Shown here: one piece after another, positions 1-64,000 of the stretch
How the letters are laid out: every line of letters begins with the position of its first letter
How positions within the stretch are numbered: position 1 is the stretch's first letter
NCBI GenBank assembly: GCA_013138735.1
Contig: WTCE01000026.1
Coordinates: 1 to 64,000, forward strand
Length of the DNA: 64,000 bases
Source of the DNA: Crocinitomix sp.
GTDB taxonomy: Bacteria > Bacteroidota > Bacteroidia > Flavobacteriales_D > Crocinitomicaceae
Direction of reading: 5' to 3'
Notes under the pieces: model-generated
Told to the model about the DNA's origin: nothing
What the model saw: the letters and a program-made list of their open reading frames with translations, nothing else
The model's database searches: none
Translations under genes and position numbers: made by a program

Positions 1-105
1 TTGCAAAATTATTTGAATGAATTTTGCTACAAACTTAACCGCAGATACTTCGGGGAAAGGCTCTTTGATAGATTAACATTAGCCGTGGCTAAATCTTACT
101 GGTAA
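1..105 (+). mobile_element. 3' end of IS1595/ISXO2-like transposase (truncated by window edge)
   Basis: Frame 1 from base 1 reads LQNYLNEFCYKLNRRYFGERLFDRLTLAVAKSYW*, typical of the C-terminus of ISXO2-like transposases (YLNEFCYRxNRR...FDRLL). Not in the ORF track because it is cut by the window start. Confidence 0.7.
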
Positions 106-150
106 GAAAGCGACGAATCAATAAAAACTATATTCGAAACAATAAACCCC

Positions 151-2121
151 ATGTATATAAAAAGAATATCAATAAATAATTTTAGATTACTTAAAGACAC
201 AAATATTCAACTTGATGAAGATAAAAAGCAGGACTTAGCATTACTAATTGGAAAAAACAATACTGGTAAAACTTCATTTATCGTTTTATTTGACAAATTT
301 TTCAGAAATGAAAGCTCCAAGTTTAGTTATAACGACTTCCCTTTAACCGTAAGAGATCAAATATTAAATACTGAAGAAGGTTCACCTCCCATTTCAATAC
401 AGATGAAACTTGAAATAAGTTATTCTAAAAAGGATAATTTAGAAAATATTTCTGATTTCATCTTGGACTTAGACCCAGATGAAAACGTAGTGAAATTACT
501 TTTTAAATGCTCTATTGATATTCCTAAATTAATTAACGATTTATCATTTATCACAAAACAAAGTAATCAGGAAAGGTTTATAATAAAGAGTTTAGGAGAT
601 TACTTAGTCAACAAATATTATGCATATTATAACGAAGAAGACTTATTACCTGCAAATTCAGGGGATTTAGTAGAGAAAACTATATCGGATATTAGGAAAG
701 TGATAAACTATCAAGTTATTCATGCTAAAAGAAATGTTTCAAGTTCAGAGTCTAATGGAAGTAATAAAACCGCTTTATCAGAATTAGCCTCCAAATATTT
801 TAATAAAGAGAATTCCTTTTCGCAAGAAGCGTTTGGCAGTATCAATGATACAATCTTAGAAATGGATGAGACTTTAAACGAACAATACAAAACACATTTT
901 AAAGATTATTTTGATAATGTAAAAGAATTCATTGATGAAGGAAAAGGTGAGCTAAATGTTATTTCAAATTTAGAATCAAAGGAAGTTTTATCAAATCATT
1001 CTAAGGTAGTTTATGGTAATTCCCATAGTTATTTACCAGAGAATCAAAATGGACTAGGGCATTTAAATATTCTCTTTTTATTATTACAAATAGAGATTAA
1101 AAGAAAACTTTTCGAACAGGAAAATAAAGATATTAATCTATTATTCATAGAAGAGCCTGAAGCACATACGCACCCACAGATGCAATATGTTTTTGCAAAA
1201 AGGATTAAAGATATTTTAAAGAAGATTCCAAATTCACAAACGTTTATAACCTCACATTCATCACACATTGTGTCCCAATGTGAATTTGAAGATATTCGAT
1301 ATTTTAAAGTAATTGACAACAATGTATTAATCAAGAATTTTCATAAAGAACTTAAAGAAAAGTATACTTCAACACCTGAACATTTTAAATTTATAAAACA
1401 ATATTTGACTCTTTATACTTCGGAACTATTTTTTGCGGAAAAGATAATTTTTATTGAAGGCTTATCTGAAAAACTTCTTTTGCCCTATTTTATTCAACAG
1501 TACGACAAATCCAGAAAAACAGAAAAGGATTATATACCTCTCACTTCAAAAAACATATCTTTTGTAGAAGTTGGAGCTAATGCAAAGGCATTTCGCCATT
1601 TTATAGAATTCTTAGATATTAAAACTTTGATATTTACGGATATTGATACGACGAAGTACAATACAGATAAAAAAAGATGGAAAGCTTGCTCTGTACAAGA
1701 TGCAGAAAATAGCAGTAACACATCAATAAAGTATTATTTAGATGCTCCAGACGAAGAACCAACAAAAAAAGAGTTTATAGATTGGCTTGCAAAACTTAAG
1801 AAGAACACCACCACCTCAATAAGCAATAAAGTAAATATATCCTATCAACTAGAAGAGAATGGTTATCATGGAAGAAGTTTTGAAGATGCTTTTGTTTGTG
1901 TTAATCTAAATCTGTTAATAGAACAGAAGGTGAAAATTTTAGGTCTTAAAAACATTAATGAACTCAAAGATAGTAAAGCAGATTTTTATGAATTAACAGA
2001 AAGTATTTTAGATAAAAAATCAGATTTTGCTTCATCAATATTATACTTAGCATTAACTGAAGACATTAAATGGAAAACGCCTAGTTATATTGTAGAAGGT
2101 TTAAAATGGATATCAGAATGA
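151..2121 (+). CDS. gajA: OLD-family ATP-dependent nuclease (AAA ATPase + TOPRIM), GajA-like
   Basis: Walker A LLIGKNNTGKTS, Walker B LLFIEEPEAHTHPQMQ, TOPRIM glutamate IFIEGLSEKLLLPYF and DxD (IFTDIDTTKY); followed directly by a UvrD-like helicase. Confidence 0.8.
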   Translation: MYIKRISINNFRLLKDTNIQLDEDKKQDLALLIGKNNTGKTSFIVLFDKFFRNESSKFSYNDFPLTVRDQILNTEEGSPPISIQMKLEISYSKKDNLENISDFILDLDPDENVVKLLFKCSIDIPKLINDLSFITKQSNQERFIIKSLGDYLVNKYYAYYNEEDLLPANSGDLVEKTISDIRKVINYQVIHAKRNVSSSESNGSNKTALSELASKYFNKENSFSQEAFGSINDTILEMDETLNEQYKTHFKDYFDNVKEFIDEGKGELNVISNLESKEVLSNHSKVVYGNSHSYLPENQNGLGHLNILFLLLQIEIKRKLFEQENKDINLLFIEEPEAHTHPQMQYVFAKRIKDILKKIPNSQTFITSHSSHIVSQCEFEDIRYFKVIDNNVLIKNFHKELKEKYTSTPEHFKFIKQYLTLYTSELFFAEKIIFIEGLSEKLLLPYFIQQYDKSRKTEKDYIPLTSKNISFVEVGANAKAFRHFIEFLDIKTLIFTDIDTTKYNTDKKRWKACSVQDAENSSNTSIKYYLDAPDEEPTKKEFIDWLAKLKKNTTTSISNKVNISYQLEENGYHGRSFEDAFVCVNLNLLIEQKVKILGLKNINELKDSKADFYELTESILDKKSDFASSILYLALTEDIKWKTPSYIVEGLKWISE

Positions 2122-4103
2122 GCGTAGCTATTGAAAAAATGAAAAAAATTATTGACCTCAATGTAAAAGAGGATGGAGATTTTAAAAACTTCGTATTACA
2201 AGGAGGAGCTGGTAGTGGAAAAACAGAATCATTAAAGGAAATAATTTCATATGTTTCTAATAAATATCCATCAAAAAAAATAGCATGTATTACACTAACT
2301 AATGCAGCTAGTGATGAAATTAAATCTCGTATTGGTCATAATGACAACTTCACTTTTAGTACAATTCATTCATTTTTAGATTCACTAGTTAAAGATTATA
2401 AAAAAAACATTAAAGAAGTTATTCATCATGTTTTTTGTCTAAAAAAAATTGAAACTCAAATACACAAAGATTATAAATCTATACATGAGAAATTCTCTAA
2501 AAAGTTATTTTCCATAGAAGAAATAAATACAGAAAAAGTAATTGGAAAAAGAGATTATGATAAATCTCCTTCTGTCTACAACACAGAAATAAATGATAAA
2601 ATTGATACTCTTAATGAAAAAATAATTCAACTTATTGACTCAAAACCATATAAAGATATAGAGTATAATTTAACAAGATTTGATTCTTTTAAAAACTTAG
2701 GCTTTTCACATAAATCATTAATTACTGTTTCACATGAATTGTGTTTAAAATTTGATTTATTACCTAAAATCATTAGTGATAAATACGATTATATTTTTAT
2801 TGACGAATATCAAGACACAAGTGAGTTCGTTATAAACATATTTCTAAATCTTTTACCTAAGAATAATAAAACGACTCTTGGTCTATTCGGAGATTCAATG
2901 CAAGGTATTTATGATGATGGAATTGGTGATATTAAAAAACATATTGAAATTGGTAGCGTTGTAAAAATTAACAAAGAAGATAATTATAGATGCTCAAAAG
3001 AGGTCATAGATTTTATCAATGTAATTAGGACTGATGAAATAGAGCAAAAACTAGCCTTAAAACGAGAGGAAACGAAAAATCATAGAGCAGGTAGTGTTAG
3101 TTTGCATTATAGTATATGTGGTAAAAAACCTAATGCATTTAGTAAACGAGAAGTAAAAAAAGAGTACTTATCTAAGTTAAATAACTTAATCACTTTAACA
3201 AAGAAAGAATTCAATCAACCTAATACTAAAATATTAATGTTAACGAATAAATCTATTTCTCTAGAAATGGGTTTTGTGAATTTATATAATATTTTCAGTG
3301 CCAGATTCACGGAGGTTAAAGACGATATTGAAAAAGAGTTTTCTAAAATTCAAATAAGTGACATAATAAATTTGTGCAAATTATATTCTTCAAAAAAATA
3401 TAATCCGCTAATTGTTTATCTCAAAAAAAATGGTTTTATAATAAAATCATTTGAAGACAAAAAGAAAATAAGCCAACACTTTGAATATTTATTGAACACT
3501 AAGCTAAATCTTCAGCAAGTCTTGGATTATTGTTTTAAAAACAAATTGATTAAAAAGTCTGAAGGTTTTAAATATTACTTTAACAGAAAAATTGGTTTTT
3601 TAAAAGAGTATGACAGTAATTCTAATTATCAAAAACTCGAAAAACTATTCATAAGTGGGAGTAATACTCCAAAACGTTTAATGGAAAATCATGATATAGA
3701 AATATCTGTTGAAAAGTTTGATGAATTTTATAAAGCTTTAAAAAAGAAAACATTTTACATAGATTTATTTTCTGACAAGTTAGATTTTCAAGAAGTCGTA
3801 AATTATTACAGTTATTTAAACGAAGAAGAAGAAACCGAATACATAACCATGCATAAAACCAAGGGTTCAGGAATAGAAAATGTTATGGTCGTTCTTGACG
3901 AATATTTTTGGAATAAATACAACTTTAAAAGTATCTATGATACATCTATAGAAAATGAAAAAAGACATAAGAATCAAAAACTTTTCTACGTAGCATCATC
4001 AAGAACTATAAAGAATTTAGCTATTGTAAGAATGATTGAAGATGAAAAAGAAGAAGTAATTATGAAAGACTATTTTAAGTATTGTAAAATAAATAAAGTT
4101 TGA
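2118..4103 (+). CDS. gajB: UvrD/Rep-like helicase, GajB-like
   Basis: Walker A LQGGAGSGKTES, motif II YIFIDEYQDTSE, motif III GLFGDSMQGIYD, motif V MHKTKGSGIENVMVV, motif VI LFYVASSR. Track start is 2106; ATG at 2118 gives a 4-nt ATGA overlap with the upstream gene. Confidence 0.8.
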   Translation: MSVAIEKMKKIIDLNVKEDGDFKNFVLQGGAGSGKTESLKEIISYVSNKYPSKKIACITLTNAASDEIKSRIGHNDNFTFSTIHSFLDSLVKDYKKNIKEVIHHVFCLKKIETQIHKDYKSIHEKFSKKLFSIEEINTEKVIGKRDYDKSPSVYNTEINDKIDTLNEKIIQLIDSKPYKDIEYNLTRFDSFKNLGFSHKSLITVSHELCLKFDLLPKIISDKYDYIFIDEYQDTSEFVINIFLNLLPKNNKTTLGLFGDSMQGIYDDGIGDIKKHIEIGSVVKINKEDNYRCSKEVIDFINVIRTDEIEQKLALKREETKNHRAGSVSLHYSICGKKPNAFSKREVKKEYLSKLNNLITLTKKEFNQPNTKILMLTNKSISLEMGFVNLYNIFSARFTEVKDDIEKEFSKIQISDIINLCKLYSSKKYNPLIVYLKKNGFIIKSFEDKKKISQHFEYLLNTKLNLQQVLDYCFKNKLIKKSEGFKYYFNRKIGFLKEYDSNSNYQKLEKLFISGSNTPKRLMENHDIEISVEKFDEFYKALKKKTFYIDLFSDKLDFQEVVNYYSYLNEEEETEYITMHKTKGSGIENVMVVLDEYFWNKYNFKSIYDTSIENEKRHKNQKLFYVASSRTIKNLAIVRMIEDEKEEVIMKDYFKYCKINKV

Positions 4104-4104
4104 A

Positions 4105-4257
4105 AATCCCACGCTCCCCTGCGTCCCGATAGCTATCAAGAGTATCGCTTGGTAAAAGTCAAACCGCACACAACCTAATTCAAATAACAATACCGTTCCA
4201 AAATCAATAAAAGCGTAAGCAGCCATATAATCCCACTATAGCGAAGAGACATTGCAT
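4105..4257 (+). repeat. Copy A of a ~150-bp direct repeat containing GATAGCTATC and ending ...TATAGCGAAG
   Basis: Shares ccgttccaaaa(t/a)caataaaagcgta(a/c)gca...atataatcccac(t/g)(a/g)tagcgaa with 4545-4690. Confidence 0.7.
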
Positions 4258-4544
4258 AACCCCCTTGTTATGTCCCGTTTTCATTCCTTTATGCTCTGCT
4301 AGAAATTTTAATACTTTTTCTTGATTCTGAATAAATAATTCAGTTCCGATTTGTATATTGAAGGAAACATAAAATTATGAAAAACTCAATTAATCTTTTT
4401 ATTGTAGACGAAATCTCAAATCCAGCAAAGATCATAGGTGGATCAAATGGATTAACTACCGGAGCTGATGAGCATATTTCAACATCTACTGCAAGTTCTG
4501 AAATAGATTGACGGAACAAAATTTCTGAATCAACCTTGCTTAAA

Positions 4545-4690
4545 ATTTCCGCATGCTCCCGCGCGCGTTGATAGCTATCGGGAGTATCGGTTGCGAAGGC
4601 CAAATCGCAGACAATCTGTGTTACATAGCAATCCGTTCCAAAAACAATAAAAGCGTACGCACGCGATATAATCCCACGGTAGCGAAAACT
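4545..4690 (+). repeat. Copy B of the ~150-bp direct repeat
   Basis: See copy A at 4105-4257. Confidence 0.7.
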
Positions 4691-4751
4691 ATAAATGAAT
4701 CTTAATTATGTATAATTAATTAAACACTTCAAAGCCAGCCCACACAAAACC

Positions 4752-5138
4752 CTACTCCCTCTTATAATACATACCGCTCTTCACCTCCTTCAAATAAACA
4801 CCACTTACATATTCCAGTAATACATACTCAACAGTACCCGTGTCCGTTTCACCCTGAATGTTCAGCGTAATCACATCTCTCGCAACAGTCCACGTCCCCT
4901 TAAAAACAAACCTACCCGTATGATCATTTTGAATAAGCATTGCTTTGCCAGACGATTTTAGTTTGACAGTAGCCTCTCCTACAATTAACGGTGGAATATT
5001 GTACGTGCCGTCTGCATTTATAGCAACAAAATCTTCTGGTGGTGTATTAACAACTTCATAAGTTCCCACCTGTGCAAAACTGGAAGTTGAAAGACATAAG
5101 AAAAGAACTAGAATAATATATTGCGTAAATCTTTTCAT
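4752..5138 (-). CDS. Secreted hypothetical protein
   Basis: Signal peptide MKRFTQYIILVLFLCLSTSSFAQ; track ORF extends to 5171, likely start is the Met at 5138. Confidence 0.6.
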   Translation of the reverse strand: MKRFTQYIILVLFLCLSTSSFAQVGTYEVVNTPPEDFVAINADGTYNIPPLIVGEATVKLKSSGKAMLIQNDHTGRFVFKGTWTVARDVITLNIQGETDTGTVEYVLLEYVSGVYLKEVKSGMYYKRE

Positions 5139-5335
5139 TGAAAGCATGGTGTTGTGTTTATTAATTGACATTATAAACTCTTAAAATTGGCTTTAATTGC
5201 ATCAATTGCTCCAATCAAATTGACCACTTATGAATTATGCTATACCACTTATGAAAAACAAGCCTATATAGTTCCTAAAAAATTTGAACCGTTCAAGTAA
5301 ATAGCTATTTTCGAAGTGCGTTAAAAACTATATAC

Positions 5336-6331
5336 ATGAAAAAAACATTACTTATTTTATCTACTCTATTCCTATCATTAATAGGATTTTCTCAAACCTT
5401 TACAGATGGTTATTTCACTTACAATATCATATCACCAAGCGAGGTAAGCCTGAACGACTATGATATGGCGGGAGGCACTGATGTAACAATTCCTGCAACC
5501 GTAAGCTATGATGCAGTAACATACGACATTACTTATATTGGATACCAAGCCTTTATGAGTAATGAATTAACAAGCGTTACAATTCCAGAAGGTGTTACCA
5601 ATATTGTAAATGGTGCTTTTCTATTTAATAACTTAAGTACCGTTACGATACCGAATAGCGTTACGAGTATTTGGGAGGCTGCGTTTGCGAGCAATGAATT
5701 AACCAGCGTTATTCTAGGAGAGAATGTAACAACTATAGCGGCAAATGCTTTCAACGGTAATCTATTAACAACGATTGATCTTCCAGCTGGTGTTACAAGC
5801 ATTGCGAAACAAGTTTTTGCAAATAACAGCTTTACAGATCTTATTATTCCAAACGGCATTACAGAAATTGGTGAAGGATCATTTTCAGGAAACCCATTAA
5901 CTTCCGTTACGAGTATCAATGCAGTCCCACCTAATATTGTTACAGGGATGGGCATAGCAGACAGTTTTGCAGAAGATCGAAGCGACATTTGCCTGTACAT
6001 TCCAATTGGCACGGAGGGCCTTTATGTGACTGATCCTGGCGCAGAATGGATTGGCTTTAAATCTTTTGAAGAAACAACATTTGCTGGAACACCTGATTTT
6101 TATATGACTGATCAATTTAACATTTTTCCTAATCCAGTAAATTCTCAATTCACTGTTATTTCGGATTTTACAATTGAAAGTTTGATGATATTAAACTCGA
6201 ATGGTCGTGTAGTAGAAACGATTATTAATCCAAGTAGCTCAATTGATGTATCCAATCTTGCACAGGGAGTTTATATTTTACAGATACAAACAGTGAAAGG
6301 TTTGTCAAACAAAAAATTTATTAAGAATTAA
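5336..6331 (+). CDS. BspA-type leucine-rich repeat protein with T9SS type A sorting domain
   Basis: Repeated LTSVTIPEGVTNI / LSTVTIPNSVTSI units; C-terminal FNIFPNPVNSQFTV...GVYILQIQTVKG...KKFIKN. Confidence 0.85.
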   Translation: MKKTLLILSTLFLSLIGFSQTFTDGYFTYNIISPSEVSLNDYDMAGGTDVTIPATVSYDAVTYDITYIGYQAFMSNELTSVTIPEGVTNIVNGAFLFNNLSTVTIPNSVTSIWEAAFASNELTSVILGENVTTIAANAFNGNLLTTIDLPAGVTSIAKQVFANNSFTDLIIPNGITEIGEGSFSGNPLTSVTSINAVPPNIVTGMGIADSFAEDRSDICLYIPIGTEGLYVTDPGAEWIGFKSFEETTFAGTPDFYMTDQFNIFPNPVNSQFTVISDFTIESLMILNSNGRVVETIINPSSSIDVSNLAQGVYILQIQTVKGLSNKKFIKN

Positions 6332-6349
6332 TTATAGTTCCCTCGACTC

Positions 6350-6381
6350 CTGCGCGTCCTGATAATTATCGGGACGCGCAG
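6350..6381. terminator. 32-nt near-perfect palindrome between convergent genes; member of the GTAGCGAA-tailed palindrome family
   Basis: CTGCGCGTCCTGATAATTATCGGGACGCGCAG, one non-complementary pair; followed by TAACGAA. Confidence 0.6.
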
Positions 6382-6415
6382 TAACGAAATGATATAAAAG
6401 GTAAACAAGCAGTCC

Positions 6416-8521
6416 CTACCTACTCAAAACAAAGCGGCTAAACCCACTCCCCTTTTCATTACTTGCTTCAACAAAGTAAACCCCATCCGCCAATCCTTCT
6501 AAGTCAACAAGATTAGCTCCCTTTTCAACATCCATTTCCAATACCAGCTTTCCTGATTGATCGAATATGCGAATAAGCATTGCTGATTCGGCAGTAAAAG
6601 TGATGCTACCTGCTGAAGGATTAGGAAACAATGTGAAATTATTCTCATTGGAGAAATTTTGAACCCCAACACCAAATAAAACAAAACAATCCGTTGTATC
6701 AACACAATCCCCATTCGTTACAATAACAGCATAGCTACCTGATTCAGTTGGTGTAAACGTTTGTTCTGTTTCACCAGGAATAACGGCATAGTCATCATTA
6801 CAATCTATCCAGACATATTCTTCGTCCCCTGGATAGGCTGTGAGCACGACACCGCCAGATTCTAAACTCACTGCTTCATCATTAATCGTGAGTGAAATGG
6901 TAATGACACTATCGCAACCTGACTCTGTTGTCAAGGTATCGTTATAAGTCCCTGTTTCATAATAGGTTTCGTCACCACTTGGTACTGTGTAAGAATCACA
7001 GGCAAATTCTGAAAAAGCATGATTTACTTCTCCGCAATGGTTTAGTTTCCAAATATAATATATATCGTCATAATCAATCCTAGCGGAATCAGCTCCAAAA
7101 TCAAAATCGAATGTTGTACCTCCTCCATCACCTACTAAATAAAGATCACCAAATTCGTCTAAATCCAAACCACGCAATTTCACATAAAAGGAATCTTGCG
7201 AAGCTTCAGCCCACAATAAATTGCCATCCGAATCGAGTTTTTGAATAAATAAATCTGGGTAATAGGTTTCATCAAGATTTGCCACAATTAATTCATCAAC
7301 TCCAGGATCAAGGTCAACCGATCCACCTTTAAAGAAACCTACAGTAAAAACAGCACCAAATGGATCTACACTTATGCCCTGCGGTTGAATGTTAGCTGTT
7401 CCACCCATATTTTTGGCCCATATCAAGTTGCCATCAGTATCCAATTTTTGGATGAACGTATTCGTGTCTGACCCCGTGTACAAATCAAATTCATCTGGCC
7501 CAGGATCAAAATCAACAATACTCGAAAATAACCCTGTAATATAAATTTCATTTTCGAAATCATCTATGCCCTCCGGAGATATCCCAGATGATCCATCAAT
7601 TTGTTTTGCCCAGATTAATTCGCCTGCATCATTCAATTTTTCAATTAATAAAGATGGAATTAAAGCATCTGTAGTTAAAGTAAGCGTGCCAATCCCTGGG
7701 TCAGCGTCGATCGAACCTGTAAAAGAACCAGCAAGATAAATATCCCCGTCGCTATCAACCGTTACATAATCAAATGCGCTCGCCTGATCGCCTGCAATAA
7801 CATCCACCCATATAAACTCTCCCGCAGGATTCAATTTAAGTAAATAGGCATCACATGAGTCACCCAAAACCGTTTCTAAGTGAACATCAGGACCGGGATC
7901 GAAATCCGCCGTACCACTGAAATTTCCTGTAATTAATATATTATCAGAGTCGTCAATATGTAATCCATTACTTCGATCCTCTGGAGGTCCTCCAATTGCA
8001 TGTGCCCACAAAAAATTCCCATCCTCATCTAATTTCCATATAAAACCGTCATACTCAGTTGGATCTACGGAGCTCAATAGATGCACATCATCCCCTGGAT
8101 CAAAATCCATTTCTCCTTTAAATTTTCCAGAAATGTAAACCGCTCCACTTGCATCACAAATGATATCGAAGGATTCACAATAATCTGATCCATCTGCAGA
8201 AAAACCTTTTGCCCAAATAAAATTGCCTTCATTATCTAATTTAATTACACAAGTGCGAATGGAGAAGTAATCACCTCCTAGGTCATACGTAGCAGGACCT
8301 GGATCACCATCCATACTCCCCCAAACCTTTACTGAAAGGTAGATGTTTCCTAAATCATCAAGTGCAACATCAGCCAAATCTATATACCCCCCGTCTGGCG
8401 GCAATATACCTGCACTTTTAACCCATTCAAAGTCTTGTGCTTTTCCAAATGAAGTGAATAGAATAATGCAAAATAGCGTGATACTGGACCGGAGCCCAAT
8501 GGATAGGTTAATAGATTTCAT
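6416..8521 (-). CDS. T9SS sorting-domain protein with SBBP-like beta-propeller repeats
   Basis: Repeated GNFIWAK...DFDPGxD motifs; C-terminal FTLFPNPSAGSITF...GVYFVEASNEKG. Track ORF extends to 8545. Confidence 0.8.
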   Translation of the reverse strand: MKSINLSIGLRSSITLFCIILFTSFGKAQDFEWVKSAGILPPDGGYIDLADVALDDLGNIYLSVKVWGSMDGDPGPATYDLGGDYFSIRTCVIKLDNEGNFIWAKGFSADGSDYCESFDIICDASGAVYISGKFKGEMDFDPGDDVHLLSSVDPTEYDGFIWKLDEDGNFLWAHAIGGPPEDRSNGLHIDDSDNILITGNFSGTADFDPGPDVHLETVLGDSCDAYLLKLNPAGEFIWVDVIAGDQASAFDYVTVDSDGDIYLAGSFTGSIDADPGIGTLTLTTDALIPSLLIEKLNDAGELIWAKQIDGSSGISPEGIDDFENEIYITGLFSSIVDFDPGPDEFDLYTGSDTNTFIQKLDTDGNLIWAKNMGGTANIQPQGISVDPFGAVFTVGFFKGGSVDLDPGVDELIVANLDETYYPDLFIQKLDSDGNLLWAEASQDSFYVKLRGLDLDEFGDLYLVGDGGGTTFDFDFGADSARIDYDDIYYIWKLNHCGEVNHAFSEFACDSYTVPSGDETYYETGTYNDTLTTESGCDSVITISLTINDEAVSLESGGVVLTAYPGDEEYVWIDCNDDYAVIPGETEQTFTPTESGSYAVIVTNGDCVDTTDCFVLFGVGVQNFSNENNFTLFPNPSAGSITFTAESAMLIRIFDQSGKLVLEMDVEKGANLVDLEGLADGVYFVEASNEKGSGFSRFVLSR

Positions 8522-8726
8522 AAGGGTATTCATAAGTGGTTGCATTAATATAAACGAAAACCATTTCTAATTGGTTGGAAAATCTTTTCTTTTTTTATAG
8601 GATTGGGTCTATCGCACAGTAGCGAAAAGTTTTATATGAAGTCCAAATAATTAGATCCTGCAGATTATGAGCAAAAAAACAACAGAAATTCCTTAAATTA
8701 ACCGAATAAAAAACAACTCAATCCAA

Positions 8727-10010
8727 ATGAACGATATCATCTGCCCCAACTGCAATAAAGCCTTCAAAATAGACGAAGCTGGCTTCGCAGACATCCTCAA
8801 ACAAGTGCGCGATCATCAATTTGAAGAAGAATTGCAAAACCGCTTAAACTTGGCAGAAAAAGAAAAGTTAAATGCGGTTCAATTGGCTGAGGCGAAACTT
8901 AAAAATTCATTACAAGAAGATTTTGCGAAAAAGGATAAAGAAATAGCTGAACTGAAAGCTAAAAACGAACGCGAATTAGGAGAGAAATTAGCAAAAAAGG
9001 AAGCGGAGATCGCTGAAATGAGATCAAAAATCAGCAATGCAGAAATTGAGAAAAAATTGCAAGTAACAGAGGCCGTCAGAGCAATTGAAAAAGAGCGTGA
9101 CAACCTTGCAAATGATTTAAAAATAAAAGAAACGGAGAAGGCATTATTAGAAAAATCGATCAACGAAAAATTTACCGACAAGCTAAAGGTAAAGGACGAC
9201 ACCATCAAAATGAAGGATGATGAAATTGATCGTTTAAAAGACTTTAAATTGAAGCTTTCTACAAAAATGATTGGCGAAACATTGGAACAACATTGTGAAG
9301 CTGAATTCAACAAATTGCGTGCAACCGCTTTTCAGAATGCCTATTTTGAAAAAGACAACAATTCAAGCGGTGGAACAAAAGGTGATTTCATTTACAGTGA
9401 AAAAGACGAAGCAGGCAATGAAATCATTTCAATTATGTTTGAAATGAAGAATGAGAATGACGAAACGGCTACCAAAAAGCGAAATGAAGATTTTTTCGCA
9501 AAACTAGACAAAGACCGCACAGATAAAAAATGTGAATATGCTGTGCTAGTTTCACTACTCGAGTCAGAAAATGAATTCTATAATACAGGAATTGTTGATG
9601 TATCTTATAAATACAAGAAAATGTATGTGGTGCGTCCGCAATTTTTCATTCCTATTATCACACTTTTGCGCAATGCGGCAATGAATTCTATGCAATACAA
9701 AGCAGAGCTAAACTTGATGAAAAATCAAAGTGTGGACATCACCAATTTTGAGGAAAAAATAAACACATTTAAAGAAGGGTTTGCAAAAAATTACGACCTA
9801 GCTAGTCGTAAATTTCATATTGCTATTGTGGAAATTGATAAGACCATTAGTCATCTACAAAAAACTAAAGACGCCTTGTTATCATCAGAGAATAACCTGC
9901 GTTTGGCCAATAACAAAGCGGATGATTTAACGATCAAAAAATTAACCCACGGAAATCCTACAATGAAATCTAAATTTGATGGACTTTCAGGTGAGGGTGG
10001 TGAGGAATAA
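8727..10010 (+). CDS. DUF2130 domain-containing coiled-coil protein
   Basis: N-terminal CPNCNKAF zinc-ribbon-like motif, long coiled coil, then [16 protein letters not shown]...[11 protein letters not shown]...[26 protein letters not shown], typical of DUF2130. Confidence 0.75.
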
Positions 10011-10041
10011 GAGACTTTTGATGAAAACATAATTTTCGCAA

Positions 10042-10149
10042 ATGAATAACAATCGAAAAGAAGAGGCTGAGGCCAAATTCATCTTAATTAATGAGCAGCT
10101 TGGTATTTTAGAGAGCATTAAAAATGCTAACAAGCCAAGATCTATTTAA
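10042..10149 (+). CDS. Possible 35-aa small ORF overlapping the next gene
   Basis: MNNNRKEEAEAKFILINEQLGILESIKNANKPRSI*, overlaps the start of 10124..10594 out of frame. Confidence 0.3.
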   Translation: MNNNRKEEAEAKFILINEQLGILESIKNANKPRSI

Positions 10150-10594
10150 GCGCTACTCTTTTGAGCGCATTAAAAAGGAAGAATTTCCAATAAAAAAAGT
10201 TGTTTTGAAAGAGATCAAGAAAGTGTTAGAATCTTCATACGACCCAAGTGACTTCAGCAATTACCATCAAAATAAATTTGAAAAATTAATCGCCCATGAC
10301 TTTGAATTAAAGTACCATGTCGACTGGAAAAAACAGTTAATTATACAAGCTGAATATTGGATGAGAGATGACGCCTTAATACTTAAACATCTCAAACTTG
10401 AAAACGCAAAGGCTATTGCTGATTTCACAGATTCACTCACACTCTTTTTCATTGATAAAAAAATGGAAATGCACACCATTGAAGGAGCCATAAAAAGAGC
10501 ACTTCCATGGCACTGGGGAGGTGTTTATTATGATGATTTCTTTTTCGACACGGAGGAGATTGTGTACCATCTTCATTTTGAGGAAAATGATTGA
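10124..10594 (+). CDS. Hypothetical protein
   Basis: 156-aa ORF with plausible composition, no family recognised. Confidence 0.55.
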   Translation: MLTSQDLFKRYSFERIKKEEFPIKKVVLKEIKKVLESSYDPSDFSNYHQNKFEKLIAHDFELKYHVDWKKQLIIQAEYWMRDDALILKHLKLENAKAIADFTDSLTLFFIDKKMEMHTIEGAIKRALPWHWGGVYYDDFFFDTEEIVYHLHFEEND

Positions 10595-10610
10595 ATTGAA
10601 TACTCAGCCC

Positions 10611-10639
10611 GCTGCCGCGCGACTGTATCGCGCGGTAGC
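10611..10639. repeat. Palindrome, GTAGCGAA-tailed family
   Basis: GCTGCCGCGCGA-ctgta-TCGCGCGGTAGC followed by GAAG. Confidence 0.65.
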
Positions 10640-10742
10640 GAAGTGTAACAGAACCGCCCAATTCAAATATCATTAATAAATGATTCAGCCCATTTTCAAT
10701 TTGAAATCGTTAAATTTATTCCAACTTCTAATAAAGCTCCTC

Positions 10743-11132
10743 ATGTATAAAGTACTTTCGCTAATTGTATTCGCATCCCTCCTCTCCTGCTCAGATGATT
10801 GCAGCGAGTGCGAACAGAAGCTCAATATACTCATGCATTCTACGTCTACGCCATTAGACCTTCCGAAATCGCCAGTAGTTGAATACGGAATTGATGAAAC
10901 CGTCCTTACAATTGAAGTAACGGCTGAAAACAAGTACCGATTAGACGGTGAACTTTATGAATACGAGAATTTGGAGCCAATAATTTACAACCTGATTGGC
11001 ACACCAGAATTAGAGAGCGAAACGATAAAAATCGAAGGACATCCTCAAGCAGACTACGAAGCCGTATTTAAATTAATCGCATTTTGCCAAGTGAATAACC
11101 TCAGTCCAGTGTTGGTGTTTACTGGCGAATAG
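10743..11132 (+). CDS. Lipoprotein with ExbD-periplasmic-domain-like C-terminus
   Basis: Lipobox FASLLSC; TVLTIEVTAENKYRLDGELYEYENLEPIIYNL...ETIKIEGHPQADYEAVFKLIAFCQVNNLSPVLVFTGE resembles ExbD periplasmic fold. Track ORF starts at 10680. Confidence 0.45.
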   Translation: MYKVLSLIVFASLLSCSDDCSECEQKLNILMHSTSTPLDLPKSPVVEYGIDETVLTIEVTAENKYRLDGELYEYENLEPIIYNLIGTPELESETIKIEGHPQADYEAVFKLIAFCQVNNLSPVLVFTGE

Positions 11133-11271
11133 AATGCTAGTTTAATTTCATTATTCTATCGTAGCCGCCGCTCCGTGCCATTGAACAAATTAACTTCTGT
11201 TTAATAGAAAAACGAATCAGATAAAACGATTTGCTTGTTATTTATGGTAAATATTCTCTATCTTACTCAGA

Positions 11272-12498
11272 ATGAGAAGCCTTCTCTTATTCTACAGTTT
11301 ATTCATCATGCTTTCAGCACAGGGACAATGGACGATTATTACTGATTCCGTTGGGTATGGAACGTATTATACAGACATGCACTTTGTTGATGATGAAACT
11401 GGGTATATAGTTGGCAAAAGAAATTCAAGACCGGCTATTTTCAGGACTTTTGATAGTGGGGTGACGTGGGATACTGTTTACGTTGACAGCGTTTCAGGAG
11501 CTTATCATGCGACGCAAACACTTCATGATGTTTATTTTCCCGATCCTAAGATTGGTTATATCGTAGGTCATTGGGACATTTTTAAAACATCCGACTACGG
11601 CCTAACTTGGATTATCGTGGACACCACAGATGAAACAGGTGTTGTAGGCAATCAACAGGACATTATATTCATTAATCAGGACACAGGCTTTGTTGGTTGG
11701 GCTGATTATGGTTCTGGAGGATTAATAACAACCGACGGAGGTTGGACGTGGACAAATGCTCCAGGACTTGGCGAGGTGCGAGAATTTAATGAGTATAACG
11801 GAAAGATTACTGCTTGCGCTAGTAACTGGTATGAACTAGATGAAGAATCACTTACTTGGACTGCCTTTCCCCCACCTTCATTTGGTGCTGGGCATTTTTG
11901 GAAAGACTGTATAAAACACAATGACAAACATTTCGTAATAGCAAATAATTTATATGCTGAAACAGTCGATTTGGGAGACAATTGGAGTGCCTATTCGATA
12001 GGATATGGTATCACAAATAAGATCTATTTTTATGATGACACGCTTGGTTTTCTTGCCGGCGGATTAAGTGGCGCCTCAAAAACGACTGACGGAGGCATGA
12101 CCTGGTACAGTTGCACAGTTGACAACCTTGAAACAACAATGTCCATCAATTTAAAAGCGATTCAAATGATCTCTCCCTCAAAGGGGTTTGGGATAAGTGA
12201 AAACGGCATTTATATTACCAATAACGCCGGAGGAACAGGAGTTGAAACAGCTTTTCTTAGTCTTGAGTCCTTAAGCACAGAAAGGATAACGCTCTACCCA
12301 AATCCTGTTCAAAATGTTTTATATATCGAAACGGGAGAAAACAACATTGACAAGGTAAGCATCTATGATTTAAGCGGTAAACTTGTTTTTGAATCGCATC
12401 AAAATGAGCTCGACATAAAAGACCTCAGCTCAGGAAGCTATGTCATTACAATTCAATCTGATGGTCAACTTTATTCAAGCAAATTCATTAAGGAATAA
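11272..12498 (+). CDS. T9SS sorting-domain protein with YCF48/BNR-like repeats
   Basis: MHFVDDETGYIVG...TFDSGVTWDTV, ITTDGGWTWT, KTTDGGMTWYS; C-terminal ITLYPNPVQNVLYI...GSYVITIQSDGQLYSSKFIKE. Confidence 0.8.
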   Translation: MRSLLLFYSLFIMLSAQGQWTIITDSVGYGTYYTDMHFVDDETGYIVGKRNSRPAIFRTFDSGVTWDTVYVDSVSGAYHATQTLHDVYFPDPKIGYIVGHWDIFKTSDYGLTWIIVDTTDETGVVGNQQDIIFINQDTGFVGWADYGSGGLITTDGGWTWTNAPGLGEVREFNEYNGKITACASNWYELDEESLTWTAFPPPSFGAGHFWKDCIKHNDKHFVIANNLYAETVDLGDNWSAYSIGYGITNKIYFYDDTLGFLAGGLSGASKTTDGGMTWYSCTVDNLETTMSINLKAIQMISPSKGFGISENGIYITNNAGGTGVETAFLSLESLSTERITLYPNPVQNVLYIETGENNIDKVSIYDLSGKLVFESHQNELDIKDLSSGSYVITIQSDGQLYSSKFIKE

Positions 12499-12499
12499 C

Positions 12500-12546
12500 T
12501 CAAACATTACAGTCCTTGCACAAACCCGTCGCTTGAATTTCTAGTT
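12500..12546 (-). pseudogene. Remnant of the 3' end of a Fur-family gene (LEIQATGLCKDCNV*)
   Basis: 47-nt match (43/47) to the 3' end of the fur-like gene at 16818-16864; in-frame stop just upstream (AAG GAA TAG GAA CTA GAA). Confidence 0.65.
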
Positions 12547-12653
12547 CCTATTCCTTCTAAGTATCAGAGCTCTATATTAAATAGTAAAATTAATGCGGCT
12601 CCACCAATGATTAGCCCAACTCGAATAACCAATAATTTAGTTGTTTTTCAAAG

Positions 12654-13196
12654 TCATTCTGGGTTTAAGTTCTTTTGTAATTGTTTGGAAACGGGTAACC
12701 AATCAAAGTGATTGAAACCTAAGAGTTTGCTTACAAACACATTGGGGAAAGTTACAATTGAATTATTATGGGCTGCAACTAAACCGTCAATATAAAGTCG
12801 TTTTGAAGAAATATCACCCCTTAAATCATCCCAAGTATATTCAAAATGTGAAAGCATTGTATTATATTTTAGTTCAGGATATTTTTCAGCCTGAATAAAG
12901 ATATTTTTCACAGCCACGACCCCTTCATTTTCTAACGTTTCTTCTACGCTTGAACTTGCAGTAGATAATCCCTTGATTTTCTCAATTAAATCTTTCTCTA
13001 AGTTCATCCGTTGCTCTGAGAAATCAAGCAGATCTAAAATTAAATCTGTTCTTTCAATAAAAAGGGCATCCAACGAAGAAATTGCATTTTCAATTTGATT
13101 TCGATTTTTCAAAAGCCGTATATATTTTGAAATTAGGGCTGCTAATAAAACAATCCCAATGCTTATAAAGAATAAATATTGTGTGTTTAAAACCAT
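12654..13196 (-). CDS. lemA: LemA family protein
   Basis: N-terminal TM helix then NQIENAISSLDALFIERTDLILDLL...FIQAEKYPELKYNTMLSHFEYTWDDL...RLYIDGLVAAHNNSIVTFPNVFVSKLLGF. Confidence 0.75.
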   Translation of the reverse strand: MVLNTQYLFFISIGIVLLAALISKYIRLLKNRNQIENAISSLDALFIERTDLILDLLDFSEQRMNLEKDLIEKIKGLSTASSSVEETLENEGVVAVKNIFIQAEKYPELKYNTMLSHFEYTWDDLRGDISSKRLYIDGLVAAHNNSIVTFPNVFVSKLLGFNHFDWLPVSKQLQKNLNPE

Positions 13197-13323
13197 AGTT
13201 GATTTATTGATTTGTACAATTAACTAATAATGATGACCCGTTTAGAATTTTTAAAGTTGATTCAGTATGAATTGAGGTCATTTATCAACCTTATTTGCGC
13301 AATAATTATTTGCCACTTTAGTT

Positions 13324-13938
13324 TTAATCCATTGACATAATTACCGCTCCATTCTCATCCATTTCAAATTCAAACTCATAATAGTTTGTTACAACATCTC
13401 TCCCTTCTATATGATCGTTTTCCCCTTCAAGTAAACAATTTAAAATAAAGGTGTCAGCACGCTTATTATCCTCAAATTCGATCTGATACTCATATAAACT
13501 ATGATCAACATATTCAGAAGAGATAAGGCTTTTAGCCGTTTCAATATTCTTTTCAATCAAGTTGAAATCGATATCACTAATTTTTTTTGGCTCGTTTTTT
13601 TTATGTACTCGGACAGAGAACTCACTATCAATTATTGAAATATTTGGTTCACCTTCTTGCGTTAATTGGAAATCTATCCGATTCAAGGTTTCTTCTTGCG
13701 CCTCATCACTTGTTACAATGCTAATTGCATCCATTGACGTTTCTAACTCTGTCTGTGATGTCAATCTAATTTCATAGGCCAATACGTCTCCTGCGGCAGC
13801 TATAATTTCCTTTTTAACTTCGGCTATCTCACCTGGTTTATCTAAATCATAGATACTTTCTTTATTGCCGCAAGCTGCTAATGCAATTAAAACTCCTATT
13901 GAAAGAAATATTTTAGTTCTTGTCTTTTCTCTTTTCAT
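13324..13938 (-). CDS. Lipoprotein, hypothetical
   Basis: MKREKTRTKIFLSIGVLIALAACGNKE lipobox; likely start 13938 (track ORF to 14022). Confidence 0.6.
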   Translation of the reverse strand: MKREKTRTKIFLSIGVLIALAACGNKESIYDLDKPGEIAEVKKEIIAAAGDVLAYEIRLTSQTELETSMDAISIVTSDEAQEETLNRIDFQLTQEGEPNISIIDSEFSVRVHKKNEPKKISDIDFNLIEKNIETAKSLISSEYVDHSLYEYQIEFEDNKRADTFILNCLLEGENDHIEGRDVVTNYYEFEFEMDENGAVIMSMD

Positions 13939-14140
13939 ATCAACTATTTTTTTGTTTTTATCAAAGGGAATGAAAAAAGAAGGAGAAAAAAAACCAAATA
14001 AGTATTCGCTCAGTACGATCAATTTTTCGTCACAAGTGAATTTGTTTTTGTTTTGAAGATTTTAACAATAAGCGTTCAATGATAAGTATTCCATTGCCGT
14101 TACAAGGGGGAAACGTTCTAGTTGCTGATCCAATTTCGGA

Positions 14141-14875
14141 TTAAAGACCTCCAAATATTTTGGCCATAATACTATCCTTTTTTCTAATCGAAACGGCTAT
14201 TTTATCACCATTTTTGAGAAATAGAAAACGGGTTTTGTCATACCTATCTATAAAAGAAATATTAACTAAATAGGATTGATGTGTTCTAACAAATGTAGCG
14301 GCAGGAAGTTGATTGACAAAGTCCTTTAAAGGCTTTGACACTACAAATTTTCGCCCGTCTGACAAAAAAAATGTTGTATAACCACTATCCGCTTTGCAAT
14401 ACATGAGGTGTTCAAAGTCAACAATTTGAAAACTGTCTTGCATTCGCAATACGATTCGATCATTTTTTCCAATAAATTGATCTTTAACAACAGTCATTCG
14501 TTCTTGCGTTTGGTTCTGCGTGATAGCCATTACTTTTTGAATGGCTTCATCTAGTTCCCCCGAATCGATTGGTTTCAAAATATAATCTACAGCTCCGCAT
14601 CTTAATGCTTTCAAAACATAATCTTCGTAAGCTGTAATAAAAATTATCTTGAAATTTATTTCTGCTATTTGATCTAAAAAGTCAAAGCCATTTCCATCTT
14701 TTAAATTGATATCTAAAAACACCAAGTCCGGAGATGTCGCCTTGCAAAGCAAAAGAGCATCTTGAACAGATTCGCTTTCACCAAGAATTGTTACTTCACT
14801 AGAAAGGTTATTAAGATTTGCTTTTAAAGCTTCTCTTGCATATGCCTCATCTTCAATTATTATAGCTTTAATCAT
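14141..14875 (-). CDS. LytTR-family response regulator
   Basis: Receiver IKAIIIEDEAYAREAL...DLVFLDINLKDGNGFDFL; LytTR domain ...FVRTHQSYLVNISFIDRY. Confidence 0.9.
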   Translation of the reverse strand: MIKAIIIEDEAYAREALKANLNNLSSEVTILGESESVQDALLLCKATSPDLVFLDINLKDGNGFDFLDQIAEINFKIIFITAYEDYVLKALRCGAVDYILKPIDSGELDEAIQKVMAITQNQTQERMTVVKDQFIGKNDRIVLRMQDSFQIVDFEHLMYCKADSGYTTFFLSDGRKFVVSKPLKDFVNQLPAATFVRTHQSYLVNISFIDRYDKTRFLFLKNGDKIAVSIRKKDSIMAKIFGGL

Positions 14876-16556
14876 TGGTGTATGGAATTGTTAATAGTAC
14901 AATTGTTCCTTGCTCATTTTCCTTTTCTCGGTCAAAAACTACCAAGTCAGCCTTTGCTTTAAACTCTTTCGCCAGCAGTTTCATTCGTTCTGCCGTAATA
15001 GTAGTTGACAAGGATTCCTTTTTCGGAACTATTGAGGCTTCAGAAACGGTGTTTACACCAATTCCATTATCAATAATTTGGCAAATGAGCGACTGCTTCT
15101 CTAAATAAATATTAATCTTTAGATTACCCTTTCTGTCAATATTTTTAAATCCATGATCAATGGCATTTTCAACAAAAGGCTGGATCAACATTGGTGGAAT
15201 GTAGGTGTTTTCTCCATTAATATTTTCACCCACCTCAATTAAAAAATCAAAAGCTTCACTGAATCTTGCCTTTTGTAGCTCTAAATAATTCTTAATTGCT
15301 TCTAACTCATCATCAAGAGACACCACTTTATGACGCGAGTTTTGTAAAATGAGTCGAACAAGTCTGGAAAATTTGGACAAATAATTTGCAGCCGTTTCTC
15401 TTTTTCCACTAAGGATCATACCTTGAATTGTAGCTAATGAATTAAATAGAAAATGCGGCGTAATTTGTGAGCGTAAAAGCTGTTGATTGATTAGCAAATA
15501 ATCGCGACTCGTTTTAAGGTTTTTATATCTCAAATATACGAGGAGACTACCCCCAAATATGACAACAAATAGAACAATAATAATCCATATTAGAATCTGC
15601 TCACGTGATCTTTCCAATTCTTCGCTAGTAAGTACTATTCTAGTTTTTAGGTTATCCTCTCGATCATAAGAATTTTTAAGATCTTGTATTTCTTGATTCA
15701 AACTTTCTTGGAAAAGAAAATTATTCAATTCCTTCATTTTTTCAACATAAACAAAGGCCGAATCAACCATTCCAAGTTTTGAATATGCAATGTAATAGTT
15801 TTGAAAAACTAATTCATAAACGGGATTATTTTCATCTAATTCTACTCTTGCTGCCGTATCAAGATAAATTAATGCCGTTTCGAAATCATTTAATTCCACG
15901 TAAGACGAAGATAAATTTGAATAACAAAGTACTTTTCCATAATTATCGCCATCAGCTTTAAAAGAAAGCGATTGTTTTGTGCAATAAATGCTTGAATCTA
16001 AATCACCTTTTTCAGCATAAATAATGGCGAAATTCGTGAAATATTCACCCTGTCTTCGATCAGCTACAATTGCGTCATAATCTATCTTACTGTAAATTTC
16101 ATAAGCTAATTCATTCTCGTCATTTTCATGACGAAACAATCCTAGCAGCAAATTCAGATAGGCAATTCCCATTGAATCGCTTTCACTATAGTGTCGAAGC
16201 GTAAATTGAGCAGATTCAATGCCTCCCTCAAAGTCTTTAAGGAAATATAAATTCTCTGTTTTATATCGAGAGGCTTTTATAATGTTTGTTGTATCGTTTT
16301 TTTCCAAAGATTTATGAAGCCATTTTTCTGAATACATTAGACCATTCTTAAAATCTCCCATTGCCATGTAGGCATAAATCAAATATACATAATCCGAAGG
16401 CTTACAAATTGGCATATCAATAATTGGCACTAAGCCTTCAACTATAGGTTCGAATTTACCTTGCGCTGCTAATTCAATCACAATTTCTTCTCGATCCTTT
16501 GAGTAGCAATTAAATCCGACAAATAGAAATAATATGAAATGGAATCTAGCTAACAT
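14868..16556 (-). CDS. LytS/YehU-like sensor histidine kinase with TPR repeats
   Basis: LLRSQITPHFLFNSLATIQGMI (His_kinase), IPPMLIQPFVENAIDHGF; overlaps the regulator gene by 8 nt. Confidence 0.9.
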   Translation of the reverse strand: MLARFHFILFLFVGFNCYSKDREEIVIELAAQGKFEPIVEGLVPIIDMPICKPSDYVYLIYAYMAMGDFKNGLMYSEKWLHKSLEKNDTTNIIKASRYKTENLYFLKDFEGGIESAQFTLRHYSESDSMGIAYLNLLLGLFRHENDENELAYEIYSKIDYDAIVADRRQGEYFTNFAIIYAEKGDLDSSIYCTKQSLSFKADGDNYGKVLCYSNLSSSYVELNDFETALIYLDTAARVELDENNPVYELVFQNYYIAYSKLGMVDSAFVYVEKMKELNNFLFQESLNQEIQDLKNSYDREDNLKTRIVLTSEELERSREQILIWIIIVLFVVIFGGSLLVYLRYKNLKTSRDYLLINQQLLRSQITPHFLFNSLATIQGMILSGKRETAANYLSKFSRLVRLILQNSRHKVVSLDDELEAIKNYLELQKARFSEAFDFLIEVGENINGENTYIPPMLIQPFVENAIDHGFKNIDRKGNLKINIYLEKQSLICQIIDNGIGVNTVSEASIVPKKESLSTTITAERMKLLAKEFKAKADLVVFDREKENEQGTIVLLTIPYTND

Positions 16557-16817
16557 TAATTAAAAATTTTATTTAAATAAAGTGTTATTTATGTTGAACA
16601 AACCTCAAATGGTTCATAAACATAACCGATTCTTTAATTTGCTCTCAAGATGTTTATAATATTTCGATTTTCAAATTCTTAGGTTGCTTATTTCAATAAA
16701 GCATTACTATCGCTACGTTGCAGTATAAGCGTTATCATAGATACTATAGCAATCTAAGCAAGAGAAGAATCTTGTTTATAACTAAGGTAAGGTACTATCG
16801 TTTAAAAAAAACAACTT

Positions 16818-17216
16818 TCAAACATTACACTCCACACACAAACCCGTCGCTTGAATTTCTAGTTGATCAATTTGATAACCGGGTAAAACAATCGCCGGAA
16901 ATGGATCTACCTCCACACAAAAAATAGTGCTGCATTGCTTGCATTTAAAATGAACATGTTGATGATTATGTGTCACCTGGTCACAATCACGGCAAATTGC
17001 ATAATTCGATTCTTCGCCACTAATTGTAATTTCATGAATGATTCCTTTTTCTAAAAAAATTTTAATGGTACGGTATAAAGTTATACGGTTATAACCCTCT
17101 AACGCCTTCTCAATCGTTGAAAGTGGAATAGCATTTTCATGTTGACAAAAAATTGCCAAAACTTCCTTTCTGAAAGGTGTTTTACTTAATTTTTTATCAG
17201 CTAATAAATCTTTCAT
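16818..17216 (-). CDS. Fur-family metalloregulator (Fur/Zur type)
   Basis: MKDLLADKKLSKTPFRKEVLAIF...NRITLYRTIKIFLEKGIIHEI...YAICRDCDQVTHNHQHVHFKCKQC...GLCVEC; track ORF to 17273 would start inside the operator, so 17216 is the likelier start. Confidence 0.85.
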   Translation of the reverse strand: MKDLLADKKLSKTPFRKEVLAIFCQHENAIPLSTIEKALEGYNRITLYRTIKIFLEKGIIHEITISGEESNYAICRDCDQVTHNHQHVHFKCKQCSTIFCVEVDPFPAIVLPGYQIDQLEIQATGLCVECNV

Positions 17217-17227
17217 AAAAAAACTAA

Positions 17228-17244
17228 TTGCAACAATGTTGCAA
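17228..17244. promoter_or_regulatory. Candidate Fur-family operator 1
   Basis: Perfect inverted repeat TTGCAACA-A-TGTTGCAA. Confidence 0.7.
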
Positions 17245-17264
17245 TTATCTAAATTCATGTATAT

Positions 17265-17281
17265 TTGCAACATTGTTACAA
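17265..17281. promoter_or_regulatory. Candidate Fur-family operator 2
   Basis: TTGCAACA-T-TGTTACAA, near-identical to operator 1, 37 bp downstream. Confidence 0.7.
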
Positions 17282-17295
17282 ATATAAGGGATTGA

Positions 17296-19515
17296 ATGAA
17301 AAAGAGTATTGGAATAGCGCTTATTTTATTGGTATCGATTGGTACGTTTGGTCAGACATTTACTGGCACAGTGCTTCATAGCCAAACAAACGCCCCACTT
17401 GAAGGCGCTCAAATCTATTTTACCGATTTAAAAACGGGAACAGAAACTGACGAAAGCGGAATCTTTCTAATACAAGATCTCCAACAAAAAAGCCTTCACA
17501 TCCAAATTACGCTGGATGGGTATAATATGATCGAGGAGTTCATCAACCTTGAAGCAACAAGCGCAAAAACATTTCACTTAGAAAAGGGTCATTTTGAACT
17601 TGATGAAGTCATAGTGTCCGCACCAAAAACAAGGTTACAAGGTGAAAACATTGTGAATATTACACATAAAAAAATGGCCGAATTACAGCAATCCGGCCCG
17701 CTAACGTTGGCCGAAGCGATAAGCTCAATTCCTGGAGTGGAGCAAACTACCACCGGCGCAGGAATTGGAAAACCCGTGATTAGAGGTTTATCTGGCAATA
17801 GAATTGTCACCTATTCGCAGGGCATCCGAATTGAAAATCAACAATGGGGAGATGAACATGGTTTGGGAGTTGGTGAAGTTGGAATTGAAAGTGTTGAAGT
17901 GATTAAAGGTCCCGCTTCTTTACTTTATGGATCAGATGCACTAGGTGGTGTTCTTTATTTTAATGACGAACGTTACGCCAGTCAAAACACAATTGAAGGA
18001 TTTGCTCAAACGCAATTTCTTTCGAATACATTAGGATCTAAAAATAGCCTTGGTTTTAAAATTCACAAAGGCAAACTCAAATTCAACCTCTTTGGCGCCT
18101 ACTCTTCCCAGGCCGATTATCAAACTCCCAGTTTTGACCGTGTCTATAATACACGCTTTGATGAAAAAAATGCAAAGGCAGCTTTAGGTTTTAATACCAG
18201 CTCTTGGATTTCAAATATTCGTTATAGCTATTTGCAGAATAATTATGGAATTATAGAAGACAGTTCCTATACCAATGATGCCGATCGCAACTTCATCATC
18301 CCTTTTCAAACCATTGACAATCATAATGTGAGTTTTGAGAATATTATTTTTGCAAAAAAATCAAAATTGAATTTGACTTTGGGTTATACCAATAACTACC
18401 GCAAAGAATTTGAAGAAGATGCTACGGAACAGGCTTTAGGTCTTTATTTAAACACCTTTACCTATAATTTTAAATGGCATTCTCCTACTTTCAAAAAACG
18501 ATTCGACTTTATTGTTGGTTCGCAAGGAATGGCGCAGCAAAATAAAAATAATGGCGAAGAGGTTCTAATTCCAGATGCTGCCACAAACGATTATGGTGCT
18601 TTTTTCATTGGAAACGGCAACTTTGATAAACTGCAATTTCAAGCAGGAATGCGCGCAGATTATCGCGAAATTGACACCAAAGAAATGCTCACGGACGAAG
18701 GTTCATTTCCTGCACTGAATCGATCCTTTAAAGGATTGACTTATTCGGGCGGTGCAGTTTACAAACTCAAAAAAATCAAATTTAGAGCAAATGTTTCAAA
18801 TGGTTTTCGTGCGCCCAATACCACTGAATTATTATCAAACGGTGTGCACCACGGAACCAATCGTTACATTAAAGGAGCTTCAAATTTGATCAATGAAAAG
18901 GCGACTCAAACCGATTTTTCTGTCGACTATCAAAATGATCACCTTGCTTTTTCCATTAATGCATTTTACAATAACATTCAAGACTATATCTTTCTTTCCC
19001 CAACAAATGACGTGTTAGATGGTAGTCCTGTTTTTGAATATTTACAAACGGATGCCTATTTGTACGGCGGAGAAGTTGGTTTCCATTATCATCCACATAA
19101 AATACATTGGCTGCACTTAGAAAGTAATCTTTCTACGGTTATTGCTGAAGATAAGGCTGGAAATTCGCTCCCATTAATTCCGCAAACTAAAATTAGTTCC
19201 ACTGCGCGGGCGAACTTTACTGGTGATGGCAAATTGCAATTGAAAAACATTTTTGTGCAGCATATTTACAAATTTCAACAAGATAGAATTGGTCTTTTTG
19301 AAACAGCAACCAATGATTATCACCTCATCAATGCAGGTTTGAGTCTTGAAGTTGCAAGCAAGAACAATCCCATTGAAATTTCTGCAGGTGTTAAGAATGC
19401 GCTCAACACTTCTTATATCGATCATCTTTCAAGATTTAAACCAATGGGGATTCAAAATCAGGGAATTAATTTTTATATTGGGGTAAAGGTGAAGTTGGAG
19501 AAAAAATTAAAATAA
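17296..19515 (+). CDS. TonB-dependent receptor with carboxypeptidase-like regulatory domain (likely metal uptake)
   Basis: Signal peptide, FTGTVLHSQTNAPLEGAQIYF, plug LAEAISSIPGVEQTTTGAGIGKPVIRGLSGNRI...VEVIKGPASLLYGSDALGGVLYF. Confidence 0.9.
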   Translation: MKKSIGIALILLVSIGTFGQTFTGTVLHSQTNAPLEGAQIYFTDLKTGTETDESGIFLIQDLQQKSLHIQITLDGYNMIEEFINLEATSAKTFHLEKGHFELDEVIVSAPKTRLQGENIVNITHKKMAELQQSGPLTLAEAISSIPGVEQTTTGAGIGKPVIRGLSGNRIVTYSQGIRIENQQWGDEHGLGVGEVGIESVEVIKGPASLLYGSDALGGVLYFNDERYASQNTIEGFAQTQFLSNTLGSKNSLGFKIHKGKLKFNLFGAYSSQADYQTPSFDRVYNTRFDEKNAKAALGFNTSSWISNIRYSYLQNNYGIIEDSSYTNDADRNFIIPFQTIDNHNVSFENIIFAKKSKLNLTLGYTNNYRKEFEEDATEQALGLYLNTFTYNFKWHSPTFKKRFDFIVGSQGMAQQNKNNGEEVLIPDAATNDYGAFFIGNGNFDKLQFQAGMRADYREIDTKEMLTDEGSFPALNRSFKGLTYSGGAVYKLKKIKFRANVSNGFRAPNTTELLSNGVHHGTNRYIKGASNLINEKATQTDFSVDYQNDHLAFSINAFYNNIQDYIFLSPTNDVLDGSPVFEYLQTDAYLYGGEVGFHYHPHKIHWLHLESNLSTVIAEDKAGNSLPLIPQTKISSTARANFTGDGKLQLKNIFVQHIYKFQQDRIGLFETATNDYHLINAGLSLEVASKNNPIEISAGVKNALNTSYIDHLSRFKPMGIQNQGINFYIGVKVKLEKKLK

Positions 19516-19518
19516 ATT

Positions 19519-19788
19519 ATGATATTCCAAGCAGGAATTGATCTAGAAATAAAAGATAGAGATGTACAGGCTATCATTGATTTGGATACTGGCTTAATCG
19601 GTTTCACTGAAAGAGTGGCTGATGATTCGAAAGAATATCATTACTCAAAAAGCCCTATAGAATTTAGAATCGCTTTTTTTGAAAAAATAGAAGCACTTTG
19701 CGTTAGTAAAAGTCATTTTAATTCTAAGATTTACAGAAAAGGTAAAGTAGCGAATCAATTATGGGATTCAATTGAAGAAAATCAATAA
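19519..19788 (+). CDS. Hypothetical protein (89 aa)
   Basis: ORF closely linked to both neighbours on the same strand. Confidence 0.5.
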   Translation: MIFQAGIDLEIKDRDVQAIIDLDTGLIGFTERVADDSKEYHYSKSPIEFRIAFFEKIEALCVSKSHFNSKIYRKGKVANQLWDSIEENQ

Positions 19789-19791
19789 CCT

Positions 19792-20532
19792 ATGAAAACA
19801 CTAGTTCTAGGAGCAAGCGGCGCCACAGGCAAACATTTAGTTGAACAATTACTCGCCATGAATCAGCAAGTAAAAGTAATTGTCCGTTCTACGGCTAAAA
19901 TTCCCGAATCGTGGAAAAGCAATAACAATCTAAGCATCATTCAAGCCACTGTTTTAGATATCCCTATGGATGAAATGGCCAAACACATTAAAGATTGTGG
20001 TGCAGTTGCATCTTGCCTAGGCCATAATATAAGCTTCAAAGGAATTTACGGAAAGCCACGAAAGTTGGTAAGAGATTCGGTTAAGCTGCTTTGCAAGGCT
20101 ATCACTCAAAACAAGACGCAACAACCTATCAAATTAGTTTTAATGAATACGGCAGGAAATCGAAACGGCGACTTAACAGAACCAATTTCATTCGGAGAAA
20201 AAATTGTTATTGGATTAATTCGAGCGCTATTGCCACCGCAAGCAGACAATGAGCAAGCCGCGGAGTATTTAAGAGTCCAAATAGGTCAAAAAGATCCTCA
20301 TGTCTCATGGGCTGCCGTGCGACCAGATGACTTGATAGATGCGGATGACGTCTCTGATTATACAGCACACCCATCTCCAACGTGTAGTACAATTTTTAAT
20401 GCGGGAAAAACTAGCCGAATTAATGTGGGACATTTTATGGCTACTTTGATCACAGATGATGCTGTTTGGAATAAATGGAAAGGCCAAATGCCTGTTCTTT
20501 ATAATCAGTCATCTGAAACAAAGGAAAAATAA
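19792..20532 (+). CDS. NAD(P)-binding, NmrA/SDR-like oxidoreductase
   Basis: MKTLVLGASGATGKHLVEQLL Rossmann motif, ASCLGHNISFKGIYG. Confidence 0.8.
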   Translation: MKTLVLGASGATGKHLVEQLLAMNQQVKVIVRSTAKIPESWKSNNNLSIIQATVLDIPMDEMAKHIKDCGAVASCLGHNISFKGIYGKPRKLVRDSVKLLCKAITQNKTQQPIKLVLMNTAGNRNGDLTEPISFGEKIVIGLIRALLPPQADNEQAAEYLRVQIGQKDPHVSWAAVRPDDLIDADDVSDYTAHPSPTCSTIFNAGKTSRINVGHFMATLITDDAVWNKWKGQMPVLYNQSSETKEK

Positions 20533-20562
20533 ATCGCTCATAAAATGAAAGCAACATATAAT

Positions 20563-20597
20563 AGTCCCGATAGTTATCGAGGAGCGCGGTAGCGAAG
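20563..20597. repeat. GTAGCGAA-tailed palindrome family, shortened copy
   Basis: AGTCCCGATAGTTATCGAGGAGCGCGGTAGCGAAG. Confidence 0.6.
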
Positions 20598-20614
20598 AAA
20601 GAAAAAGAATCAAA

Positions 20615-21529
20615 ATGAAGTTCACTAGAAACCAATCACTTCCTCATAAAGTTGACTATTGGATCATTGATCAAAAAGGTTTAACGCAAGGAATGATCAT
20701 GAACAATGACCCAAAATTTGATCGTTCGAATTTTTTTGCCATCCAAAACTTATTGCAAGTGACAAACTTCATGAAAATTGAAGCAGAACTACCGGAAAAT
20801 GTCACCGTACTTAAAATGTTTGAACTCATTTTAGCCGATATGCCCACTGCTAAGAATTTCACTCAGCTGAGACAAGAAATAACCGCGAAAATTAACAATT
20901 TGAAGCCCGAGTATGATAATTACGCCAACTACTTATTGGACGATTCAATTGTAAAATCAAAAGAAAAAATACACGAAGTATTCAATGAAAACGAATTTTG
21001 GAAAATCGTTGAAAAGGCAAAAAACAATGCCTCTAATCGCATAGAACAGCAGCAGTATTTAATCCAAGAACTTATCAAACTAACACCAGAACAAATCATA
21101 GGATTCAGATTACAAACCGACAAACTTCTATATGAATCCTACACAAGCGAACTGTTTTCTGCCTGTTATATCATGCATGAGGTAACAACTGACAATAGTT
21201 TCGAACATTTCAGAAACTGGCTTATTTCAATGGGAAAGGAAACCTACGATAAAATTATAGATAAAGTTGATAACCTAGTTGAACATGTGACGGACACAAC
21301 TGTGGTTTTTGAATTCGAAAATTTCTGGTCAATTGCAATTGTTGCGTTCAAATTCAAAACACAAAAGCACCTTTTCCATTATGTAGACTATGCTAATTTT
21401 GAATATAAATCAAGAATGCATTCTGCCTATCCGAAATTCGGTTCGACCAAAAGATATTCCGAAATTTGCCCGGAACTTTGTAAAGTTTATGGGCGGGATT
21501 ATCTGCCAAATCATTCTGCTGGCAAATAA
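20615..21529 (+). CDS. Hypothetical protein
   Basis: 304-aa ORF; no family recognised. Confidence 0.6.
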   Translation: MKFTRNQSLPHKVDYWIIDQKGLTQGMIMNNDPKFDRSNFFAIQNLLQVTNFMKIEAELPENVTVLKMFELILADMPTAKNFTQLRQEITAKINNLKPEYDNYANYLLDDSIVKSKEKIHEVFNENEFWKIVEKAKNNASNRIEQQQYLIQELIKLTPEQIIGFRLQTDKLLYESYTSELFSACYIMHEVTTDNSFEHFRNWLISMGKETYDKIIDKVDNLVEHVTDTTVVFEFENFWSIAIVAFKFKTQKHLFHYVDYANFEYKSRMHSAYPKFGSTKRYSEICPELCKVYGRDYLPNHSAGK

Positions 21530-21597
21530 CTTCCATTTATAATTGAAATGATCAACAGTAAAAGCGTTCAGCATAATTGATCCAAATAAGAACACAA

Positions 21598-22059
21598 ATG
21601 AATCCAATAGAAAACCTAAAAGAACTCGGACTTGAACTACCAGAGACATCTGAGCCAGGAGGCAACTATGTTTCTGTGAATATACGTAAGGACATAGCTT
21701 ATATCGCCATTCAATTCCCAATTTTAAATGGAGACTTCCTTTATCAGGGAAGATTAGGAGAAACGCTGACAACACAGGACGGATATAACGCAATGAAATT
21801 GTGTGCACTGAATGTTTTAGCACAGATTGAAAAAAAAATTGGCTTTAGTCGCATTGTTGGTCTCAACCATATTGACGCATACTTTCAAGCTGGAGAAGAT
21901 TGGGACGAATCACCTAAAGTTGTAAACGGTGCGTCCGACTTATTTGTAAAAATACTAGCCGAGAAAGGCATACATTCCAGAGCAATATTTGGCGTACACA
22001 AATTGCCAAGAAACTTCTCTGTGGGACTAACTACATCTTTTACGATTACGTCAAAATAA
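21598..22059 (+). CDS. RidA/YjgF-like endoribonuclease/deaminase family protein (tentative)
   Basis: NPIENLKELGLELPETSEPGGNYVSVNIRKDIAYIAIQFPILNGDFLYQGRLGETLTTQDGYNAMKLCALNVLAQIEKKIG resembles the RidA family; track ORF starts 21577. Confidence 0.65.
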   Translation: MNPIENLKELGLELPETSEPGGNYVSVNIRKDIAYIAIQFPILNGDFLYQGRLGETLTTQDGYNAMKLCALNVLAQIEKKIGFSRIVGLNHIDAYFQAGEDWDESPKVVNGASDLFVKILAEKGIHSRAIFGVHKLPRNFSVGLTTSFTITSK

Positions 22060-22085
22060 AATTCGAACAAATCAGAGGATAGATC

Positions 22086-22427
22086 CTAGCCCAACAACAA
22101 ATCAATATTCTCGGGTGGTCTTCCAACAACAGCTTTGTCCCCTTTAATAATAATTGGGCGCTCAATTAATTTGGGGAATTTAACCATAGCTTCAATCCAA
22201 TCATTTTCAGTCATGGTTTTGCCCTTATAATTGGCTTTAAAATCCGCTTCACCTTTACGAATAATGGCTTCTGCTGGTAAATTCAATTTCTTTAATAAAT
22301 CCGTGATTTCAACTGCAGAAAGTGGATTTTCTAAATACTTTATAATTTCAAAATCAAGGCCTTTATTTTCTAAGATTTCTAAAGCACATCTGCTCTTTGA
22401 ACATCTATTATTATGTAATATCTTCAT
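22086..22427 (-). CDS. arsC: Arsenate reductase (glutaredoxin-dependent, ArsC/Spx family)
   Basis: MKILHNNRCSKSRCALEILENKG...PKLIERPIIIKGDKAVVGRPPENI. Confidence 0.85.
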   Translation of the reverse strand: MKILHNNRCSKSRCALEILENKGLDFEIIKYLENPLSAVEITDLLKKLNLPAEAIIRKGEADFKANYKGKTMTENDWIEAMVKFPKLIERPIIIKGDKAVVGRPPENIDLLLG

Positions 22428-22537
22428 TTCGCTCGTTTTTACTCTGCAATTGTAAGAATAAAAGACAACTTTCTTTATCTTTAGCGCGTATTATAATGTA
22501 TAGAATGTATCAACACTGTTGGTGCTACGAATAGCTT

Positions 22538-25500
22538 ATGTTAAAAAAACTACTTTATCTGTTCTCATTCTTGTTCTTAACCTACACAGGTTATGGCCAA
22601 TTCACAACAACTGGTGATGCTTCAAGCACCACTTGTAATTGTTATGAAGTAACGGATGACGCGGCTTCTGAACTAGGTTCCTTTTACAAAACAGCTACCA
22701 TTAATTTAAATACAGCTTTCCACTTTAAATTTTCTGTCAATTTTGGTTGTGAAAACACAGGTGGCGAAGGTTTGGCATTTGTACTACAACCTTCTACTTG
22801 GGATGTGGGGAATGATGGTTACGGAATCGGTTATGAAGATATTACAGGCAATAGCCTGAGCATAGAATTTGACACCAGAGACAATGAAGCATCTGGAGAA
22901 ATTGCCAACTGGGATGTGCCAAGTGATCATATTTCGCTGCAAGACAATGGCGACATTGATCATGAAATGGACAATCCAAACAATTTATTGGGCGATCCGT
23001 CTGGACTAAATGCTGGAGAAGATGCCACACCGCATCCCATTAAACCAGGATTTCCAAATGTTGAAGATTGTGAAGATCATGTTGTAGAAATTATTTGGAC
23101 ACCAGGTGCCAATCAAACCATTCAGGTTAAAATTGACAACATTACTACCATGACCTATATTGGAGATATGATTGCTGATCAATTTGACGGCAATGCAAAT
23201 GTATTGTGGGGATGGACGGGAAGTACGGGAGTGTTTTCAAATGTTCAAACCGTTTGCACTGCGTTGATTCCTGATTTTTCATATACGCCAACCAATTGTC
23301 CGGGTGAAGAAATTGACTTTACAGATGAATCTTGCGCATTTTATACCATTACCGATTGGAATTGGGATTTTGATGGTTTAGGAACTTCCACAGCCGAAGA
23401 TCCTAGTTTTACTTTTGTTGATGCAGGATCTTTCCCTGTTGATTTAACCATTACAGATAGCGAGGGTTGTGAGACTACAGTTACGATTGAAATCCCTGTT
23501 GGTTTTGAAACAGAAACCAGTGTAGATGACGCTACTGTTTGTATTGGCGAATCAACTATCATTCATGCAGAAGGGAATCCTTTTGTCGAAACAGAATGTT
23601 GCTTTAAATTGGTTTTAAACGACCTTTGGGGAGATTATTGGGGAAGCGGAACCGCCAATGAACTCGAAATTATTGCAGATGGTGTGACCTTTGGAATGTA
23701 CACACCAACCTCCTTCGATCCTGGAGCTGGAACAAGTGATACAATTGATCTTTGTTTTGAGCAAGGAACAGAACTAGAGTTTGTTATTCACGGTGAAGAT
23801 AGCCCAGCAGAATGTGCTTATTTCTTTTTAACAGACGACTTGACCGAATTGGTTTCAGTGGATGGTGCTGTTGGCGGAACATGGTTTGATGGCGCCAACG
23901 AATTTCATACAGTAGATTGCGGATTAGACCCGCCAGAGTATGATTATTTATGGGACAATGCGCCATTACTTTCAGACGAAACTGATCCTGATCCTACAGC
24001 AACAATTATTACGGACACATGGTTTCATGTTGAAATTACGGATATAGAAACAGGGTGTACAATTCTTGATTCAATTTTAGTAACTGTTCACCCACCAGTA
24101 GATGCAGAAATCTCAGGAGATATCACGATTTGTGACGGAGATGTAGGCGAATTAACAGTTACTTTTACTGGACCCGCTCCGTATGATTTAGATATTACAG
24201 GACCAAGTGGACCTTTGGGAACAATTACAGACATCCCTGGAAGCCCCTACCTTTTAGAAGTAAGTGAGGATGGTGATTATACCATTACTTATGTGACTGG
24301 AGATGGTTGCGAAGGAACTTTTTCAGGTACTGGAATCGTTGAAGTTATTATTCCATTTGCAGTTGAAATTGAAGCAAGTGCCGAGTATTGCGACGGCGAT
24401 CCAATTGTTGATTTAAACGTAACATCCACAGGTGGTGGAACGGTAAATTGGTATGACAATCCAGGATTGATTCCACCAGAAATTGGAACAGGATTAACAT
24501 TTACACCCGGAGGAGGAATTGGCACAACAACCTATTATGCGGCAGAAACAGAAGGCGTTTTCGGATGCGAAGGACCAGGTGATGAAGTTACAATTACCAT
24601 CTACGCTATTCCACCAGCACCAGCCTATACGGGCGAAACTGAATATTGCGAAGGAGATGATGCATCAGACTTATTTGGTGAACCATCTTTGGGCGGAACT
24701 ATTACATGGTATGATGCACCACCACCTGGCGGAGGAATTTTAGGAACAGAACTTTCATTTACACCACCAATTTTTGAACCAGGGATAACAATTTATTTGA
24801 CAGAAACTGCAGACGGTTGTGAAAGCCCTGCAACGGAAGTAATTATAACCGTAAATCCTACTCCTGACCCGCCTGCAGTTGTTGGCGATACAGAATATTG
24901 CGAAGGAGATATACCAACCCCAATAACAGCGGTAATAGGTTCAGGTGGAACAATTGAGTGGCGAGATGATACAGGTGCATTATTAGAAACTGGAACAACC
25001 TTTACACCAACATTGGTAGTTGGAACTACGACCATTTTCGTGTACGAAGTTTTAGGAGGATGCATTAGTGATCCTACCGAAATTGAAATTATTGTAGATG
25101 AGTTTCCAACCATCAGTCTTCCAGAAAATTTAACCATTTGTTTAGGCGATTCAATTTTAGTTACGGCAACCAATAATGGCTATGACATAACTTGGAGTGA
25201 TGGACAAGAAGGTGAATCGGTTTGGTTAAAACCTGAGGTGACGACAAGTTATGTTGGAACAGCAACAAACCCTTCATGTGGGTCTGCTACAGCCACTTTA
25301 TTATTAACTGTTCATGCGCTTCCAACAATCACCACGAGTGATGATGTTGTTGTTGGAATTGGCGGTGAGGTTGAAATGTGGGCTTCGTCAGAGGATGCAG
25401 AAACATTTACTTGGAGTCCTGATATTTACGAATGTATTACAAGCAATTGTTCCGAAGTGCTAGCAGTTCCAGATCGCGCTACAGTTTATGTGGTAACTGT

Positions 25501-25831
25501 TACGGATGATAACGGATGCTCCAATACCGACACTATTTTTGTTGACATTAACGGAATTATGGAAATATTTGTGCCCAATATCTTTTCTCCAAATGGAGAC
25601 GGTTCAAATGATTTTGTTGTCATCCATGGACCAAGACTTTTCGAATTTAACATTGAAATTTATGACCGTTGGGGCAAAAAAATGTATCAAACAGATGAAC
25701 AAAAAGAATATTGGGACGGTACATTTAATGACAAAATTCTTCCACCGCAAACCTTCGTCTATATTATCACTGGCGTTACCATTTTAGGAGAACCGATTAA
25801 AAAAGAAGGAAACGTGACTATCATAAGATAA
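22538..25831 (+). CDS. L-type lectin / PKD / Ig-like repeat surface protein with gliding-motility-associated C-terminal domain
   Basis: Lectin-like N-terminus (GGEGLAFVLQP...), PKD, three tandem EYCEGD Ig-like modules, C-terminal IFVPNIFSPNGDGSNDFVVIHG...IYDRWGKKMYQTDEQKEYWDGTFNDKILPPQTFVYIITG. Confidence 0.85.
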   Translation: MLKKLLYLFSFLFLTYTGYGQFTTTGDASSTTCNCYEVTDDAASELGSFYKTATINLNTAFHFKFSVNFGCENTGGEGLAFVLQPSTWDVGNDGYGIGYEDITGNSLSIEFDTRDNEASGEIANWDVPSDHISLQDNGDIDHEMDNPNNLLGDPSGLNAGEDATPHPIKPGFPNVEDCEDHVVEIIWTPGANQTIQVKIDNITTMTYIGDMIADQFDGNANVLWGWTGSTGVFSNVQTVCTALIPDFSYTPTNCPGEEIDFTDESCAFYTITDWNWDFDGLGTSTAEDPSFTFVDAGSFPVDLTITDSEGCETTVTIEIPVGFETETSVDDATVCIGESTIIHAEGNPFVETECCFKLVLNDLWGDYWGSGTANELEIIADGVTFGMYTPTSFDPGAGTSDTIDLCFEQGTELEFVIHGEDSPAECAYFFLTDDLTELVSVDGAVGGTWFDGANEFHTVDCGLDPPEYDYLWDNAPLLSDETDPDPTATIITDTWFHVEITDIETGCTILDSILVTVHPPVDAEISGDITICDGDVGELTVTFTGPAPYDLDITGPSGPLGTITDIPGSPYLLEVSEDGDYTITYVTGDGCEGTFSGTGIVEVIIPFAVEIEASAEYCDGDPIVDLNVTSTGGGTVNWYDNPGLIPPEIGTGLTFTPGGGIGTTTYYAAETEGVFGCEGPGDEVTITIYAIPPAPAYTGETEYCEGDDASDLFGEPSLGGTITWYDAPPPGGGILGTELSFTPPIFEPGITIYLTETADGCESPATEVIITVNPTPDPPAVVGDTEYCEGDIPTPITAVIGSGGTIEWRDDTGALLETGTTFTPTLVVGTTTIFVYEVLGGCISDPTEIEIIVDEFPTISLPENLTICLGDSILVTATNNGYDITWSDGQEGESVWLKPEVTTSYVGTATNPSCGSATATLLLTVHALPTITTSDDVVVGIGGEVEMWASSEDAETFTWSPDIYECITSNCSEVLAVPDRATVYVVTVTDDNGCSNTDTIFVDINGIMEIFVPNIFSPNGDGSNDFVVIHGPRLFEFNIEIYDRWGKKMYQTDEQKEYWDGTFNDKILPPQTFVYIITGVTILGEPIKKEGNVTIIR

Positions 25832-25874
25832 CCAACCGTTCATCAAACATTACCGTAATAAATAAAAATACCGT

Positions 25875-27371
25875 ATGCGAAATTTATACTTATTATTGCT
25901 TTTACTTATTGGTTCTGCTGGATATGCGCAACTGGAACTTCCAGGAGCACCGCAGAGTTATGATACCGGTACACAACCTGATTGGACACAAACTAACACA
26001 AAAGTTGCTGTTGATACATGCGGTGCCTATTTCAACAATTACATTGGTTTAGTAAAAGCTACAGACATTTATTTTGAAGAATTACGAACTGGTGATGGAA
26101 CAGACTTTACTCCTTATGCAGGAAGAGGGCAACGTTTTCATGCGAACCAACCTATCGAGATTAGTGGTGTACAATTCTATAGTTTTCAAAACAATCCTTT
26201 AGAGGATTCATTAATGGTGGTTACGGTTCTTTACGATTGGGATGAGGTTTTAGATTCTACAGGAACAGAACTAGCAAGAGATACTGTTTGGGTAACGCAC
26301 ACTGAATTTACGCCGCTTTTAGTGGATTTAGAAGTAGACAGTTATTTTGATGAACCTATTGTAGTAACAGAAGATTATATTGTTGCACTCTATTCGCCAA
26401 GTAATGATTCTTTAAAAATAATTAGTTCAGATCCAGGCGGAGATGGTGATGATGAAGGCGTATCCTTTGTTTATTATGACAATCCTGTAGCGCCAAGTTT
26501 TACAGGTTGGTATCAAGCATTGGAAACATTTGGCCCAGGTTATGATCTTGATTTTTTAATGAACCCTTTAGTTCGTTATCACTTGCATGACGATTTTGTA
26601 ATGGACAACGATACAATTTGTCCTAATGTAGTAAGCGCAGTTTGCACAGACTATCCGCAAGTAGCTAATTTCTCTGATCCGCATTATAACCGCTTCTATG
26701 ATGATCCAGCTGGAAAAGTAACATGGTTTTGGGGAGATGGTTTGCAAAACACAGGAATGACTGCACCTTGTCATACTTATTTAGAATCAGGCACCTATAC
26801 CATTACCTTAATTGATTCGATTAGAAGACATGATTATTTTGATTTTACTTGTGCCTTTGAACGCACCAAAACAATTGTGGTGTTAGATTCTACTAAAGCA
26901 GGCGGATCAGGAACTTCAACTGGATTAACAGCAAATTTTGAAGGTGATCCAATTAACGCAGATTCTGTTTCATGGAATTTTGGCGACGGTTCGGCATTCT
27001 CAACAGAATTAGATCCAACACATATTTATGACGCTGTGGGAACTTATGACGTTTGGATTACAGCATTTGGGCCTTGTAATATCGATTCGCTTTTAATTAC
27101 AATTGATATTGATGATGTTAGTATTGATCCATCTTATAAATCGCCTTACAGTATCTATCCAAATCCGGCAGATCAAGCTGTTTATATAATGGACTTAGAA
27201 TTACCAACGCAAGTTTTGATTTTAAATGTGCTTGGTGAAGTTGTTTACACAGGACAAACTGTAAATAATGGATTGAAAATTGAAACCAATCACTTAGCTG
27301 CAGGGGCTTATTTCATTCAAATGACGGACGAATTGGAACAAAACACGATAAAGCTCATTGTGAGACATTAA
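25875..27371 (+). CDS. T9SS sorting-domain protein with PKD domains
   Basis: VTWFWGDGLQNTG...CHTYLESGTYTITL; VSWNFGDGSAFSTELDPTHIYDAVGTYDV; C-terminal YSIYPNPADQAVYI. Confidence 0.8.
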   Translation: MRNLYLLLLLLIGSAGYAQLELPGAPQSYDTGTQPDWTQTNTKVAVDTCGAYFNNYIGLVKATDIYFEELRTGDGTDFTPYAGRGQRFHANQPIEISGVQFYSFQNNPLEDSLMVVTVLYDWDEVLDSTGTELARDTVWVTHTEFTPLLVDLEVDSYFDEPIVVTEDYIVALYSPSNDSLKIISSDPGGDGDDEGVSFVYYDNPVAPSFTGWYQALETFGPGYDLDFLMNPLVRYHLHDDFVMDNDTICPNVVSAVCTDYPQVANFSDPHYNRFYDDPAGKVTWFWGDGLQNTGMTAPCHTYLESGTYTITLIDSIRRHDYFDFTCAFERTKTIVVLDSTKAGGSGTSTGLTANFEGDPINADSVSWNFGDGSAFSTELDPTHIYDAVGTYDVWITAFGPCNIDSLLITIDIDDVSIDPSYKSPYSIYPNPADQAVYIMDLELPTQVLILNVLGEVVYTGQTVNNGLKIETNHLAAGAYFIQMTDELEQNTIKLIVRH

Positions 27372-27459
27372 TTGATTCAAAAATTTAGAAATTCAAACTC
27401 TGTCAAACTTTTGTAGGGCGGTGTTTTTATTTTATCTAAAATAACCTCACCTTTGTGAT

Positions 27460-28368
27460 ATGTTTAGGAGGCGTTTAAAAAATCCGATATTCTTAATTTA
27501 TTTGTTGGTGATTTATGTGACCTTACAATTCAGTTGGTGGCTCTACCTCATTTTTTCTTTATACGATAAAATTTATTCAGACAAAGATACGCTCAGTAAA
27601 AAAACATGGATGCTTTTAGGAGAAGGTTCGGTTTTCTTTCTCATTCTTATTATTGGTGTCATTATAATTCTGCGTGCTTTTAAGCGAGAACGCACGCTAA
27701 CCTTACAACAAGACAACTTTGTATTATCGGTTACCCATGAATTGAAAACACCAATAGCATCTGTCAAACTCTTTTTACAAACCCTACAAAAAAGGGAACT
27801 TCCTGAGGATAAAAAAATTGAAATTTACAAGCGTTGCTTAACCGACATTAATCGATTAGATGGATTAGTCAATAATATTTTGATTACAAGAAGCATTGAA
27901 AATGAAAACTACTTTTTGAACAAGAAAGAAGTAAATATCAAGGATTTTATAGAGAAACGCATTCTTCTTTTGCAAGATTCTATGTTAAAATCGCATCAAA
28001 TAAAGTTGAATTTAGAAGAAGCCTCATTAGCTGTAGATGCAATAGGGTTTGAAAGCATCCTTGTCAACCTACTTGAAAACGCATCCAAATACAGCCCAAA
28101 GAATAGCACTATTAGCGTTCAATTGCTTAATAAAAGTGATAGCGTGCACCTTCAAATCAAGGACGAAGGAATTGGAATTTCAAAAGAAAAGAGAATAACT
28201 GTATTCTCAAAATTTTTTAGAGAAGAAAACGAAATGACCCGCAAATCCAAAGGTACTGGATTGGGATTATATATTGTAAAATTTTTAATTGAACAACACA
28301 ACGGTCGGATTGATTTAAAGGGGAATGCCCCTAAAGGTTTGATCGTAAATATTGAATTTAAGAAATGA
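27460..28368 (+). CDS. Sensor histidine kinase (HisKA + HATPase)
   Basis: DNFVLSVTHELKTPIASVKLFLQTL; LVNLLENASKYSP; IKDEGIGISKEKR; GTGLGLYIVKFLIEQHNG. Confidence 0.9.
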   Translation: MFRRRLKNPIFLIYLLVIYVTLQFSWWLYLIFSLYDKIYSDKDTLSKKTWMLLGEGSVFFLILIIGVIIILRAFKRERTLTLQQDNFVLSVTHELKTPIASVKLFLQTLQKRELPEDKKIEIYKRCLTDINRLDGLVNNILITRSIENENYFLNKKEVNIKDFIEKRILLLQDSMLKSHQIKLNLEEASLAVDAIGFESILVNLLENASKYSPKNSTISVQLLNKSDSVHLQIKDEGIGISKEKRITVFSKFFREENEMTRKSKGTGLGLYIVKFLIEQHNGRIDLKGNAPKGLIVNIEFKK

Positions 28369-29885
28369 AAAAAAAGGTAGCACTAATAATTCTTGATGGT
28401 TGGGGAAATGGCGACAAATCTGAATCTGACGCAATTTTCAATGCGAAAACTCCGTTTATTGATCACCTCAAAAAGGAGTATCCAACAGCTGAACTACTAA
28501 CACATGGCGAACATGTTGGTTTACCAGAGGGACAAATGGGGAATTCAGAAGTGGGTCATTTAAATATTGGTGCTGGCCGTGTTGTTTATCAAGACTTAAC
28601 ACGGATCAACAAATCAATAGCAGACGGTGAATTCCAAAAAAACGAAGTATTATTAGAGGCTTTTAAACATGCCAAACAAGCTCGAAAGCCCGTACATTTT
28701 ATAGGCCTTGTTTCTACTGGTGGCGTTCACTCTTCGCAAGAACATTTGCATACGCTTTGCGATATGGCAAAAGAGAATGGTTTGTCAGATGTGTTTATCC
28801 ATGCTTTTACAGATGGGCGCGACTGTGATCCCATGAGTGGACTTGGTCAAATAACTAATTTAGAAAAGCACCTAGAAACCTCAGTAGGTAAAATAGCATC
28901 TGTAATGGGACGCTATTATGCTATGGATAGAGATAATAGATGGGATAGGATAAAATTAGCCTACGACTGCGTAGTGAATGGTAGAGGCGAACAAGTAAAC
29001 AGTGCAACAAAAGCCATTCAACTTTCATATAACAATGGCATAACAGACGAATTTATTAGTCCTAAAGTTTTGCATGAAAATGGAAAACCTATCGCAAAAA
29101 TCACGGCTGGTGATGTTGTCATTTGCTTTAATTACAGAACTGACCGTTGCCGTCAATTAACTACTGCTTTAACGCAAAAAAACTTTCCTGAAAAGAGAAT
29201 TCATGCCATAAACCTGCATTATTGCACCATGACGAATTACGATAAATCTTTTAAGAAAATCAATGTTATTTTTGAAAAAGACAATTTGAAAGAAACTTTG
29301 GGCGAAGTAATTTCAGAAGCAGGATTGACGCAAGTTCGAATTGCAGAAACAGAAAAATATCCGCACGTTAGCTTTTTCTTTTCAGGTGGACAAGAGGATG
29401 AATTTGAAGATGAATCACGCATTATGATTCCTTCACCTAAAGTGGCAACATACGATTTGCAACCCGCAATGAGCGCGCCAAAAGTTACCAGTGCCATTTG
29501 CGAATACAGAAAGAGTGATGCACCAGATTTTATTTGCTTAAATTTTGCCAATACAGATATGGTTGGGCACACAGGTGTTTATGGTGCCATTGAAGAAGCC
29601 GCGTCCGTTGTTGACGGGTGTGTTAAAGAAATTATAGAATCCGAAACAGAAGATACTGAATACACTTATGTTATTATAGCCGATCATGGTAATTCTGATT
29701 TTGCGATTAATCCAGATGGTACTCCAAATACGGCGCATTCAATGAATCCGGTTCCAATAATCATAGTTGACAAGGACGTAAAGACAGTTAAAAACGGAAC
29801 ATTAAGAGATGTGGCTCCAACTATTTTGGATTTAATGGGCATTGATCAACCTGCTGAAATGACAGGTAGTTCTTTAGTGAATTAA
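28365..29885 (+). CDS. gpmI: 2,3-bisphosphoglycerate-independent phosphoglycerate mutase
   Basis: KVALIILDGWGNG, LPEGQMGNSEVGHLNIGAGRVVYQDLTRIN, DGRDCDPMSG, NFANTDMVGHTG. Confidence 0.95.
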   Translation: MKKKVALIILDGWGNGDKSESDAIFNAKTPFIDHLKKEYPTAELLTHGEHVGLPEGQMGNSEVGHLNIGAGRVVYQDLTRINKSIADGEFQKNEVLLEAFKHAKQARKPVHFIGLVSTGGVHSSQEHLHTLCDMAKENGLSDVFIHAFTDGRDCDPMSGLGQITNLEKHLETSVGKIASVMGRYYAMDRDNRWDRIKLAYDCVVNGRGEQVNSATKAIQLSYNNGITDEFISPKVLHENGKPIAKITAGDVVICFNYRTDRCRQLTTALTQKNFPEKRIHAINLHYCTMTNYDKSFKKINVIFEKDNLKETLGEVISEAGLTQVRIAETEKYPHVSFFFSGGQEDEFEDESRIMIPSPKVATYDLQPAMSAPKVTSAICEYRKSDAPDFICLNFANTDMVGHTGVYGAIEEAASVVDGCVKEIIESETEDTEYTYVIIADHGNSDFAINPDGTPNTAHSMNPVPIIIVDKDVKTVKNGTLRDVAPTILDLMGIDQPAEMTGSSLVN

Positions 29886-30559
29886 AAGATCTTCTTAGGC
29901 GTACCAGCAATAAAGTCTTTCAAATAAAAAGGCTCAAAATAGGCTAGGTCTACAAAATTCTGCTGTTCAAATTTCTCGTGAGCAAAAGCATGCATGCCTT
30001 TCGCTGAGACTTTCACGTCTAGATCAAATGAGGCGTTTTTATGTTGTAAAGTCTCTTGGCATTTTTCTGCTCCTGGACCAATAAAACAGATGGGATGTTC
30101 TGCTAAAAAATCTTGGTAAGAAATTTCATCAATCACTACTGCGCGTGTTGCTTCTAACTCCTTCATATCTGCATCATAAATGGCAGAATAAACTTCCATG
30201 CGCCTCGCATCAAACATGGGGCAAATAAGTATCCCCTGCCCTCTCTTTTCGGCGGCCAATGCTTTCAATGAATTAATGGCTATTAATGGAATGTCTAAAG
30301 CGTAACACAAACCCTTGGCGGTAGATGTTCCAATCCTTAATCCGGTATAGGAACCTGGACCTTCGCTAATCGCGACTGCGTCTAAATCATTCAAACTGAT
30401 ATTAGTTTGCTTTAACAAATCGAGCAAGAGCCCATTTAGCCGTTCGGAATGTGAGTAATGATCAGAAAAATGATTGATTGTTGCCACCTCTATTCCGTCT
30501 TTCACCAAACTGAGTGAACAAACTTTTGTTGCTGTTTCTAGACAAAGAATTAAACCCAT
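29882..30559 (-). CDS. tsaB: tRNA threonylcarbamoyladenosine biosynthesis protein TsaB
   Basis: ILCLETATKVCSLSLVKDG...VAISEGPGSYTGLRIGTSTAKGLCYA. Confidence 0.9.
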   Translation of the reverse strand: MGLILCLETATKVCSLSLVKDGIEVATINHFSDHYSHSERLNGLLLDLLKQTNISLNDLDAVAISEGPGSYTGLRIGTSTAKGLCYALDIPLIAINSLKALAAEKRGQGILICPMFDARRMEVYSAIYDADMKELEATRAVVIDEISYQDFLAEHPICFIGPGAEKCQETLQHKNASFDLDVKVSAKGMHAFAHEKFEQQNFVDLAYFEPFYLKDFIAGTPKKIF

Positions 30560-30561
30560 AC

Positions 30562-31740
30562 TTAGTCAATAATCTTTATTTCAACACGACGATTTGCTTC
30601 TTCTTGTTGAACATTTACAGGTTCTTCAAATAGCATTTGTGTATTTCCATAGCCTTTAACGACCATTCGATTCCCGTCGATTCCGTTGTCTTTTAAGAAT
30701 TTTTTTACTGCTTTCGCTCGATTTTCAGACAAGGCTTTAATTTTACCATTATTCTTATATCCTGGTGCATTTACATGTCCTTGAATTTCAATTCTGAGCT
30801 CATCATTGACGGCCATAAAATCTAATAAACGTTTTAATGCGGGATAAGCAATGGAAATAAACTCAGCTTCATCCTGTTCAAATTTAATATTCTCAAGCGC
30901 TAATTTTTTGCCGGGTGCCAATCGTTCAAGCTCCAATAAAATCTCCATATTATTAGTGGACGACCCTATGGATTCAAAATCCTTCACGAATAAAAAATAA
31001 CCTTGTGTATTGGATTCAATGTGCATCTCACGCGCAGTGGTGGCATCAAAATAAAAGTCAGTTCCTAAGAACAAATAATTATCCTTATCAACACCAGAAA
31101 TAATCATGTTTGCCTCTACAGGATCACCTGTTTCTTTGTCTCGAATACGGACACGAATAAAGTTCCCCGTTTTATCCGTTCTATAATCTTGAATCACAGA
31201 TTCGGTCACAGAGACTTTCCCAATCCGTTTATACTTTACAGTTAGCCGACCTTGATAGGTTGAATTGGTATGAATCATCAAATAAAAAACGTCTGTTTGC
31301 TTTGCTTCAATTGATCCTTTAAAGTTGTCACCCCCGGCATCCATTGCACCTTTATTATGGTAAGAAATACTTTGAGAAATTTCTGGAGCAGCTTTGTCAG
31401 CTTCTAGATGTTCGCAAAATGAATTGTCCGTTGCTCGAAATAAGTGATAACTAAAATCGACATTGTTCTCAGTTGAAACTTCAAATTCAAAAACACCATC
31501 TACATTAGGCTCTAAACGCAACCAAACTGAGTTTACTTCATGAAAGTCAGGATCGAACCCAATAAAGTCATCCCGTAAACCAAAGTTACCCGGAAATTGC
31601 AGGTGCGAGGCTGTATTATAATCCATAACCTCTACAGCACCAAAGCAATCCGCAAAAGAATTGGATAAGTGCATTTTGAATCCTTGCCCAAAACCTTGAA
31701 CAAAAATCAGTAAAAATAATATGGTAATAAATTTCTTCAA
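30562..31740 (-). CDS. OmpA family protein
   Basis: IKFEQDEAEFISIAYPALKRLLDFM...IEIQGHVNAPGYK...LSENRAKAVKKFLKDNGIDGNRMVVKGYGNTQ...NRRVEIKI. Confidence 0.9.
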   Translation of the reverse strand: MKKFITILFLLIFVQGFGQGFKMHLSNSFADCFGAVEVMDYNTASHLQFPGNFGLRDDFIGFDPDFHEVNSVWLRLEPNVDGVFEFEVSTENNVDFSYHLFRATDNSFCEHLEADKAAPEISQSISYHNKGAMDAGGDNFKGSIEAKQTDVFYLMIHTNSTYQGRLTVKYKRIGKVSVTESVIQDYRTDKTGNFIRVRIRDKETGDPVEANMIISGVDKDNYLFLGTDFYFDATTAREMHIESNTQGYFLFVKDFESIGSSTNNMEILLELERLAPGKKLALENIKFEQDEAEFISIAYPALKRLLDFMAVNDELRIEIQGHVNAPGYKNNGKIKALSENRAKAVKKFLKDNGIDGNRMVVKGYGNTQMLFEEPVNVQQEEANRRVEIKIID

Positions 31741-31816
31741 ACCCTCAATATTGCCGTAAAGATAGCCTATTTTTGTTAAATCATTTTTAATCAGAATTTA
31801 CGAATTGACCAGCAAC

Positions 31817-32191
31817 ATGGAAAAAGTAAAAACGCTTTATGAATTAATCGGTGACGATCGTTTACAAGATCTTATAAACAGTTTTTATGCCAAGGTTTTT
31901 GACAGCCCTATTTTAGCGCCATTATTCAACCAAACAAATGCGGATATTATTAAGGATAAACAATTCAGTTTTTTAACTCAATTTTTGGGTGGACCACCCC
32001 GTTATATGGAAAAATATGGCCCTCCACAAATGCGCCGCCGGCATATGCCACATGCCATTACAAATGAAGCCAAAGATGAATGGTTAAGTTTAATGCAGAT
32101 TTCTATTCAAGAATTAGATTTGGCTGATAATTTAAAAACGGCTTTGTACAATTGTTTTCCGAAAGTGGCGCAGCATATGGTGAATAGTTAG
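31817..32191 (+). CDS. Truncated haemoglobin (group II-like)
   Basis: KTLYELIGDDRLQDLINSFYAKVFDSPILAPLF...FLTQFLGGPPRYMEKYGPPQMRRRHMPHAI. Confidence 0.85.
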   Translation: MEKVKTLYELIGDDRLQDLINSFYAKVFDSPILAPLFNQTNADIIKDKQFSFLTQFLGGPPRYMEKYGPPQMRRRHMPHAITNEAKDEWLSLMQISIQELDLADNLKTALYNCFPKVAQHMVNS

Positions 32192-32220
32192 ATATTGGAG
32201 GTTAGATATTAGATTAAAAA

Positions 32221-34368
32221 TCAAACCCGCACCCCCAAAATACATACATCATCTACCTGCTCTAAATCACCTTTCCATTTCCCAAATTCTTTTTGTAAAT
32301 GTATGATTTGCTCGTCTTCAGAATTATCCGCAATGTTGATTAAAAATTGTTTCAACTGCTTGTATTTATACTTCTTCCCTCGAATACCACCAAATTGATC
32401 TGGAAAACCATCTGTAAAAGAATAAATCATGTCGCCTACATTGACAGGAACTACATGCGTGCTGAACTTTTTACGATTTTCTTGATAGCCAATAGACTGC
32501 CGGTCGCCTCTGATTTCAACTAAATAATTACGCTCATTTTGGATGACTTCATCCGACAAATCTAAAGCGGCCGTTTTTGGTTTAACGATATACAGTGGAT
32601 TATTTGCCCCAGCAAATGAATAAGTATTCGTCTTTTTATTGAAACAACACAATGAAATATCCATTCCATCTTTAACATTCTGATTGCTTTGCACAAATGC
32701 TTCAATTAATAAATCAGTTGTTTTATCCAAAATCTCACCCGGATCACTCAGCTTAAACTCCTCAATTGTGCGATTTAAAGCATTGGAGCAAACAACACTC
32801 ACTAAAGCTCCTGGAACACCATGTCCTGTGCAATCAGCAGCAGCAAAATATACGCGGTCACCTTCTTCACGAATCCAATAAAAATCACCTGCAACAACTG
32901 CTTTTGGTAAATATAAAACGAAGTGCTTTTGCAAGATCTTCGCTATTGATTCGGCAGATGGTAGAATGGCATTTTGAATGCGCTGCGCATAATTAATACT
33001 ATCCGTTATTTCTTGATGAATTAGCTCCAATTCCATTTTTTGGTCTTGGGCAATTTCACGTTGCTCATCTGCAATTTGTTTTTCTTCCTGTACACGGTCA
33101 CGCTGTTTTTCAACCTCATTTTTTTGGGCTAAAATCTCTTCAGAAGCGCGTTTTTTACTTCTGTAATTTCGATAAACTAGAATGACAATACCTAGCATTA
33201 ATCCAAGCGCCACAATTAATCCAATCATCACCAACTTTGAAGTATGCGCTTTTTGATCGCGAATTTCTTTTTCCTTCGTTTCTCGAATTTCGTCCAATTT
33301 AATTTGCTCTGCATTGATGAGGCTATCTTGTAATTTTTGCTCGGCATATTTGCTGTTCAAATTAACACGAATCAATTCTTCGCGTTGCTCAATGCCAAAA
33401 ACACTGTCCTTTAACTCATAAAATTTTATACTGTATTTATAGGCATTTTTATAATCTTTTAAATCACCATAAAGGCGCAATAATAATTCGTGAAGGCGTA
33501 ATTCAATCGTTGGATTAGGCACTATCTGGACTTCTCTTTCAATACTTTCTAATATTGGTTTCGCCTCTAATCCACGTCCTAACTCAATTAAGGCCTTTGC
33601 AATATTGACTTCACTTTCTTGAATGCTAGATGGTGGTGGCATGTCCATTCTGTTGCGATAGCCCAAACCTTTTTTAAAATAAAACAAGGCAGAATCATAA
33701 TTTTCATCATCAAAAAAAACAGTTCCTAAATTGTTATACGATTGACCAATGCCATAATTCTCCTCTCCCTGAAGACGTATTGTGAGACAGCGATTATGAT
33801 TAGCCATGGCTGAATCCAATAGCCCCAAATTTGCAAAAGTAATCCCTTTATTATTGTAAAGATACTCGTAAGTCCTTCCACTAATCTCCTCCGCTTCGGC
33901 CTTAAATAAAAGCGCTTGATTGAAATATTCAATTCCTTTTTCACCTTCATCAAAAACGAGGTAAATTATCCCCATCATATTATAAACTTCTAGTTTTTCT
34001 CGGGCATCTAATCCATCTTGAATTTTTAGCGCCGCGGTGAAACTATCAATCGCGCGTAATCCCTGATCTATTTCATAATATAATTCGCCTAATCGATAGA
34101 AAACAGTAGCTTTCAATTCCAAATCGTCAAGATCTTCGACAATTTCTGCCGCATTTTCTAAATAAGAAAGCGCTTCAGTAAATTTTCGTTGTTTCAAATA
34201 AAAGATTCCAATTTCTAATTGCGTACTAGCTCTTTCTTTGTCCGTTTTAACGTGTGCTAGAGCGATTAACAAAGAATCGGGTTCATCATTTACCAAACCA
34301 GCATATCCATTGCTAAGAAATGCGAGCATTGCGGCAAATAAGAATGTCCTTAGTTTGATTGGATTCAT
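32221..34368 (-). CDS. TPR-repeat protein with SpoIIE/PP2C-type serine phosphatase domain
   Basis: ITDSINYAQRIQNAILPS...FYWIREEGDRVYFAAADCTGHGVPGALVS...YSFTDGFPDQFGG; N-terminal TPRs. Confidence 0.9.
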   Translation of the reverse strand: MNPIKLRTFLFAAMLAFLSNGYAGLVNDEPDSLLIALAHVKTDKERASTQLEIGIFYLKQRKFTEALSYLENAAEIVEDLDDLELKATVFYRLGELYYEIDQGLRAIDSFTAALKIQDGLDAREKLEVYNMMGIIYLVFDEGEKGIEYFNQALLFKAEAEEISGRTYEYLYNNKGITFANLGLLDSAMANHNRCLTIRLQGEENYGIGQSYNNLGTVFFDDENYDSALFYFKKGLGYRNRMDMPPPSSIQESEVNIAKALIELGRGLEAKPILESIEREVQIVPNPTIELRLHELLLRLYGDLKDYKNAYKYSIKFYELKDSVFGIEQREELIRVNLNSKYAEQKLQDSLINAEQIKLDEIRETKEKEIRDQKAHTSKLVMIGLIVALGLMLGIVILVYRNYRSKKRASEEILAQKNEVEKQRDRVQEEKQIADEQREIAQDQKMELELIHQEITDSINYAQRIQNAILPSAESIAKILQKHFVLYLPKAVVAGDFYWIREEGDRVYFAAADCTGHGVPGALVSVVCSNALNRTIEEFKLSDPGEILDKTTDLLIEAFVQSNQNVKDGMDISLCCFNKKTNTYSFAGANNPLYIVKPKTAALDLSDEVIQNERNYLVEIRGDRQSIGYQENRKKFSTHVVPVNVGDMIYSFTDGFPDQFGGIRGKKYKYKQLKQFLINIADNSEDEQIIHLQKEFGKWKGDLEQVDDVCILGVRV

Positions 34369-34387
34369 TGGTTAAGCTCCAAAATAC

Positions 34388-34421
34388 AAAAAACCTTGAC
34401 TCTAAGAGCCAAGGTTTTTTT
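34388..34421. terminator. Rho-independent (bidirectional) terminator
   Basis: AAAAAACCTTG-a-CTCT-a-AGAG-c-CAAGGTTTTTTT just 3' of icd. Confidence 0.8.
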
Positions 34422-34443
34422 ATAATTCATTTGCTATTGCGAC

Positions 34444-36765
<2,322 letters not shown>

Positions 36766-37011
36766 TTATACGTTCAAATTTACTTTTGAAAGAGCTTTAA
36801 TAAGTTTAAAACCTGAGCCCGACTATAACAAACCCTCACAGTTGATTCCAGTTTTCTTAGGCAAGGCATAGGTTAGAAGGAGTATTTATACTTCGATAAA
36901 CCATAACGCAGTATAAGGAAAATGAAATCAATCCTTCGGAAAGACTAGAAAACGGCAATCTTCTGATCGAAAAAGCCTTAAATTAACCAGTTAGTTTCTC
37001 GTTTTTACTAT

Positions 37012-37704
37012 CTAAATCTCACCATTTTCAAGACTTCTGTGGAAATTTGTTATAATCGAGATCAAGTTAATTCCAACGTTTACAGAATAAACGGTATTGT
37101 AAACTTTCATATCGGCTTGATTAATTGGCGCTAATATGTCGCGATTGCATTCTAATTCGAGCCATAAAACATCATCAAAACTTAAACCTACTCCAAGATT
37201 AAAGCCTAAATTTAATTTAGAATAATCTTCGTATGTCAAGCGCGCACCATTACCAAACGTTTTCGCCTCGTAAAACGGTAAAGTTTTTGATCCATTCTTG
37301 AAAAGATACCCAGTTGTTAGGCCCAAATAGTTATACGGCTGTATTCTTTTATTATCCCCCCACTTTCGGACTAAATTTAAATCTGTTGAAACGTAATGAT
37401 ATTTCTGCGCACGTTCGTCTAATTGGTATATATAATAATCACTCACAAAGCCTTTCGTCTCAACCCCAGCCTTAACACGAAATTGCCATTTCTCGCCTAG
37501 ATTAAAGTCTGCAAATGCATCAATTCCTACTGCCGCCAAACGACCCTCTACTGACCTCGCAAGTCTTTTAGGTATGTTTTGCTCAACATTCAAGTGCCGC
37601 GAAAAATTCATTTTTGGTTGAATTCCTGCCCCCGTTAATTGGGCATTAGCGTTTTGAAAAAAGCATAAAAAGGTAAAAACAACACAGGTTATTTTGAATT
37701 TCAT
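37012..37704 (-). CDS. Outer-membrane beta-barrel protein, hypothetical
   Basis: Signal peptide MKFKITCVVFTFLCFFQNANAQ; alternating aromatic/beta pattern. Track ORF to 37728. Confidence 0.55.
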   Translation of the reverse strand: MKFKITCVVFTFLCFFQNANAQLTGAGIQPKMNFSRHLNVEQNIPKRLARSVEGRLAAVGIDAFADFNLGEKWQFRVKAGVETKGFVSDYYIYQLDERAQKYHYVSTDLNLVRKWGDNKRIQPYNYLGLTTGYLFKNGSKTLPFYEAKTFGNGARLTYEDYSKLNLGFNLGVGLSFDDVLWLELECNRDILAPINQADMKVYNTVYSVNVGINLISIITNFHRSLENGEI

Positions 37705-37830
37705 TTGATCAATTTTTTGGTTAGGCAAGAGTTTCTAGGCAAAAGGCAATAGGTGAAAAATTATTTATTTAGGATTTTGAATTGTAAACGAGGTTGGATA
37801 TATTTTATTGTGGACTTCCGATTAAAGGAA

Positions 37831-37893
37831 CTTGTTCTCGATACAATTTTAATTTTTGGCGGCGCCAAAATTAAACCCACTCGAACTGACGTT
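37831..37893. repeat. Hairpin element R1 with conserved flanks
   Basis: CTTGTTCTCGATACAAT-TTTAATTTTTGGCGGCGCCAAAATTAAA-CCCACTCGAACTGACGTTC. Confidence 0.75.
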
Positions 37894-37996
37894 CTGGTTT
37901 TGCAGTGTTTTGTGTGATGTTTTAAGTGTTTGGAAATTGATAATTGCTCATTGATAACAAACAACTTTTGCCTCTTGCCTATTTACCTTCTGCTTT

Positions 37997-39349
37997 TTAA
38001 TCCAATTTCACTAATTCGTTTTTTAATTCTTCCATAGTATAATCCTTGAAAGAAACTCCTTTCAATTCTCCTTGTGAAGTGATATGTTCAGTTATGGACA
38101 TTTGGATCTTTTTCTTCATTGTTTTAATAATGATGAGCGTGATGTCTTTCCCTTCCGGAACCCCTCTGAAATGACTTATTCCATCTGCGTATGAAGGTGT
38201 TATAATTGATTTTAAATCCTTATAAACAAATTTGATCATTAAATTTTCTGGCTCTTCCAAAATCAAACTCATGTCCACTTTAGGCGAAGGATCATCAACG
38301 AAATGGTCGCAATTTAACCAACCTAATTTTGCCGTATTAAAAATATAATAATTGAGTTCCACTTGGTCAATGTCATTAATTGAATTATTTCCGAAATCTG
38401 GATATTTGCCTTCTATTTCTTTCAAATAAGCGGCATTCGATAAATGTTTGGCGGGGATATACTTCACAGCAAAATTTACCCAACTTTCCATATCAATTAA
38501 TGCACCATTTCTTCTATAAGGCCTAACGTTAGGCATGTTTTTAATTAGATTCAAGAGTCTTTTGCAACGTCTCTCGTCATATCCTTTTTCTAATTCAACA
38601 TTTGTGATTTCACCGTTTTTGGTAACTATAAACTTGATATTAAAATCTCTTAACCTCACATAGTCCCTTTCTTTTTCTGTTAAAATGATTTCATCCTCCA
38701 GCCAATCCCAAATATTCTTCCCATCAATCGTCTCCATTGTATCATTATCCAAGTCCTCGTATTTGATAATAAATGGCGTTAATGTATCAACTTCATGCCC
38801 CACAGAAGGTTTCTCTTTTTTCCATTTAACCGTATTTGTTGGAGAATCTGTAAATGACTGCGAGAATAATTGCATCTCTGCCGTATTTCCATTCTTTGGG
38901 AAGTGAATAATTAGATCTTTGCCTGCTTTCAAATAGACTTTTTTCCCATTTGATGTCGCTTCAACATGAATCATCCCTCCAGTTTCCAAAACCCCATTTT
39001 CGGTTTGAGTGGACAAATCTTGAATTAACATATCAGACATGTCATAATATTCTTTCAAAGAAAAATCGACTTGCACAAGCTCTTTACCATCAAATGACTC
39101 AAATGAATTCGCTTCAATAAAAATTGCGGTCCCAGCTTCACCAAACAAAATGGTGTCCGAGTTCTGCGCAATATTAAATTGGTTTACCTCAACGTCAAGC
39201 TCCTTTTGCAAGTCAATTGCCCCTGAATTAGTGTCACTTTCTGCAGACATTTCTCCCGCGCAAGAGTTTAAAAGAATTGCAATGAATAAATATGGGACTA
39301 ATTCCAATTTAAGTACTGCTTTCAGATGTTTTGAAATGTTTGATGTCAT
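37997..39349 (-). CDS. Lipoprotein, hypothetical; internal TonB C-terminal-like segment
   Basis: Lipobox FIAILLNSCAG; FIVTKNGEITNVELEKGYDERRCKRLLNLIKNMPNVRPYRRNG resembles TonB_C. Confidence 0.55.
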   Translation of the reverse strand: MTSNISKHLKAVLKLELVPYLFIAILLNSCAGEMSAESDTNSGAIDLQKELDVEVNQFNIAQNSDTILFGEAGTAIFIEANSFESFDGKELVQVDFSLKEYYDMSDMLIQDLSTQTENGVLETGGMIHVEATSNGKKVYLKAGKDLIIHFPKNGNTAEMQLFSQSFTDSPTNTVKWKKEKPSVGHEVDTLTPFIIKYEDLDNDTMETIDGKNIWDWLEDEIILTEKERDYVRLRDFNIKFIVTKNGEITNVELEKGYDERRCKRLLNLIKNMPNVRPYRRNGALIDMESWVNFAVKYIPAKHLSNAAYLKEIEGKYPDFGNNSINDIDQVELNYYIFNTAKLGWLNCDHFVDDPSPKVDMSLILEEPENLMIKFVYKDLKSIITPSYADGISHFRGVPEGKDITLIIIKTMKKKIQMSITEHITSQGELKGVSFKDYTMEELKNELVKLD

Positions 39350-39413
39350 AAATTCTATTCTTTAAACAAACAACTATTGTCTCCTGCCTAACTGCCTCTT
39401 GCCTAAAAAAAAT

Positions 39414-40190
39414 CTAATACAATTCTTCAACAGGTTTCTCCTTCGGCTTTTTAGGGTCTGGCACAAAACGAATACCGATTGTATTGAAGCGTAACTTTGG
39501 CAGCGGAATGCGATAATCGGGTGTTTCGTACTGCGTTTGTTTGGTAAATAATTCAAAGGCAAAAAGATCAACTGAAGCAAAAAAGGTCAATGAGAATCCT
39601 TTATATTGTTCGGTGATTTGAGGTTGATATTTGAACTTAATAATTGGGTGATTGGTATTAACCATAGTTCCGTCAAAATCTAATGCGGGGCTTGCGCCTC
39701 GCACCAATGCGGTTAAGCCAACGCCAAGTGAATTAGTAATTTTAATAGTGGACGAAGGATTCCAATGCACATCTAAATAATGATCAAACCGCACCATGTG
39801 ATAATTTGATTTGTAGGTAAATCCATCAAAAAAATTGACAATTGAATCGGCATAGGAAGTAGAACTTTCGCGATAGAGAAATTTGCTATTACTAGTGAAA
39901 TACTGATACCCCAATTCCAATGAATAGCCAAAAGTCACTTTTTTAGGATTTAAAAATTGCCCTCCAAAACTACGCCCCATAACGCCATGCGAAACTGCGC
40001 CCAATTCACTTTGAACGGAATAAAAATCAAACGTCTCGTTATCGTTATAAACTAAAACATTGAAATTATACTCATTTTCCGTTTGAATGAAACCCAATTC
40101 ATATCCTGCGCCTACTACAAATTGACCGTAAGAAAATGATCCCATTTGAAGTAGTAAAATAAAAAAAACAAACCTAATTTTTAATGTCAT
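39414..40190 (-). CDS. Outer-membrane beta-barrel-like hypothetical protein
   Basis: Signal peptide MTLKIRFVFFILLLQMGSFSYGQ, beta-rich. Confidence 0.55.
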   Translation of the reverse strand: MTLKIRFVFFILLLQMGSFSYGQFVVGAGYELGFIQTENEYNFNVLVYNDNETFDFYSVQSELGAVSHGVMGRSFGGQFLNPKKVTFGYSLELGYQYFTSNSKFLYRESSTSYADSIVNFFDGFTYKSNYHMVRFDHYLDVHWNPSSTIKITNSLGVGLTALVRGASPALDFDGTMVNTNHPIIKFKYQPQITEQYKGFSLTFFASVDLFAFELFTKQTQYETPDYRIPLPKLRFNTIGIRFVPDPKKPKEKPVEELY

Positions 40191-40230
40191 CTTGTTAATA
40201 ATACAAAAATGAGTAGTTGAATGTTACAAT

Positions 40231-40509
40231 CTAATGAAATCTAAGTTCATATGTACGTTTCAATTTTTGATCAATTTCAAATCCAGAAAAATTTCGAGCA
40301 AAGCGATAATGCTCTTTATTATCGAATAAGATAATCAAAACTGGAATGGTAAACACATTAAATTGAGCGGCAATTTCTGGAAATTCTTGAACGGGGACAA
40401 TTTCAAATTCTAAAAGCGGATAATTTTCTGAAAAATGCTTTTCCATTTTAGGCAATAGCGCTGCGCATACGCCACAGTTCTCACCTTTAAAGTACAATGC
40501 CTTATTCAT
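40231..40509 (-). CDS. Thioredoxin-like protein
   Basis: ALYFKGENCGVCAALLPKMEKHF (CxxC), FNVFTIPVLIILFDNKE. Confidence 0.8.
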   Translation of the reverse strand: MNKALYFKGENCGVCAALLPKMEKHFSENYPLLEFEIVPVQEFPEIAAQFNVFTIPVLIILFDNKEHYRFARNFSGFEIDQKLKRTYELRFH

Positions 40510-41170
40510 CAGAAATTAGCGTTTCAGCCATGCGCAAATCAATTGGCCGTGTGATTTTAATATTGGCTTCATTTCCCTCAATTAAATGAATTGTTGTTCC
40601 ATTCTTTTCAACCACACTGGCATCATCTGTGAACTGCTCAGAAAATTCTAGCGCATAAGCAGATTTTAAAATTTCATTCTGAAAACACTGCGGTGTTTGA
40701 ACTAACTTATAGTTATTTCGGTTAACGGCGATAGATCCATTCGAATTTATTTCACGAATTGATTCATTAATGTCGAACACAGGAATGGCTGCTCCTTTTT
40801 CTAATGCTGTTGCAAAACAATTGGCAATTACAGCCTCTGAAACTAATGGCCGCACAGCATCATGGACGCCAATAACTTTACCTTTTGCCAAGGCTAAACC
40901 ATTTTTAACAGAGAAAAAACGTTCTTTCCCTCCTTTTACAATCGCATGTTCAATCAAAAAATTATTCTTACTACATAATGCTTTCCAATAATCAATTTGA
41001 TTGGCAGGCAACACTACTATAATTTGTATTTCAGGATCGAATTGCGCAAATTTTTCAATGGTATGAAATAAAACCGGACGGTTATTTAGATTTAAAAATT
41101 GCTTTGGTATCCGAGCTCCCATTCGTTTGCCGATACCGCCTGCACTAATTATTACCGTCCTTGCTACCAT
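40502..41170 (-). CDS. ispD: 2-C-methyl-D-erythritol 4-phosphate cytidylyltransferase
   Basis: VIISAGGIGKRMGARIPKQFLNLNNRPVLFHTIEKF; GVHDAVRPLVS; VQTPQCFQ; TDDASVVE. Confidence 0.92.
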   Translation of the reverse strand: MVARTVIISAGGIGKRMGARIPKQFLNLNNRPVLFHTIEKFAQFDPEIQIIVVLPANQIDYWKALCSKNNFLIEHAIVKGGKERFFSVKNGLALAKGKVIGVHDAVRPLVSEAVIANCFATALEKGAAIPVFDINESIREINSNGSIAVNRNNYKLVQTPQCFQNEILKSAYALEFSEQFTDDASVVEKNGTTIHLIEGNEANIKITRPIDLRMAETLISDE

Positions 41171-41185
41171 TTGGGATTTTGTATA

Positions 41186-41238
41186 AAAAAAACCGCCGAG
41201 TTAGATTTTCAAATGAATGATCTTAAACGGCGGTTTAA
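41186..41238. terminator. Hairpin terminator 3' of queA
   Basis: AAAAAAACCGCCG...CGGCGGTTTAAAT inverted repeat. Confidence 0.6.
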
Positions 41239-41260
41239 ATTTAGCTATAATTCTTGAGTC

Positions 41261-42316
41261 TTAGATGATTAGCATTGCGTCACCGTAAGAATAGAATTGA
41301 TATTTTTCTTTTATTGCTTCTTCGTATGCTCTTTTTACAAAATCTAAATCAGAAAACGCAGCCACCATCATCATTAAAGTAGATTGTGGTGTATGGAAAT
41401 TCGTGATCATACAATTTGCAATTGAAAATTCGAATGGAGGGAAGATGAATTTATTCGTCCAACCACCGAATGGTTTCAAATAACCATCAGTAGAAACACT
41501 TGATTCAATTGCGCGCATACTAGTTGTACCTACTGCACAAATTCGTTTCTTATTCCTTTTTCCTTCGTTCACCATATCCGCAACTTCTTGCGTGATCTCA
41601 GCTTGCTCAGAATCCATTTTATGTTTTGTCAAATCTTCTACGTCTACCGTACGGAAAGTACCTAAACCAACGTGCAACGTAAGCTCTGCAAATTTAACAC
41701 CTTTGATTTCAAGGCGTTTTAATAATGCACGGCTAAAATGCAATCCTGCTGTTGGTGCAGCAACTGCTCCTTCATTCTTAGCGTAAATTGTTTGATATCT
41801 TGCTTCATCTTCAGGAACAACATCACGCATTCCTTTAATGTATGGTGGAATTGGAGTTTCGCCCAATTCTGTAATTTTTTCTTTGAATTCTTCATAAGAA
41901 CCATCAAACAAAAAACGAATCGTACGTCCTCTTGAAGTTGTATTATCAATTACCTCAGCAACTAATGAATCGTCATCCGTAAAATAAAGTTTGTTTCCAA
42001 TACGGATTTTTCTTGCTGGATCAACCAACACATCCCATAAAAGACTTTCACGGTTTAATTCTCTCAATAAGAAAACTTCAATTCTTGCACCTGTTTTTTC
42101 TTTATTTCCATATAAACGTGCTGGAAAAACTTTGGTGTTGTTCATTATCAAAACATCATCCTCGTCAAAATAATCCAACACATCTTTAAATTGCTTGTGT
42201 TCGATTGTTTGCTTTTCACGATTCAAAACCATTAAGCGTGCTTCGTCACGATTTGGATTTGGATGCTGTGCAATTAATTCTTCCGGTAGTTCAAAATTGA
42301 ATGCTGATAACTTCAT
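41261..42316 (-). CDS. queA: tRNA preQ1(34) S-adenosylmethionine ribosyltransferase-isomerase
   Basis: [63 protein letters not shown]. Confidence 0.95.
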
Positions 42317-42386
42317 ACAGTATGTCTAGTTTTTAAGAGGACAAAGTTAACATTTATAAATGTGAAATAAAACTGTTAATGAATCC

Positions 42387-42421
42387 AAATTACGCAACAA
42401 CAGGAAAGTGTTGCGCAATTT
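42387..42421. terminator. Hairpin 3' of VWA gene
   Basis: AAATTACGCAACA-acaggaaag-TGTTGCGCAATTT. Confidence 0.6.
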
Positions 42422-42437
42422 GAACTCTAAAGCTATG

Positions 42438-44039
42438 CTAACTGGCAATTACCATAGCTTTTTCAACCAAATTTAAAAATCCGATTTTACGCGAATCATC
42501 CAAATTTAAGGTCGATTTTGCCAATGCTAAGACCTCTTCGAGGGAATAATCGTTCATATATTGCGATTCGCGCAGGATTAAAGAGAAGGCAGCAACTGCC
42601 GCTGAAAAGCGAAAATCCTTAGAGTTTTCATCCAAATTTTTCGTAGAATTATTAACTGTTAGTTCAATTAATTGGCTTTCATTTTCATCAGGTTTTTTGT
42701 AACGTAATTTAATTGTTGCTAATTCCGCCGAACTATTATTGATTTGCTGCTGATATTTTAAATCGTTCTTTTTAGCAGTTCCTGGAATTATTTCATAAAT
42801 GGCTGTTACTGTATGTCCTGCCCCTAATTCTCCAGCATCTTTTTTGTCATCTGCAAAATCCTCTGCATTCATTAATCGGTTTTCATAACCAATCAATCTA
42901 TATTCTGAAACGAATTTTGGATTAAACTCAACTTGGATCTTCACGTCTTTGGCAATTGTGAATAACGTTCCGGCTAAATTATCGACTAAAACATTGTTGC
43001 TTTCACCTATATCATCAATATAAAAGTAATTGCCATTGCCGTGATCAGCCAAGCTTTCCATTTTAGAATCCTTATAATTCCCCATTCCAAAACCTAAAAT
43101 GGTTAAGTAAACGCCTAAATCTCGTTTCTCCTCAATTAGTCGGGTCAATTCTCCACCAGATGATCTTCCAATATTAAAATCACCATCCGTTGCTAAAATG
43201 ATCCTGTTATTTCCTTCTTTGATGAAGTTCTCCACGGCTTGGTCATAGGCCATTTCAATTCCACCCTCGCCATTGGTTGAACCACCAGATGATAAATTAT
43301 CGATTGCTGCTAATATTTCAGTCTTATTTTCGCAAGAAGTTGATTCAAGCACTAAGCGCTCATCTCCAGCGTAAGTTACTATTGAAACTTTGTCTTTGGT
43401 ATTGAGTCTATTCACCATTAATTTGAAAGACTTTTTTAATAAAGGCAACTTATTTTTATCATCCATTGATCCTGAAACGTCCAATAAAAAAACCAAATTT
43501 GAAGGCGGCAAATCCTCAATTGGAACGGTATAGCCTTTTAGTCCAACATGCATTAATTGATGCGCATCATTCCAAGGACATTCTCCCATTTCGGTATAAA
43601 CAGAAAAAATATCCGATTTAGAAGGGGTTGGATAATCATAATCAAAATAGTTGATGAATTCCTCCGTTCTAACAGCATCTACAGGTGGTTGTTGCCCTTG
43701 ATTTAACATACGTCGAACATTGGTATAACTTGCGTTATCTACGTCAATTGAAAAAGTTGAGAGAGGATTAACGCCTGGCGATAAAAAATCGTTTTCTGCC
43801 AAATAATCATATTCTTCTGTGTTAAAATCTTCAGACACTTGTTCTTCCATTATCATCATGGCGTCTCCAGCTTCATTCATCTCATAGTAACCGTCGTCTA
43901 CTTCTGTGGACATGTCATACATGACGGGTTCTTCATGTGAATATATATTATCTGTCGCTTCATCTCCTCCGCCTCCGCAAGAAGCAAGTATGACTAAACT
44001 TGTAATGTATGCTGCGATTATTCTCTTTTTATTTTTCAT
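42438..44039 (-). CDS. von Willebrand factor type A lipoprotein (YfbK-like)
   Basis: Lipobox VILASCGGGG; LVFLLDVSGSMDDKNKLPLLKKSFKLMV; ILATDGDFNIG. Confidence 0.88.
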   Translation of the reverse strand: MKNKKRIIAAYITSLVILASCGGGGDEATDNIYSHEEPVMYDMSTEVDDGYYEMNEAGDAMMIMEEQVSEDFNTEEYDYLAENDFLSPGVNPLSTFSIDVDNASYTNVRRMLNQGQQPPVDAVRTEEFINYFDYDYPTPSKSDIFSVYTEMGECPWNDAHQLMHVGLKGYTVPIEDLPPSNLVFLLDVSGSMDDKNKLPLLKKSFKLMVNRLNTKDKVSIVTYAGDERLVLESTSCENKTEILAAIDNLSSGGSTNGEGGIEMAYDQAVENFIKEGNNRIILATDGDFNIGRSSGGELTRLIEEKRDLGVYLTILGFGMGNYKDSKMESLADHGNGNYFYIDDIGESNNVLVDNLAGTLFTIAKDVKIQVEFNPKFVSEYRLIGYENRLMNAEDFADDKKDAGELGAGHTVTAIYEIIPGTAKKNDLKYQQQINNSSAELATIKLRYKKPDENESQLIELTVNNSTKNLDENSKDFRFSAAVAAFSLILRESQYMNDYSLEEVLALAKSTLNLDDSRKIGFLNLVEKAMVIAS

Positions 44040-44069
44040 CTTTTTAGATTTTTAGTGTTAAGTTTTATG

Positions 44070-44125
44070 TCACTTGTTCTCGATACAATCCCCAAGAGAC
44101 TTGGGAATCACTCGAACTGACGTTC
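44070..44125. repeat. Hairpin element R2 with conserved flanks
   Basis: CTTGTTCTCGATACAAT-CCCCAAG-aga-CTTGGGAAT-CACTCGAACTGACGTTC. Confidence 0.75.
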
Positions 44126-44148
44126 CTTTTTTTTAGTGATTAATTTAT

Positions 44149-45021
44149 TTACTTTGCTTTCTGTTTGCGTAATTTGAGTCTTATGATTAGCAGGATTATG
44201 GCAATTAGCACTAATACAGGCCAAATGCTTACTAGGCCAACAAAAAACCATACTGTACCTTGCCATCCGTTAGTAAAGGCGTTTTCAAATTTATTATCAA
44301 ATTCTACTGGCACATCAATTGTTCTGTAGTAGGTTAAATTAATTGTGGCATATTTAACGCTGCCTGACAAATACTTAAGCCTACCTTCATACGATTCTAT
44401 TTCAGCTTGCAAGGCTGTAATTTCGCGTTCAATTTCCATTATTTTGGCAATCGTCTCCGCTTTATCTAAAAGGGCAATAAATCTTATTTTTAATTCCTTT
44501 TTAGTGTTGATGCGCGCCTCAACATCAACAAATTCCTCCGTCACATCATCCACCTCAATTGTTTTGGAATCGAAACTGCCAACACCATTTGTAATGGCAT
44601 CCATAAAAGGATCAAAATTAGCCGCCGGAACACGAATAGTAGTCGTGACTGTTTCTTGATAAGGGGAAGCATACTGCTCTTCATGCTCAACATAGGCTTT
44701 AAAATCTTTCACGGCTTTTTTCACAATGCTCTTGCGTGCGCTTAAACTATCCGTTTCAAAACTGAGTGATGCATTCTTAATGAGCTTCCGATCTAAAATC
44801 ATTTGATCGTCTAAATCAATTTGCGCTCCGTCGCCATTTGGAGCCACACTGTTATTATTAGATTCGTAGCCCTTTTCTGTTGCTTGATAGTCATCACTTG
44901 CGCCTACCATAGCTTCGTCATAATAAGCATTCATCTCACTCTCAGTCATTTTTCCGCCGCATGCAGCAAGGAGCAATGTTGTGATCATAAACACGGGTAA
45001 TAGTTTCCTGTTAAATTTCAT
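44149..45021 (-). CDS. DUF4349 domain-containing lipoprotein
   Basis: Lipobox LLLAACGG; RKLIKNASLSFETDSLSARKSIV...TTTIRVPAANFDPFMDAI...VTEEFVDVEARINTKKELKIRFIALLDKAETIAKIMEIEREITALQAEIESYEGRLKYL. Confidence 0.85.
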   Translation of the reverse strand: MKFNRKLLPVFMITTLLLAACGGKMTESEMNAYYDEAMVGASDDYQATEKGYESNNNSVAPNGDGAQIDLDDQMILDRKLIKNASLSFETDSLSARKSIVKKAVKDFKAYVEHEEQYASPYQETVTTTIRVPAANFDPFMDAITNGVGSFDSKTIEVDDVTEEFVDVEARINTKKELKIRFIALLDKAETIAKIMEIEREITALQAEIESYEGRLKYLSGSVKYATINLTYYRTIDVPVEFDNKFENAFTNGWQGTVWFFVGLVSIWPVLVLIAIILLIIRLKLRKQKAK

Positions 45022-45141
45022 ATGATTGATTTTTATTTATTGATTTATCCTAGAATCTCGCAGAAGGTCACCTGCTTTGAACTTTTTTTTTTTAATTTGG
45101 GTGACCTTTTAGTTTTTAAAGGATATATACTATTAGTGCTT

Positions 45142-45702
45142 GTGACTATAGACCAAGAAATAACAACTAGAATAGTTGATCAAATTCGCGTTAGAGATCG
45201 GAATACACTGACCTCTGTCTATAGAGATGCATATCCAATGGTAGAAAAATATATTCTAAACAATAGTGGTTCAAAAACTGAAGCTCAGGACATTTTTCAA
45301 GATGCACTTTATGTGCTTATAAAAAAAACAGCCGATAAAAACTTTGAATTAACAGCCAAGGTGAGCACTTATTTATTTAGTGTAGGCAAAAACTTGTGGC
45401 TAAAACAATTGGTCGCGCATAAAATAGATGCCTCTGGCCTGGCTACCGAAAATGAATACGAAGAACAGCTAGATGAAGTTGATATAACGAAACTTAAAAA
45501 AGTAAAACACATGCAAGCTTGCATTACAAAGCTTGGAGAACCATGTTGTACAATTATTACGCAATTCTATTTTTTGAAAACACCAATGAAGCGCATTGCT
45601 GAAATGTTGCATTACACAAATGCCAACAACGCAAAAAATCAAAAATATAAATGCTTTATGCGTTTAAAGAAAATGGTTTTGGGGGTGAATAAAGGGGAAT
45701 AA
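45142..45702 (+). CDS. RNA polymerase ECF-type sigma factor
   Basis: GSKTEAQDIFQDALYVLIKK (region 2), C-terminal region-4-like helix; GTG start at 45142 more plausible than track start 45022. Confidence 0.75.
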   Translation: MTIDQEITTRIVDQIRVRDRNTLTSVYRDAYPMVEKYILNNSGSKTEAQDIFQDALYVLIKKTADKNFELTAKVSTYLFSVGKNLWLKQLVAHKIDASGLATENEYEEQLDEVDITKLKKVKHMQACITKLGEPCCTIITQFYFLKTPMKRIAEMLHYTNANNAKNQKYKCFMRLKKMVLGVNKGE

Positions 45703-46814
45703 TGGAAGAACGGGAACATATCGCATTATTTGATCGCTACATTTCTGGAGAGATGGATGCCGCAGAGAAATCGGCATTCGAGGAGAGATTAACGCATTCA
45801 GAATCCTTAAAAAAGACCTTTGAGGAATATACAACGTTTTCAGCTGAAATAGCTGCAGGAGGAGAATATGGCGCAATAAAAAAAGAATTGGGCACCATCC
45901 ATCAAGATTTACATGGAAGAAAACGTTCTAAACTTTTCAGTCCGAAATTTTTGATACCCGTTGGCGTTGCGGCAACAATTACATTGGTATTTATGATTAG
46001 CCCGTGGAACAGGATGAACGACAGCACTATGGCTGAGAATAACATTTACGAACCACTCGCAAATCATTCTAATGATGGCTATGGAGAATCAGATGATGCC
46101 CTGATTATGTATGAAGAAATGGTGACAGAGGCGGCAGGTGATGCGAATCCAGACTCGGCACAAGCTGACGTAGAAGATCTTCTCTTAAGGGATTCATTGG
46201 CGCAGATTAATCTATCACCCCACGGAACTGCCTTTCTAATATCAGAGGATGGGTTCTTTTTAACCTCCAAACATTTAATTGAAGGTCAAAAAATTGTTGA
46301 CTTGCAACAAAAGGGATTAGGCTTAACGTTTGAGGCAGAGGTTATTTACAGCGATTCGATTCTAGACTTTTCTATTTTGAAAAGCTCCATTAAAACGGCT
46401 ATAAATTTTGACGCAGTCCCTTATGAAATAGTGGAAGAAACTCCGGAACTAGGTGATGCTGTTTTCACATTGGGCTATACAAAGAAAGACATTGTTTACA
46501 CCGAAGGAGTGGTGAGTTCGGAGACGGGATTTGAATCAGATTCTATTTATTTTGAGGTGTCATTACCTTCAAATGCGGGACATAGTGGCGCCCCGCTTTT
46601 TAACGAAAAAGGGAATTTAATTGGTATTATTACTGCGCATCTTTCAGACAAGCAAGCCGTCACATATATACTGAGACCCGATTATATTCAAAACAGATTG
46701 GATGCTTTATCTGACTCCCTTTCTATCGATTTATCGACCAATTACTCGAAAAAAAATGCGTCAACCAAGCGCTTAATCAAGCTTTATCGCCCGTTTATCT
46801 TTGAGGTTCATTAA
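45702..46814 (+). CDS. Anti-sigma-like N-terminus + TM + trypsin-like serine protease
   Basis: FDRYISGEMDAAEKSAFEERLTHSESLKKTFEEY (anti-sigma-like), TM FLIPVGVAATITLVFMI, GTAFLISEDGFFLTSKHLIEG / DSILDFSILK / PSNAGHSGAPLFNEKGNLIGI (H/D/S). 1-nt overlap with the sigma gene. Confidence 0.8.
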   Translation: MEEREHIALFDRYISGEMDAAEKSAFEERLTHSESLKKTFEEYTTFSAEIAAGGEYGAIKKELGTIHQDLHGRKRSKLFSPKFLIPVGVAATITLVFMISPWNRMNDSTMAENNIYEPLANHSNDGYGESDDALIMYEEMVTEAAGDANPDSAQADVEDLLLRDSLAQINLSPHGTAFLISEDGFFLTSKHLIEGQKIVDLQQKGLGLTFEAEVIYSDSILDFSILKSSIKTAINFDAVPYEIVEETPELGDAVFTLGYTKKDIVYTEGVVSSETGFESDSIYFEVSLPSNAGHSGAPLFNEKGNLIGIITAHLSDKQAVTYILRPDYIQNRLDALSDSLSIDLSTNYSKKNASTKRLIKLYRPFIFEVH

Positions 46815-46930
46815 TTCTCAACAACCGATAAACAACTAACCATCAAGCTCTTTAACGCGTACCCTTTTCTTTATTTTTAAAATAATTGCAGCAGCATTTG
46901 CATTTCCGAATAAAATTAGCATACATTTGT

Positions 46931-46954
46931 AGTGTACTATTTCACTAATACACC
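46931..46954. promoter_or_regulatory. Candidate YtrA-type GntR operator
   Basis: AGTGTA-CTATTTCACTAA-TACACC directly downstream of TACATTTG (46922-46929) and TTTG (46897-46900), which resemble Bacteroidota -7/-33 elements. Confidence 0.55.
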
Positions 46955-46969
46955 TAAACAAATAAAATA

Positions 46970-47803
46970 ATGATAGCATTCAACAATTTTAATTTTGCTT
47001 ATCACAAAAAATATCCGCTCTATGTTGATCTCAATTTAGAACTTTCACCCGGCAAAATATATGGCTTGTTTGGAAAAAATGGAGCGGGAAAATCAACCTT
47101 ACTCAAAAATATTACCGGACTCAATCGACCAACTACCGGCACTGTACAAGTGAACGACAAAACACCGTATAAGCGGAAGCCTTCTTTCTTAAATGACATA
47201 TTTTTAATACCAGAGGAAGTTTATATTCCAGCTATCAGTCGCGAGAACTATATTAAAACCTACGGAAGTTTTTATCCAAATTTTTCGAGAGAGTCATTTT
47301 TATCGCATTTGGATGAATTGGATGTGCCTGAAACAAAAAACTTAACGAAGCTCTCTTTTGGTCAGCAAAAAAAATTCATTATTTCATTTGCCTTAGCCTG
47401 TAATACAAGTGTGCTAATTATGGATGAACCCACCAATGGTTTGGATATTCCCTCTAAAAGTGAATTTAGAAAACTGATGGCCAAAACCATGAACGAGGAT
47501 AAAATCTATATCATTTCTACCCATCAAGTAAGAGATCTTGATAATATTTTAGATCATATCTTAATCGTAAACGCAGGCCAAATTGTATTGGATGCAAGTA
47601 TTTATGAGATCTCAAAAAAGATTGCATTCAATTTTTACCTGAATCTGCCTGAAGAAGTGGTTACAATTGCAGTTGATGAAACAATTGGCGGTTATTCAGT
47701 CATGGAGAAAAACACAATGGATGAAGAAACTACGATCAATCTAGAGCAGCTTTTTAACACGACAATTATGAATCCAGACGCCATTACAACACTTTTTAAA
47801 TAA
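46970..47803 (+). CDS. ABC transporter ATP-binding protein
   Basis: GLFGKNGAGKSTLLKNITGL; LSFGQQKKFIISFAL; VLIMDEPTNGLDIPSK. Confidence 0.92.
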   Translation: MIAFNNFNFAYHKKYPLYVDLNLELSPGKIYGLFGKNGAGKSTLLKNITGLNRPTTGTVQVNDKTPYKRKPSFLNDIFLIPEEVYIPAISRENYIKTYGSFYPNFSRESFLSHLDELDVPETKNLTKLSFGQQKKFIISFALACNTSVLIMDEPTNGLDIPSKSEFRKLMAKTMNEDKIYIISTHQVRDLDNILDHILIVNAGQIVLDASIYEISKKIAFNFYLNLPEEVVTIAVDETIGGYSVMEKNTMDEETTINLEQLFNTTIMNPDAITTLFK

Positions 47804-47811
47804 GCCCTATT

Positions 47812-48600
47812 ATGTACGATATTTTCAGTTTAAAACGCTTTTCACTTTCACTTAGAAGACTTTTTGTAGAAAAAGGCATTAAGATGATAGGAAGTATTTT
47901 GATCATTCTTTTTGTGATGGTTCTTTTTATGAATATAAATTTTGCTCCGGGGTTCTATTCAGAAATCCGCATGTTCTTTTTAGTACTTGCATTAATGTTT
48001 GGCCCTGTACTTTATATGAGTGTTGTCGCCAATGAGTTCACTAACCATTCGAAAGGGATTTCCTATTTACTAATGCCCAACTCAACCTTTGAAAAATGGC
48101 TCACAAATAACGTGATCGTAATTGCCATATTTTATATCGTTTTTGGTTTATTATTCCGTTTGGTAGACCTATGGATGATTGGTCGTTTGAATGCTAATTT
48201 TGGATTAGCAGAAGGCAAGGTAACGCCAGTAGAGTTTGCATCAGATATATTTGTCATTTCGGGTCTAATTGGAACCGCTATTTCATTAGGCATTTTATTA
48301 GGATCGCATTATTTTAAGAAAAATAGCATGATTATCTCGCTCTTGCTAATGTTTGGTTTATTTATGTTCGCATTTTTTCTAGATTATATATTTGCCAATA
48401 TGTTATTTGATGGACAAGTTCTTTTTGGCGACTCCGCCCCATTTGGTCCAGTATCGGTTACAGATCCATCCTCAGCAGTTGGACATTATCATCTTGACAT
48501 TCCAATAACAGCAAGACAACTAATTACCTATACCTTTGTGCCAATAATCGCGGGTCTGTCGCTGACTTACTTTGTCAGACTTAAGGAAAAGCAACTCTAA
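47812..48600 (+). CDS. ABC transporter permease
   Basis: Multiple TM helices, adjacent to the ATPase. Confidence 0.8.
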   Translation: MYDIFSLKRFSLSLRRLFVEKGIKMIGSILIILFVMVLFMNINFAPGFYSEIRMFFLVLALMFGPVLYMSVVANEFTNHSKGISYLLMPNSTFEKWLTNNVIVIAIFYIVFGLLFRLVDLWMIGRLNANFGLAEGKVTPVEFASDIFVISGLIGTAISLGILLGSHYFKKNSMIISLLLMFGLFMFAFFLDYIFANMLFDGQVLFGDSAPFGPVSVTDPSSAVGHYHLDIPITARQLITYTFVPIIAGLSLTYFVRLKEKQL

Positions 48601-48601
48601 T

Positions 48602-48961
48602 ATGGAATTCAAACAAAAACAAACCATATACCTACAAATTGCTGAAAGCATCTGCGAAAAGATTGTGGGCGGCTTATTATCAGAAGGTGAAAAAATTTCG
48701 AGTATTCGATCTTTGGCTGTTGATTTGGAAGTAAATCCAAATACAGTTCAGCGCACCTATGAACACTTACAATCTGAAGGGGTTATATATACACAGAGAG
48801 GTCTAGGTTATTTCGTATCTGAAGGAGCCAAGGCAAAAATCAAACATACGAGAAAGGCAAAGTTTCTGGAAAAAGAACTCCCTAGCCTTTTTAAAAACAT
48901 GTCATTATTAGATATTGACATTGATTTAATTGTTAAGAAACATAAAGAATTTAAGAAATAA
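48602..48961 (+). CDS. GntR-family regulator, YtrA-like
   Basis: IYLQIAESICEKIVGGLLSEGEKISSIRSLAVDLEVNPNTVQRTYEHLQSEGVIYTQRGLGYFV; short C-terminal tail. Confidence 0.88.
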   Translation: MEFKQKQTIYLQIAESICEKIVGGLLSEGEKISSIRSLAVDLEVNPNTVQRTYEHLQSEGVIYTQRGLGYFVSEGAKAKIKHTRKAKFLEKELPSLFKNMSLLDIDIDLIVKKHKEFKK

Positions 48962-48971
48962 TAGCGCAGCA

Positions 48972-49667
48972 ATGAAAACAAGCATCAAATTATTACTCGG
49001 ACTTTTACTAGTGATTATGGGAGGTCTTTTTTACGTCAAATACGACTTGAAACAACAATACAAATCACTTGACACTTCTGACCCCTATTTCGGGTTTGAA
49101 AAAACAGAAGGGCTCCAATTTTCGCACATTAAAATTGAAGGTGGAAATAACAGTCATTTATATATTGAACCGGCTGCAACAAATCGGCTGTTAATTGAAA
49201 AAGGGCTATTGTCTGATGTTTCATATAGCGTGGTGAATGACACCTTGATGATCAATTACTCTCCTACCCAAACTCAAAATGGAGACGGCACTGGAAACTA
49301 TTGGGGTACTCGGGAACGTTCTAGCGTCATTATTGAATATGCTACAGTGGAGTCAATTGTGGCGAGCAATGCCTCAATTGGAATGGAAATGAACGGACAA
49401 AAGCAATTTAAAACACAGCTTTTTGGTGCCTCAAATTTGGAATTATTTACCCAGCAAAAAACATTAGAAGCTTTATCTATTGAAGCACATAACGATTCGA
49501 AGCACCGAATAAACAACAAGGATGGAGTCATGAACTTGGTCTTTTTAAATGTGGCTTTAACAGATCAAAGCATGGCTGAACTGTATCGAATTTCGTTTGA
49601 TAGTAGCGCCATACGCCTAGATTCAACGAGTAGATTATCAGCTGACGCCAATTTTTTCAAAAAATAG
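48972..49667 (+). CDS. Membrane-anchored hypothetical protein (GIN/DUF2807-like)
   Basis: N-terminal TM KTSIKLLLGLLLVIMGGLFYV; beta-helix-like body; same operon as the GntR-ABC genes. Confidence 0.5.
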   Translation: MKTSIKLLLGLLLVIMGGLFYVKYDLKQQYKSLDTSDPYFGFEKTEGLQFSHIKIEGGNNSHLYIEPAATNRLLIEKGLLSDVSYSVVNDTLMINYSPTQTQNGDGTGNYWGTRERSSVIIEYATVESIVASNASIGMEMNGQKQFKTQLFGASNLELFTQQKTLEALSIEAHNDSKHRINNKDGVMNLVFLNVALTDQSMAELYRISFDSSAIRLDSTSRLSADANFFKK

Positions 49668-49736
49668 CGTTACTAAAATACAATATTGACTTACATAAGT
49701 AAGTTTTAACAAAAATAAAGAAAGCGTGTAACTTTT

Positions 49737-52316
49737 TTGCGCGAAATTTGTCTAACCTATAGAACCAACCCAGTGAAATTGATTTTTGTGTATAAAAACT
49801 TTTTAATTGCCCTTTTATTATTCGGTATTTCCGGCCCTGTTTTTGGCCAGAGTATTACTGGTTTTGTTATGGATGAGGATAACAATCCGCTTCCGTTTAC
49901 TAAAGTGTATCTTAAAAACTTCTCAAGCACTGGTGCTAGTACAGACATTGAAGGGAAATATTCATTTGTCTGTGATTTGGGAGATTATGATGTTATCTAT
50001 AAATGTGTCGGATTTGAGGACTTAGAAGTAAAAGTTACGGTTGACAAGCAAGAACCAACCGTTAAAAACGTTTATTTAAAACAGCAAGATAAGAGACTGA
50101 ATGAGGTTGAGGTGCGCACTAAGCGAAAAAATGTGGGTTGGATGATTGTTCAAAATGTGATCGATCATAAAAAAGACATGATTCAACAAATGGACGCCTA
50201 TAGCTGCGACATTTATATTAAAGGAATAGAAACCTTTGATAAAAAGGAGAAGAAAAATGCTAAGAAAGAGGATGACGAGGGTAAAGGAGAAAAGGATCTT
50301 TTTCAGGAACAAAAGGATGAAATCGCAAAAAAATTAGAGGGAGAAAATCGCTTAAATATGGTTGAGATTAATTTAACCAAACATTTTCAATACCCCAATA
50401 AAATTAAGGAGATTCGAAACGGATATGAAAAAATTGGGAAACCGGGTCAAATTTACTATCAATCAACTACAAGCGGCGAATTTAATTTTTATGAAAGTTT
50501 AATCCGAAAAGATGACCTGCACTTAACGCCAATCGTTTCGCCCTTGCATCCGTCAGGCATTTTATCTTATAAGTATAAATTAACTGCCATAACAACTACA
50601 CTTACCAATGACACCATTTATACGGTTCAAATTTCCCCACGTTCGGTGGGGACTTCAACCTTAAAAGGTGAACTCTATATTTTAAAGAGCGAGTGGGTTT
50701 TAACTGGAGTTGATTTGTCCATGCATAAAGGAAACTTAAAAAAGTATGATGATTTTAGAATTGTACAAGAATATAAGAAGTCTGACTCGCTGTGGTTATT
50801 AGAAAAACAAATTTTTGAGTACAAAACAAAATATGGTCGAGAAACTGTAAAAGGCAGGACACAAGTTGTTTATTCTAATTACATAATCAACCCGACATTT
50901 GAGAAAAAATATTTTTCTAACGAAGTAGGTATTACAACAAAAGAGGCCTACGAACGCGACACAACTTATTGGGATGAAATACGACCAATTCCATTAACTG
51001 TACATGAGCAAAGATCAAAATTTGTACAGGATAGCTTAAAAGCAATTTACACCTCAGAGGTCTATTTAGATTCAATTGATGCTGATTTCAATAAGATAAC
51101 AGCATTAAAAGCGCTTTGGTTTGGGTTTCAGCACCGCAATAGAGAAAAAAAAACGCAATGGTTTTTATCCTCAGTTGCTGATGTTATAGAGCCTTTTAAT
51201 GTTGGAGGTCTTAGATTTGGGCCTGGGTTTGAATATTTTAAAAAATGGGAGAACGAACAATGGATTGATTGGTATAGTGACATGACAATTGGGTTTAACA
51301 ATGCCGATTTACGCGGAAGAGCAAGGTTGTATCATCTTTACGATCCTAAACGATCTGGAAGGTATATCGTTTCATACAATAAGGATGCTGCATTAATTAA
51401 TTGGAACACGAATATAACCGACTTGGCGAACCGGGAAAATGTTTACAACAGGGCATCTGGAACACTTTGGCATTCCATTGAAATTTTGAATGGCTTATAT
51501 TTGGGTACTATGGCTAGGTTAGAGCAACGCTCAGCATTCAGTTTAGATTATAAATTCGTAACATGGATTGACAAATACATTGAAAATGGCCCGCCCATTC
51601 AGTTTGATACATACAATGCCTTTAGAACCACCTTTGATTTATCCTATACGCCTGGTCAAAAATACATGAGCGAACCAAATCGAAAAGTAGTGTTAGGAAG
51701 TCGTTGGCCGACATTTACTGTTTTTTGGGAAAAAGGATGGAAAGGCCCTTTCGGATCAGTCGTAGATTTTGATTATGTGAGCGCAACTATTGAACAAAGT
51801 TTTCAAATTGGGACCATAGGCGTTTCCAAATACAAATTAAAAGCAGGTACTTTTGCCAATCAAGACAGTGTTTTTTATATTGACAGAAAATTCTTTCGAA
51901 AAAATGACCAAAGCACTTGGCTACGTTTCCTTTTTGTCAATCCCTTACAGAACTATCAAAATTTAGATTCTTCTTACCAAACGCAAGAACTTTATCTAGA
52001 AGGACATTATATCCATCATTTTAATGGCGCAATCATTAACAAGATTCCTTTCATGAAAAAGACGGGGATTAAAACTACGTTTGGCGGTGGCTTTGTTTAT
52101 CTTCCTGAGCATGATAATTACTTTTATACCGAGGCCTTTTTCGGTGCTGAGCGCATCTTTAAAATTGCACGAAAAAGATTGCGAGTAGGTGCCTATGCTA
52201 TATTCAGTGTTTCGAGCAATGAGTTTGCGTTACCGCAAGAGGATCAGCCAAAAAATTTCCAATTCAAAGTATCATTTGATATAATGGATGATCGGGATTT
52301 GAAATTTAATTTTTAA
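49737..52316 (+). CDS. DUF5686 / carboxypeptidase-like regulatory domain outer-membrane protein
   Basis: SITGFVMDEDNNPLPFTKVYLKNFSSTGASTDIEGKYSF; long beta-barrel-like C-terminus. True start probably downstream of the track start. Confidence 0.8.
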   Translation: MREICLTYRTNPVKLIFVYKNFLIALLLFGISGPVFGQSITGFVMDEDNNPLPFTKVYLKNFSSTGASTDIEGKYSFVCDLGDYDVIYKCVGFEDLEVKVTVDKQEPTVKNVYLKQQDKRLNEVEVRTKRKNVGWMIVQNVIDHKKDMIQQMDAYSCDIYIKGIETFDKKEKKNAKKEDDEGKGEKDLFQEQKDEIAKKLEGENRLNMVEINLTKHFQYPNKIKEIRNGYEKIGKPGQIYYQSTTSGEFNFYESLIRKDDLHLTPIVSPLHPSGILSYKYKLTAITTTLTNDTIYTVQISPRSVGTSTLKGELYILKSEWVLTGVDLSMHKGNLKKYDDFRIVQEYKKSDSLWLLEKQIFEYKTKYGRETVKGRTQVVYSNYIINPTFEKKYFSNEVGITTKEAYERDTTYWDEIRPIPLTVHEQRSKFVQDSLKAIYTSEVYLDSIDADFNKITALKALWFGFQHRNREKKTQWFLSSVADVIEPFNVGGLRFGPGFEYFKKWENEQWIDWYSDMTIGFNNADLRGRARLYHLYDPKRSGRYIVSYNKDAALINWNTNITDLANRENVYNRASGTLWHSIEILNGLYLGTMARLEQRSAFSLDYKFVTWIDKYIENGPPIQFDTYNAFRTTFDLSYTPGQKYMSEPNRKVVLGSRWPTFTVFWEKGWKGPFGSVVDFDYVSATIEQSFQIGTIGVSKYKLKAGTFANQDSVFYIDRKFFRKNDQSTWLRFLFVNPLQNYQNLDSSYQTQELYLEGHYIHHFNGAIINKIPFMKKTGIKTTFGGGFVYLPEHDNYFYTEAFFGAERIFKIARKRLRVGAYAIFSVSSNEFALPQEDQPKNFQFKVSFDIMDDRDLKFNF

Positions 52317-52344
52317 GAGGATTTGACTTACTGTTTTCTTAATC

Positions 52345-53045
52345 GAATTAGTCAATGGCACGCAGATAAAGCTGATCAAGCAGATGAACGCTGATTTTTT
52401 TTAATCTTGTTATCGCAGAACATCAAGTGTAGCGTTTATCCTCATGGATACTATAGCCTTTTTAACTTCGAAATTCGACGTTCTTTGTTCGATATTCGGC
52501 ATTTGTTTTCTATTAAACCCAAAAGAACCTAGTAAAGGAAGGGTTGTATCCTCATAAGGATTGAGACTAATGGAACTCAGATATTGAAATTTGTATGAAT
52601 CAATCATTTTTAATAATGAATGTCGATTAACGATTTTTGAATGTCGAAGTAAAAACAACTAGAAGGCTCAAACTTTTATGGAAGTTCGAATTGTAAATAA
52701 AAAATACCAACTTAAATCTTACATTTTTTAACTTCGAAATTCGGCGTTCCTTGTTCGATATTCGACATTCGTTTTTACCAAACTCCTTTGTATTGTACGA
52801 TTAAATTTTGATAATGAAAGGGATCTGTGAAACTTAATTTGGTAAAATAATAATTCAATCAATGACACGCAGAAAGCGCTGATCTTAGTCCGCCTGAGGC
52901 GGACTGATTTTTTTAATCTTATTATCCTACAACATTAAGTATAAAGATTAAACTTGATGGATAGTATTGCCCTTTCATCAATGCCAAACGGATGACGCTC
53001 CAGATAGTGATCTGAATAGTAGATGATCGCTGATTTTTTTCTATC
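52345..53045. repeat. Repeat-rich intergenic block (duplicated modules, heptamer arrays, GTCCGCC palindrome)
   Basis: Modules at 52345-52457 and 52853-52972 share caatg(g/a)cacgcag...cgctgat...tttttaatctt(g/a)ttatc..., with a weaker third copy at ~53010-53040. Confidence 0.7.
52887..52905. repeat. Perfect palindrome AGTCCGCC-TGA-GGCGGACT
   Basis: Direct reading. Confidence 0.8.
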
Positions 53046-53099
53046 TATTTAAGCGCATACAATTCACCGTTTTCTTATCCAATTTATTAATTTCATGCC

Positions 53100-53645
53100 A
53101 TGGAAAGTTTTGAATTTGAAATTGAATTTGATGAGGCTAGAGAACGTAAGGCTTTAAATGCTCAGTTGAAGCGTATCTGGAAAAAAAACATAACAATTGC
53201 CTATATTTTCATAGGATTTGGAGCTTTACTTCTAATTTTAAAATTCATTGAACATGGCTCCTTAATAGTTGACGGAGAACCAATATATGTCCCTCTTTTC
53301 GTTCTTCTTTTTGGCGGTGTTCTTTTGTTTTTACGCTATAAGTCAAAGAAAATGTCTCATGAACGACTAAGGAAAGTGCTTGATGTGCTAAAAACAAAAG
53401 CGTCATCTACGACATTTATTAACGATACTAATTTTGGAGTCCGTGGGGGATTTGGAGACTGCGCATTGCATTGGAATAGCTTTTCTACAATTGATTACTG
53501 GGACGGATATTTATTAGTTTATCATGCAGGAAAAGGCACTACCCCAATATCGATTAGTGTGGATGAAGTTGGTAAAGAAAATTTCGAGCGTGTTTTAGCG
53601 GCCGTTAAAACTAAAATAGATGACCTCAAAAATGAAGTTCAATAA
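53100..53645 (+). CDS. Membrane protein, YcxB-like
   Basis: Two TM helices, then soluble segment CALHWNSFSTIDYWDGYLLVYHAGKGTTPISISV. Confidence 0.5.
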   Translation: MESFEFEIEFDEARERKALNAQLKRIWKKNITIAYIFIGFGALLLILKFIEHGSLIVDGEPIYVPLFVLLFGGVLLFLRYKSKKMSHERLRKVLDVLKTKASSTTFINDTNFGVRGGFGDCALHWNSFSTIDYWDGYLLVYHAGKGTTPISISVDEVGKENFERVLAAVKTKIDDLKNEVQ

Positions 53646-54389
53646 TTATCCAGAAACGGGATTACGCCAACGATTTCCATCTGGATCAGGTTCATAATCA
53701 GTATTACGCTTCACTTTTTTAATATAGGTTTGATCCATCTTTACTTTTCGAGCAATTCCATCTGGTGCAATAATGGTCACATTATCAAAATAAACCCTCG
53801 TTCCCTTCTTCGCTTTTTTAAAGGCGGCCTTAAAATCATCTGTCAGCTTTGCATCCGTATTTGTAAACGTTGTTTTGCCAATATTAATTGACCATTCAAG
53901 TATTCGAAACTTAACACCCGTTAAATGAACGCTTTCATCATACCTAACAGAAAAGCGGTTTTGGTGAAAAAGATTTGTTTCTTTCACATGGTTAAAATCC
54001 TTGTTCATAGCAATTCCACCCAAATAAATTTTTGGCTTTGGCAATGCTTTTATTATATATCGCTCGCTCCATAAACTAGTCGTATCAGATCCGAGAATAC
54101 ATTTGATACTCAAAGTTAAATTGCGCTTTCCTGCTTTCGGCCTAACATAAAACTGTCCTTTATTCCGCATGGTCACTTCTGCATCTGCAGATGAAACATA
54201 GACCGAGTCGCATACTTCGCAGGTATAAATTTCTAATGGATTATCATAGCCACGATAAAGAATCCGTGTATCAGGATTGCTAATCAAACCTTTGATTGCG
54301 TTATTTTGACTAAAGCTCAAAACGCCTTGCATAAGTATCCAAGAAAAAATCGAAAATTTCATATTAGAGTAAAGATAAAATAAAAACAC
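53646..54389 (-). CDS. GldM C-terminal-domain-like protein
   Basis: TRILYRGYDNPLEIYTCEVCDSVYVSS...GQFYVRPKAGKRNLTLSIKC...ERYIIKALPKPKIYLGG, then RFSVRYDESVHLTGVKFRILEWSINIG...YFDNVTIIAPDGIARKV. Confidence 0.6.
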   Translation of the reverse strand: MFLFYLYSNMKFSIFSWILMQGVLSFSQNNAIKGLISNPDTRILYRGYDNPLEIYTCEVCDSVYVSSADAEVTMRNKGQFYVRPKAGKRNLTLSIKCILGSDTTSLWSERYIIKALPKPKIYLGGIAMNKDFNHVKETNLFHQNRFSVRYDESVHLTGVKFRILEWSINIGKTTFTNTDAKLTDDFKAAFKKAKKGTRVYFDNVTIIAPDGIARKVKMDQTYIKKVKRNTDYEPDPDGNRWRNPVSG

Positions 54390-54485
54390 TTGACTAACAA
54401 AGCGTCCTTAATAAAAATAAACGTTGCGTGAAATTTGCATTTCTAACTGAAATACAATACATTAGGGACAACCAATAACCAATTT

Positions 54486-54587
54486 ATGGACACTTACTAC
54501 CTTGCATGGAAAATATTAGGAGTGGTTGTTATCCTTTTTTTAGCCTACACTTTTTTCGTGGTTAAAAACAAAGAAGAACAAGGCTAA
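54486..54587 (+). CDS. Possible 33-aa single-TM microprotein
   Basis: MDTYYLAWKILGVVVILFLAYTFFVVKNKEEQG*, below the ORF-track length cutoff. Confidence 0.35.
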   Translation: MDTYYLAWKILGVVVILFLAYTFFVVKNKEEQG

Positions 54588-54603
54588 TTGACCTTTTAGC
54601 CAA

Positions 54604-55584
54604 CTATTGCACAAAACTAATACGTTCTTGATAGACGCTATCATTCACATCAGTTACACGTAATAGATAGACTCCTGTATTCAAACCTAACTGACTTAAA
54701 TCCAACAAAGTATCAACCCCTTGGTAAACTATTCGTCCTAATGCATCCGTTAAAACAACCGTCTTAAGTTTTATTTTTGTCTGAATAGTCAATGAACCAT
54801 TCGTTGGATTAGGATAAACCACTAGCACATTTAATTCAGTTTCTGGAATGGAAACGCTAGGATCATTACTATTGATGACTCCAACTGCATCTAAATCAAA
54901 ACCACCACTTTCAAAATCGGTTTTAAATGGATCATTAATTATATGTGCATGACTATCATACGTACTATGTGCCCAATCAATGGCGCCGATTACATCAATA
55001 ATACGCACATACTTTACATCCGTTAAATCAATACCTGGTTCATCCACAATATCCTCCAAGTCGAATGGCGTTCCAAAACCTTGTCTGTATTTCCCGGCTA
55101 AATTGTAAATTTCGGTAGGATCCGTATCTCCAAAAGTTCCAGTTTGAACATCTGTCTGCGTCAATGATCTAGAAGGGACCCGTACAAAGTTTATACCGTC
55201 TGAACTCACCTCCACATGCGCCAATTCTAAATAAGTATCTGAAAAACTATTTTCAAAAACCAAAAAGTCAAAGCCTTCTCCATTATGAAAAGCATATTCA
55301 AAAGTTACTGTGATGGAACCATTATCACCCAAACTCACCACATCTGCGCTATTGCCCTCGGCGTACCCTAAGGCATCCGTTGAGTCTCCGTAAGAGGCCA
55401 ACGGTCCATCAGGAATTGACATATCTTCTAATCCGCGATTAAACGATACAACCTCAGTAGCCCAAGCAAATATTACGCTCGAGTCTTTGTGAATCGCAGT
55501 TGTCCCTGGCTCCCCAGCCGCCGGGGCATACTGTGCAAATGAAGTAAGTGAAGTGAGAAGCGTGATAAATGTTAATGTTTTCAT
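54604..55584 (-). CDS. T9SS-sorted cell surface protein of the cobalamin locus
   Basis: GDNGSITVTFEYAFHNGEGFDFLVFENSFSDTYLELAHVEVSSDGINFVRVPS; C-terminal LVVYPNPTNGSLTI...GVYLLRVTDVNDSVYQERISFVQ. Confidence 0.8.
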   Translation of the reverse strand: MKTLTFITLLTSLTSFAQYAPAAGEPGTTAIHKDSSVIFAWATEVVSFNRGLEDMSIPDGPLASYGDSTDALGYAEGNSADVVSLGDNGSITVTFEYAFHNGEGFDFLVFENSFSDTYLELAHVEVSSDGINFVRVPSRSLTQTDVQTGTFGDTDPTEIYNLAGKYRQGFGTPFDLEDIVDEPGIDLTDVKYVRIIDVIGAIDWAHSTYDSHAHIINDPFKTDFESGGFDLDAVGVINSNDPSVSIPETELNVLVVYPNPTNGSLTIQTKIKLKTVVLTDALGRIVYQGVDTLLDLSQLGLNTGVYLLRVTDVNDSVYQERISFVQ

Positions 55585-55600
55585 TTTTTTTATGTTTTGC

Positions 55601-55695
55601 TACTGAGTACTTGGTACTGAGTACTTGGTACTGAGTACTTGGCACTTGGTACTGAGTACTTGGCACTTGGTACTTGGTACTTGGTACTTGGTACT
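55601..55695. repeat. Heptamer tandem array, 13 units of TACTTGG/TACTGAG/CACTTGG
   Basis: Uninterrupted 7-bp phase from 55601 to 55691 then TACT; overlaps the stop codon of the upstream gene and ends 17 nt before the next start. Confidence 0.95.
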
Positions 55696-56740
55696 AATTG
55701 TTAAATATCAAATCTGTTGCGACAAGGCCGGCTTTGAATTCGAATAAAAAATTGCCTGATAGATTATAGGCCATAATTATTGATGAATTCACGTAGCCGT
55801 TAGCGTCTATGCAAAATAAGCGCTCATTTGTTTTGTCAATAATTATTCCCCCGAATGTTTCGTAGCTTGATACATCCATAAAAGCAGTTGGTTCGACTGC
55901 TTCTGTTACAGTATTATATCTATATACCGCTTCTTCGCTCTCGTTGTAGAAATACATCCAATTATTGTAATAAGCCAATGAAGTTATTTCCATTTCAGTG
56001 GTTTCTAAAACCGTATTCGTAAGCGGATCAATGCGCAGTAATGCTGGTGAAACATCATCATAATTACCATTTGAAAGCAAGTAAATCTCGTCCTGATCAT
56101 CTACAATCATTTGGGTGCAATTGATGCGGGTTTCAATGGTTTCCTCAACTAACAAGGTCGACAAGTTAATTACCGACAATGTAGAGTCATAAATTGGGTA
56201 ATGCAAGCCGCCAGAATTCGAAACGTAAAGTTTATCATTGACAATTGCTAAGCCATCAGGATTTGCGCCTACATCTATTAAATCAATAACTGAATTGGAT
56301 ATGAGGTCAATCACGCCAATTGTTCCATCAAAATTACAAACAAAAGCACGAGTTCCATTAACATTAATATGCCTTGGCTCACGTGCATTTATGCCATCAA
56401 AAAATGGGATTTGTACAACTGTTTTTAAAGTTTTTCTATCAATAATTTCAACTTGACTAGAGATGTCCACAGCGATAATTATATATTCTGTCCCTCCAAA
56501 TGAATAGGTGTCGAAATCATTGGCCGTATCACCTAACCCTCTGCCATTCTCAGACATGAAAACTTGCTGATAGACTGTTGTTCCATCATAAAATGTTAAG
56601 GAGGCATTATTTTGTTCAAACAAACCTTCATTCAGCACCACTATACCTGACTCGTATTGAGCAGGAACGGTTGGTGGTTCTGGTTTTTTCTTACAGGCTA
56701 TTAAAACGAATAGCACAGTGATTAAGTAATAATATTTCAT
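55694..56740 (-). CDS. YncE/DUF5074-like beta-propeller lipoprotein, candidate BtuG-type cobalamin-binding protein
   Basis: Lipobox LFVLIACKKK; propeller repeats (VEIIDRKTLKTVVQIPFF..., IGVIDLISNSVIDLIDVGANPDGLAIVNDKLYVSNSGG...); next to a BtuB-like receptor and downstream of a B12 riboswitch. Confidence 0.7.
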   Translation of the reverse strand: MKYYYLITVLFVLIACKKKPEPPTVPAQYESGIVVLNEGLFEQNNASLTFYDGTTVYQQVFMSENGRGLGDTANDFDTYSFGGTEYIIIAVDISSQVEIIDRKTLKTVVQIPFFDGINAREPRHINVNGTRAFVCNFDGTIGVIDLISNSVIDLIDVGANPDGLAIVNDKLYVSNSGGLHYPIYDSTLSVINLSTLLVEETIETRINCTQMIVDDQDEIYLLSNGNYDDVSPALLRIDPLTNTVLETTEMEITSLAYYNNWMYFYNESEEAVYRYNTVTEAVEPTAFMDVSSYETFGGIIIDKTNERLFCIDANGYVNSSIIMAYNLSGNFLFEFKAGLVATDLIFNN

Positions 56741-58725
56741 TTAGCTAGCGAATATTTTAAGCGTAATTGCAGATATCTTCCTGGCATTGGAAAGCTACGA
56801 ATTACTTGATAATTCTTATTTAAAAGGTTCATTAATTTCAAATCAACCAAAAAGCTACTCTTTTCAAAATGTATCTTTTTAGAGATTCCTAGATTAATGT
56901 CTACAAAACCGGGTAATAGATTGGCATAAATGTTTTCATTCAAAGAAAAACGATAACCAGATATTAGTACGTTCGAACTAAAACTAAATCCTTTAACCTC
57001 CCAACTTACACCGCTCGTTGAAGAGTAATAGGGCGTATACGGGATTTGGCTCCCATACGTTGGACTCAAAATATTGGTAATATCTATAGAAGAATTGAAG
57101 GAGTGATTACTATTTAAGGTTAATTGCGATTGTTTAATCTTAAATACCACCAAGGCGCCAATATCAATACCCCGAATATCGGTTTCGCCTATATTTTGCA
57201 TACTCCAATTAAAAAGGTCTTTGGTTGGAATTGCTACAATTTTATTTTTAACCCGATTGTAGTAGCCATCAATTGTCAATTCTGCCGACCAATCTTTTTG
57301 TTCATGCCCATAAGTGATCCCTAAATTAAAGAGATTTGCATCCTCGGGTTCCAAACCTGTATTGCCAATAAAATTAAAATACAAATCATTAAACGTTGGC
57401 ATTCGAAAGGTATTCTTATAAAAAGCCCTAAAACGGAGTTCAGTTTTTGAGAAAGGGCGAAACCCCATGGCTACAAAAGGTGAAAACTTTAAGAATTCTC
57501 GATCCTCCGAAGTTGTGGATTCGTATGTGTCTTGAATGAATTGCGCCGTGACATTTCCATCCAGTTTAAACTTTCCGAACATAGTACTGCCACCAATTAC
57601 ACTGTTGTTTTGCAATCGAATTGGGCGACCCGTGATATTACTTCCAAACAAACTACTTTTAACCAGGTCCGTTCCAATAAAAACGCGCTCGTTTGGGAAA
57701 CGAAAAGATTTGGATAGTAGCGTACCGACATCTAGATTCTCCTGATAGTAGACCACATTAATAAAACCATCTAAGTTCAAATAATAAGGGTCTTGATAGT
57801 TGGTGAAATTATCTTGTAAATTAAAATGACTTTGTAAGTTCCATTTCCCAATACGCAGTTCATGTATAAGATTTAAACGCCAATCTTGATTCCACAATTT
57901 TTGATCATTCGACGGATTAAACAAGACAGCAGCACCCGGCAATTCTTGCTCATTTTTATTCAAAAAGGCACTAATCGTAATTTTATTTTTCCGTCCAATA
58001 AATCCACCGACTATCCGCGCCCTATAATTAAATAGCGCCGTGTTTAATCTGGTGTTAATAATATCCGCACTTGACTCTGGATGAATGAATTTATATTGTC
58101 CATTGCCAAATTTTACCATACCCTGGCCCCCAATAAAAAATCTTTTACCTAATCTCGTTTGAGCAAAAAGTCCTTTCTCGTATGCATTAATTGATGTTGA
58201 GTTGGAATAAAGTCCCAAGCGAAATTTATGCGGTTGACTGGCCAAAATTGAGTTTAAAGCAATGGTATTGGCTGGTATATAAGCCGAAGCTGAAGAACGA
58301 GAATCTACTGCTCGGCCAGAGCTAAATGAAATTTTTTCTAATCCAAATAATTCAAAGGATGATAAATTGATCACGCCAGTTTGCAAATTTGGAATTTGAA
58401 TACCATCCAATTGAACCGCAGTGTGACCAGCTCCAAGGCTGCGGAAGGAAAGCGTTTTCACACCACCTATTCCCCCATAATCGCGCAACTGAACACCCGG
58501 TATATATTTTAGCGCCTCACCTACATCTTTCGCTCCAAGCTGATCTAATTTTGCAGCTGTTAATTCAAAATGCGGAATGCTTGCGCTTATCACGGCTAAC
58601 CTCAAAATGCTGTCTTGCTTCGCGAAAACAGGAATAGTTTGCAAATATTTTGAAGTATCTTGGGCGCTACTTAAAAGCACAAAAAGGATGCAAAAACTCG
58701 TTGATATATAGCGTGTTAATTGCAT
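56737..58725 (-). CDS. btuB: TonB-dependent receptor, BtuB-like
   Basis: LGAKDVGEALKYIPGVQLRDYGGIGGVKTLSFRSLGAGHTAVQLDGIQIPN plug; C-terminal barrel; B12-riboswitch operon. Confidence 0.8.
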   Translation of the reverse strand: MQLTRYISTSFCILFVLLSSAQDTSKYLQTIPVFAKQDSILRLAVISASIPHFELTAAKLDQLGAKDVGEALKYIPGVQLRDYGGIGGVKTLSFRSLGAGHTAVQLDGIQIPNLQTGVINLSSFELFGLEKISFSSGRAVDSRSSASAYIPANTIALNSILASQPHKFRLGLYSNSTSINAYEKGLFAQTRLGKRFFIGGQGMVKFGNGQYKFIHPESSADIINTRLNTALFNYRARIVGGFIGRKNKITISAFLNKNEQELPGAAVLFNPSNDQKLWNQDWRLNLIHELRIGKWNLQSHFNLQDNFTNYQDPYYLNLDGFINVVYYQENLDVGTLLSKSFRFPNERVFIGTDLVKSSLFGSNITGRPIRLQNNSVIGGSTMFGKFKLDGNVTAQFIQDTYESTTSEDREFLKFSPFVAMGFRPFSKTELRFRAFYKNTFRMPTFNDLYFNFIGNTGLEPEDANLFNLGITYGHEQKDWSAELTIDGYYNRVKNKIVAIPTKDLFNWSMQNIGETDIRGIDIGALVVFKIKQSQLTLNSNHSFNSSIDITNILSPTYGSQIPYTPYYSSTSGVSWEVKGFSFSSNVLISGYRFSLNENIYANLLPGFVDINLGISKKIHFEKSSFLVDLKLMNLLNKNYQVIRSFPMPGRYLQLRLKYSLAK

Positions 58726-58756
58726 CCTTTTTATTTCCTAATTCAAATTATATTCT

Positions 58757-60301
58757 TTATTGAATGATTAATTTTTGTTGGGTACTAATGCCATTTACGG
58801 TTGCCGAAACAACATAAATTCCCTTTGCCAAGCTAGAAACATCAATCGTGTTTAAACCTGTTTGATACGTTTGCGTTAACACTAATTTGCCTTGTCCATT
58901 AAGAATTTCAACTCTAGCATTCTCGCCCAATTCAATTGTAAACTCTTTGCTTGCAGGATTTGGATAAAGTGTCAATCCAGCGGTTTCCGCCTCATCAATA
59001 CCCCAAACTGCAAATCCAACTTCTGGTAAACTCGGCGGTGTCGCGGGCGACCAAGTTGAATAAGAACATCCAAACCAATCTCCATCAGACATTTCAGTGG
59101 TAATTCCTGCATTTACAATCCAATCACCTACATTTTGTGCACTCCAAGTACTCCAATAGTTTGGAGCACCAGCAATTCCATCTTCACCAGAAGCACCATA
59201 GCTAATGTCATTTAAAAAACCACCATCCAAGTTGAACATAAGACCAAAAACTTCTGCATCTTCTAAACCAATCATCACCTCTTGTGCTGTAATGGTTTCC
59301 GCTTCAAACAAGTAACCAAATGTATAAGATTCCCCTGGCAACCATTCATTAAAATCAATCACCAGTACTGCTTTATTCTCTCCCGTTCCAAAAATAAACT
59401 CTACGTCAGACAATGGAACATCTGCAGAATCTAAGGCCGAAATAGGGTTAAATGGTCGCCTTGCTGGCCACGCATCATAAGAACAGCCGAACCAATCGCC
59501 CGAACTAATGCTTGTACCTATTCCTGCATTCGCGGTCCAATCTGTTAAATTAGTACCACTATATGTATTCCAATAATGCGGATCAGCTGCTAAACCTGCT
59601 AAACCGTTGAACATAATATCATCCAAAAAAGGTCCTGCATTCACCAATAAATTAACATCCGCTGCAGCAATATCATTCAACATTGTTTCGGCATCCATTG
59701 CTCCATCAAAACGATATCCCCAAGCGTAGGTCATAGCTTCACCTGAAGGACCAACAACAAAATCAACTACTAAAACTGCCGAATCTGCTCCTTCGCCAAC
59801 CCAAAACTGAATCATTGAAGCGTCATAATTTGCAGATTCATAAGCAGGAAGTGGTTCTCCTGGAAGAATTGCTGGATCAAAATCGGTATAAGAACATCCC
59901 CACCAATCACCGTTGGCCAAAACTTCCGCCAAACCATCATTCGATTCCCAAGCGGTTTCTGCCGTTTTACTCCAAATTCCCCAAAAAGCAGGATCTCCAC
60001 TAACACCCGTATGCGCATTAAAGTGAATTTGAGTCAAAAAACCACCTTCAATTAAGAAGTCTAGTTTTGCCTCATCCGCGGCAATTGCAGTCAATGCATC
60101 TTCGCCCGTTACACTGCCCGTCGCATCAAATAAAAATCCCCAGGCGTACGAGGTGTCAACCGTTTCATCTAAAAAATCGATCACAATGACAGCCGTGTCT
60201 GGACCATCTCCAACATAATAAATTAAATCACTTTGCGTAAACTGAGATTTTCCAGTTAATGACGCGAGCATGATTGCTCCAAATAGTACTATTTTTCTCA
60301 T
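58757..60301 (-). CDS. T9SS-sorted protein with three tandem copies of an uncharacterised domain
   Basis: Three units of the form (G.G.)(D/N)(T/S/K)AV(I/L)V(I/V)DF...Y.(W/F)G(F/Y).F(D/E)A...GDW(W/F)GCSY; C-terminal LTLYPNPASKEFTI...GIYVVSATVNGISTQQKLIIQ. Confidence 0.8.
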   Translation of the reverse strand: MRKIVLFGAIMLASLTGKSQFTQSDLIYYVGDGPDTAVIVIDFLDETVDTSYAWGFLFDATGSVTGEDALTAIAADEAKLDFLIEGGFLTQIHFNAHTGVSGDPAFWGIWSKTAETAWESNDGLAEVLANGDWWGCSYTDFDPAILPGEPLPAYESANYDASMIQFWVGEGADSAVLVVDFVVGPSGEAMTYAWGYRFDGAMDAETMLNDIAAADVNLLVNAGPFLDDIMFNGLAGLAADPHYWNTYSGTNLTDWTANAGIGTSISSGDWFGCSYDAWPARRPFNPISALDSADVPLSDVEFIFGTGENKAVLVIDFNEWLPGESYTFGYLFEAETITAQEVMIGLEDAEVFGLMFNLDGGFLNDISYGASGEDGIAGAPNYWSTWSAQNVGDWIVNAGITTEMSDGDWFGCSYSTWSPATPPSLPEVGFAVWGIDEAETAGLTLYPNPASKEFTIELGENARVEILNGQGKLVLTQTYQTGLNTIDVSSLAKGIYVVSATVNGISTQQKLIIQ

Positions 60302-60446
60302 TCTTTTAAAAATTTAGACCAATTCAATTTTTTTTGGCCTGGTTAATAAAAAGAATAGCAACGAAGAATAAGCGCACAGAAACGTGCCACTTAACCTTTG
60401 CTTTTATCCCGAAAGCTGTGCACAAGGCACATTAGTTAATATTTGA

Positions 60447-60675
60447 GGTTGGCAGGTCTTCTGACTTACTCCTTGCGCTAAACCCTTCCCGCGTCCTTCA
60501 TTTCGACATTTCGAGAACCTCAATGGTCTTCTCAATGCGCGGACGCAGTGGTGTTGTTTAACGTTTTGGAGCTTACAGCTGCGGGAACAGTCCAAGATTT
60601 CTTTCCGTTTTTCAGGAAAGGCACTTGATTCCCATTTTAATTCTTAATTCCCAATGTTGTTAGGGATGAAACCAA
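60447..60675 (-). ncRNA. Cobalamin (AdoCbl) riboswitch
   Basis: Minus strand reads ...GGGAATCAAGTGCC...GGACTGTTCCCGCAGCTGTAAGCTCC...GTAAGTCAGAAGACCTGCC, the conserved core including the B12 box. Confidence 0.9.
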
Positions 60676-60745
60676 AACTCGGGGTAAAGGTAGTTTTTTT
60701 TTAGTCAATAGTTATTAGTCGTTAGTCATTAGATTTTTTTGTGGT

Positions 60746-60812
60746 GTTGTTCTTGGTACGATTTTAATTACTTGCGTTGCAAGTAATTAAAATCACTCGA
60801 ACTGACGTTAAT
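60746..60812. repeat. Hairpin element R3 with conserved flanks
   Basis: TTGTTCTTGGTACG-ATTTTAATTACTTGC-GTT-GCAAGTAATTAAAAT-CACTCGAACTGACGTT, perfect 15-bp arms. Confidence 0.8.
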
Positions 60813-60973
60813 GGGGGTTATTAGTTTTTTGGGGTGAGTGTGATTATTGGGGTGGCGTGTTATTTGCATTGAATAATGCTTCGCGTAAGTACGGAAATTA
60901 CTGGGGTTTTAGGTGTGAGGTGATAAGTTTTAGTTCCTTTGAATTTTTACTTTTCGCCAGAGACTAGAGAAAA

Positions 60974-61600
60974 TTAAGTAAACTTATTTTCTAATGCAAA
61001 ACGGACTAGACCAGCCACGTTTTTTGAACCGGTTTTACTTAAAAGATTTTTTCTATGTGTTTCCACTGTGTATGCACTAATGAATAATTTTTCAGCTATT
61101 TCATTTGTGTTTAGCTCATTGCAGATCAATTCTAGAATTTCTTTTTCTCGGCGTGTAAGCTTGATTTCTGTTACAACTTTATCAGAATTAAAACTATTCA
61201 TGAAGATTTGCTGTACATCTCCTCCATAGAATTTATTCCCAGCTAAAACTTTATCAATCGCTTCATATAACTCTCCTTTAGACGTTGTTTTAAGCAAATA
61301 TCCATCCACTCCCACTTCTAACAGTTTTCTGATATAATTTTGAGTTTCATGCATGGTAAGCATGATTATTTTCACATTGGGATAATCTTTTTTTATGATT
61401 TCTGCCGTTGCAATACCATCCAATTCAGGCATACTAATGTCCATTATGACAACATCAGCTACGTTTTCTTTTAGTAAATCTATCACCTCAAGTCCATTTG
61501 CTGCGTGTCCTGCTATTTTATATTTAGCTGCTTCATCAAAAAAGGAGGCTATACCTTCTCTAAAAACGTGGTGATCATCCGCTAAAATTATTTGAATCAT
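60974..61600 (-). CDS. NarL/LuxR-type response regulator
   Basis: IQIILADDHHVFREGIASFF...VVIMDISMPELDGIAT; HTH LTRREKEILELICNELNTNEIAEKLFISAYTVETHRKNLLSK. Confidence 0.93.
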   Translation of the reverse strand: MIQIILADDHHVFREGIASFFDEAAKYKIAGHAANGLEVIDLLKENVADVVIMDISMPELDGIATAEIIKKDYPNVKIIMLTMHETQNYIRKLLEVGVDGYLLKTTSKGELYEAIDKVLAGNKFYGGDVQQIFMNSFNSDKVVTEIKLTRREKEILELICNELNTNEIAEKLFISAYTVETHRKNLLSKTGSKNVAGLVRFALENKFT

Positions 61601-63411
61601 AATGGAATATTAATAATAATTATTGTTCCACGACCTATAACTGAGTCGTAATTAACTGTTCCACCTAATTTTTCTACCCTATTATTGATTCCAGTCAGTC
61701 CTAATCCGTTTAATCTTGCATTGTCCAACACAAATCCAATCCCATTGTCCTCATAAAGGATATTCAGCATTTTATCGTTCCTATTCAATTGTAATTCGAC
61801 CGTTTGAGCGTTAGCATGCTTCAGCGTGTTACTAATAATCTCTTGAATGATGGTATAAATCTCTTGCTCTTTCTTCTTGTCAAATTCAGGTAATGAATCA
61901 TCCATGAAAAAATCAACCTCCATTTTTTTGGCGGTATTTAAGATTGTTGCTAAATCTTCTAAGGCGCCTTTCAATCCCAATTTTGAGATACGACCAGAGG
62001 CTAAGTCATGTGAAATTCGTCTCACATCTTGTACTGCTTCACTTAACATACCGTTTACTTTATCAAACAAATCACGGTTTTCACTTTTAATCTCGTCGAT
62101 CTTTTGATCCATTAATCCAAAATGTACTTTTACTGCAGCTAACGTACCACCCAATTGATCATGTAAGTCTTGTGCGATTCTTTCACGCTCGGCATTTTGT
62201 CCTTCTAATAAAGCTGCATAAGACTTCGCTTCTTGCGTTTTGAGGAGGGTGTTTATTTCTTGATTTTTCACGTCTACTTCGAGAGAGTTGAGTTTTGATT
62301 TTTGTTTGGTGTTACGGCGCCAGAAGAAGAGAGCGATTGCGATTATTCCGAAGGCGCTTAGGAGGAGGTAGATTGTTAGGCGTTTGTTTGCGTCCTCGGC
62401 TTGAAATTTTTCTTTTTCGGTTCTTTCGAATTGGCCTTTTTGTTGAGCTTCTTGGGTTTGATATTTAGCCTCGTATTCGGCTGTAGCATCTATTATCGCC
62501 ACTTGCTTTTCAATTGAGTAAACGGAATCTCGGTATGAAATATATTCGTCAAACATGCTAACAGCTGAATCCGAATAATTCAATTTTACGTAGACCTCTG
62601 CTTTGGACAAAATTATGTAATCCAAATTTTCAAAATTCCCAGTCTGTTCAACTATTCTTTCCGCTTCTTGAAAGAGGTAAAGCGCTGAATCATACTGCCC
62701 CAATTCATATTTGCAAACACCAAGATCAATCACGGGTGAGATTGTCCTACCGAACGCACCTAATTCTAGATACTTTGCACGAGACAATCTATAATAAAAA
62801 ATGGCCCTTTCTAACCGATCGTTATTGTACTCAATATTTCCGAGATTTGTATATGCCGTAGCGACTCCTTCGGTATCATTTTGATCAATATATATTTGCA
62901 ATGCTTGAGTATGATAAAATAGTGCACTATCATAATTCTCAAGATTAAAATGAACGTTTCCAAGCCCCGAGTACAAACCTTTCAAATAATTTGGATTCCC
63001 GTCTTGTTTTTTTATGGTTAGGCTTTTATATAGATGCACTAAACCGAGGCTATCTTCTCCTAATGATAAGAGTAATCTAGAGAGATACTCGTGACTTGAA
63101 GCCGCATGAAGACTATATCCAAACTCCATGCGTATTTCAAGGGCGTTCTCTAGATAAATCTGCGCCGAATCTGGTTTTGCCGTAACACGATATATTTCAC
63201 CTAAAATCGAATAACACTTTGATTTAAAATATGGACTTTTTTCAACTTCCGATAACTTAAGAAATTTAAGCAATTTTCCCTTAACGATTTCGGGTTCATC
63301 ATATTTTATCCCTGAGCAATCATTTATTGCAGTTTCCAATTGAGTGGAATCCATTTTACAGTATCCACCGCGAGAAAGTATTAATAATAATATGATTATA
63401 AACTGTTTCAA
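61597..63411 (-). CDS. TPR sensor histidine kinase (HisKA_3 type)
   Basis: ERERIAQDLHDQLGGTLAAVKVHF; EIISNTLKHANA; YEDNGIGF; GLGLTGINNRVEKLGG. Confidence 0.92.
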   Translation of the reverse strand: MKQFIIILLLILSRGGYCKMDSTQLETAINDCSGIKYDEPEIVKGKLLKFLKLSEVEKSPYFKSKCYSILGEIYRVTAKPDSAQIYLENALEIRMEFGYSLHAASSHEYLSRLLLSLGEDSLGLVHLYKSLTIKKQDGNPNYLKGLYSGLGNVHFNLENYDSALFYHTQALQIYIDQNDTEGVATAYTNLGNIEYNNDRLERAIFYYRLSRAKYLELGAFGRTISPVIDLGVCKYELGQYDSALYLFQEAERIVEQTGNFENLDYIILSKAEVYVKLNYSDSAVSMFDEYISYRDSVYSIEKQVAIIDATAEYEAKYQTQEAQQKGQFERTEKEKFQAEDANKRLTIYLLLSAFGIIAIALFFWRRNTKQKSKLNSLEVDVKNQEINTLLKTQEAKSYAALLEGQNAERERIAQDLHDQLGGTLAAVKVHFGLMDQKIDEIKSENRDLFDKVNGMLSEAVQDVRRISHDLASGRISKLGLKGALEDLATILNTAKKMEVDFFMDDSLPEFDKKKEQEIYTIIQEIISNTLKHANAQTVELQLNRNDKMLNILYEDNGIGFVLDNARLNGLGLTGINNRVEKLGGTVNYDSVIGRGTIIIINIPL

Positions 63412-63423
63412 ATCTGCGGTTCT

Positions 63424-63999
63424 TTAGTATGCTGGTTCTGGATGAGTAGTTGGATTGGCTGCAACAACTTTTTTCTTTCGCCCACCATTATCGCTCGTAT
63501 AAACTGTAAAAAACTCATATTTACCCCAGTGAGATTGCGTCAAAGTATATGAAAATGATTCAACACTTGGACTTAGTTTAGACTGTTTATAACCTAGCTC
63601 TAAATCAAATATGAATTGATTATTCAGACAATCAGAAGTTGTCGTATCAACTTCACGGATTACAACTTTTTTAATATAGATATTCGCAGGTAATTGAACA
63701 ACAAAAGATATATCATCATTATTAGAATTGCTATCAGTCATATCTGATTCTGACGGCAATGACATCCAAACTATGTCATCTGTTGCTCGGCTTTCATTGA
63801 GAGTTTTATTTTGAATTACTATCCAGTTTAAAACTTCACTTGGGTAGTCCAATGTATCAAGAATAGTGCCTGGGTCATCACAGATCTGTAATGTAGTATC
63901 TGAACTTACAATTTCTTTATTTTGATTCTCACTATGTTCATCATTCGAGCATGCGGTAATAAGGAAAGTTATTAGGCACAAATAAAATATATTTTTCAT
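63424..63999 (-). CDS. Lipoprotein, hypothetical
   Basis: MKNIFYLCLITFLITACSNDE lipobox; start is 1 nt from the window edge. Confidence 0.55.
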   Translation of the reverse strand: MKNIFYLCLITFLITACSNDEHSENQNKEIVSSDTTLQICDDPGTILDTLDYPSEVLNWIVIQNKTLNESRATDDIVWMSLPSESDMTDSNSNNDDISFVVQLPANIYIKKVVIREVDTTTSDCLNNQFIFDLELGYKQSKLSPSVESFSYTLTQSHWGKYEFFTVYTSDNGGRKKKVVAANPTTHPEPAY

Positions 64000-64000
64000 A

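Follow-up and report, generated by a model that had tools for sequence, protein, structure and literature searches.

A predicted Gabija anti-phage operon of a mobile clade next to an IS1595-family element in Crocinitomix sp.

Two overlapping open reading frames at the very start of a Crocinitomix sp. contig raise the question whether they form a complete Gabija anti-phage system, how they came to lie there and whether they can be expressed. The window, i.e. the whole stretch of 64,000 nucleotides that was analysed, begins at the first base of contig C26, in a genome of 6.84 Mb and 188 contigs; its left side is therefore an assembly edge. An initial annotation had described the pair as a Gabija-like module of an OLD-type ATPase/TOPRIM nuclease and a UvrD-like helicase with full catalytic motifs. 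It had further been considered as translationally coupled, AT-rich and recently acquired, with a transposase remnant upstream and degenerate repeats downstream as its borders. The following features were assigned:

1..121, + strand: right end of an IS1595-family element, with the final 34 transposase codons (stop at 103-105) and the terminal inverted repeat
122..150, + strand: gap of 29 bp from the IS end to the start of gajA, all that remains of the native 5' region
151..2121, + strand: gajA, class 2 OLD nuclease of 656 aa (PADLOC, Pfam, alignments, Foldseek)
2106..4103, + strand: gajB, UvrD/PcrA/Rep-like SF1 helicase of 665 aa (PADLOC, Pfam, alignments, Foldseek)
4110..4245, no strand: first copy of a degenerate repeat of ~135 bp, downstream of gajB
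4552..4686, no strand: second copy of this repeat, 440-442 bp beyond the first

The gajA and gajB ORFs are both complete and contain no internal stops. GajA matched the PADLOC model PDLC00065 over its full length (663 bits, E 1.5e-199). Its N-terminal ABC ATPase (residues ~1-375) was recognised by PF13175 (AAA_15, residues 1-374, 2e-51) and its C-terminal TOPRIM domain by PF20469 (OLD-like_TOPRIM, residues 427-499, 3e-13). The Walker A motif GKNNTGKTS (residues 34-42) and the TOPRIM residues E436, E440, G475 and D497xD499 were invariant in the aligned relatives (9-12 relatives). In a profile alignment, E436, E440, D497 and D499 fall on E379, E383, D432 and D434 of GajA from B. cereus (BcGajA), the catalytic roles of which are taken from the literature (PMC10781630, PMC10822852).

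An AlphaFold model of GajA with moderate confidence (pLDDT 76.5, shallow alignment) was searched against the PDB with Foldseek. BcGajA occupied the first three ranks (8u7i, 8x5i and 8sm3; E 2e-19 to 2e-17, prob 1.00), and the retron-Eco8 OLD and TsOLD ranked below it. With the wider A3 profile, BcGajA was found in second place after TsOLD with an E-value of 5e-17. It was retrieved neither by phmmer of GajA against the PDB nor by the narrower A1 profile at E<0.1. As only the wider profile and the fold search reached it, BcGajA was missed elsewhere through distance and not through absence. NCBIfam contained no matching Gabija model and its matches were far below the cut-off.

GajB likewise gave a full-length match with PADLOC (PDLC00125, 822 bits, E 1.2e-247) and was recognised by PF00580 (UvrD-helicase, 8e-24). 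Its SF1 helicase motifs are kept, with the Walker A sequence GGAGSGKT and the DEYQD box at residues 233-237 both invariant in the alignment of relatives. An extra helical segment at residues ~105-185 is restricted to its own clade. The AlphaFold model of GajB was also of moderate confidence (pLDDT 78.2), and Foldseek against the PDB listed UvrD, PcrA and Rep first, followed by BcGajB (8sm3_B/8iud) on ranks 36 and 38 with E ~1e-11. By its modelled fold, GajB thus appears nearer to UvrD/PcrA/Rep than to BcGajB. Due to the low TM-scores (only ~0.44 for GajA and ~0.3 for GajB), the fold ranks back the family and say little on the domain arrangement.

The ATGA at 2118-2121, by which the genes had been proposed to be coupled, is present, but the alignments point to the ATG at 2106 as the likelier gajB start. 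An ATG stands at the equivalent position in eight of nine relatives, across the TGG codon of the conserved GajA residue W653. The genes overlap by 16 nt, and in most of those relatives by 14-19 nt. In each of the 29 relatives whose sequence could be read beyond GajA, GajB followed immediately. The trees of both proteins contained the same clade of six rows, namely the window, Saccharicrinis, Draconibacterium, an Aliarcobacter plasmid, a Vibrio plasmid and the Pseudomonas inovirus PfAC02b. They also shared the same sister clade of nine rows, which includes a second Gabija of the same genome (C136:7109-11184). The branching order within the six-row clade differed between the GajA and GajB trees. 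The constant pairing and the agreement of the main clades indicate that the pair is an old, co-inherited unit.

Judged from its sequence, the operon is very probably a complete Gabija anti-phage system from a mobile clade, gained horizontally and encoding a predicted GajA-GajB nuclease-helicase complex. The Gabija identity rests on the two-gene anatomy, the intact active-site motifs, the family membership and the conserved pairing with broadly agreeing trees. In these points the initial annotation was borne out: protein classes and catalytic motifs were as described, and the checks by HMM, by structure prediction of GajA and by pairing in relatives all agreed with Gabija.

The Gabija system of B. 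cereus VD045 (8SM3, 8U7I, 8X5I; PMC10781630, PMC10822852, PMC8136825) likewise consists of an adjacent GajA ATPase-TOPRIM protein and GajB SF1 helicase with the same catalytic residues. The identity is about 16% in the Foldseek alignments, and the B. cereus proteins are shorter, with 578 aa for BcGajA and 494 aa for BcGajB. Compared with BcGajB, the extra segment of GajB falls within the counterpart of domain 1B, and formation of the complex is a prediction here. The system of the Pseudomonas filamentous phage PfAC02b (OR790969; PMC11878078), whose genes are annotated as GajA/GajB, belongs to the same clade and also has overlapping genes (48% identity for GajA and ~41% for GajB). Unlike the copy in the window, it is phage-borne; its link to phage resistance is statistical and not genetic (PMC11878078).

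The systems of the Aliarcobacter butzleri plasmid (NZ_CP104379), Draconibacterium and Saccharicrinis are about 50-53% identical in both proteins, with the same gene order and overlap. Their surroundings comprise genes for restriction or other defence, namely type I methylase and specificity genes in Saccharicrinis, a PDC-S37/Hhe-like helicase-nuclease in Draconibacterium, and methyltransferase and DEAD/DEAH helicase genes on the Aliarcobacter plasmid. In contrast, no recognised defence neighbour was found for the window copy in the part examined. The retron-Eco8 OLD and the class 1 OLD (TsOLD, 6P74) share the ABC ATPase and TOPRIM fold of GajA but have no GajB partner, and Eco8 is linked to a reverse transcriptase. 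Both were rejected as assignments because GajA in the window is paired with a helicase. The ORFs surrounding the operon, which on the left is cut by the contig edge, showed no reverse transcriptase.

The predicted GajA-GajB complex would attack incoming phage DNA. By analogy with other Gabija systems, where GajA assembles with GajB into a 4:4 ring (PMC10822852, PMC10781630), the two proteins would combine in the same way and the TOPRIM domain would cleave DNA under the control of ATP. Nucleotides inhibit BcGajA, which nicks DNA, and an older model proposes activation by nucleotide depletion (PMC8136825). The Gabija of PA14 keeps linear phage DNA from circularising where RecBCD does not occupy it (PMC12407980). 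If the system in the window acted like the latter, its target would be linear phage DNA ends not covered by a RecBCD/AddAB-type repair complex. Such DNA-end surveillance seems the likelier mode compared with activation by nucleotide depletion, because it comes from in vivo genetics. An open frame of RecB/AddA type (1049 aa), which like those of most control genomes scores under the recB cut-off, is encoded on contig C103, so that the partner for the DNA-end model is plausibly present in the host.

Whether the operon is expressed in this strain probably depends on its upstream region. Bases 1-121 are common to the copies of an insertion sequence; the genome contains nine other, near-identical copies, and those that reach this end diverge after base 121. 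On contig C65, one copy retains an open frame for the transposase and carries the terminal repeat TTGATTCGTCGC at both ends, i.e. with a matching left repeat, which gives an element length of ~994 bp. This near-complete copy is located at 12081-13036 of C65 (L079:3082-4037). The transposase is DDE_Tnp_IS1595 (PF12762 matches in the same genome), and the element is a simple one-gene IS of the IS1595 family. About ten near-identical copies fall at contig ends and break up the assembly. The remnant reported upstream is indeed the end of an IS1595-family transposase; however, it is no decayed remnant but an element cut by the contig edge at a collapsed repeat. The many near-identical copies suggest recent IS activity.

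The IS ends at 121 and the gajA ATG is at 151, which leaves 29 bp between them. The element would have landed there later (or would have been already present), in the same direction as gajA. A sigma-70 scan of this gap, which is not suited to Bacteroidota promoters, gave no promoter-like site. One weak Bacteroidota -7-like sequence, TATATTCG, lies at 129-136, but no TTG precedes it at the usual spacing. Expression is uncertain given this short distance, and the IS may have cut the operon off from its own promoter. Read-through is possible since transposase and gajA are co-directional. Expression in the strain therefore probably hangs on IS read-through or on a promoter created by the IS. It is also possible, if somewhat doubtful, that the Gabija operon is intact but silent here, with its promoter replaced by the element. 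The position of the IS end, the scan without a promoter-like site in the remaining 29 bp and the apparently recent IS activity are consistent with a silent operon. On the other hand, the transposase reads towards gajA, two intact ORFs argue against long silence, and the promoter scans fit Bacteroidota poorly.

Gabija is among the commonest defence systems and has been reported from about 13-15% of the genomes of prokaryotes (PMC12407980, PMC10781630); one more copy is thus ordinary. The operon is an intact Gabija of an already described type in a less studied mobile branch. It is of modest value in that it adds an uncharacterised, cross-phylum mobile Gabija branch with a larger GajB, as well as a case of an IS 29 bp upstream of a Gabija operon that it may control. 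Rather unlikely is a further idea, according to which the clade (PDLC00065/PDLC00125) is a functionally distinct Gabija subtype. The larger, UvrD-like GajB with its extra 1B-region segment might then unwind DNA in a processive manner and feed GajA instead of just gating it, and IS insertion just upstream would switch the system on or off.

The AT-richness noted initially was confirmed with a GC content of 26.4% for the operon, against a mean of 36.5% (SD 1.9%, minimum 31.4%) for 1,950-bp windows elsewhere in the window. The nearest relatives, with 48-53% identity, come from other members of the Bacteroidota, from a plasmid of Aliarcobacter and from a filamentous phage of Pseudomonas; the nearest kin span three phyla and comprise plasmids, a phage and chromosomes. 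At E<=1e-20, GajA was matched in two of 98 other near relatives, including one of the eight other members of the genus, and at E<=1e-60 in ten of 396 genomes of the phylum (own genome counted). In a collection of viral contigs, a search with the GajA alignment gave 14 loci; a scan with GajB alone gave no match. The operon is a member of a mobile clade that occurs on plasmids, in a filamentous phage and beside restriction systems, and horizontal spread of its lineage is well supported by these sequence comparisons.

Low GC, patchy occurrence and cross-phylum kin argue that the operon was probably gained horizontally. The horizontal part of the proposed recent acquisition therefore stands. Its recent date is without support, since the best identity was 53% and no close copy was present in the collections searched. 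Rfam and tRNA scans at the operon gave no match, and thus no tRNA integration site was seen there. An empty site was sought in the same genus, where conservation is limited to a DUF2130 gene with different neighbours. No such site could be read, as the contig ends on the left and the flanking order differs within the genus.

The degenerate downstream repeats of the initial annotation were found again as two copies of ~135 bp, which are 76-93% identical in blocks. Their core is the palindrome GATAGCTATC, which occurs at just three places in the genome, and no further copies of the ~135-bp repeat were found elsewhere in it at the sensitivity used. They are real and intergenic, and nothing links them to the defence system. 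That the IS and the repeats are the ends of a mobile cassette that carried Gabija in is unlikely. They do lie on either side of the operon, and the GC shift coincides with it. However, the IS is a simple ~994-bp element with one gene at about ten unrelated sites of the genome, i.e. a generic multicopy neighbour that gives no evidence of a cassette boundary. Moreover, the downstream repeat is unrelated to the IS end and was not found elsewhere in the genome, and no empty site is readable.

Finally, a role of the class 2 OLD nuclease and UvrD-like helicase in DNA repair or recombination instead of defence is highly unlikely: RecF/Rad50-like ATPases and UvrD/PcrA repair helicases are among the fold relatives, but the patchy occurrence unlike that of a housekeeping repair gene, the carriage on plasmids and filamentous phage, the restriction and other defence genes adjoining the relatives' copies and the very low GC all speak against it.

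The second Gabija on contig C136 (L030:7109-11184), from the sister clade, is diverged from the pair in the window with ~37% identity for GajA and ~29% for GajB (PADLOC PDLC00079, 766 bits; PDLC00135, 559 bits). On its flanks (L030:6041-6934 and 13578-17806), a Polbeta nucleotidyltransferase-HEPN protein is encoded upstream, and downstream follow a PADLOC match to 'Viperin-associated NERD' (135 bits) and an AAA ATPase matching PDC-M62A (132 bits). These surroundings look like a defence island.

The DUF2130 protein gene of the window (8727-10010; PF09903, 295 bits) is located 4.6 kb downstream of the operon, and the Aliarcobacter plasmid carries a DUF2130 gene 2 bp ahead of gajA. As a Gabija partner, DUF2130 was rejected because the two proteins are just 28% identical over 143 aa (E 8e-4), and with so weak a likeness coincidence is likely. 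Orthologues of the window protein in the same genus (76% identity) have no Gabija nearby. Towards the far end of the window, a cobalamin riboswitch is located at 60434-60687 on the - strand (Rfam RF00174, 74 bits).
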